A DNA stretch of 34,734 nt from Deltaproteobacteria bacterium. GTDB lineage: Bacteria > Myxococcota > XYA12-FULL-58-9. The notes under the pieces were generated by a model, which saw only the letters and a list, made by a program, of their open reading frames with translations, was not told the origin of the DNA and searched no databases. The DNA is taken from contig JACRCV010000093.1 in assembly GCA_016218825.1 (NCBI GenBank), positions 1 through 34,734 of the forward strand, given 5' to 3'. How positions within the stretch are numbered: position 1 is the stretch's first letter; every line of letters starts with the position of its first letter. Below, piece by piece: positions 1-34,734 of the stretch. The position numbers and the translations under genes were made by a program.

Positions 1-1
1 C

Positions 2-127
2 AGCAAACGAACCGGGCGCATCGGTTGGCAGACCGTTTGGCGCGGATGGGACACCCTCCAGCAGCGGATGGTTGGCTGGGCCGCCGCCAAGCAGCACGCC
101 GCCATGACCGACGATGCGAAGATGTGA
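2..127 (+). CDS. C-terminal end of a probable IS4-type DDE transposase (cut by left edge)
   Basis: This is an open frame running in from the left edge and ending at TGA 125-127, so only the last 41 residues are visible. It contains Trp-Gln-Thr-Val-Trp-Arg-Gly-Trp followed by a Leu-x-x-x-Met-x-Gly-Trp helix. That resembles the conserved C-terminus of IS4-family transposases, in which a 'PGxxTLWRGxxRLxxM' segment precedes a short tail. The codon composition of the frame looks normal for this genome. It is convergent with the multihaem cytochrome gene that ends at 372. Family assignment from 41 residues is tentative, and whether the element is intact lies outside the window. Confidence 0.42.
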   Translation, partial: SKRTGRIGWQTVWRGWDTLQQRMVGWAAAKQHAAMTDDAKM

Positions 128-136
128 TCCCGAGTC

Positions 137-245
137 AGCCAATCTGGGGCGGGCCGAGAGCGACGCCGAAGGCGACGCTCCGGGGTGGGGGTGGGGAGGA
201 CGGGCGCGAAGCGCCCGCCGGGAATCAAGAACGCGAGAAGTCGAT
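137..245 (+). repeat. Hairpin-rich dispersed intergenic repeat, copy 1
   Basis: It begins with CCAATCTGGGGCGGGC (139-154), which is shared with the hairpin element at 8294-8316. It then holds an imperfect stem GAGCGACGCC-GAA-GGCGACGCTC (158-180), a G-rich GGGGTGGGGGTGGGGAG spacer (182-198), a second stem CGGGCGC-GAA-GCGCCCG (201-217) and GGGAATCAA (220-228). The order G-rich spacer, GC hairpin, GGGAATCAA recurs on the minus strand at 24603-24645. No protein-coding frame is convincing here. It lies just after the transposase stop, so it could also contain the end of that element. Confidence 0.5.
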
Positions 246-293
246 TGCCCTGCTCTGCGGTGCCACGCCTCGGTGTCGGACGACGCCGGCGCG

Positions 294-339
294 CAAAGAG
301 AAATGGCGCGCGCCGGGATCCCTCCCTGACGCGCGCCAT
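294..339 (-). terminator. Rho-independent terminator of the multihaem cytochrome gene
   Basis: A perfect 10-bp stem, ATGGCGCGCG (303-312) with CGCGCGCCAT (330-339), encloses a 17-nt loop. Read on the minus strand it lies about 33 nt after the cytochrome stop codon and is followed directly by a U-rich run (TTTCTCTTT, 294-302). The placement and U-tract fit intrinsic termination in that direction. Nothing similar follows the hairpin on the plus strand. Confidence 0.6.
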
Positions 340-371
340 CCTCGTTCAATGAGCTCCCGCGGAGCGCGCCG

Positions 372-3300
372 CTACAGGCTGCAGCCGCTCGTCGTCGTCG
401 TCCCGGAGCTTGCCCAAGCGGTCGCCATGCAGGCGGCCGATCCGATGAGCTTCGAGTAGGTGTTCTGCAAGATCGCCGCTTGCCACGACGGGTTGTGGAT
501 ACCGTTGCTGGCGTCGCCCGTGAGCAGGCCGAGGTTCCACACGCCCTTCCAGAACGTGTCGAAGCTCTCGTCGAAGAGCTTCACCGTCACGTTGGCATAC
601 AGCTCGTTCGCGTCACCGGTCGGGATCGAACGCCTTAGACCGCCGCTGCGACCGCCGAGGCTGATCCGGATCTTGGACAACGTCGCCGGCAGGCCGGCGC
701 CGCCGCTGATGTCCACGCCGGCGCCGCGGTTCGGCTTGACCGCGAGCGGCGTCGCGAACGTCACGTCGTACGAGGTCGGCGACACGTACTCGACGGTCGC
801 CGGCGCCTGGGTGACGGCGATGAGCGAGTAGTCGTCGATCCGGTGCGACTTGGTCGTCCCATCCGCCAGCGTCTCGACGTAGGACGCGCCGGCGAAGGCG
901 ACGGCGCTGCCCTGCCCTGCGGCGAGCTCGGCGAACGGGGTCACGGTCAACGCGGCCGACCCGGTGGTGATCGCGGCGCTCGTCAACAGCCCGGTCGCGT
1001 AGTCGAGGACCAGGAAGACCTCGGCGCCCGGATCCTGGACGCCGGCCAGATCGACCTTGCTGAACGCCGTCACCTGGAACGACGTGCCGGCCACGAAGCC
1101 ATACGGCACCGAGCTGCTCGTGGCGGTGGTCGCGCCGTTGATCGCCGAGGCGATCGCCGCCGCGATCTTGCCGGGCGAGTCGGTGGCCTTGATGCTGACC
1201 TTGACGTTCGTGGCCACGTTCAAGCTACCGGAGAGCAAGAACTCGAAGACCTTGGTGTTGCCGCGGCCATCCGCGACCGTGAACGTGTCGTGGTTCACCA
1301 CGGGCACGACGTCGCTGACCACGATCTTGCCGCGCACGCCCTTGAAGGCACTGTTCAAGTAGGCAGTGATCCGGCTCTTGACGATGCTCGCGTAGAGCGT
1401 GCCGAGATCCTCGAGCCCCAGCGCGAACTGCGCGGCGAGCCCCTCGCCGTCGAAGCCCGGGCCGTGACAGTCGGCGCAGATGTCGAGCGACGCCGCGAAG
1501 GCGTGGTTGGTGCCGGCGCCGTTGTAGCTGAACTCGGCCGGGGGCTTGGTCCTCTCCATGTGGCAGTTGACGCAGGTGTCGCCGATGTTGGCGTGCGCGG
1601 AGCGCATGCCGGTGTCGACAAAGTAGGCGTTGTAACCCATGAACGCATCGCCCTGGCAGGCCGCGTGCGGGGTGTTCTCGTAGCTCGACGGGTTCAACCC
1701 GATCGCGTCGCCGACGAGCGCGCCGAAGCGGCTGTTGTGGCAGGTGATGCACAAGGCGCCGCGACCGACGTTCACCGCCGCGAAGCCCGACGGCAGCATC
1801 TTGGTCGAGCCGGTCACCCGGACCTTGGCGGTGTTGGGCTCGCCGGAGGTCGTGCCCTGATCGTGCGGATCGTGGCAGACCACGCAGTCCTGGCCGTGGA
1901 TCTTGTCCTTGGTCATGCCGACCGTGTCCGCGAGATAGGCGGCGTACGCGGCGGGGTTGGCGACGCTGGAGGTGGACGCGACGACGCTGGCGCCGAGCGC
2001 GGTCTGGCCGATGGCGTTCATCAGGTTCGGCTCCTCGAGCCAGGCGATGAAGCCCTCGCCGGCGTGGCAGCGACCGCAGTGGCCGGGCCCGGCGCTGGTC
2101 TTCGACACCGAGCGGAACTCGACCGCGGACTCGTCGATCGCGAGCTCGGCGTCCGCGTGCCCGGCCTCCAGCCACTGCTGGAAGCGACCGTGCCGCGCCG
2201 GCTCGCCGTGACAGACGCCGCAGACCTCGGAGCCGAGGCTGACGCGCGCCGGGTTCGACGCCCCGCTGGTCGCGCCGTGGGCGCTGCCGGCCTGCATCGG
2301 GTTGCTGCCGGGACCGTGGCAGGTCTCGCACTGGATGTTGGCGAGCTTCGCGACCGTAGATTGGTTGGTGACGATCGCCGCCCACGAGCCGGCGGCGGAG
2401 TGCAGCGCCCCGCTGCCGTCGGAGTACGCGCCCAGGAACTCGGCCCACTCCGAGGCGTCGTCGATGCCGCCGTTCACCACGTCGGGGTTGTAGCCGACCG
2501 CGTGACACTCGAGGCAGGCGGTCGAGTAGTGGCCGGGCACGGTGTCCATGTTCTGGGTGAAGATCTGGGCGTGGCCGCTCCGGCGCCAGAGGTCGAAGCG
2601 GGCGTCGACCCCAGAGGCGGTAGCGTGACAGAGGCCGGTGCAGCCGGCGCTCACCGGCGTACCGTCGGTGCCGATGCCGCTGATCGCGCCTTCCCATGAA
2701 CCGACATGGATCGCGAGCGTCTCGTCGCCGAGGTAGGCCGCGAAGGTGGCGAGGTACTTGCCTTCGCTCGCCGGCGTGAAGACCGGGTTCGGGCTCGCGG
2801 GGTTGTCGAGCAGACCGGTCGCGTCGGTCGTGCCGTCGGGCGCCAAGAGCGTCCAGCCGTAGACGCCGTCGCCGCCGAAGGCGGTGATCGGCATCGTGGC
2901 GTCGCTGCGCGACAGGCTCGCGGTGGTGACCCCCACGTTGTCGGCGATGAGCTCGACGACGTTGGACGAGGCGAAGCTCAGGATCTCGGCGGTGACGTCG
3001 AGGCCGTCGGCGCCGTTGACGGCCGAGCGCATCGCGCTCGCGACCTCGATGGCGGTCGACTGGTCGGCGGCGACCGTGGTGACCGGCGGGCCCTTGTAGG
3101 CCACGCGGACGTTGGTGATGCCGGCGTCGCCCCACTTGGTGCCGCCGCCCGCGGCGGTGGGGGTGCCGTCGCTGTCGAATTCGAAGGTGACGACGTGGAG
3201 GCCGTCGTTGATCGTGAAGGTCGCGCCGTCGGTCATCGAGCCCCCGGCGAGCGCGGTCAAGGTCGCCCTGGCCTTGGCGAGCGGCGCGTGCAACATCACC

Positions 3301-4247
3301 GGCACGCCCACCGGCACGTTGGCGATGCCCGACGACCAGCCCACCGGCAGGGTCGCCGACACGGTGACCGTGCCCGTGTACGTCTTGCCGTCGCTCGCGA
3401 GGACGGAGACCTCGAACACCGCCGCCGCGGCCTCTTCGTGCGAGAACGGCACCACCGGCACCACCCGCAGGCGCTCGGGGATCGTCGCCAGCGTCCACAG
3501 CTCGGCCTTCAAGGCCTCGACGCCGCCGAGCGTCACGTTGATGCTCGCGGTGTTGGTCGCCGACAAGGCCGCCGGCACGCCGCTCTTCTGGGTCCAGGTG
3601 TAGGAGGTGGGGGTCGCGCCGCTGAAGCTCAGGACCGAGGCGGTGAGGGTCGAGGTGCCGCCGGGGTTGACGGTCGCGGCCGACGGCGTCGCGGTGACGA
3701 CCACGGGCGCTGCCGGGACTATCTTGACGTTCACGGTCTTCGCCAGCGTCGCCACGAGCACGATCGTGACGTCAGCCTTGGTGTAGCCGGTCGCCGAGAA
3801 CGACAGCTTGTAGGTACCGATCGGCAGGGTGCCGGAGTACACCCCCGAGCTGTTGGTGGCCAACGTGACCCCGGGAACCAGGGGGTCCAAGGTGATCGTC
3901 GCGCCGGAGATCGGCAGGTTCGTCAGGCTGTTGGTGACCGTGCCGGACAGCTGCGCCACCGAGACGCCGTCGGCGACCGTGACCGAGCCCCCCGGGCAGG
4001 TGATAGTCTTGGTGCCGTCGAGGTTGTCGACCGTGGTGCACGGCGTGGGCGTCGCACCGTCGGAGACCGTGACCGGCGCGCTGCCGGGGCAGGTGATGGT
4101 CGAGGTGCCGTCGTTGTTGTTCACGACCGTGCACGCCGGACCTGGCTGGCCCTGGGACCCTGCGGCGCCCTCGCTGCCGGTACACCCTGCGAGCGCCAGA
4201 CTGGCCGTCAGCGCTGCTGCCAACGAACTCTTTCGCCACATGGACAT
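372..4247 (-). CDS. Giant multihaem c-type cytochrome lipoprotein (about nine haem motifs)
   Basis: Predicted 1291-residue envelope lipoprotein that binds c-type haems, likely in electron transfer across or outside the outer membrane. The start ATG at 4247 has GGAGG five bases upstream. It opens with a signal sequence ending Leu-Ala-Leu-Ala-Gly-Cys (lipobox), a very short collagen-like Gly-x-y stretch, two copies of a 'DGT.TITCPG....V.DG' unit, then a carboxypeptidase-regulatory-like (CarboxypepD_reg) beta domain. Haem motifs occupy roughly residues 536-928: one CTGLCH, then CLECH, CETCH, CGVCH, CGRCH, CVVCH, CITCH, CVNCH and CADCH. The first is CX3CH rather than CX2CH. Beta-rich segments of the 'F.FD..G' type lie both before and after the haem block. 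It is the last gene downstream of the pentahaem-kinase-regulator group on the same strand, 327 nt from the regulator. The exact electron donor and acceptor cannot be read from the sequence. Confidence 0.88.
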   Translation of the reverse strand: MSMWRKSSLAAALTASLALAGCTGSEGAAGSQGQPGPACTVVNNNDGTSTITCPGSAPVTVSDGATPTPCTTVDNLDGTKTITCPGGSVTVADGVSVAQLSGTVTNSLTNLPISGATITLDPLVPGVTLATNSSGVYSGTLPIGTYKLSFSATGYTKADVTIVLVATLAKTVNVKIVPAAPVVVTATPSAATVNPGGTSTLTASVLSFSGATPTSYTWTQKSGVPAALSATNTASINVTLGGVEALKAELWTLATIPERLRVVPVVPFSHEEAAAAVFEVSVLASDGKTYTGTVTVSATLPVGWSSGIANVPVGVPVMLHAPLAKARATLTALAGGSMTDGATFTINDGLHVVTFEFDSDGTPTAAGGGTKWGDAGITNVRVAYKGPPVTTVAADQSTAIEVASAMRSAVNGADGLDVTAEILSFASSNVVELIADNVGVTTASLSRSDATMPITAFGGDGVYGWTLLAPDGTTDATGLLDNPASPNPVFTPASEGKYLATFAAYLGDETLAIHVGSWEGAISGIGTDGTPVSAGCTGLCHATASGVDARFDLWRRSGHAQIFTQNMDTVPGHYSTACLECHAVGYNPDVVNGGIDDASEWAEFLGAYSDGSGALHSAAGSWAAIVTNQSTVAKLANIQCETCHGPGSNPMQAGSAHGATSGASNPARVSLGSEVCGVCHGEPARHGRFQQWLEAGHADAELAIDESAVEFRSVSKTSAGPGHCGRCHAGEGFIAWLEEPNLMNAIGQTALGASVVASTSSVANPAAYAAYLADTVGMTKDKIHGQDCVVCHDPHDQGTTSGEPNTAKVRVTGSTKMLPSGFAAVNVGRGALCITCHNSRFGALVGDAIGLNPSSYENTPHAACQGDAFMGYNAYFVDTGMRSAHANIGDTCVNCHMERTKPPAEFSYNGAGTNHAFAASLDICADCHGPGFDGEGLAAQFALGLEDLGTLYASIVKSRITAYLNSAFKGVRGKIVVSDVVPVVNHDTFTVADGRGNTKVFEFLLSGSLNVATNVKVSIKATDSPGKIAAAIASAINGATTATSSSVPYGFVAGTSFQVTAFSKVDLAGVQDPGAEVFLVLDYATGLLTSAAITTGSAALTVTPFAELAAGQGSAVAFAGASYVETLADGTTKSHRIDDYSLIAVTQAPATVEYVSPTSYDVTFATPLAVKPNRGAGVDISGGAGLPATLSKIRISLGGRSGGLRRSIPTGDANELYANVTVKLFDESFDTFWKGVWNLGLLTGDASNGIHNPSWQAAILQNTYSKLIGSAACMATAWASSGTTTTSGCSL

Positions 4248-4574
4248 CACTGCCTCCACACGATGTGGGTGGTGCACACACCACCTGGTTGAAAATGCTG
4301 CCTGGACCAGGGCGCCATCTTGCCGCGGCGCCAAGCACCAGGACCGGACATACCGTCGGGCGGCCTCGCTTGCAAACTTCGATCCACGTGCCATCCAAAC
4401 TGGGCGCCGCATTCCCCAATGATCTGCGCGCCTACATCGGCGCCCTTTCGTCGTACTTTAGGCGAGACGTTACCCACGGGTAGCGCCTGGGCGCACATGC
4501 CTGGATCGGCTCGACAAAACATGTGTTCCGGAACGGTAACGAAATGCCCCGAAGGGCGTCCAAGGGCGGCGGAC
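4248..4574 (-). other. Non-coding gap upstream of the giant cytochrome, with an inverted repeat
   Basis: No convincing gene lies here. The gap contains an inverted repeat GGTGGTG-CACA-CACCACC at 4268-4285, 21 bases upstream of the cytochrome start and thus in its leader or promoter. It could be an operator or a 5'-leader hairpin. I looked for a sigma-54 promoter (TGGCAC-N5-TTGC), since the gene upstream encodes a sigma-54 activator. A TGGCACG and a TTGCA occur at about 4371-4393 on the minus strand, but 11 bases lie between them instead of 4, so they do not form a usable -24/-12 pair. A weak hairpin follows the regulator gene (separate entry). Confidence 0.4.
4537..4557 (-). terminator. Weak candidate terminator after the response regulator
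   Basis: On the minus strand, 17 bases after the regulator stop, lies GCCC-TTCG-GGGC (4546-4557), a short stem closed by a stable UUCG tetraloop. It is followed by ATTTCGTT. The stem is only four pairs, so this is a possible partial terminator and not a strong one. Confidence 0.3.
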
Positions 4575-5993
4575 CTATGGCTCCTCGGACTCGCTGCCGG
4601 CGAGCTTGTGGCGCTTCAGCTTCTCCCACAGGCTCTTTCGCGAGATGCCGAGAACGCGGGCCAGATCCTGGCGCGAGCCCTTGAACTCGCGCAGCGCGTG
4701 CGAAAGGTACGAGCGCTCGAAGTCTTCGACCACGTCGGAGAGCGGCCGGGCGGCGAAGCCGACCTTGAAGATCTCGCGGCTCTTGCCGCGCTCCCGCACC
4801 CCGTCCGGCAGCAGCTCCGGCCCGATGGCGGTCTTGCCGTCGGAGAGCGCGCAGGCGGACTCGACGATGTGCTCCAGCTCGCGGACGTTGCCGGGGTAGT
4901 CGTAGGCGAGCAGCAGATCGAGCGCCGGACGCGCGAAGCCGGGGCAGTGACGGCCGCTTTGCTCGCCCACCTTGGAAAGGAAGTGGTCGATGAGGAGCGG
5001 CACGTCGTCCTTGCGCTCGGCCAAGGACGGCAACGGCAGCTGCACGACCGTGAGGCGGTACATCAGGTCCTGACGAAACTTGCCGGCGGCGACGAGCGCC
5101 TCGAGGCTGCCTTTGCTGCTCGCGACCAGCCGGACGTCGATTGGAATCGATTGGCCGCTCCCGACCCTCTCGACGACGCGCTCCTGGATCACGCGCAACA
5201 GCTTCACCTGCACCTCGAGCGGGATCTCGTCGACCTCGTCCAACAGCAAGGTGCCACGGTTCGCGAGCTCGAAGCGGCCCTTCATCTCCTGGCCGGCGCC
5301 GGTGAACGCGCCCTTGGTGTGCCCGAAGAGCTCGGCCTCCATCAAGGTCGGCGGCAGCGACGCGCAGTGCACCTTGATGAACGGCCCGTCCCTGCGGTTG
5401 GAGGTCACGTGCAGCGCCCGGGCGACGAGCTCCTTGCCGGTGCCCGACGCGCCGATCACCAGCACCGTGGAGTCGGTCGGCGCCACCATCCGCACCCGGT
5501 CGAGCACCTTGACCCAGGCGTCGCTCTTGCCGACCAAGAAGCCCAAATCGGCGTCGTAGGCCCGGCCGCAGCGGAGGTCGCGGACCTCGGTGCGCAGGCG
5601 CGCCGTGGTCCAGGCGTTCTCGACCACGCGCACCATCTTTTCGTTCGGGAACGGTTTGGTAACGTAGTCGTAGGCGCCGATCTTCATCGCCGCGACCGCG
5701 TGCTCGATGTTGGCGTACGCGGTCATCAAGATGACCTCGGTGTACTCGGCGGCTTGCTTGAGCTTGCGCAGCAGGTCCATGCCGGACAAACCCGGCATCC
5801 GCACGTCGGAGATCACGACATCATAGTGCTTCGCCGCCAGAACGTTCAGCGCCTGGTCCCCGGAGGACGCCGTAACTACCGTGGCGCCAGCGTCTTTGAG
5901 GGAGTCGCGCAACGCCAAGACGATGGTCTGCTCGTCGTCGACCAGCAGCACCTCGCACCCCGAAAGCTTGCCGTCATGTGGCACTGGCGTCAC
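4575..5993 (-). CDS. NtrC/AtoC-type response regulator, sigma-54-dependent activator
   Basis: 472-residue DNA-binding regulator of a two-component pair; activates sigma-54 RNA polymerase at target promoters. The receiver domain (about 13-130) has the acidic pair D19/D20, phospho-acceptor D63 in 'VVISDVRMP' and the conserved Lys in 'VTKPF'. The AAA+ domain has a Walker A GASGTGKE (181-188), the sigma-54 contact loop GAFTGA (228-233) and Walker B 'TLLLDE' (about 248-253). A Fis-type helix-turn-helix near the C-terminus includes 'DLARVLGISRKSLWEKLKRH'. The GTG start at 5993 has GAGGAG eight bases upstream and overlaps the 3' end of the kinase gene by 20 bases, so the two are translationally coupled. 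An upstream extension to 6278 would run deep into the kinase and has no family match, so it was dropped. The regulon likely includes the neighbouring cytochromes, but this is inference. Confidence 0.93.
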   Translation of the reverse strand: MTPVPHDGKLSGCEVLLVDDEQTIVLALRDSLKDAGATVVTASSGDQALNVLAAKHYDVVISDVRMPGLSGMDLLRKLKQAAEYTEVILMTAYANIEHAVAAMKIGAYDYVTKPFPNEKMVRVVENAWTTARLRTEVRDLRCGRAYDADLGFLVGKSDAWVKVLDRVRMVAPTDSTVLVIGASGTGKELVARALHVTSNRRDGPFIKVHCASLPPTLMEAELFGHTKGAFTGAGQEMKGRFELANRGTLLLDEVDEIPLEVQVKLLRVIQERVVERVGSGQSIPIDVRLVASSKGSLEALVAAGKFRQDLMYRLTVVQLPLPSLAERKDDVPLLIDHFLSKVGEQSGRHCPGFARPALDLLLAYDYPGNVRELEHIVESACALSDGKTAIGPELLPDGVRERGKSREIFKVGFAARPLSDVVEDFERSYLSHALREFKGSRQDLARVLGISRKSLWEKLKRHKLAGSESEEP

Positions 5994-7488
5994 GGCTGGT
6001 GCTCCTCGCAGCGAGCGGCAGACGCACGGTGACTTCAGTGCCGCTCCCCGGCGCTGAGTCAATCTCGATACCGCCCCCGTGGTCCAACACGATGCGATGC
6101 GACACTGCAAGTCCCAGGCCAGTACCCTTGCCGGCTTCCTTGGTGGTGAAGAACGGATCGAAGACGTGCGGCAGATCGGCGTCGGCGATCCCCGTCCCGG
6201 AGTCTTTGATTCTGAGGATCGCGGTGGCTTTGTTCGCCACGACGGAGATCTGCAGCGCGCCCCCGCCCGGCATCGCATCGATGGCGTTCAACAACACGTT
6301 GATGACGACCTGTGCGAGCTGCGCCGAGTCGCCGACGATCATCACCGGGCTCGGCGGCTCGTTGCGCGTCAGCTCGACCTTTTGTTTTTGCAGACGCAAG
6401 GTCGCGAGGTCGACGGCGCGGCTGACGATGGTGCGCAGATCGACAGCGGCCTTCTGGTGCACCGAGGTGCGCGAGTACTCCAAGAGCCCGCGCACCACCG
6501 ACTCGATGTGCAGGGTGGCCTGAAGCATCACCGCGACGTACTCCGTGGTCTGCGCCGCGTCCCCGGGGTTCTGTTGGATGCGCCGCAGGCAGTTCTGGAT
6601 GCCGGTCACCGGGTTGTTGATCTCGTGCGCGACGCCGGCCGCCATCACCCCGACCGCGGCCATCTTCTCGGTGCGGCTCATCTGGCGGTAAGTCTCGTGC
6701 AACCGCAGCGTCACCGCGTCCACCTGGGCGGCGAGGTGACCGAGCTCGTCCTTGCGGTTGAGCGCGATCGCCTCACGGCGCCGGCCGGGCTCGAAGCGCT
6801 CGAGGACCGCGCCGATGGTCTTGATCGGCCGCAGCGAATACGTGGTGAACACGTAGGCGGCGCCGGCGGCTGCGAGCATCACCGTGAACAGCAGCACCAA
6901 CAGCTCGCGGCGAATCGCGGCCACCCGGTCGAGCAAGCGCTCGTCGCGCACCCCGAGGCGCAGCACCCCGAGCTCGCCGGCCGCGAGCGGCAGCGCGAAG
7001 TCCCGGTAGGTCTGGCCGAAGATCGCGAGGCGCTCGACGTGGTAGCCGGTCGCGGCCCGGTGACGGTTCAAGAACCGCAGCGCGTCCGGGAGCTCACCGT
7101 CGAAGCTGTGCCCGAGCACCCGGTCCTTGGGGTCGAGCACGAAGGCGTAGGCGAAGTCGGGGCTGGCGTTGCGGATGCTGTCGAGCAGCTTCTTCAGCCG
7201 CAGCGCGTCCGCGTGCAACAGCACGTCGACGCACTCGTCGGCGGCGAGACGGGCGAGCGACAGCGCCCGCCACTCCAGCTCGCTCTCCATCTCCGCGAGC
7301 ACCCGGGTCTCGGTGTACAGACGGTTGGCGAAGCCAAGGCCCGCGACCGCGGCCACCATCAGCAGCGCAAAGCGCGCCCTGAGCGACAGCCCGCTGCGGC
7401 AAAAGACCCGCAGGAGGCGCGCGGCCTGCGACCCCGATCGGTTGGCGACCCCGCGCTCCGACGATTCGGGACCGAGCGCGCCGGTCAT
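5974..7488 (-). CDS. Membrane sensor histidine kinase (NtrB/ZraS-like)
   Basis: 504-residue two-component sensor, partner of the overlapping NtrC-type regulator. The order is: cytoplasmic N-tail, membrane helix 38-54, periplasmic sensing region of about 140 residues, membrane helix 195-214, HAMP linker, dimerisation/phospho-acceptor domain with H288 in 'GVAHEINNPVTG', and HATPase domain with N-box N401 in 'LLNAIDAMPGG', then 'DSGTGIADADL' and 'GKGTGLGLAV'. The ATG at 7488 overlaps the TGA of the pentahaem cytochrome gene in an ATGA junction, which fixes the start and argues for one operon. The signal sensed is unknown. The tight coupling to a periplasmic cytochrome suggests a redox or terminal-acceptor cue, which is inference. 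Confidence 0.93.
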   Translation of the reverse strand: MTGALGPESSERGVANRSGSQAARLLRVFCRSGLSLRARFALLMVAAVAGLGFANRLYTETRVLAEMESELEWRALSLARLAADECVDVLLHADALRLKKLLDSIRNASPDFAYAFVLDPKDRVLGHSFDGELPDALRFLNRHRAATGYHVERLAIFGQTYRDFALPLAAGELGVLRLGVRDERLLDRVAAIRRELLVLLFTVMLAAAGAAYVFTTYSLRPIKTIGAVLERFEPGRRREAIALNRKDELGHLAAQVDAVTLRLHETYRQMSRTEKMAAVGVMAAGVAHEINNPVTGIQNCLRRIQQNPGDAAQTTEYVAVMLQATLHIESVVRGLLEYSRTSVHQKAAVDLRTIVSRAVDLATLRLQKQKVELTRNEPPSPVMIVGDSAQLAQVVINVLLNAIDAMPGGGALQISVVANKATAILRIKDSGTGIADADLPHVFDPFFTTKEAGKGTGLGLAVSHRIVLDHGGGIEIDSAPGSGTEVTVRLPLAARSTSRDASAT

Positions 7489-8192
7489 TGAGGCTCGCCG
7501 ATGCGCTCGTGCAGGGAGTCGAGGAGCGTCAGCGCCTGATTGGCGCGCACCTCCACCTCGTCGAACGCGAAGCGGTGCCACTCGATCTTCATGCCGGCGT
7601 CCAGCCGGTCCACCGCGGCGAGGTCGGCCTCGAAGCGGGTCGCCTCCCGGCCGCGCGTCCGCACCCCGGTGACCTCCGCGCCGACCAGCGCCCGGGCCAA
7701 GGTGACACGGCGCAGCAGATCCAGGATCTCGATGGCGCGCCTGGAGATCGAGTCCTCGCGGGCAGGGCCGGAGTCATCGTGGCAGCGGCCGCAACGTTCG
7801 GCGAAGATCTCGACCGGCAGGACCAGACCGCCGGCGCTGGAGTGGCAGTCGCCGCAGCTCGGCACCCGACCGCCGCTCTCGGCCTTCTTGAAGTGCAGGC
7901 TGTTCTTGAACGCGCCCTCGACGTCCTGGTGGCAGCGACCACAAACCACGGTGACCGAGGGCAAGGCCTCACCCGGTTTCGGCGGCGTCCGGTGGCAACT
8001 GCCGCAGGTGACGCCGGTGCGCGCGTGCACCGACCGGCCCCAATCTTTGAGGTGCTCGGACGCCGACGTCCGGTGGCAGTCGAGACAGGACTCGGGGTCC
8101 GGCGGCACCGCGGTTTGAGCGGGGGTCGCCGTGGTGGCCGCCGGCGCGGCGCCAACGACACTCACGAACGCCAGGATCATGACGTCACCCAT
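7485..8192 (-). CDS. Secreted pentahaem c-type cytochrome
   Basis: 235-residue protein with five CXXCH haem sites: CLDCH (36), CGSCH (63), CGRCH (84), CGDCH (113) and CGRCH (134). It resembles cytochrome c3/c7-type or NapC-like periplasmic haem proteins. The haem block is followed by an approximately 95-residue helical tail with no haem motif or membrane helix. The N-terminus is hydrophobic (ILAFVSVVGAAPA) and can act as a Sec signal. The start is ambiguous between ATG 8192 and ATG 8180, neither with a strong ribosome binding site. It is the first gene of the operon, and its stop codon overlaps the kinase ATG. A periplasmic electron carrier, or a haem-based redox partner to the sensor, are both possible. 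Confidence 0.87.
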   Translation of the reverse strand: MGDVMILAFVSVVGAAPAATTATPAQTAVPPDPESCLDCHRTSASEHLKDWGRSVHARTGVTCGSCHRTPPKPGEALPSVTVVCGRCHQDVEGAFKNSLHFKKAESGGRVPSCGDCHSSAGGLVLPVEIFAERCGRCHDDSGPAREDSISRRAIEILDLLRRVTLARALVGAEVTGVRTRGREATRFEADLAAVDRLDAGMKIEWHRFAFDEVEVRANQALTLLDSLHERIGEPQ

Positions 8193-8293
8193 GCACCAGG
8201 TCTCTGCCCGCGGGTGTCGCGCCAAGGGGCCGGAGTTGTCAAGGTGCGGCGCCGCGCCTACAGGCGATCGAGTCCGCGGGCTTCGCCGATGTT

Positions 8294-8316
8294 GCCCGCC
8301 CCAATCTGGGGCGGGC
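8294..8316. repeat. Perfect 10-bp GC hairpin, dispersed repeat copy 2
   Basis: GCCCGCCCCA-ATC-TGGGGCGGGC is a perfect 10-bp inverted repeat with a 3-nt centre. It sits between the divergent pentahaem cytochrome and reductase genes, so it cannot be an ordinary terminator of either. Its right arm plus the following bases (GGCGGGCACCGAGCA, 8310-8324) recur exactly on the minus strand near 24757-24771, and CCAATCTGGGGCGGGC recurs at 139-154. The pattern fits a dispersed intergenic repeat. Confidence 0.6.
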
Positions 8317-8467
8317 ACCGAGCACGACCGAGTGAGTGTCCCAATGCTCGGCGACCTCGAGCGGATTGCCGCGGCCGGACTCTCGCCCTAGCTTACGACC
8401 TTCTGAGACGTGCGGAGGGTTGACTGTTGAAGTGACACCGCCCTGGCATCGAACCGAGGAGAACCCC

Positions 8468-9145
8468 ATGAGAAAGGTCATCGTCGGCGCGTTCGTTTCG
8501 ATGGATGGCGTGATGCAGGCCCCGGGAGGGCCGGAGGAAGATCCCACCGGCGGCTTCCAGCTCGGCGGCTGGGTCGCGCCGCACGCCGACACCGATCCGG
8601 TCTTCGGCGCGGAGGTGGGCAAGTTGTTCGGCGAGCCCTTCGACCTCCTGCTCGGCCGGCGCACCTACGACATCTTCGCAGCGTACTGGCCCTATGCCGA
8701 AGCCGGGCCGTACGACGACATCGCCAGGACGTTCAACCGGATCACGAAGTACGTGGCGACGCGCAAGGGCGTGGACCTGACCTGGAAAGGATCGGTGTCG
8801 CTGCGCGACGCCGCCAAGGAGGTCGCGACGCTGAAACGAGAAGACGGCCCAGCCCTGGTCACCCAAGGCAGCACCGAGCTCGTGCACTCGCTGTTGGCGG
8901 CGGGGCTCGTCGACGAGCTCCGCGTGTTCACGTTCCCGGTGCTGCTGGGCAGGGGCAAGCGGTTGTTCGGCGACGATAGTCAGCCTCGCGCCTTCAGACT
9001 GACGCACAGCGCGGTCTCGGAGAACGGCCTCATCGCCGCGACCTATGTGCGCGATGGCGAGGTGAAGACGAGCACCATCGGCGGCGCGGCAGAGCCCTCG
9101 CCTGCCGAGCTGGCGCGGCGGCAGAAGCTGAAGCGCGAAGGCTAG
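8468..9145 (+). CDS. Dihydrofolate-reductase-like / RibD C-terminal-like reductase
   Basis: 225-residue cytosolic protein of the YyaP/YwjB group of the DHFR superfamily, presumed NAD(P)H-dependent; the natural substrate for this branch is generally unknown. Family signs are the opening 'VIVGAFVSMDGVMQAPGG', the 'LLLGRRTYDIFAAYWP' motif, and the later 'LVTQGSTELVHSLL' and 'FTFPVLLGRGKRLF' motifs. The ATG at 8468 has GAGGAG about seven bases upstream; the frame is open further upstream but without family sequence. A Lys/Arg-rich tail follows the conserved core. It stands alone, divergent from the cytochrome operon and 112 bases before the acyl-CoA synthetase. It is not a housekeeping folA by sequence pattern. 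Confidence 0.85.
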   Translation: MRKVIVGAFVSMDGVMQAPGGPEEDPTGGFQLGGWVAPHADTDPVFGAEVGKLFGEPFDLLLGRRTYDIFAAYWPYAEAGPYDDIARTFNRITKYVATRKGVDLTWKGSVSLRDAAKEVATLKREDGPALVTQGSTELVHSLLAAGLVDELRVFTFPVLLGRGKRLFGDDSQPRAFRLTHSAVSENGLIAATYVRDGEVKTSTIGGAAEPSPAELARRQKLKREG

Positions 9146-9257
9146 AGGCTCGTGGCACGACATGGCCCGACGGGGGCTATACACGACCCTTGCACATCGG
9201 TATCGTGCTGGCATTGACGATGGCGAGTAGAATACCGACGCCCGACGGGGGATCACC

Positions 9258-11672
9258 GTGAAGATCACCGACCTCAAGAGCCAGCTCAGCGACTACGAAT
9301 GCAAGGTGCTCGACCGCCTCAACGAGACCAGCATCTTCGGCGGCAAGAACAAGAACGAGCTCGAGCCCGAGGAAGCGGCGCGGGCGCGATTGCTGCTCGA
9401 GCTGTTTCAAGATCCGGCGGAGCGCGACGCCGTCGTCCGCATCCTCGGCATCGCCTACCCGCAGCTCCCCGCGGTCGTGTCCGGGGCGAGCGCCGGCAAG
9501 GTCCACGGCCCGGGCACGGTGGAGATGGAGCGGACGCCGCTGTACCGGATGTTCCACCCGCGCTCGATCGCGGTGATCGGCGCGTCCCACGATCCGAGCA
9601 AGGTCGGCGGCGCCATCGTCGCGAACCTCCAGGACGGCAAGTCGCCGGCCCGCATCATCCCGATCAACCCCAAGGGCGGCAGCATCGCCGGGCTGCCGGT
9701 GATGGTCGATCTCGCCGCCTGCGGCAAGGTCGACCTGGCGGTGGTCGCGGTGCCGGCCGCGAAGGTCCCGGACGTGGTCCGCGAGTGCGGCCGGCTCGGC
9801 ATCAAGAACGTCGTGGTGATCTCGGCGGGCTTCAAGGAGACCGGCACCCCAGAGGGCATCGCCCTCGAAGACGAGCTGCGCAAGGTGGCCGCGGAGCAGG
9901 ATATCCACGTGCTCGGCCCGAACTGCCTCGGCATCTTCGGCGGCCAGATGAACGCCTCGTTCGCGCCGAAGGCGCCGCGCTCCGGCAACGTCGCACTGAT
10001 CAGCCAGTCGGGCGCGATCGTCAACGCCTTGATCGACGACGGCCTCGGCATGCGGGCGTTCGCGAGCCTCGGCAACGCGCTCATCGAGCCGCACCAGATC
10101 CTCGCCGAGTACGCCGCCGACCCGCAGGCCAAGGTGATCGCCGCCTACATCGAAGAGATCCACGACGGCCGCAAGTTCATCGAGGTCGCGAGCCGGGTCA
10201 CCCGCGACAAGCCGGTGATTGTCCTGAAGTCCGGCAAGAGCTCCGCGGGCAGACAGGCGAGCATGTCGCACACCGGCTCGGTCGCCGGCAGCACCGCGGC
10301 CTACGACGCGGCGTTTCGCACCGCCGGGGTGCTGGCGGTCGACAGCCAACAGGATCTGGTCGATCTCGCCGCCGCCCTCGGCTCGCCGCAGCCGCTCCCC
10401 AAGGGCCGCAACGTCGTCGTGCTGACCAACGCCGGCGGTCCCGGGATCCTCACCACCGACGCCGTCGAGCAGTTCGGCCTCAAGCTCGCCGAGCTGTCGC
10501 CCGAGACGCAAGCCAAGCTCAAGGCGATCCTCCCCGCCAACGCCAGCGCCAAGAACCCCGTCGACCTGCTCGGCGACGCGATGGCCGAGCGTTACCAGGC
10601 GGCGTTCGACATCGTGCTCGCGGATCCGAACGTCGACTCGGTGATCTGCGTCGCCAGCCGCCAGAAGATGACCGACGTCGACAAGATCGTCGAGGTGGCG
10701 GCGAGCCACCGGGGCACGAAGCCGGTGCTGAGCGCCTTCATCGGCGCCAACGGCATGGTGAGCGCGTCGATGCTGTGCGACTACCGCGGCCTGCCCAACT
10801 ACCCCGACGTCTCGCGCGCCGCGCGGGTGCTGTCGCGCATGGCCGACTACGCCGAGATCAAGACCCGCCCGGCCTTCGAGCCGGCGAAGGTCGAGATCGA
10901 CCGCGAGGCGGTGCGCAAAGCCGAAGAGAAGCTCAACCTCGCCGCCGGCGGCAGGCTCGGACCCGAGCTCCTCGAGCTCATCGGGGCCTACGGTCTGCAC
11001 CGGACGCAGCAGCGCTTCGCGCCGACGCTGGAGGCGGCGGTCGAGGCGGCCAAAGCGATCGGCTACCCGATCATCATGAAGGTCAACTCCCCAGACGTCG
11101 TACACAAGATGGAGGCCGGCGGCATCGAGTTCGACGTCAGCGACGAGACCAAGCTCCGCCAGGGCTGGCAGAACATGATGGGCCGCGTCGACGCCTGGGG
11201 AAAGAAGAAGGGCATCGCGGTGCGGATCGAGGGCGTCGAGATCCAGAACCAGCTGAAGCAGGACCGCAACGTCGTCATCGGCGTCCTGAACGATCCGTCG
11301 TTCGGGCCGATGGTGATGTTCGGGCTCGGCGGCGCCGAGGTCGAGACCTTCAAAGACGTGACCTTCGAGCTCGCGCCGCTCTCCGAGGCGAGCATCGACA
11401 GCATGATCAAGCGCATCCGCACCTACAAGCTCCTCGAGCAGCCGAAGGGCGGCAAGCCCGTGGACTTCGAGGCGCTCAAGGATGCGCTGCGGCGCATCTC
11501 GCAGCTCGCGGTCGACTACCGCGACCAGCTCCAGGAGCTCGACATCAACCCGCTGCGCGTCTACCCGAAGGACGACACCGGCAAGCGGCACGCGGTGTGG
11601 GCCATGGACGCGCGCGCCCAGTTCCTCCCCCGCGCCGACAACGCCGGGACCCCGCACGCCGCCGGGACCTGA
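9258..11672 (+). CDS. ADP-forming acyl-CoA (acetate-CoA) ligase, fused alpha-beta, with N-terminal extension
   Basis: 804-residue enzyme of the NDP-forming acyl-CoA synthetase family, which interconverts acyl-CoA + ADP + Pi and acid + CoA + ATP through a phospho-histidine. After an N-terminal region of about 92 residues that is not part of the core comes the CoA-binding Rossmann domain ('SIAVIGASHDPSKVGG'). The succinyl-CoA-ligase-like domains follow, with 'LISQSGAI' and the phosphorylated His at about 338 in 'SMSHTGSVAGS'. The C-terminal ATP-grasp domain starts near 'LLELIGAYGL' and ends at 'LDINPLRVYP'. No GNAT acetyltransferase domain is present, unlike Pat-type protein acetyltransferases. 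The start is GTG at 9258 with GGGGGA about six bases upstream. The acyl substrate cannot be told from the sequence. Confidence 0.9.
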   Translation: MKITDLKSQLSDYECKVLDRLNETSIFGGKNKNELEPEEAARARLLLELFQDPAERDAVVRILGIAYPQLPAVVSGASAGKVHGPGTVEMERTPLYRMFHPRSIAVIGASHDPSKVGGAIVANLQDGKSPARIIPINPKGGSIAGLPVMVDLAACGKVDLAVVAVPAAKVPDVVRECGRLGIKNVVVISAGFKETGTPEGIALEDELRKVAAEQDIHVLGPNCLGIFGGQMNASFAPKAPRSGNVALISQSGAIVNALIDDGLGMRAFASLGNALIEPHQILAEYAADPQAKVIAAYIEEIHDGRKFIEVASRVTRDKPVIVLKSGKSSAGRQASMSHTGSVAGSTAAYDAAFRTAGVLAVDSQQDLVDLAAALGSPQPLPKGRNVVVLTNAGGPGILTTDAVEQFGLKLAELSPETQAKLKAILPANASAKNPVDLLGDAMAERYQAAFDIVLADPNVDSVICVASRQKMTDVDKIVEVAASHRGTKPVLSAFIGANGMVSASMLCDYRGLPNYPDVSRAARVLSRMADYAEIKTRPAFEPAKVEIDREAVRKAEEKLNLAAGGRLGPELLELIGAYGLHRTQQRFAPTLEAAVEAAKAIGYPIIMKVNSPDVVHKMEAGGIEFDVSDETKLRQGWQNMMGRVDAWGKKKGIAVRIEGVEIQNQLKQDRNVVIGVLNDPSFGPMVMFGLGGAEVETFKDVTFELAPLSEASIDSMIKRIRTYKLLEQPKGGKPVDFEALKDALRRISQLAVDYRDQLQELDINPLRVYPKDDTGKRHAVWAMDARAQFLPRADNAGTPHAAGT

Positions 11673-11796
11673 CGCGAGCCGCGCGCCGCGCACCGTGCTC
11701 GCCCGCCAAGCCATCGGCGTCCGCGCGCGCGCCCTGCCGACCCCGGCTTGTCGAGGGACGGCCGATGTGTTAGCCATTGACTCGAAGCTTTAAGCG

Positions 11797-12624
11797 ATGC
11801 TCCCGGGATACAACCACAACATCCGCTACAAGAACGGCGTCTTCCACATCCAGACCGAAGATTCCGGCGTCCAGAACCCGCACATCATCACCCACGTGTT
11901 CTGCGGCGGTAACATCGTCGAGAGCCGCAAGACCTCCTACGCCGACATCGTCAACTCCGAGCGCCTGAACGAGATGCTGGTCGACCTGATGCAGGACCAG
12001 CACAAGTCGATGCTCAAGGACCTGATCAGCGGCCGCATGGACGCCAAGGTCACGGAGCGCTCCAAGAACGCCGCGGCGCTGAACGGACCGGCGCCGCTGA
12101 ACGTCGAGGCCGGCGCCCAACATCGGGCGTCGCTGTTTGCCGGCGGCGGCCAACCGATGCCGGCGACCGCGAAGGCCAGACCCGCCTCGCCGGCGCCGAC
12201 CCCGGCCGCGCCCCCACCGGCGGCGGCCCGACCGATAGCCCCGCCGGCGCCGGTCTTGCGCGCCCCACCGCCACGCCTCGTCCCCCGCCCGCAGACCATC
12301 ACGGTGCAGGCGTCACCGCCCTCCCCGAGCGGCGGCGCCAACATCTTCGAGGCGCCACCGCCGGCGCCGGCGCAGCAATCGGTGTTCGGAGCGCCCCCGG
12401 CCGCCCGACCAGGTGCGGCACCCGCCGCCGGTGGACCGGCGTCGAGCTTCTTCGGCAGCGCCCCGCCCGCCGAGGCGATCATCGAAGCCGACACCTTGCG
12501 GATGGCCTTCGAGTCCAAGAACGAGAGCGCCGTGGACTCGATCTTCGGCGAAGATCTGATCAGCGAGAAGTCGCTCGACGAGGTGATCCTGTCCTACCTC
12601 GCCGAAGACATGCAAAAAGAGTAG
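11797..12624 (+). CDS. Hypothetical protein with conserved N-terminus and Pro/Ala-rich middle
   Basis: 275 residues. The first 80 or so form a compact, well-conserved-looking module (LPGYNHNIRYKNG... 'FHIQTEDSG' ...'HIITHVFCGGNI'... 'KTSYADI') followed by a helical segment. Residues about 90-215 are rich in Pro and Ala and probably disordered. The C-terminal 50 residues ('FESKNESAVDSIFGEDLISEKSLDEVILSYLAEDM') look like a short acidic helical module, of the sort that docks to a partner. From memory, similar N-termini occur in Myxococcota proteins of unknown function; I cannot verify this here. It is convergent with the MglA-like GTPase gene, with three bases between their stop codons. The start ATG at 11797 has no clear ribosome binding site. 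Function unknown. Confidence 0.8.
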   Translation: MLPGYNHNIRYKNGVFHIQTEDSGVQNPHIITHVFCGGNIVESRKTSYADIVNSERLNEMLVDLMQDQHKSMLKDLISGRMDAKVTERSKNAAALNGPAPLNVEAGAQHRASLFAGGGQPMPATAKARPASPAPTPAAPPPAAARPIAPPAPVLRAPPPRLVPRPQTITVQASPPSPSGGANIFEAPPPAPAQQSVFGAPPAARPGAAPAAGGPASSFFGSAPPAEAIIEADTLRMAFESKNESAVDSIFGEDLISEKSLDEVILSYLAEDMQKE

Positions 12625-12627
12625 CGC

Positions 12628-13632
12628 TCACCACATGACTTCGAGCGCGGTGACGAACGCGCTCATCGCCGCCGCCTGGCTCACCGGCCGTCCGGCTCGG
12701 GCCGCAACGACCGCCTGCAACAGCCCGCGATAGCGCGCCGCCGGCACGCCGCGCAGGTAGAGGAAGGTCGCGAGCGCGTCCCCGGGCGCGTGCCCCTGCT
12801 CCACCGCCCAGCGCTGCACCTCGGCGTTCAGCATGTCCTGAATCGCGAGCACCGCGGCGTCGTACTGCCCGGCCTCGAGCGCGGCGACGATCGCGTCGCC
12901 CAACCGCGCCACGTCGCCGGCCGGCCACAGCCCGCCGCGCATCGCCTGAGACACCGCCTCGGCGACCGTCGTCGGCGCCCGTCTCGCCTCGGCGTCGTCC
13001 TTGCGCTCGGCGTGCGCCTGCTCCTGCTGTTTGATCTGCTGCCCCATCCCCTTGCGGATGAGGTCGTTGACCACCATCTGGCTCACGGTCTTCAGCGCGT
13101 CCCACAGCCCGGTGCCGTCGGTCGCCACGGTCGCGAACACCGGCACGTGCCGCTGGTTGTACGCCCGATCCATCTCCTCGAGCGGCATCGCCCGCGCCAG
13201 GTCGCGCTTGTTGAACTGCATCACCAGCGGCACCCGGTCGCTCTCCAGCCCGAGCTCGGCGAGGTTCTCGGCGAGGTTCTGCAGCGACTCGAGGTTCGAG
13301 TCGTGCATCTCCGGCTGCGAGTCGGCGACGAAGACCACGCCGTCGACGCCGTTCAGCACCAGCTTGCGGGTGGCGTTGTAGAACACCTGCCCCGGCACGG
13401 TGTAGAGCTGCAGCCGCACCTTGAAGTCGCGGATCCGATAGGCGGTCACCGGCAGGAAGTCGAAGAAGATCGTCCGGTCGACCTCGGTCGCGAGCGACAC
13501 GAGGTTGGGGCGATCGGCCTCGGGCAGCGAGCGGTAAACGGTCTGCAGCGAGGTCGTCTTCCCGCACAGCCCCGGTCCGTAGTAGACGATCTTGACCGCG
13601 ATTTCTTTGGTATGAAAGTTGATGGAGGACAC
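12628..13632 (-). CDS. MglA-family small GTPase with C-terminal extension
   Basis: 334-residue Ras-like GTPase of the bacterial MglA family, whose archetype sets cell polarity and motility in Myxococcus. The start is taken as GTG 13632, because the following 'SSINFHTKEIAVKIVYYGPG' matches the family N-terminus; upstream frame is foreign. The P-loop is GPGLCGKT (19-26). Switch and later motifs include 'DRTIFFDFLP', 'YTVPGQVFY' and 'QFNKRDL' (NKxD). The GTPase core ends near residue 195. About 140 further residues follow that MglA lacks: a charged helical linker and then an Ala-rich helical domain. No MglB-like activator is in the window. It is divergent from a membrane protein gene 69 bases away. 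A role in polarity is plausible but not shown. Confidence 0.88.
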   Translation of the reverse strand: MSSINFHTKEIAVKIVYYGPGLCGKTTSLQTVYRSLPEADRPNLVSLATEVDRTIFFDFLPVTAYRIRDFKVRLQLYTVPGQVFYNATRKLVLNGVDGVVFVADSQPEMHDSNLESLQNLAENLAELGLESDRVPLVMQFNKRDLARAMPLEEMDRAYNQRHVPVFATVATDGTGLWDALKTVSQMVVNDLIRKGMGQQIKQQEQAHAERKDDAEARRAPTTVAEAVSQAMRGGLWPAGDVARLGDAIVAALEAGQYDAAVLAIQDMLNAEVQRWAVEQGHAPGDALATFLYLRGVPAARYRGLLQAVVAARAGRPVSQAAAMSAFVTALEVMW

Positions 13633-13701
13633 GAGTTCAGCGTATAGCGGTTTGCGGAGGACTGCGAAAGCCCCGAGTGCGATCTCGGGATCGACGTCAC
13701 G

Positions 13702-14265
13702 ATGCCAGCCCTGATCAACATCGCCGCCAACATCCTCTTCGGCGCCGGCCTGGTGCTGGTGCTGCGGCGCTCCGAGGCGCTGCGCGCCAACCTGGTGTCG
13801 TGGGCGTTCTTCGTCCTGCTCGGCTTCGAGGCCGTTCTGGTGACCCCGGTCGCCACCTACTTGTTCCGCTTCTATCCGCAGTGGTCGATGCTCTACCTCT
13901 TCGACCCGCAGATCTTCCCCGAGCTCGACCGCTACATCGGCGTGCTGTCGCTGTTCGCGGTGCTCCTGAACGTCGGCGCCGCGTTCGTCGGCTTCTTCCT
14001 GGCGCGCCTGGCCCTGGTCGCCGGCCAGACGTGGATCTGGGCCGCGCCGCTCGGGGCGGCCGCCGGCGTCATCCTCACCGTCGGCGTCCTCCACGGCCAC
14101 CGGGTGCTCTACGTCGGCGACTACGACGAGTTCTGGCAGGGCAACGCGGTGTTCCTGCTGAAGTCGGCCGCCGGCTGGGTGGGCCTGATCCTCTACGCCG
14201 CCGCCGGGCTGCTCCTGACGCTCGTGCACCGGCGCTTCAAGAACCACGACCCGCGCATTCTCTGA
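13702..14265 (+). CDS. Five-helix integral membrane protein, function unknown
   Basis: 187 residues with about five hydrophobic helices: roughly 3-22, 32-56, 75-100, 112-132 and 153-178. A conserved-looking loop 'FYPQWSMLYLFDPQIFPELDRY' lies between helices 2 and 3, and a second polar loop 'GHRVLYVGDYDEFWQGN' precedes the last helix. The short basic tail ends in 'HRRFKNHDPRIL'. I do not recognise the family. It is divergently transcribed from the MglA-like GTPase (69-base gap) and could share its control region. A GC hairpin follows the stop codon. The aromatic/acidic loops hint at a small enzyme or transporter, but nothing firm can be said. Confidence 0.8.
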   Translation: MPALINIAANILFGAGLVLVLRRSEALRANLVSWAFFVLLGFEAVLVTPVATYLFRFYPQWSMLYLFDPQIFPELDRYIGVLSLFAVLLNVGAAFVGFFLARLALVAGQTWIWAAPLGAAAGVILTVGVLHGHRVLYVGDYDEFWQGNAVFLLKSAAGWVGLILYAAAGLLLTLVHRRFKNHDPRIL

Positions 14266-14271
14266 GTTGCT

Positions 14272-14303
14272 CCCCTCGCCCCACTCGGGGGCCCAGCGAG
14301 GGG
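14272..14303 (+). repeat. Hairpin repeat after the membrane protein gene, copy 3
   Basis: CCCCTCGC (14272-14279) pairs with GCGAGGGG (14296-14303), starting six bases after the membrane protein stop. It contains CCCCTCGCCCCACTCGGG (14272-14289), which recurs exactly on the minus strand at 24775-24792. There is no U-tract, so it may act as a terminator-like hairpin but is better described as a repeat copy. Confidence 0.5.
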
Positions 14304-14373
14304 CGACACCAATGCGGCAGAGATGACGCGGGGGGTCAAGGCGACTCGCAACGGGTGTTGGCTGAAGGTTTTG

Positions 14374-14402
14374 TTGAGAGGTGGGAGCCCTGCCGTTATG
14401 AT
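14374..14402 (+). promoter_or_regulatory. Sigma-70-type promoter of the Cys-rich lipoprotein
   Basis: TTGAGA (14374-14379) and TATGAT (14397-14402) are separated by 17 bases, each matching its consensus at five of six positions. The predicted transcript would start near 14409, just before the GGAGG ribosome binding site at 14411-14415. Confidence 0.6.
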
Positions 14403-14424
14403 TAGCGCCGGAGGGATCCTGCCA

Positions 14425-17400
14425 ATGCGTCGATTGAAATCAGGGATTGCGGGTCTCTTCGGTGGGGTGGTCGTCGCCGTGCTCGCCGCTTGCAGCGGCA
14501 CCTCGCTGTCGACCGGTATCGCCCTCACGGTCACCTCGGGCCAGTCGCTCGATCCGGCGACGCCGATCGACGACTTGCAGGTCCAGGTGAAGGTCGGCGG
14601 TGGCGAAGCCCGGGAGCGGTCGGTGCCGCTCGGCGGCCGGCCGCTGTCGGCCACCGAGACGGTGAATCTGCTCTTCGATCCCGCAATGGACGGCCAGACG
14701 GCCGTGGTGCGGGTCGACGCCTTGCAGGCCGGCGTCATCCTCGCCTCCGGCAGGACCGAGGTCACGCTCAAGACGGGCAAGCTCGTGGCCGCGGTCGTCG
14801 AGCTGTCGCGCTGTGCGGCGGCGCTCGGCGACTACTGCGACGGCGAGCAGCTGGTGACCTGCGACCCGCAGACCGATCTGACCCGCCTCGTCGATTGTCC
14901 GTACGGCTGCAACCCCGACCTCGGGCGGTGCAATCTCTGCGCCCCCGGCTCGCTCGCCTGCCAGGGCGACCATTTCGTCGTCTGTGACGCCACGGGCTCG
15001 ATCGCCAACGAGGACGATTGCATCGCGCTCGGCGGCCAGTGTCGGACCGCGACCTGCACGCCCGACGGCTGTGCGTTCGCGATGGCGCAAGACGGCGCCG
15101 CCTGCGACGACAACGCCTTCTGCAGCGACAACACCGTGTGCAGCGCCGGCACCTGCTCGGCCGGCACCCCGAAGGACTGCGGCGACGGCAACCCCTGCAC
15201 CTTCGACACCTGCGACGAGCTCGGGCGGAGCTGCCGCCACGATCAGACGGTGATGAACGGCCTGCCCTGTAGCGACGGCAGCTTCTGCCTGGTGAACAAG
15301 AGCTGTGCCGCCGGCGCCTGTGCCGGAGGCACGTCGCGCAGCTGCGACGACGGCAACACCTGCACCGTCGACTCGTGCGACGAGCTGAGCCGGGCCTGTG
15401 TCAACACCGACCGCGGCAACGGCGCCAACTGCGACGACGGCGACTATTGCAGCGTCGGCGAGACCTGCAGCGGCACCGTCTGCGGCGGCGGCAGCGGCAG
15501 GAACTGCAACGACGCCAACCCCTGTACCACCGACAGCTGCGACACCGGGCTCGAGATGTGCGCGAACATCGACGTCGCCGACAGCACCCCGTGCGATGAC
15601 GGTACGTATTGCGTCGTCAACAAGACCTGTGTCACCGGCGTGTGTGGCGGCGGCGCCGCCCGGGTGTGCAACGACGGCAACGCGTGCACCGCCGACTACT
15701 GCGACGAAAACGCCGGGACCTGTCGGGCCGATCCCAACTCTCTGAACGGCGCCGCCTGCACCGACGGCAGCTTCTGTCTGGTGAGCAAGAGCTGCAGCAA
15801 CGGCGCTTGCGCCGGCGGGACGTTGCGCAACTGCGACGACGGCAACGCCTGCACCACTGACTCGTGCGACGAGCCGGGCCGCACCTGTGCCAACGCCGAC
15901 CGCGGCAACGGCGCCAACTGCGACGACGGCGACTACTGCAGCGTCGGCGAGACCTGCAGCGACAAGGTCTGCGGTGGCGGCAGCGGTCGAACCTGCGACG
16001 ACGCCAATCCGTGCACCAGCGACAGCTGCGACACCGACCTCGGGATGTGCGTGAACACCGACGTCGCCGACACCACCCCGTGCAACGACGGGACCTTCTG
16101 CGTCATCAACAAGACCTGCGTCGTCGGGGCCTGCGGTGGCGGCGCCCCCAGGGTATGCGACGACGGCAACGCTTGCACCTTCGACTCGTGCGACGAGAGC
16201 GGCCGGCAGTGCAGCTTCGACCCCGGGGCACGAAACGGCGCGCCCTGCGACAACGGTGCTTTCTGCACGGTCGGCGAGAGCTGCGGCGGCGGCGGCTGCG
16301 GCGGTGGCGCGCCCCGCGACTGCGCCGACACCAATTCGTGCACCCTCGACACCTGCAACGAAACCGCCAACGTCTGTGACCACACCGACCGCGGCAACGG
16401 CGCGGCGTGCGACGACGGGCGGTTCTGCACCGTCGGCGAGCGCTGCACCGCCAGCGTCTGCGGCGGCGGCAACGCCACCTGTGACGACGGCAACGCCTGC
16501 ACCACTGACGGGTGCGACGACGACGCCGACGTCTGCACCTCGACGCCGGTGGCAGCGGCTGACCTGTGTTTGGGCGCTTCGCAGCTGGCCTCGTGCGACG
16601 GCACGACCGCGCCGCCAGTCGTCCAGAACTGCAGCTTCGGTTGCAACGCCGTGCGCAAGGCCTGCAACGAGTGCAGCCCGTCGTCCCTCACCTGTCAGGG
16701 GGATCTGAACCTGTTCTGCTATGCCGAGGTGACCTGCGGCGCCGACGGGCGGGTCAGCGACAAGACCTGCTGCGCCTCGAACCGTTGCACCTGCACCGGG
16801 AACGCCTGTCTCGAGGACGCTTGCGTCGGCAGCGACGTGGTGACCGGCGACAAGGGCGCGGTCGCGACCGACACTCTGACCGGCACGACCTGCGGCGGCG
16901 CCGACAACATCCCCGGTGACTGCAGCCCCGGCGGCACTGCTTGCCGCACGCTCGCCGGCGGCGGCTCCCCCGAGGCGGTGTTCCAGATGGCGCTCCCGGA
17001 CACCAGCGATACGGCGACGACCTTCTACAAGGTGGTCCTCGACAGCGCCGGCTCGGCCTTCGATACGACTCTGAGGCTGTCGACGATGTGCACCAGCGAG
17101 CTGTATCAGTTCCCGAACGCCGGGGTCTGCGAGACGCCGACCGCGAGCTTTGCGGTTGGGGCGAGCTGCGCCGGCAGCGCCGGGGTCAAGGAGAAGCTGA
17201 CGCTCTGCGGCGTGCCCGAGGGCACCTACTATGGTGCGGTGGACGGCCAACCGGGGGGCGGCGCCGTTCCGGGGTTGTGCGGTGACTACAGCGTCGGGGC
17301 GACGATGACCCCGGTCATTCCCGACACCGACACGACGGCGGGCAACATCTCCAAGGGCGGCATCTTCCGTGGCACCACCTGTGGGCTCGCGGACAACTAC

Positions 17401-19077
17401 TCGTTCCCGGACTTCATCGCCACGACCTGCGCGCGGACCGACGGCAACTGCTATCGGAGCGGCACGACCGTCTATTGTCCGAGCTGCGGACCGGGGGCGG
17501 CGACCGACTGCACCATCGGCAGCTCGTCGGTCGACGGCTTGTGTGGTTTCAGCGGCGGCGCGCGGATCGAGGCGCCGATGACCGCCGGATCGCCCGACGC
17601 GGTGTTCTATCTGGCGCTGCCGGTGGGTGCCGGCGTCGATCTGTCGACCGAGGGCTCGCGCTTCGACACCGTGCTCTACCTGGAAGAGGCGGGCGCGAAC
17701 GGTCTGGTGTCGCCCGGCGCGCGCCGGATCTGCAACGACGACTGCACCGCGATCAACGGCGCGTCGCACATCCAGACCTCGCTACCGGCGGGCCTCTACT
17801 ATGTGGTGGTGGACGGCGCCGCGGGGGCCTGTGGCGAGTACACCCTGACCGTCGAGGTGTCGCCGGCCGCGACCTGCGGCGATCTGATCTGCACCGTCCA
17901 ACACGAGAGCTGCACCTCGTGTCCGGTCGACTGCCCCTGCCTGCACTGCGGCGACGGCGGCCTGCAAAGCAACGAGAGCGAGAAGTGTGACGACGGCAAC
18001 CGCACGAGCGGCGATGGCTGCAGCGCGACCTGCGCCGTCGAGCCCAACTACTGGTGTCGGGGCGTCCCCAGCCTCTGCTATCCGACCGTGAGCTACGCCC
18101 CGGCGTGTCCGCTCAACCTGCCGGTCCTCGACCCACCGAGCACCGGGGCCTCGAGCACCCTGAACGTGCCCGGCGCCTTCCAGATCTTCGACATGACCCT
18201 GGACGTCAACATCACCCACTCCTACACCGGTGACGTCACGGTCAACCTGGTGGCCCCGGACGCGACGTCGGCGATGGTGCACAACCTCAGCGGCGGCAGC
18301 TCGGATGACATCGTCGGCACCTACGACACCACGCTCATCCCCGACCCGCCGGCGAGCATGTCGGTGTTCGACAACCGTACCGGCAACGGCCTCTGGAGGC
18401 TGGAGGTCAAGGACCTCCTGGCCGGGTACGAGGGCGTGCTGAACTGCTGGGGCCTGACCTTCGTCAAGAAGACCACGTGTGGCAGTGGCGGGTGCGAGCC
18501 GCCGCAGGAGACCTGCGGCTCTTGCGCCGACTGCAACTGCGCGGCGGTGTGCGGCAACGGCCTCCTCGACACCGCCGTGGGCGAGCGCTGCGACGATGGC
18601 AACACCGCCCCCGGGGACGGCTGCAGTGGCCAGTGCGTCGTGGAGTCGAGCTTCTGGTGCACCGGCACTCCGAGCGTGTGCCGTCCCCTCATCCGGGTCG
18701 CGCGCGGGCCAAACCTCAACAAAGCGATCCCGGACGCCGACCCGGCCGGGATCACGGACACGATCAACGTCGGCAGTAGCTGCACGATCCGCGACATCAA
18801 CGTCGACGTGAACATTACCCACACGTGGAAGGGCGATCTCTTGGTTCAGCTCACCGGGCCGTCCGGGACCAAGGTTACTCTCCACAACCACACCGGCAGC
18901 AGCGGCGACGACATCGTCGGCAACTACGACCTGTCGCTGCAACCGGACCCGCCGTTGGCGATGACTGCGTTTGACGGCAAAGGCTCGGCCGGCAGCTGGG
19001 TGCTGTTCGCGGCAGACACGGTCGGATCCGACACCGGCACCCTGAACAGCTGGGCGGTGAACATCATCTGCAACTGA
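14425..19077 (+). CDS. Giant Cys-rich repeat lipoprotein with DUF4215 modules and two P-domains
   Basis: 1550-residue surface lipoprotein. The ATG at 14425 is preceded by GGAGG and followed by a signal peptide ending Val-Leu-Ala-Ala-Cys. Order: a beta domain (about 25-130); Cys-rich linkers; nine repeats of 54-55 residues (225-713) with the pattern 'CDDG.FC....C....C.GG..R.CDDGN.CT.DSCD....C'; and further Cys-rich linkers. Then come two beta domains of pre-peptidase (PPC) type ('FDT.L.L', 'YYVVVDG...CGEYTL'), and two copies of a DUF4215 module ('CGDG...CDDGN...GDGCSATC' and 'CGNG...CDDGN...GDGCSGQC'), each followed by a proprotein-convertase P-like beta domain ('DVNITHSYTGDVTVNLVAP', 'DVNITHTWKGDLLVQLTGP'). 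No protease catalytic domain is present. Many paired cysteines imply oxidative folding in the envelope. Such proteins are typical of Myxococcota; the function is unknown, with adhesion or matrix roles plausible. Confidence 0.88.
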   Translation: MRRLKSGIAGLFGGVVVAVLAACSGTSLSTGIALTVTSGQSLDPATPIDDLQVQVKVGGGEARERSVPLGGRPLSATETVNLLFDPAMDGQTAVVRVDALQAGVILASGRTEVTLKTGKLVAAVVELSRCAAALGDYCDGEQLVTCDPQTDLTRLVDCPYGCNPDLGRCNLCAPGSLACQGDHFVVCDATGSIANEDDCIALGGQCRTATCTPDGCAFAMAQDGAACDDNAFCSDNTVCSAGTCSAGTPKDCGDGNPCTFDTCDELGRSCRHDQTVMNGLPCSDGSFCLVNKSCAAGACAGGTSRSCDDGNTCTVDSCDELSRACVNTDRGNGANCDDGDYCSVGETCSGTVCGGGSGRNCNDANPCTTDSCDTGLEMCANIDVADSTPCDDGTYCVVNKTCVTGVCGGGAARVCNDGNACTADYCDENAGTCRADPNSLNGAACTDGSFCLVSKSCSNGACAGGTLRNCDDGNACTTDSCDEPGRTCANADRGNGANCDDGDYCSVGETCSDKVCGGGSGRTCDDANPCTSDSCDTDLGMCVNTDVADTTPCNDGTFCVINKTCVVGACGGGAPRVCDDGNACTFDSCDESGRQCSFDPGARNGAPCDNGAFCTVGESCGGGGCGGGAPRDCADTNSCTLDTCNETANVCDHTDRGNGAACDDGRFCTVGERCTASVCGGGNATCDDGNACTTDGCDDDADVCTSTPVAAADLCLGASQLASCDGTTAPPVVQNCSFGCNAVRKACNECSPSSLTCQGDLNLFCYAEVTCGADGRVSDKTCCASNRCTCTGNACLEDACVGSDVVTGDKGAVATDTLTGTTCGGADNIPGDCSPGGTACRTLAGGGSPEAVFQMALPDTSDTATTFYKVVLDSAGSAFDTTLRLSTMCTSELYQFPNAGVCETPTASFAVGASCAGSAGVKEKLTLCGVPEGTYYGAVDGQPGGGAVPGLCGDYSVGATMTPVIPDTDTTAGNISKGGIFRGTTCGLADNYSFPDFIATTCARTDGNCYRSGTTVYCPSCGPGAATDCTIGSSSVDGLCGFSGGARIEAPMTAGSPDAVFYLALPVGAGVDLSTEGSRFDTVLYLEEAGANGLVSPGARRICNDDCTAINGASHIQTSLPAGLYYVVVDGAAGACGEYTLTVEVSPAATCGDLICTVQHESCTSCPVDCPCLHCGDGGLQSNESEKCDDGNRTSGDGCSATCAVEPNYWCRGVPSLCYPTVSYAPACPLNLPVLDPPSTGASSTLNVPGAFQIFDMTLDVNITHSYTGDVTVNLVAPDATSAMVHNLSGGSSDDIVGTYDTTLIPDPPASMSVFDNRTGNGLWRLEVKDLLAGYEGVLNCWGLTFVKKTTCGSGGCEPPQETCGSCADCNCAAVCGNGLLDTAVGERCDDGNTAPGDGCSGQCVVESSFWCTGTPSVCRPLIRVARGPNLNKAIPDADPAGITDTINVGSSCTIRDINVDVNITHTWKGDLLVQLTGPSGTKVTLHNHTGSSGDDIVGNYDLSLQPDPPLAMTAFDGKGSAGSWVLFAADTVGSDTGTLNSWAVNIICN
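15097..16563 (+). repeat. Three tandem 489-bp super-repeats inside the Cys-rich gene
   Basis: Nine Cys-rich units start at 15097, 15262, 15424, 15586, 15751, 15913, 16075, 16240 and 16402. Their lengths cycle 55-54-54 residues, so the gene carries three copies of a 163-residue (489-bp) block starting at 15097, 15586 and 16075. Units 2 and 5, and 3 and 6, are the most alike: unit 3 and unit 6 share the 'ANCDDGDYCSVGETCS' opening and most of their bases. Units ending in 'DRGNG' are 2, 5 and 8; units ending in 'NG' after an extra residue are 1, 4 and 7. Copy 3 has decayed in its last unit. Confidence 0.85.
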
Positions 19078-19138
19078 GCGGCTCCGCGGTGCCGAGCTCC
19101 GACCGCGACCGGTGTGCGCACGGGCGCGCCGACAACGC

Positions 19139-19675
19139 CTACGGTTTGTTCAGCAGCTCTGCGGGCGGGTTCCTCTGCGTCGGCACTTCGACCACCGGGC
19201 GCATGCTGACCAGCGGCTGGCGGCGATCGATCGGATAGTCCTTGCGCAGCGGGTGGCCGACGAACTCCTCGTAGAGCAGGATGCGCCGCAGGTTCGGGTG
19301 GCCGACGAAGCGCACGCCGTAGAGGTCCCAGGCTTCGCGTTCGTGCCAATTCATGCCGGGCCAAACCGAGGTCAAGGACGGGCAGGTCGGGTCGGACTCC
19401 GGGACCAGGGCCTTCAACCGCAGGCGGTGATGCCGCTTCGTCGAGTAGATGTGGTAGACGACGTCGAAGCGCGGCTCGCGGTTGCCCTGCCAGTCGACCA
19501 CGGTGCAGTCGATCGGCATGTCGAACGCCAGCTCGCGATCGACCTTCAGAAACTCGGCGACCTCCACCAGCCGCGGCCGGTCGACGACGACGGTCTCGTT
19601 GCCGTGCTCGCCGTGGGTCGCGTGGACGGCCGCACCGAACTTGCGCTGCAGGCGATCAAGGACGATCTGGGCCAT
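19139..19675 (-). CDS. nuoC: NADH-quinone oxidoreductase subunit C (complex I, 30-kDa subunit)
   Basis: 178-residue peripheral-arm subunit of respiratory complex I, located on the cytoplasmic face of the membrane. The family signature is clear: 'FDVVYHIYS', then 'WHEREAWDLYGVRFVGHPN' and 'FVGHPLRKDYP', followed by a short tail. The ATG at 19675 is separated from the nuoB stop by three bases. No nuoD fusion is present: the protein ends after about 30 residues of tail. The next gene on this strand is absent, because the convergent Cys-rich lipoprotein gene ends at 19077. So the rest of complex I must be encoded elsewhere. Confidence 0.95.
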   Translation of the reverse strand: MAQIVLDRLQRKFGAAVHATHGEHGNETVVVDRPRLVEVAEFLKVDRELAFDMPIDCTVVDWQGNREPRFDVVYHIYSTKRHHRLRLKALVPESDPTCPSLTSVWPGMNWHEREAWDLYGVRFVGHPNLRRILLYEEFVGHPLRKDYPIDRRQPLVSMRPVVEVPTQRNPPAELLNKP

Positions 19676-19678
19676 GGC

Positions 19679-20203
19679 TCACACCATCACGCGGCCGCGC
19701 TCGCGTTGGATCTTGTCCTGCAGCATCATCAAGCCGTCCAAGACCTGCTCCGGACGCGGCGGGCAGCCGGGAATGTAGACGTCCACCGGGATCACCTGAT
19801 CGGCGCCCTGGACGGTGCTGTAGTTGTCGTAGAAGCCGCCGGTCGAGGCGCAGACCCCGAACGCGATCACCCACTTCGGATCACACATCTGCTCGTAGAC
19901 CCGGCGCAGGATCGGGGCCTGCTTCTGCGAGATCGTGCCGACGATCCAGAGCAGGTCCGCCTGGCGCGGTGAGAAGCGCGGGAACTCGGCGCCGAACTGC
20001 GCCAAGTCGTAGCGCGGGCTGTTCAACGACATGTACTCCATGCCACAGCAGGCGGTGACGAAGGGATAGCCGAACAGCGAGTACTTCCGGCTCCAGTTGA
20101 CGGCCGGCTGGCTCAGGTTCTCGACCGCGCGCCGCAGCCAGCTCTCCGCCTCCGCCTTGCGGGTGACCACCACCTCGGAGTGCAGCAGCTCTTCGTGCTC
20201 CAT
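19679..20203 (-). CDS. nuoB: NADH-quinone oxidoreductase subunit B (cluster N2 subunit)
   Basis: 174-residue complex I subunit that holds the terminal [4Fe-4S] cluster N2, which passes electrons to quinone. All four cluster cysteines are visible: the adjacent pair C52-C53 in 'ACCGMEYM', C118 in 'FGVCASTGGFYDNYS' and C147 in 'YIPGCPPRPE'. Length and motif order match the family. The ATG at 20203 has AGGGTG about six bases upstream, and the gene begins nine bases after the nuoA stop codon. The order nuoA-nuoB-nuoC is the usual one. Confidence 0.97.
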   Translation of the reverse strand: MEHEELLHSEVVVTRKAEAESWLRRAVENLSQPAVNWSRKYSLFGYPFVTACCGMEYMSLNSPRYDLAQFGAEFPRFSPRQADLLWIVGTISQKQAPILRRVYEQMCDPKWVIAFGVCASTGGFYDNYSTVQGADQVIPVDVYIPGCPPRPEQVLDGLMMLQDKIQRERGRVMV

Positions 20204-20212
20204 GGCGACACC

Positions 20213-20635
20213 CTAATGCGAGCCCGCCTTGGGCTCGGGGTTGAACATCGCCGGCGTCGGGCCCCACTCCAGGGCGCCTTTGCGCCAGGCATACACCAGC
20301 CCTACGATAATCACCGCGACGAACGCCAGCATCTCGAGGAGCAGCGCCAGCGGCGACGTCTGGTTGTGGCCGCGGACGGCGTCCGCGAAGGTGATCGCCC
20401 AGGGGTAGATGAACACCGCCTCGATGTCGAAGACCAGGAACAGGATGGCGACCAGGTAGAACTTGACCCCGAAGCGATCGCGCGCCGGGCCGCTCGAGGG
20501 GTTGCCGCACTCGAAGGCCTCTTCCTTGACGCTGGACGCGCGCCGCGGTCCGAGCCAGGCGGACAACACCAGGATGAAGCCCCCGAGGAGCACGGCCACA
20601 GCCAGCGCGATCAAGAGCGGCAGATGGGCTTGCAT
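20213..20635 (-). CDS. nuoA: NADH-quinone oxidoreductase subunit A
   Basis: 140-residue membrane subunit of complex I with three hydrophobic helices, at roughly 5-27, 60-82 and 92-116. Family motifs are 'EAFECGNPSSGPARDRFGVKFYLVAILFLVFDIEAVF', quoted in two parts for length: 'EAFECGNPSSGPARDRFGVK' (with the conserved loop Cys) followed by 'FYLVAILFLVFDIEAVFIYP'. The short polar C-tail is typical. The start ATG at 20635 lacks a strong ribosome binding site. It begins 55 bases after the smc stop on the same strand, so co-transcription with smc is possible. Confidence 0.96.
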   Translation of the reverse strand: MQAHLPLLIALAVAVLLGGFILVLSAWLGPRRASSVKEEAFECGNPSSGPARDRFGVKFYLVAILFLVFDIEAVFIYPWAITFADAVRGHNQTSPLALLLEMLAFVAVIIVGLVYAWRKGALEWGPTPAMFNPEPKAGSH

Positions 20636-20690
20636 GCGCTTGGACTATCGTGGGTGCTGGCGGGAAGCAAGGGCGGCGCGGCGCGGCGCG

Positions 20691-23600
20691 CTAGGCGGCC
20701 TTCTCGGCCCGGGCGCGCAGGTCCACCGAGACGACCTTGGACAACCCCGGCTCTTCCATCGTGATGCCGAACAGGCGATCGGCCTCGGTCATCGTGTTCT
20801 TGTTGTGGGTGATGACGATGAACTGCGAGATCTTCGCGATCTCGCGCAGCATGTCGTTGAAGCGGCCGACGTTGGCGTCGTCGAGCGGCGCGTCGACCTC
20901 GTCGAGCACGCAGAACGGGCTCGGCTTGATCAGGAAGATCGAGAACACCAGCGCGGTCGCGGTCAGAGCCTTCTCGCCGCCGGACAGCAGGCCGACGCTC
21001 TGCAGCTTCTTGCCGGGCGGCTGGGCGACGATCTCGACCCCGGCCTCGAGCAGGTCCTCGGTCTCGGAGAGCTCGAGGCGGGCCTCGCCGCCGCAAAACA
21101 GGCGCGGGAAGACCTTCTGGAACATCTCGTTGACCGCGGTGAACGCTTCCTGGAAGCGCTCGCGGCTGGCGCGGTTGATGCGCTGAATGGCGCGCTTCAG
21201 CGACTCGAGGGCGCTCTGCAGGTCGTCGCGCTGCCGGGCCAAGAACGCGTGCCGGTTCTCGATCTCGGCGCACTCCTCGATCGCGGTGAGGTTGATCGGG
21301 CCGATGTTCTTGATGGCGCGGTCGAGCTCGGCGCGGTGCTCCGCGGCCTCCGGCGACGGGATGGTGCGCATGTGATAGTCGCCCGCGACCCGTAGCAGAT
21401 CGACGTCGTGGCGCTCGCGGACCTGCTGGCACAGGTGGGTCCACTCGAGCTCGAGGCGCTGCACCTCGAGCTTGAGCTCGGCCAACGCCGCGCGGATGCT
21501 CTCCGCCTGGCGGCGATGACCGCGGGTCGCCTGCTCCTTCGCGGTGATCGCCTCGCGCTTCGCCTCGTAGGCGAGGCGCGCCGTCGCCAAGGCCTCGCGA
21601 CGTTTCTGCGCCTCAAAGACCGTCGATGCCGCGTGTGCCTTGCCGTCCTGCAGCCGGCCTTCGAGCTCGGCGACCAGCCGGGAGTCGTCGTCGATGGCGG
21701 CGTCGCCGCGCTCCACCCGGGCGCAGAGCTCGGCGTCGGTCGCGCGCAAACGCGTCAAGGTCTCGGTGAGCGACTGTTGGCGTTGCTCGCGAGACGCGAG
21801 GGCGACCTTGGCGTTGGTCAAGGCGGCGGTCTCGATGTCGAGCGCGACCACGAGCTTGCGGCGGGCCTCGTTCGCCGCCGCCAGCTCGGTCTCGATGTCG
21901 CGGTGCGCGCCGTCGGCGTGCTCCGCGGCGCTCTTGGCGATGGCCTGTTCTTGATCGATGCGCGCCAGATCTTCACGCCTCGTCGCAAGCTCGTAGCCCA
22001 AGACCTCGATGCGATCCTTGAGCCGGGTGATCTCGTTGACGGTCGCTTCGAGATCCTTGCCGACCTCGACCGCCTCGAGCTCGGTCGCGTGGATGTCCTT
22101 GTCGAGCTGCTGCAGATCCACCTCGAGCTGCAGGCGCGCCGCGACCAGCTTCTCCTGGAGCGCCATCGCCCGCTTCAGCTCGAGGTCGAGCTCGGCGGCG
22201 CGGCCCTCGAGCTCGCGCATCTCGCGGCGCTTGGCGAGGAGCCCGGCGCCCGAGTCGGAGCCGCCGGTGACCGTGCCGGCGGCGTCGATGACCTCGCCGT
22301 CCAGCGTCACGAGGGTGTGCTCGCCGGCCCCGGTCTCCCAGATCGCCATCGCGGTCGCCAGGCTGTCGACGATCAGCACGTCGGCGAACAGGTAGCGCGC
22401 CACGGCGCTGTAACCGTCGCGGACGGTGACGAAGGCCTGGGCCGGGCCGACGACGCCGTGCGGGACGACCCCGAGGGTCTGCGGCGGCAAGCGCGGCGCC
22501 CGCGGGATGAAGCTGCCGCGACCGCCGGTACACCCCTTGAGGTAGTCGATCGCCTTGGCGCCGCTCTTCTGGCTGTCGACGATCACGCACTGCAAGCGCT
22601 CGGCGAGCGCCGCCTCGATCGCCTTCTCGTAGCAGGGCTCGACCACCAGGATGTCGGCGACCAACGCGTCGATCCCGGCCACCGCCGGCTCCGGGGTCGC
22701 GACCTCGCTGCCGTCGTCGGCGCGCATCAGGGTGCGCACCCCCTCGGAATAGCCTTCCATCCGGCGGGCGATGAGCTGCAGCGACTCGAGCCGCGACTGC
22801 GTCGTCGCCAGCTGCCCCTTGAGGTCCAGCACTCGGGCGTCACCGGCGGTGGTCTCGCCGACCAGGCGCGCGAGCTCGCCGCGAGCGTTCCCCTGGCGGC
22901 GGCGCCACTCCTCGATCTGCGCCCGGCGCTCGTCGGCGCTCTTCGTGAGCTCCGTCTGCTGCGCCTCGGCGCTGTGCAAACACTCGGTCTCGGTCTCGCG
23001 GTCGTTCTCGCCTTGTGCGATCCGCTCCCAGAGCTCGGTGCGGTGGCGCTCGAGCTGGACGACGTGGCTCTTCTGCTGCGCCACGTGATGCACCTGCTCG
23101 ACGGCGTCGCGGCGCAGGGCCTCGGCCCTGCCGTCCAGGCTCGCGATCTCCGCCTGCAGACGGGTCGCGGTGGCCGCGAGCGCCTCGATCTGACCGCGCT
23201 CGGTCGACAGCGACCCGGTCATGCTCGCGAGCTCGTGCTCGAGCTCGCCGCGCTCGGTCGCACCCGAGGCGATCCGCTTCCTGGCGTCGGCGACGTCGGC
23301 GCCCACGCTCTCGGCCCGCAGGCGCGCGTCGCTGAGCGCCTTGTTCCAGTGGCTGAGGTCGCGCTCCAGGCCGGCGAGGCGCGCGTCGCTCTCGGCGCTC
23401 GACTGCTGCTCGACCTGCAGCCGTCGCTCCTCCTCGACCAGCGCCAAACGCTCGCTCTCGATCAGCGCCTCGTCGGCGTGCGCCACGGCCTCGGCGTCGG
23501 TGAGCGCCGCTTCGAGGGTGTCGCGCTTCTGGCCGTTCACGAGCTCCAAGCCGCGCAGCCGCAGCATGTCGAAGGTCGCCTGGTGGAGCTCGAGGTCGCG

Positions 23601-24272
23601 CAGCTCCTCCTTCAGCTTCTTGTAGCGCTCGGCGCGCTTCGCCTGGCGGCGCAACGATCCGAGCTGGCGCTCGAGCTCGCTGACGACGTCGGAGACCCGC
23701 AGCAGGTTCTGCTCGGTCGCCTCCATCCGCCGCAGCGCCGCCTTCTTGCGCGCCTTGAACTTGGTGATCCCGGCGACCTCCTCGATGATCGTGCGCCGGT
23801 CTTCGGGACGGGCGCTGACGATGAAGCCGATGCGACCCTGCTCGATGATCGAGTAGGCGCGGGTGCCGACGCCGGTGCCCAGGAACAGGTCGTGGACGTC
23901 GCGCAGTCGGACCTGCACCTTGTTGATCAGATACTCGCTGGTGCCGTCCTTGTGCAGGCGGCGCATGACCTCGATCTCGGAGAGCGGCGCGTACTGCGGC
24001 GGGACGTTGCCGTCGTTCTCGAAGGTCAGCGCGACCTCGGCCATGCCCATCGAGGTGCGGCTCTCGGAGCCGGCGAAGATCACGTCCTGCATGCCGCGAC
24101 CGCGCAGGTTCTTCGCGCTCATCTCGCCCATGCACCAACGGATCGCATCGACGATGTTCGACTTGCCGCACCCGTTCGGTCCGACGACGCCGGTGATGCC
24201 GTCGCCAAAACGGACCAGCGCGCGGTCGGCAAACGACTTGAAGCCACAGATCTCTAGTCTACGAATACGCAT
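20691..24272 (-). CDS. smc: Chromosome segregation protein SMC
   Basis: 1193-residue SMC ATPase, the normal bacterial length. It forms the condensin ring with ScpA/ScpB that organises and segregates the chromosome. The N-terminal head has 'MRIRRLEICGFKSFADR' and Walker A GPNGCGKS (31-38). A long coiled coil is interrupted near residues 525-670 by the hinge ('ADILVVEPCYEKAIEAALAE' through 'VTGGS'). The second coil then leads to the C-terminal head with the signature 'LLSGGEKALTATAL' (about 1090) and Walker B 'FCVLDEVDAPLDDANVGRF' (about 1120). The ATG at 24272 was chosen because the family always begins right before 'IRRLEI.GFKSF'; the long upstream open frame is foreign. No strong ribosome binding site is visible. 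A sigma-70-like promoter lies about 70 bases upstream. nuoA follows 55 bases downstream. Confidence 0.97.
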   Translation of the reverse strand: MRIRRLEICGFKSFADRALVRFGDGITGVVGPNGCGKSNIVDAIRWCMGEMSAKNLRGRGMQDVIFAGSESRTSMGMAEVALTFENDGNVPPQYAPLSEIEVMRRLHKDGTSEYLINKVQVRLRDVHDLFLGTGVGTRAYSIIEQGRIGFIVSARPEDRRTIIEEVAGITKFKARKKAALRRMEATEQNLLRVSDVVSELERQLGSLRRQAKRAERYKKLKEELRDLELHQATFDMLRLRGLELVNGQKRDTLEAALTDAEAVAHADEALIESERLALVEEERRLQVEQQSSAESDARLAGLERDLSHWNKALSDARLRAESVGADVADARKRIASGATERGELEHELASMTGSLSTERGQIEALAATATRLQAEIASLDGRAEALRRDAVEQVHHVAQQKSHVVQLERHRTELWERIAQGENDRETETECLHSAEAQQTELTKSADERRAQIEEWRRRQGNARGELARLVGETTAGDARVLDLKGQLATTQSRLESLQLIARRMEGYSEGVRTLMRADDGSEVATPEPAVAGIDALVADILVVEPCYEKAIEAALAERLQCVIVDSQKSGAKAIDYLKGCTGGRGSFIPRAPRLPPQTLGVVPHGVVGPAQAFVTVRDGYSAVARYLFADVLIVDSLATAMAIWETGAGEHTLVTLDGEVIDAAGTVTGGSDSGAGLLAKRREMRELEGRAAELDLELKRAMALQEKLVAARLQLEVDLQQLDKDIHATELEAVEVGKDLEATVNEITRLKDRIEVLGYELATRREDLARIDQEQAIAKSAAEHADGAHRDIETELAAANEARRKLVVALDIETAALTNAKVALASREQRQQSLTETLTRLRATDAELCARVERGDAAIDDDSRLVAELEGRLQDGKAHAASTVFEAQKRREALATARLAYEAKREAITAKEQATRGHRRQAESIRAALAELKLEVQRLELEWTHLCQQVRERHDVDLLRVAGDYHMRTIPSPEAAEHRAELDRAIKNIGPINLTAIEECAEIENRHAFLARQRDDLQSALESLKRAIQRINRASRERFQEAFTAVNEMFQKVFPRLFCGGEARLELSETEDLLEAGVEIVAQPPGKKLQSVGLLSGGEKALTATALVFSIFLIKPSPFCVLDEVDAPLDDANVGRFNDMLREIAKISQFIVITHNKNTMTEADRLFGITMEEPGLSKVVSVDLRARAEKAA

Positions 24273-24600
24273 GCTGATTTCTGGGGTTATCGCTGCAACG
24301 CCGGCGTCCGACCACCGGAAAACGACTTGGACACCACCATACGTTATGTTGCCATACAACAGGTCGTCAACAGGCCGCGATCCGTACCAGAGGGCGGCGG
24401 CAACATGCAAGAGAAACCTGCACCGCGGGTGCGACTGACCGCAGATGAGGGCAGGGCAACCGCGCCGCCGTCGGACGCGAGCGTCGCAGGGGTCGGAGGC
24501 TCGACTGCCCTGCAAACGAAAGCATCTCGACTGGCGCCGATCGAGGTCTTTCGGGTATGACGGCAGGCGTCGATGCGGGATCCCAGGTCGCTTTTGTCTG
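24273..24600. other. Intergenic region upstream of smc; only a promoter seen
   Basis: Apart from the smc promoter (separate entry) I see nothing convincing in this stretch. A plus-strand open frame at 24327-24560 starts with TTG, has no ribosome binding site and no recognisable protein features, and was not accepted. The compound hairpin element begins immediately to the right. Confidence 0.4.
24343..24370 (-). promoter_or_regulatory. Candidate sigma-70 promoter of smc
   Basis: On the minus strand, TTGACG (24370-24365) and CATAAC (24348-24343) are separated by 16 bases. The -35 matches consensus at five of six positions and the -10 at four of six. The predicted transcript would start about 60-65 bases before the smc ATG. 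Confidence 0.42.
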
Positions 24601-24602
24601 CT

Positions 24603-24792
24603 TTTGATTCCCGCGCGGCCGCTGCGGCCGCGCTCCCCACCCCCAGCCAACCTAGCGGGGGGACCGCCCGCCGGCACTCCGTCCGCGGACCACGTCGAAG
24701 GTGGAGGGCCGGCTCTGCGTCCCCCCGTGCCCCCGCACCTCGCACTGGCAAAGCCAGCTGCTCGGTGCCCGCCACCCGAGTGGGGCGAGGGG
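24603..24792 (-). repeat. Compound multi-hairpin intergenic element, dispersed repeat copy 4
   Basis: A dense array of inverted repeats, with the orientation of copy 1 on the minus strand. It includes a perfect 10-bp stem GCGCGGCCGC-T-GCGGCCGCGC (24613-24633). A long-range stem GGGGGGAC/GTCCCCCC (24657-24664 with 24719-24726) encloses GCCGGC/GCCGGC (24670-24675 with 24708-24713) and CTCC/GGAG. Further stems are GTGC-CCCC-GCAC (24727-24738) and CTGGC-AAA-GCCAG (24745-24757). Read on the minus strand it starts CCCCTCGCCCCACTCGGG (as at 14272), passes through GGCGGGCACCGAGCA (as at 8310) and ends G-rich spacer-GC hairpin-GGGAATCAA (as at 182-228). Its left end overlaps the likely start of the next gene. 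It could be a mobile-type structured repeat or a structured RNA. Confidence 0.55.
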
Positions 24793-25835
24793 CGACGGTC
24801 GCGGCGGTCGTGATGATCCTCACGCTCGGCGCGCCCGCCGGAGCGGCGGATTTTGACCGGCTGTTCTTCGAGCTCGACACCTCGGCGCATTGGCCGCAAG
24901 CGCTCGCGGCCCCGACGCCGACCACGAGCACGATCTCGTTCTCCGCGGTGCGGCCGGTGCTGCACGAGGTCGGCGTGCTCTACGGTGTCGGCAGCCGCTC
25001 GCTCGCGGGCGACGTGGTGATGCGCTCGGGCTATCGCTTCGCGCAGGGCAGCCTGCCGCCGGCGAGCAAGATCGGCAACGCCGACGGCGATCGCTACGCG
25101 CTCAACGCCGTGCCGATCCTGTTCGGCTGGCACATGACCTTTCTCCAGGCTCGCGTTCGGCCGCTCTTGGCGCTCGAAGCGGGCGGCTTGGTGAGCAAGC
25201 TCGAGTACGGCCGGGTCGGGGACGCGCCGCTCTCGTCGGGGTGGGCGTGGTGCTTCTCGGCGCGAGGCGGTGTCGGCGCCGAGGTCGCGGTGTGGGAGTA
25301 CCTGACGGCCAGGGTCGTGCTGCAGGGCGAATGGACCGAGGCCGCGGCGGCGGCGCACGGCCCGGGGCTGTCGATGAGCCACCTCGGCGTCGGCGTCGGG
25401 CTGGTCGCCCGCCCGCCGCTTTTGGGGCGCGGTGACGCGTCCGCGGTTGCCGACGACGACACCGGGTTGCGCGACTACGAGGGTGGCGGCGCGGTCGGCA
25501 GGGCGGCGGACGCTGCCGCGCTGATCCGGGCCGGCGACGCCGCCGTGAAGAAGCGTGACTTCATCGCCGCCGAAGATCGCTACCGGCGCGGGGTCGCCGC
25601 GTTGGCGCGCGATCCGGAGACCCGGCGAAACGTCGAGCTCCCGGTGCGCCTGGACTGGGCGCGGGTCCTGGTCGAGGTGGGGCGCGGCGCCGACGCCGCG
25701 GTCGTGCTCACCGAGGGGCTGGAGATCGACCCCGCGAACCCCCGTATCCGGGCGGCGCTCGACGACCTGCGCCGGCGTGGCATCACGCCGCCGCCGGTCG
25801 CACCCCCGCCGGCAATGACCGTTCCACCTTATTAA
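24780..25835 (+). CDS. Outer-membrane barrel-like protein with C-terminal TPR-like domain
   Basis: About 351 residues if translated from GTG 24780, which gives a Sec signal (ATVAAVVMILTLGAPAGAA). No good ribosome binding site supports this, and ATG 24813 is the alternative. The frame is open back to 24573, but that stretch is the hairpin repeat and not protein-like. After the signal, about 200 residues show alternating hydrophobic strands with Gly and aromatic turns ('HEVGVLYGVGSRSLAGDVVMRSG', trimmed here to a hint, then 'GWHMTFLQARVRPLLALEAG' and 'ARGGVGAEVAVWEYLTARVV'), as in small outer-membrane barrels. The last 100 or so residues are Ala-rich paired helices ('AALIRAGDAAVKKRDFIAAE', 'VVLTEGLEIDPANPRIRAAL') typical of TPR units, and the end is Pro-rich. 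Function unknown. It is divergent from smc and convergent with the START-like gene. Confidence 0.72.
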   Translation: MGRGATVAAVVMILTLGAPAGAADFDRLFFELDTSAHWPQALAAPTPTTSTISFSAVRPVLHEVGVLYGVGSRSLAGDVVMRSGYRFAQGSLPPASKIGNADGDRYALNAVPILFGWHMTFLQARVRPLLALEAGGLVSKLEYGRVGDAPLSSGWAWCFSARGGVGAEVAVWEYLTARVVLQGEWTEAAAAAHGPGLSMSHLGVGVGLVARPPLLGRGDASAVADDDTGLRDYEGGGAVGRAADAAALIRAGDAAVKKRDFIAAEDRYRRGVAALARDPETRRNVELPVRLDWARVLVEVGRGADAAVVLTEGLEIDPANPRIRAALDDLRRRGITPPPVAPPPAMTVPPY

Positions 25836-25856
25836 TGGCGTCGTCGCCGGTTCTCA

Positions 25857-25886
25857 GGCCGAGGGTCGAGCGCGCCTCGACCGGCC
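25857..25886. terminator. Hairpin between convergent genes
   Basis: GGTCGAG-CGCGC-CTCGACC (25864-25882) forms a perfect 7-bp stem, which can be extended by GGCC/GGCC across a three-base bulge. It lies in the 51-base gap between two convergent stop codons. There is no U-tract on either side, so bidirectional termination is likely but not certain. Confidence 0.4.
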
Positions 25887-26657
25887 TCAATAGCGCGGGA
25901 TCAAGACCCCGTCGGGCGTATACAGCGGCGCGTGGCCGGCGACGTAGTGGGTGACCTCGCGGTCGGCGAGCGCGGTGGTCTTGTCGACGAGCTTCGCGAG
26001 CGTCGACAGCGCCCAGGCGGCGACGAGGTGATCCGGGACCCAGCCGCCGATATCGGTCTCCAGCTGGTAGACCGCGAGCGTCCCCCACCCCGCCGCGAGC
26101 AACAGCCAGCCGCCGCGGTTCTTCGGGGTCCAGATAGCACCCTCGCCCTTGGCGCGGACGTCGGCGGGCAGGTCGGCGAGCGCCGCCGCGCCGCGCGGAT
26201 CCAGGGCCCAGCTGCGCTCCCACGCGGTCCTGCCGCTGTCGCGATAGAGCTCGCGGTTGCTGTTGGCGATGAGGATCCAGTGACGGTCGGCGATCGGAAA
26301 CGGCAGGTCGAGGTGCTGGTACAGAGTCTTCGAGGTCGGCGTGGCGCCAAGCTGCCACTCCGAGTACTCCGGCGGCAGGCCGGCGTGCTTGCCGTCGAGG
26401 ATCGCGAGCCAGATCGAGACCGGCGGCTGGTCGATGAAGCGCATCGCCAGCACCCGGTTCATCGCGCCTTCGCCGGCCCGAAAGCGTCTGGCGATCGTCG
26501 TCCCGGAGGCCAGCGTGCGCCAATCGTCGGCGGTGGGTGACGGCAGCGAGATCTGAACCCGGGCCGCCCCGGAGGCGACCAGGTCTTGCCACGCCGCGGC
26601 GAGCTCGGCCGCCGTCGGGGCGGTGGCGCAAACGATGGAGCAGAGGAGGGCAAGCAT
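25887..26657 (-). CDS. Secreted START-like lipid-binding-domain protein
   Basis: 256 residues beginning with a short Sec-type signal (MLALLCSIVCATAPTAA). The rest looks like a START/StAR-related helix-grip domain, which binds a hydrophobic ligand such as a lipid. There is an N-terminal helix 'ELAAAWQDLVASG', beta strands around 'VLAMRFIDQPPVSIWLAILD', and the phrase 'YQHLDLPFPIADRHWILIAN'. The C-terminal part reads 'VYQLETDIGGWVPDHLVAAW', followed by a long helix, the usual lid of START folds. The ATG at 26657 has no clear ribosome binding site. It starts 68 bases after the DUF4388 gene stop on the same strand, so the two probably share a transcript. Ligand unknown. Identification is by pattern only. 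Confidence 0.68.
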   Translation of the reverse strand: MLALLCSIVCATAPTAAELAAAWQDLVASGAARVQISLPSPTADDWRTLASGTTIARRFRAGEGAMNRVLAMRFIDQPPVSIWLAILDGKHAGLPPEYSEWQLGATPTSKTLYQHLDLPFPIADRHWILIANSNRELYRDSGRTAWERSWALDPRGAAALADLPADVRAKGEGAIWTPKNRGGWLLLAAGWGTLAVYQLETDIGGWVPDHLVAAWALSTLAKLVDKTTALADREVTHYVAGHAPLYTPDGVLIPRY

Positions 26658-26725
26658 CTGGCGCGCGTTCGGTGCGCAACGCGACTCGTAGCACAAACTC
26701 GGCCCGACCGCCGCTGTAACCAGGC

Positions 26726-27103
26726 TCAGGCGTCGCCGGCGCGGCTGTGCTCGTCTTGGGACACCGCGAGCTGCAGCAACAGCTCGGCGGTCGGGCGGCG
26801 AATGTTGGTGGCGGCGAGCGGCGGCTCGCGCTGCATCAACGAGAACGAGCCGGCGCGCACCGACAGCAGCGCCAGGACCGCCTGCTCCCCGACCAGGTTG
26901 CCCCACTCGGCGCGGTAGAGGTCGCCGTCCCGGAAGAACAGCACGCCGGCGTTCAGCCCCAACCCGACCCGCAGCATCCCGGTGCGGTGTGATTGGTTGG
27001 CCCAGAGGATGATGTCGACCAGGGGCCAGGTCTCGAGCGTGCCCACCAGACTCACGTCCCGCGTCGGCACCACAGTCAACGGCTCCAGTTGTTGTGCTTC
27101 CAT
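26726..27103 (-). CDS. DUF4388 (PatA N-terminus-like) domain protein
   Basis: 125-residue cytoplasmic protein made almost entirely of one DUF4388 domain: 'SLVGTLETWPLVDIILWANQ', 'SHRTGMLRV', 'GVLFFRDGDLYRAEWGNLVG', then the helical 'EQAVLALLSVRAGSFSLM' and a 'PTAELLLQLAVSQDE' helix. This domain is frequent in Myxococcota, often fused to response regulators or kinases; here it stands alone, without a receiver. The ATG at 27103 is set by a strong GGAGGAGG six bases upstream. It is probably the first gene of a unit with the START-like gene. The molecular role is not established, though regulatory protein-protein contact is presumed. Confidence 0.82.
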   Translation of the reverse strand: MEAQQLEPLTVVPTRDVSLVGTLETWPLVDIILWANQSHRTGMLRVGLGLNAGVLFFRDGDLYRAEWGNLVGEQAVLALLSVRAGSFSLMQREPPLAATNIRRPTAELLLQLAVSQDEHSRAGDA

Positions 27104-27282
27104 GGTCGCCTCCTCCTCCCGGACAAGAAGCAAGGCGCATGCCACGCGTGCTCGGTGAGCGACGCGGATTCATTGGGATGTGGACAAACGTGGGCGGGCC
27201 GTTTGCGACCGGGGTTTTCACACTTCGATGTCGGTCGCGACAACCCGATCACGCCTGTGAGACGGATCACACGGCGCCGCGC

Positions 27283-28440
27283 TCAGCCAAAGTGGCGGGC
27301 GAGCACTGCCCGCATTCGGGCGCCGGCGGCGGCAAACAGGTCGGGGGGTTGGATGAGAGCCAACACCAGGTGCGTCTCGCTCGTGAAGTCGTAGTAGAAG
27401 CCCGGGTGCACCAGGACCTTGGCGGTGCGAGCGAGCTCGACGACCAGGTCTTCTTCCGGGACCGACGCCGGCAGCCGCAGCACCGCGTACCAGCCGCCGT
27501 CGGCTTCGAGGACCTCGGCGGCCGGGACGGTGGCGACGAGCGCCGCGAGGTGGTCGCGGTTGGCCGCCACCCGCTCGCGGACGCGGGCCTGCACGGCGGC
27601 GGCCCGCTCGAAGAGCGCCGGGAGCGCCAGCTGCACCGGGGTCGCGACCGACAGGTAGGCGTCGGCGATCCACTCCAGGCGCTGCAGCGCTTGTCGCGCC
27701 GGAGCGTCGGGGCCGGCGACCGCGATCCAACCGAGCTTCAGCTGTGGCAGCGCCAACGCCTTCGACAACCCGTCGAGGACGAACGTCAAGCCGATCGGGT
27801 CGGCGCCGAGGCTCGCGAGCGGTGTCTCGCCGCAGGCGTAGGGCCGGAACACCTCGTCGGCGACGAGCGGCACGTCGCGGCGCGCGCACAGCTCCTTGAG
27901 CGCTTGCGCCTCGGCCGCGGTGAACGTCGAGCCGGTCGGGTTGTTGGGGAGCACGGCGACGACCGCGCGGGCGCCGGCGTCGAGGGCGGCGGCGACGCTG
28001 TCGAGGTCGAGGTGCCAGCGGCCGCTGTAGGTCAGCTGGTAGCGCGTCAGCTCGACGTTCTCGAGCTCGGCGAGCACGTCGAAGAGCGGGTAGCTCGGCG
28101 CCGGCACCGCGATTCGGTCCCCGGGGTCGCACAAGAGCTTGAAGAGCACGGCGTAGGCTTCGCTGGTGCTCGCGGTCAAAGCCAGCCGGTCGGCGGGGAT
28201 CGTCAGGCCGTGCCGGGCGGCGTAGGCGGCGACCGCGCTCCGAGCGGTGTCGAGGCCCAGCGCCTCGGGCCGGTAGAGGGCCGCGCCCGCCGGGGCGAGA
28301 CAGCTGTCGAGGTCGGCGGGGCCGAGGCCGACCTTGGTGGGGTTCGACTCGGTCAGGTCGACGGTCCCCTGGAGGTCAGCGAGGGTCTCCGACAATGGGC
28401 TCGGGCTCAGATCGACCGGGAGACGCCTGGACCATCGCAT
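27283..28440 (-). CDS. PLP-dependent class I/II aminotransferase
   Basis: 385-residue fold-type I aminotransferase, cytosolic, transferring amino groups between amino and keto acids with pyridoxal phosphate. Motifs in order are 'VDLTESNPT' near the N-terminus; the PLP phosphate/ring segment 'LTASTSEAYAVLFKLLCDPG' with 'PAPSYPLF'; 'VLPNNPTGSTF'; the Asp of 'PLVADEVF'; the Schiff-base Lys at about 227 in 'DGLSKALALPQLKLGW'; and a late 'LVHPGFYYDF'. The closest general group is aspartate/alanine-type aminotransferases; the substrate cannot be fixed. The start ATG at 28440 has only a weak upstream purine run. It lies 179 bases upstream of the DUF4388 gene on the same strand. Confidence 0.9.
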   Translation of the reverse strand: MRWSRRLPVDLSPSPLSETLADLQGTVDLTESNPTKVGLGPADLDSCLAPAGAALYRPEALGLDTARSAVAAYAARHGLTIPADRLALTASTSEAYAVLFKLLCDPGDRIAVPAPSYPLFDVLAELENVELTRYQLTYSGRWHLDLDSVAAALDAGARAVVAVLPNNPTGSTFTAAEAQALKELCARRDVPLVADEVFRPYACGETPLASLGADPIGLTFVLDGLSKALALPQLKLGWIAVAGPDAPARQALQRLEWIADAYLSVATPVQLALPALFERAAAVQARVRERVAANRDHLAALVATVPAAEVLEADGGWYAVLRLPASVPEEDLVVELARTAKVLVHPGFYYDFTSETHLVLALIQPPDLFAAAGARMRAVLARHFG

Positions 28441-28626
28441 GGCGTCGACGTTTCGCCTTGGCGCCGCGCGGAGTCAAGGCAGGATCACGGGGTGTCTCCG
28501 GTTGGGTCGCCGCACGGCCGGGGCCGAGCTGGGGGGATGACGCGGGTGGTGCTTTGTGTGACAATGAGGGGGCCTGGCAGCGTCGTCTGCCCGCAATAGC
28601 ATGGGGTTTGCCTAGGGAGAGCGTCG

Positions 28627-31600
28627 ATGAGCGGTCCTTCCGGCGTCGCACCGAAAGATACCAGAACCACGTCGACGTCGGTCCCGGGCCCGGACGGCGC
28701 GGTGCGGGACGGCGACAAGACGACGTCCCCGGCCGGCGACGGCGCGATCATGACGACCGCGGATCCCGAGCGGGAGAAGCGGGCGGCGAGGTTCGACCGC
28801 AAGCAGAAGAAGGGCGGCGAGACCGACGCCGGGCGCAAGGCTGACGGGTTGCGCACCGTCGGCGCGTCCGGGCGTGTCGACTTGCCGAAGCTCGTCGCGC
28901 AGCCGATGGACATCGTCGGCCAGGTCAAGGACGGGACGCTGAAGCTGCGGGTGCCGCTCGCCGCCGGCGCCAAGATCGGCAAGGTGACGGTGCGCAAGGA
29001 CGTGCCGGGCGGCACCTTCGCGGTGGTCGATGTCGGCATCAAGAACGGCAAGGTCGACACCAAGAAGACCGCCGTCAAGTTCGAGGACGGCGCCGGCAAG
29101 GAGGTGACGCTCGACGGTCCTTTGGGCCTCGACCTGAAGCAGATCTACATCCAGGATCACGAGATCCGCGCCGACGTGCCGTGCTTCATCAAGCCGAACA
29201 TCACCAGCGAGATCCTCGGCGCCGACAAAGTCCCCGAGAACGTCGACGACTTCATGCGCAAGCTGATGAACCGCGCCTGCGTGCCGAACAACCTCGAGCT
29301 CCACAGCGGCGGCGTGTTCGCGGACGCCGGCGACGCGCCGGAGTCCTACCAACCGGTCGTCAGTCCAATTGGCACGCCGTCGGCGCGGCTGAGCGATGCG
29401 AGCGCCGGCGCCAAGTGCCCCGATCCGAGCGCCAAGACCGACGCCGAGAGCCAGCTCGCGGCGGCGATGGATCTGGCGCACGCGACCCTGAAGCTCCAGG
29501 GCACGCTGAAGGCGGCGTCCGCCGACGCCGGGCGCAAGAACGACGGCGTGCTGCGTTTCGGCGAGGGCGCGGTGCTGGCGCTCGACGAGGGCACGAAGGT
29601 CGAGTGCGAAGGCCCGTTGAACGACGTCAAGGTCAAGGTCGACGCGCGCGTCAAGTCGATGCAGCTCGCGGCGAAAGGGACCGCGCTGCGCTCCGGCCAG
29701 GGCCGGGTCAACCTCGAGGTCAGCATCAAGAGCGACGTCGCCGGCAACGACGGCGTCAAGACCGTGGCGCTGGCGATCGGCGTCCCCGAGCCGCTCAACG
29801 ACGTGGTCTTCGAGACCCCGGCCGCCGACGGCAAGCACATCCTGCGCATCAAGCAGATCGGTCGCGGCGACGACGGCGCCAAGCCCTGGACGATCAACTA
29901 CGCCGCCGAGACCGGCGCCAGCGCCGCCAGTCTTCACGCCGAGCTGCCGGGCCTGTCGCTCGCGGGCGTCACCGGCAACCTGAAGCTCAAGGGCGCCGAC
30001 GGTGAGCCGGGTGAGCTCCGCCTCGGAGACGCCGGCGGCGGCAAAGTCCAGCCGACGGACTTCAAGGCCGACGTGGTCGTCGACAGCGCTTCGAGCCTGG
30101 TCCGCATCAGCCAGGGCGAGCTGAAGAACGTGACCGCGGCCTTGTCGCCGGTGGCCCTCGTGGACTCGACGGCCTTCGGGTTCAAGTCCAGCGGCCAGCT
30201 CTCTGGTGGCGGCAACCTGTTCTTCGAGTCGAAGCGGGGCGACGACGGCCTCTTGGGCTCGGAGCTGAAGCTCGCCGCCGCGTCCGGCCAACGGTGGGTG
30301 TTGAAGACCGACGTCGCCGAGGCGCGGGTGAACGCGAGCCTGAGCGCCGGCAAGGTCAACGCCCACATCACGCCCGACACCACCGGCGAGGTGGCGCTCG
30401 ACCACCTCGAGATCTCGCGTCGCGATCCACCGATCTTCCACGGCGACGCCAAGTTCCAGGTGACGGTCGGTGCGCTGCGTCTGGCGACCGAGGGCGGTCA
30501 CAGCATCAAGATCAAGAACGGCACCACCGGGACGATCACCGTCAGCGAGATGGGCTGGGCCAGGGGCAAGGACGGCAAGCCCGAGCGCTCGCCGACCTTG
30601 GCGGCGAAGCTGTCGTTGAAGCTCGGGGCCGACGCGGCGCTGAAGCCGGGTGAGATCCCGGGCCTGCAGGGCGCCCGGGTCTCGGTCGACACCAAGACCG
30701 GCGACACCCTGCTCGACCTCGACGCCACCATCGACAAGGACGGCAACGTCAAGTCGGTCGCCAACCTCGAGCTGAAGGCGTTCTCGATCAAGACCCTCAC
30801 CGCGAAGGGCGGGATGCCGAAGCTCGCCGAGGTGGACGTGGCCGAGCAGGCGCCGCTCAAGAAGGAGAGCGCGCCCGATCTCATCAAGATGCGCGCCCCG
30901 GGGCCGCGTCGCGGCAAAGGCGCCAAGCCGCCGGCCGCCGCCGAGCTCAAGGCGCCGGCGCTGCCGACCTTGAGCCCCGACTTCGCCGACATCATCGCGT
31001 CTCTGGACGCCGCGTCGATCAAGGTCGAGACGCCGGTCACCATCATCCCCAAGAGCTTCGACTTCACCGAGAACGTCGACATGAAGGTCTACACCGACAA
31101 GCGCGGCCTCGAGGGGACGATCCGCGTCACCAGCAAGACCGGACCGCTGGTCGCGAACCTGGTGGTGGAGGGCGGCAAGATCCAGGCAGCAAAGTCGCAG
31201 ATCCTCGTCAGCGCGCCGAGCGGCGGCAAGCCGGGGAACGCGACGCCGCTCACGGCCGAGGTGAAGGCCACCTACCATCTGCCGGTCGCGCCCGGGTCGG
31301 TGTCGGTCCCGGTCACGGTGACCGCGAGCAAGCTCGGCCTCACCGACAACGGCGACGGCACCGCGCGCCTCGACGGCGACGTCAAGGTCGACTGGAGCGC
31401 GTTCACCTCGGCCGACAAGGTGCTGTCGGCCGACCAACGCAAGTGGCTGAACGATCTCGTCAGCCGCAAGCTGTTGGACGAGCTGTCCGCGATCGTCGGC
31501 GGGCCCGCGGTGCCGCTCAAGGCCACCCTGCTCGCGAAGAAGCTCCAGGTCGCCGCCTCCGGGCCGGGAGAGCTCGCGAAGGGCTTGAAGTTCTCGGTGG

Positions 31601-33273
31601 CTGACGCGCGCTTCACCGGTGCCGAGATCAAGCTCGGCGGCGGGCAGTCGTTGAAGCTGCAGCCGGGGAGCAGTCTGACGGTGAAGGGCGGCGTCGACGA
31701 CTACACCATCTCCGGCAAGGCGGTGTTGGGGGCGATGAGCCTCGGCGGCCCGGAGCTCAACGCCAAGCTCGAGCGCGGCAGCGCCAACGTCAACATCCAC
31801 GTGGTGACCCCGAAGGGCGGCGGCGCGTCGATCGTGACCGTCGACATCAGCGAGCTCGAGGCGACCGGGTTCTCCGCCGCGACGCGGCTCGGGGCGGCGA
31901 CGACGAAGGTCGAGAACGGCCAGGTCAAGGGCGCCAAGATCCAGATCACCTCGGGCGGCTACAAGCCGCGCTTCTTCGTCGACCTGCCGGCGGTCAAGGC
32001 CGAGATCAAGACCTCCGGGACCGCGAGCGTCAAAGGTGACTCGGGCGGCGCCAAGAACATCACCGCCACGGTGGACGGCAGCATCCGCTTCGACGACGGC
32101 AAGCTGAGCGGCGACCTCAAGGAGGTCCACCTGGTGGCCGCGGGGTTGAACTTCAGCGCCGCCGACGCCGCCGGCCCGACCTCGGGGACGATGAAGCTCG
32201 ACGGCGCCGCGAGCATCAGCTTCGACGGCAAGGGCGAGCTCAGCGTCAAGCCGCTCGGCAGCAAGGGCTTCGTCTTCGACGCCGACCTGTCGCCACCGGA
32301 CGGCAACCGCTACGTGTTGAAGCACACCACCGCCAAGGCGGTGACGCTGCACACCGGCACCGCGACGACCGTGCGCCTGACCGACGTCGACGGCGAGTTC
32401 GACTGCGTCGCGAAGCTCCCGGAGACCGAGAAGGGGCACCCGCCGCCGATCCTCGACATGCGGCGCTCGAAGGTGAAGGGCTCGGTGATCATCAGCGCCG
32501 ACGGCCTGGAGACCGTCGGCAAGCTCTCGATGAGCGAGGTCGACGCCTCGCTGGCCTCGCTGGTCCTGCTCGGCAGCGCCCAGACCCGCCTCGACGTGAA
32601 GCAGGCCGACTTCGGCGGCTCCGGGACCCTCGAGGTGACGCCGGCGAAGGGCTGGGTGATCGAGGGCAACAGCGTCGACGTCGAGGGCGAGCGGCGCAGC
32701 TCCTTGAAGGCCAAGAGCCGCGCCAAGTCGGTGCGCTTCGCCACCGACGGCCCCGAGATCCACGTCGACCTCAAGGAAGACGCGGCCGCCACCTTCGACT
32801 GGTGGCGGGCGAGCTTCGGCGGGTCGTCGCCGGCCAGCGCCGACATCGGTCGCGGCAGGGTCTCGGGAGTCGTCAAGGCCGGCTCGGTCACGGTCGGCGA
32901 TGACAAGTCGATGCTGAAGGCCATCAGCCTGAAGGAGGACACCCTGGTCGACATCGACCTCGGCTACCTCAAGACCGGGTCATCCGCCGGCGCCGGCACG
33001 ACCAGCTCGGCGGTCGACATGACGTTGCGTCTCGAAGGTCAGTTCGGGGACGAGAACCGCGATCTGAAGGACGGCGGCCTGGAGATGCAGAAGCTCGACG
33101 TGGCCGGCAGATTCCGCATGGTGTTGAAGGCCTTGGTGGACGGGCGCGGCAACTTCTCGGCGTCGAGTCACACGATCCTCGACGGCAAGATCTCGGCGTC
33201 CGGCAGCGTGAAGATCGACGGCCTCAAGGCGTGGCAGGACTTCAAGACCCCACCCGCGGCGGCCGGCAAGTAG
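28627..33273 (+). CDS. 1548-residue beta-rich repetitive protein, no export signal, function unknown
   Basis: The ATG at 28627 is set by GGGAGA six bases upstream. The first 85 or so residues are hydrophilic and Lys/Arg/Gly-rich ('EREKRAARFDRKQKKGG') with no signal peptide or membrane helix. The remainder is an almost unbroken series of short alternating beta strands with Gly/Asp/Lys turns. Typical phrases are 'LKLQGTLKAASADAG', 'GSLTVKGGVDDYTISGKAVL' (one part of a longer run) and 'TLEVTPAKGWVIEGNSVDVE'. The pattern recalls the stacked-strand repeats of AsmA/TamB-type proteins, which normally carry an N-terminal membrane anchor that is missing here. A Lys/Pro/Ala linker sits near the middle (about 755-785). 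Few cysteines and no catalytic motif are evident. I do not recognise a family, and the AsmA-like comparison is tentative. Confidence 0.83.
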   Translation: MSGPSGVAPKDTRTTSTSVPGPDGAVRDGDKTTSPAGDGAIMTTADPEREKRAARFDRKQKKGGETDAGRKADGLRTVGASGRVDLPKLVAQPMDIVGQVKDGTLKLRVPLAAGAKIGKVTVRKDVPGGTFAVVDVGIKNGKVDTKKTAVKFEDGAGKEVTLDGPLGLDLKQIYIQDHEIRADVPCFIKPNITSEILGADKVPENVDDFMRKLMNRACVPNNLELHSGGVFADAGDAPESYQPVVSPIGTPSARLSDASAGAKCPDPSAKTDAESQLAAAMDLAHATLKLQGTLKAASADAGRKNDGVLRFGEGAVLALDEGTKVECEGPLNDVKVKVDARVKSMQLAAKGTALRSGQGRVNLEVSIKSDVAGNDGVKTVALAIGVPEPLNDVVFETPAADGKHILRIKQIGRGDDGAKPWTINYAAETGASAASLHAELPGLSLAGVTGNLKLKGADGEPGELRLGDAGGGKVQPTDFKADVVVDSASSLVRISQGELKNVTAALSPVALVDSTAFGFKSSGQLSGGGNLFFESKRGDDGLLGSELKLAAASGQRWVLKTDVAEARVNASLSAGKVNAHITPDTTGEVALDHLEISRRDPPIFHGDAKFQVTVGALRLATEGGHSIKIKNGTTGTITVSEMGWARGKDGKPERSPTLAAKLSLKLGADAALKPGEIPGLQGARVSVDTKTGDTLLDLDATIDKDGNVKSVANLELKAFSIKTLTAKGGMPKLAEVDVAEQAPLKKESAPDLIKMRAPGPRRGKGAKPPAAAELKAPALPTLSPDFADIIASLDAASIKVETPVTIIPKSFDFTENVDMKVYTDKRGLEGTIRVTSKTGPLVANLVVEGGKIQAAKSQILVSAPSGGKPGNATPLTAEVKATYHLPVAPGSVSVPVTVTASKLGLTDNGDGTARLDGDVKVDWSAFTSADKVLSADQRKWLNDLVSRKLLDELSAIVGGPAVPLKATLLAKKLQVAASGPGELAKGLKFSVADARFTGAEIKLGGGQSLKLQPGSSLTVKGGVDDYTISGKAVLGAMSLGGPELNAKLERGSANVNIHVVTPKGGGASIVTVDISELEATGFSAATRLGAATTKVENGQVKGAKIQITSGGYKPRFFVDLPAVKAEIKTSGTASVKGDSGGAKNITATVDGSIRFDDGKLSGDLKEVHLVAAGLNFSAADAAGPTSGTMKLDGAASISFDGKGELSVKPLGSKGFVFDADLSPPDGNRYVLKHTTAKAVTLHTGTATTVRLTDVDGEFDCVAKLPETEKGHPPPILDMRRSKVKGSVIISADGLETVGKLSMSEVDASLASLVLLGSAQTRLDVKQADFGGSGTLEVTPAKGWVIEGNSVDVEGERRSSLKAKSRAKSVRFATDGPEIHVDLKEDAAATFDWWRASFGGSSPASADIGRGRVSGVVKAGSVTVGDDKSMLKAISLKEDTLVDIDLGYLKTGSSAGAGTTSSAVDMTLRLEGQFGDENRDLKDGGLEMQKLDVAGRFRMVLKALVDGRGNFSASSHTILDGKISASGSVKIDGLKAWQDFKTPPAAAGK

Positions 33274-33381
33274 CGGCGGCCGAGCTCGCCCGACAGCCAA
33301 GCCAACGCGGCGTTGCCCCAAAGTGTCGGACCGCCGTGCTCTACTGCGCCCCACCTCGGCAGCAGCGAAGGGTGGGATCCA

Positions 33382-33666
33382 ATGCGCGTGCGGATCAACA
33401 TCGGCCTCGATTTCGACGGCAACCACACCTTCGATTGGCTGGAGACCGCCGACGCGCACGCCATCGAGATCCCGAAGTCGACGCTCGACCGCTGGACCGC
33501 GGAGCGCGAGGCGTTCACCGTCGCCTACCTGCGCTGGAAGCGGGTGATGGAAGAGATCGAAGACACCCTGTACCGCGCCGAGCACGCCCGCAGCGAGAAA
33601 GAAGCCGCGGCCGAGCCGGCGTTGGCCTACGCCGCCGCCTCGGGCCACCGCCGGGTGCGCGGCTAG
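33382..33666 (+). CDS. Small hypothetical protein
   Basis: 94 residues starting at ATG 33382, where AAGGGTGGG lies just upstream. The N-terminal part reads 'VRINIGLDFDGNHTFDWLE' and 'AHAIEIPKSTLDRWTAEREA'. It then forms a long charged helix ('YLRWKRVMEEIEDTLYRAEH') and ends in an Ala-rich, basic tail. No signal peptide or known domain is seen. It follows the giant beta-rich gene by 108 bases on the same strand, and its stop codon abuts the A-tract of the oppositely oriented terminator. Function unknown. Confidence 0.7.
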   Translation: MRVRINIGLDFDGNHTFDWLETADAHAIEIPKSTLDRWTAEREAFTVAYLRWKRVMEEIEDTLYRAEHARSEKEAAAEPALAYAAASGHRRVRG

Positions 33667-33668
33667 GC

Positions 33669-33711
33669 AAAAAAAGACGCCCGGCGACCTCTCTCGAGGC
33701 GGCCGGGCGTC
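33669..33711 (-). terminator. Strong rho-independent terminator of the selenoprotein gene
   Basis: The stem GACGCCCGGC/GCCGGGCGTC (33676-33685 with 33702-33711) is a perfect 10 bp and encloses an inner CCTC-TCTC-GAGG hairpin. On the minus strand it is followed by seven U residues (A-run 33669-33675 on plus). It lies 23 bases past the stop codon of the oxidoreductase gene. Nothing U-rich follows in the plus direction. Confidence 0.88.
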
Positions 33712-33734
33712 TCCACTGACCGAATGCGGCGCGA

Positions 33735-34508
33735 CTACATCGACTTCTCGCCCTTCTCCACCACCGCCTTCTGGTAATAGTCCCTGGCGGCGATGCCGCT
33801 CGCCTTGGCCTTCTTCAGCTCCTCGTCGATGAGGGCCTCGAAGGCGGGCTGCGGCTGCGCCCCGGACAAGAACCGGCCGTTCACGAAGAACGCCGGGGTG
33901 CCACGGGCGCCCATCTGCATGCTGAGCTTCTGGTCTTCTTCGATGCGGGTCTTGTACTTGTTGTCGGCAAAGCACTTCTTGAACCGGCCGACGTCGACGC
34001 CAATCTCGCCGGCCCACTTCTCGTAGCTCTCCGGCGAGAGCGCCTGCTGATTGCCGAACATCTTCTCAGTCATCGGCCAGAACTTCCCTTGCTCCCGCGC
34101 GCACTCGGCAGCGTTGGCCGCCGGCATCGCGTTCGGGTGGAAGCTCAACGGATTGTGCTTGAACACGATCCGCAGGTCTTTGCCGTACTTGTCTTCCAGA
34201 GCCTTGAGGGTCGGACCGACCCTCCCGCAGAAGGGTCACTGAAAGTCCGAGACTTCGACCAATGTCACCCAAGCGTCGGCACCCCCTTTGGCGGCGGAGT
34301 CTCCGACCGGAAAACCGTAGACCTTGGCCGGGTCCGGGCCCTGCGGCCGTTGCGGCTGCTGGGGCATCGACGGCCTGCCGCCTTGCTCCAGCTTGGTGAG
34401 GATCTTCTTCTGCGTTTCCTTGATCTCCTCGATGTCCCCACGGGTGACGCACGCGGCGATCCCGAGGGCAAGGAGCATCAGGGGCATGCGCTCCAGTGCA
34501 AACCTCAT
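33735..34508 (-). CDS. DsbA-family thioredoxin-fold lipoprotein, probable selenoprotein (Sec-Pro-Phe-Cys)
   Basis: 257 residues if the TGA at 34238-34236 is read as selenocysteine (Sec91). The ATG at 34508 has GGAGG eight bases upstream. A signal peptide ends Leu-Gly-Ile-Ala-Ala-Cys20 (lipobox), then a coiled-coil-like stretch ('IEEIKETQKKILTKLEQ') and a Pro/Gln linker lead to the thioredoxin fold. There 'VTLVEVSDFQ' is followed by TGA-CCC-TTC-TGC, i.e. U-P-F-C in place of the family's C-P-F-C. The frame continues without error through 'GRVGPTLKALEDKYG', 'IVFKHNPLSFHPNA', a helical insert ('AAECAREQGKFWPM...'), the cis-Pro loop 'RGTPAFFVNG' and a C-terminal helix. The fold is complete on both sides of the TGA. 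The likely role is dithiol/selenol redox exchange in the envelope. The alternatives are a C-to-A nonsense mutation or a base error, but the downstream hairpin argues against these. The genome's selA/selB/selC genes are outside the window. Confidence 0.82.
34206..34224 (-). promoter_or_regulatory. Putative bacterial SECIS element
   Basis: Immediately downstream of the in-frame UGA, inside the coding region, the mRNA holds GAGGGUCG-GUC-CGACCCUC. It is a perfect 8-bp stem, or 7 bp with apex GGUCC. The apex lies about 20 nt after UGA, inside the usual 16-37 nt window for bacterial SECIS loops. The GGUC at the apex matches the GGUCU loop recognised by SelB in E. coli fdhF. I see no comparable hairpin directly after an in-frame stop elsewhere in the window. 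Confidence 0.72.
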
Positions 34509-34551
34509 ACGAGTAACCTCCATCCGGATTAGAGTCCTGGGCCGGGGACGA

Positions 34552-34579
34552 ACCTTATTCAGACTCGGCCGCAAGTCAA
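34552..34579 (-). promoter_or_regulatory. Candidate promoter of the selenoprotein gene
   Basis: On the minus strand, TTGACT (34579-34574) and TAAGGT (34557-34552) are separated by 16 bases. The predicted start lies roughly 35-40 bases before the ATG. The -35 is five of six; the -10 fits the looser TANNNT pattern common in GC-rich bacteria. Confidence 0.42.
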
Positions 34580-34637
34580 GCCCGGCCGTCGCCGCCATAA
34601 CTCCGCTCTAAGGCCACGCGCCCCGGGGCAGCCGGCG

Positions 34638-34665
34638 CCTCAGAAACGCGGACGCGTCTCTGAGG
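34638..34665. terminator. Long hairpin near right edge, possible terminator
   Basis: CCTCAGAAACGCG (34638-34650) and CGCGTCTCTGAGG (34653-34665) form a 13-bp stem with one mismatch. It lies about 35 bases beyond the end of a possible minus-strand gene at the right edge and upstream of the selenoprotein promoter. No U-tract is seen, so a terminator role is only suggested by position. Confidence 0.35.
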
Positions 34666-34699
34666 TGCCAGGGCGAGCTTGTCGGTGCGAGGCCGGGGG

Positions 34700-34734
34700 T
34701 CAGTGCAGGTCCATGCGCGGCTCGCGTATGTCGA
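34700..34734 (-). CDS. Possible C-terminal end of a gene cut by the right edge
   Basis: On the minus strand an open frame enters from the right edge and ends at TGA (34702-34700), with the last residues Asp-Ile-Arg-Glu-Pro-Arg-Met-Asp-Leu-His. The composition is protein-like, but eleven codons are too few to identify a product or to be sure it is coding. Confidence 0.25.
   Translation of the reverse strand, partial: DIREPRMDLH

Follow-up and report, generated by a model that had tools for sequence, protein, structure and literature searches.

A probable selenoprotein of the DsbA superfamily, with an in-frame UGA at its active site and an adjoining SECIS-type hairpin, in the genome of an uncultured bacterium, apparently of the Myxococcota

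A gene at positions 33735-34508 of the window (the whole stretch of 34,734 nucleotides that was analysed, which is contig C73 of its genome) is interrupted by a single in-frame UGA, and this observation is confirmed. The gene almost certainly encodes a selenoprotein, judging from its sequence and from those of its relatives. Its placement as a selenoprotein of the DsbA superfamily is well supported; related selenium enzymes are already known, and the gene itself was previously unmodelled. A preliminary description, made from the window alone, had called it a probable selenoprotein, and that reading is now backed by the selenocysteine (Sec) genes of the same genome, by alternation of Sec and Cys among orthologues, by an intact C-terminal half and by a selenocysteine insertion sequence (SECIS) element. 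The explanation as a whole, which joins SECIS-directed decoding to an envelope tether and a thiol-disulfide role, is very highly probable. The source genome is a draft of 6.54 Mb in 121 contigs (96.5% complete, 1.1% contamination).

When TGA is translated as Sec (U), the gene forms one frame of 257 codons followed by TAG, and its sole interruption is the TGA at codon 91 (Table 1). VSDFQ precedes this codon and PFCGRV follows it, so that TGA stands in place of the first Cys of a CxxC motif. The translation thus agrees with the preliminary description, which had the frame complete from lipobox to C-terminus save for one TGA (34238-34236) at that Cys; its further statement, that the flanks keep frame and family pattern, including the cis-Pro loop, is borne out by Pfam matches that run across the UGA and by the downstream GTPAFF motif. 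Mechanical calling of open reading frames (ORFs) gives two, 34236-34598 (120 aa) and 33735-34166 (143 aa), which is the split that had been foreseen for standard annotation. The expression signals, described as intact, are so in part: a GGAGG ribosome-binding site lies upstream of the ATG and there is a strong intrinsic terminator past the stop, but a search for a sigma-70 consensus promoter at the gene found none. Elsewhere in the window, positions 14323-19074 (+) hold a 1584-aa ORF with a C-terminal proprotein convertase P-domain and Dictyostelium-type repeats, and positions 4578-6278 (-) encode a sigma-54 activator with a response-regulator receiver domain.

Table 1. Positions in the window of the gene, its predicted protein features and its RNA signals
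Feature	Position	Strand	Basis
Complete predicted selenoprotein gene; ATG 34508-34506, 257 codons, TAG 33737-33735	33735..34508	-	Translation with TGA as U; Pfam; orthologue alignment
Signal peptide and lipobox (MRFALERMPLMLLALGIAAC); predicted lipidated Cys20 at 34451-34449	34449..34508	-	Sequence motif; Cys20 invariant in 10 orthologues
Helix, residues 23-42, heptad-like (putative coiled coil), then Pro/Gln-rich linker to about residue 62	34383..34442	-	AlphaFold2 model; conserved residues
DsbA-fold catalytic domain, residues 63-236	33801..34322	-	pLDDT about 98; BdbD Z 23.0, rmsd 1.7 over 175 aligned; Pfam
In-frame UGA, codon 91, first residue of UxxC (U-P-F-C)	34236..34238	-	Translation; orthologue alignment
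Bacterial SECIS-type hairpin GAGGGUCGGUCCGACCCUC	34206..34224	-	Folds, comparison, covariation, fourfold-site conservation, fdhF spacing
Cys136; putative second disulfide with Cys179 (predicted pairing)	34101..34103	-	Alignment; invariant in 10 orthologues
Cys179	33972..33974	-	Alignment; invariant in 10 orthologues
cis-Pro loop GTPAFF, residues 203-208	33888..33905	-	Invariant in 10 orthologues
Intrinsic transcription terminator directly past the stop	33665..33725 (about)	-	RNA fold -39.6 kcal/mol, z -5.7, then T run

The two-ORF result of the default bacterial code would be expected if the UGA were a real stop, that is, if a nonsense mutation had left the C-terminal half of a pseudogene to decay. 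The sequence past the UGA argues against this. Codons 92-257 align without gaps to every orthologue (n = 9), with 57-68% identity over 166 aa, and neither a frameshift nor decay of the C-terminal half, for which a check had been proposed, is seen. Nonsynonymous divergence (dN) from the window gene over this portion is 0.24-0.39, well below the synonymous divergence (dS) where dS can be estimated, although the ratios are indicative only because dS is near or beyond saturation. Decay is also hard to reconcile with three further orthologues that share the TGA codon and keep their downstream frames intact, with the Sec machinery of the genome, with hairpin conservation that is specific to the TGA forms, and with the UGA and SECIS pairs found in a second phylum; a decaying gene is very improbable. 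Taken together, the identity past the UGA, the TGA that recurs in three separately assembled orthologues and the TGA-specific hairpin indicate that an in-frame UGA with an intact downstream domain is far beyond chance.

Alternation between Sec and Cys is seen directly in the orthologue alignment, which contains both kinds of relative (Cys or UGA at position 91) that had been proposed as a check. The codon is TGA in L112, L139 and L140 and TGC in L109, L110, L111, L113, L114 and L115; thus, the UGA falls where homologues hold Cys, and its flanks are conserved. A best match (about 55-69% identity) exists in each of the eight genomes of the order. Within the order, the window gene and that of G004 (L112) have TGA, and TGC is present in G001, G002, G003, G005, G006 (same genus) and G007; outside the order, TGA occupies the codon in G011 and G015. 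Where the nearest relatives have named records, these are metagenome-assembled genomes of Myxococcota. SelA was not found in G002, G003 or G005, all three of which have Cys forms. Both TGA genomes of the order have it, as do the Cys-form genomes G001, G006 and G007 and also G011, G015 and the genome of L070 (titled Acidobacteria); none of the UGA forms examined is in a genome shown to lack SelA. In trees built with the Sec/Cys site itself left out, the ten orthologues form one clade (100/99) in which the Cys protein of G007 is sister to the window protein, and Sec/Cys changes number at least 3 among 43 proteins and at least 7 among 55.

Some members of the wider family depart from the UxxC or CxxC pattern. 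The orthologue L114 (G002:C82), whose genome yielded no SelA, has CxxS in place of CxxC. A lipoprotein paralogue of the same layout, L116 (G001:C41:33416-34036), has lost both active-site residues (FNFQEMFSGQ) and is perhaps non-catalytic. In-frame stops in other paralogues (e.g. L100, L101 and L182) were considered and rejected as boundary stops or chance matches rather than active-site UGA codons.

The codons just past the UGA can form a hairpin, GAGGGUCGGUCCGACCCUC, which starts 11 nt past the UGA and has an 8-bp stem; its apical GGUC starts 18 nt past the UGA. In the published bacterial SECIS (bSECIS) model, a G stands within the first two positions of a small apical loop and the spacing to the UGA is 16-37 nt (PMC13188914); the window hairpin has such a loop, at a distance inside that range. 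Checked against E. coli records, it shares with the fdhF SECIS the apical GGUC and the same 18-nt distance from the UGA, whereas the stem sequence differs; SECIS elements of different genes are mostly dissimilar (PMC13188914). Presence of a hairpin is by itself weak evidence because, across the window, 9% of TGA trinucleotides are followed by one that has 7 bp or more and a G near the start of its loop. In addition, when this region is folded as a single sequence, its fold does not stand out at this GC content (z -0.96), and Rfam, searched at the gathering threshold and at E values up to 10, reported no SECIS or other RNA family. Since the fold is not significant in such GC-rich DNA and the Rfam models did not recognise the element, the case for a SECIS is built on comparison.

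Every Sec form has the hairpin. None of the six Cys orthologues has it, even though the same V-G-P-T residues are encoded, with other codons, in several of them. Against nulls made from synonymous codons, the energy of the hairpin is unusual in seven of seven Sec forms (p 0.0015-0.048) and ordinary in six of six Cys forms (p 0.10-0.91). Third positions of fourfold-degenerate codons within the hairpin are identical in 27/30 Sec-Sec comparisons (90%), compared with 106/304 (35%) at fourfold sites elsewhere in the gene, 24/81 for hairpin codons in Sec-Cys pairs and 18/48 in Cys-Cys pairs. Across 25 sequences, 98.5% of the stem cells are paired, 5 cells have changed on both sides, and 0/500 shuffles score as high for covariation; with six sequences only, 195/500 do. 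By these comparisons of sequence, a SECIS element is present and is specific to the UGA forms. The same results bear on the quality of the DNA. The codon is one base away from a Cys codon, and an error of sequencing or assembly could turn TGC into TGA. Such an error, however, accounts neither for a correctly spaced, conserved SECIS hairpin nor for fourfold sites beneath it that match those of other TGA forms to an extent not reached between Cys forms. We consider an error of this kind to be scarcely credible.

The source genome contains the machinery that decoding of the UGA as Sec would need. The tRNA-Sec (73.2 bits) has the anticodon UCA, the genes for SelA (472 bits) and SelB (295 bits) adjoin each other on contig C115, and SelD (378 bits; L105, G000:C120:59255-60184) has its own in-frame TGA at the Cys/Sec site (HCAG-U-ASKIGP), so a second gene of the same genome uses the same decoding. 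A search for selA, selB, selC (tRNA-Sec) and selD had been proposed as a check, and all four are present. Readthrough of the UGA as some other amino acid, such as Trp or Cys, through a change of code or near-cognate suppression would likewise yield a full-length protein. Yet the other genes of the window fit the standard code with UGA as stop, the full Sec apparatus is at hand, and the codon occupies the place of Sec or Cys in a redox motif and has a SECIS; insertion of another residue is thus extremely improbable, and Sec remains the preferred reading.

The predicted protein has three parts. By motif, the N-terminus is a signal peptide with a lipobox, LGIAAC, at residue 20, as in bacterial lipoproteins, and its Cys is invariant in 10/10 orthologues. 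The helix that follows has conserved residues E28, Q33, I36, L37 and L40 and leads through the linker to the catalytic domain. Across the UGA, this domain matches Pfam Thioredoxin_4 (8e-24, 85.1 bits; cut-off 23.2) and DSBA (3e-21, 76.4 bits; cut-off 25.6). The AlphaFold2 model (mean pLDDT 92.4) matches the folds of BdbD, ScsC, alpha-DsbA2 and TsdA at Z 20-23. A thioredoxin fold with a helical insertion, a CxxC-type motif and a cis-Pro are all found, which places the protein in the DsbA superfamily (PF01323 / PF13462).

DsbA-like selenoproteins with UxxC were described in 2005 and 2006 (PMC1088965, PMC1794560), and one is listed in the myxobacterium Anaeromyxobacter dehalogenans (PMC1794560); a 2026 review lists them as PF01323 UxxC "form 1" (PMC13188914). 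The statement in the preliminary description that earlier surveys report such proteins is therefore correct, and its suggestion of a possibly under-described kind overstates the novelty, since both DsbA-like and seleno-lipoprotein families are already catalogued. The window protein is like the published DsbA-like selenoprotein of Zhang and Gladyshev in its DSBA domain, UxxC motif, bacterial SECIS and Cys homologues. It is unlike the 2005 Sargasso DsbA-like family (COG2761), a comparison made by names and motifs only, in that its best matches are to Thioredoxin_4 and NF041057. Its lipid anchor, helical stalk and linker are features without a description for the DsbA-like selenoprotein family in PMC1088965, PMC1794560 or PMC13188914.

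NF041057 (Rcas_1661 family thioredoxin-like (seleno)lipoprotein), given as "DsbG-like" in PMC13188914, is the NCBIfam model that fits best, both for the window protein and for each of the 10 orthologues. Its members, like these proteins, are thioredoxin-fold lipoproteins with Sec or Cys. However, at 98.6 bits the window protein falls short of the curated 190-bit cut-off and is not assigned to this family, and the match covers residues 62-229 only and not the N-terminal region. A search of the literature on Rcas_1661 found nothing. Among solved structures, BdbD of Bacillus subtilis has the closest fold (Z 23.0), and DsbA/TsdA of Corynebacterium diphtheriae gives a sequence match (E 4e-19) over residues 63-235, short of the N-terminal stalk; unlike the window protein, both are Cys enzymes. 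The trimeric isomerases ScsC (Proteus mirabilis, Caulobacter) and alpha-DsbA2 of Wolbachia have the same catalytic fold (Z 20-21), but these also use Cys, and identity is about 20-22%. ScsC shares the order of parts, an N-terminal helical stalk, a flexible linker and then the DsbA domain, as far as can be seen from a monomer model of the window protein. We know of no lipid anchor in ScsC.

A route from gene to function can be proposed. SelB and tRNA-Sec would decode the UGA at codon 91 as selenocysteine, directed by the SECIS inside the coding sequence. The product would be exported and lipidated on Cys20, and the short amphipathic helix and flexible linker would then tether the DsbA-fold domain to the envelope, where the enzyme would probably be an oligomer. 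Within Sec91-Pro-Phe-Cys94, the selenolate would attack a substrate disulfide and Cys94 would resolve the mixed selenosulfide. That the product is an envelope thiol-disulfide oxidoreductase is highly probable.

The direction of its net reaction is a finer question, for which the main rival to an isomerase or reductase is a net oxidase of the DsbA type that a VKOR/DsbB partner would recycle. The closest solved relatives include oxidases, BdbD and C. diphtheriae DsbA, as well as isomerases, and the genome has two VKOR genes. One of these, at C84, reads into a thioredoxin-fold domain; this VKOR thus already has a thioredoxin-fold partner in the same ORF region, and the window gene has no VKOR as a neighbour. 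As a rule, Sec is preferred for tasks that call for a strong nucleophile or reductant, and its role is usually a reduced, nucleophilic one. The stalk and linker, for their part, resemble those of isomerases: in ScsC, isomerase activity needs the trimerization stalk and flexible linker, and removal of the stalk yields an oxidase (PMC5524982). The orthologues have no conserved gene neighbourhood, only one distant aminotransferase match being shared. A net oxidase is possible but rather unlikely. Because the stalk-linker-DsbA layout is like that of ScsC and Sec favours a strong nucleophile or reductant, we lean slightly, by analogy, towards an isomerase or reductase over an oxidase, and the most likely product would be a lipid-anchored, oligomeric thiol-disulfide isomerase/reductase.

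The UGA and hairpin core are not confined to one order. A pattern made from them has exact matches in 5/195 genomes of the phylum; such matches are TGA by construction, and TGC versions appear only at 1-2 mismatches. In the fifth of these genomes, G017 (L167), the encoded DsbA protein has a transmembrane anchor and the motif UPFC. The phylum to which L070 belongs has 21 sites, in 20/396 genomes, that match with at most 1 mismatch, and all have TGA and are DsbA-like, a recurrence across phyla that argues against a dying pseudogene. In viral contigs, the pattern was searched for and was absent. The proteins of these 20 genomes (L196-L215) are UxxC DsbA-fold proteins with the same SECIS core; some have a transmembrane segment and coiled coil as tether and others an N-terminal SurA-like domain. 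In L208, the SurA-like N-terminal domain (PF13624, 33.4 bits; cut-off 27.2) is fused to the UxxC DsbA domain, which points to protein folding. One Acidobacteria gene region encodes two tandem DsbA-type domains, each with its own UGA and SECIS (L070:3500-3502 and L070:4112-4114).

Default annotation splits the window gene and the NF041057 cut-off is not reached; consequently, the subfamily has probably been missed or called a pseudogene. Its near-invariant SECIS cassette provides a specific sequence probe for further members. We suggest tentatively that these proteins may form a phylum-spanning group of Sec-containing DsbA-fold foldases, which share the cassette GAGGGUCGGUCCGACCCUC, differ in their tethers (a lipoprotein stalk, a transmembrane segment with coiled coil, or a SurA-like chaperone domain) and act as envelope seleno-isomerases. 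The orthologue set presents the same single-copy lipoprotein, with Sec or with Cys, in neighbouring genera with and without Sec machinery, so that the contribution of Sec to an envelope disulfide enzyme is open to direct test. If the proposed group is real, Sec/Cys switching within one order of seleno-isomerases would be a natural test of what Sec adds.
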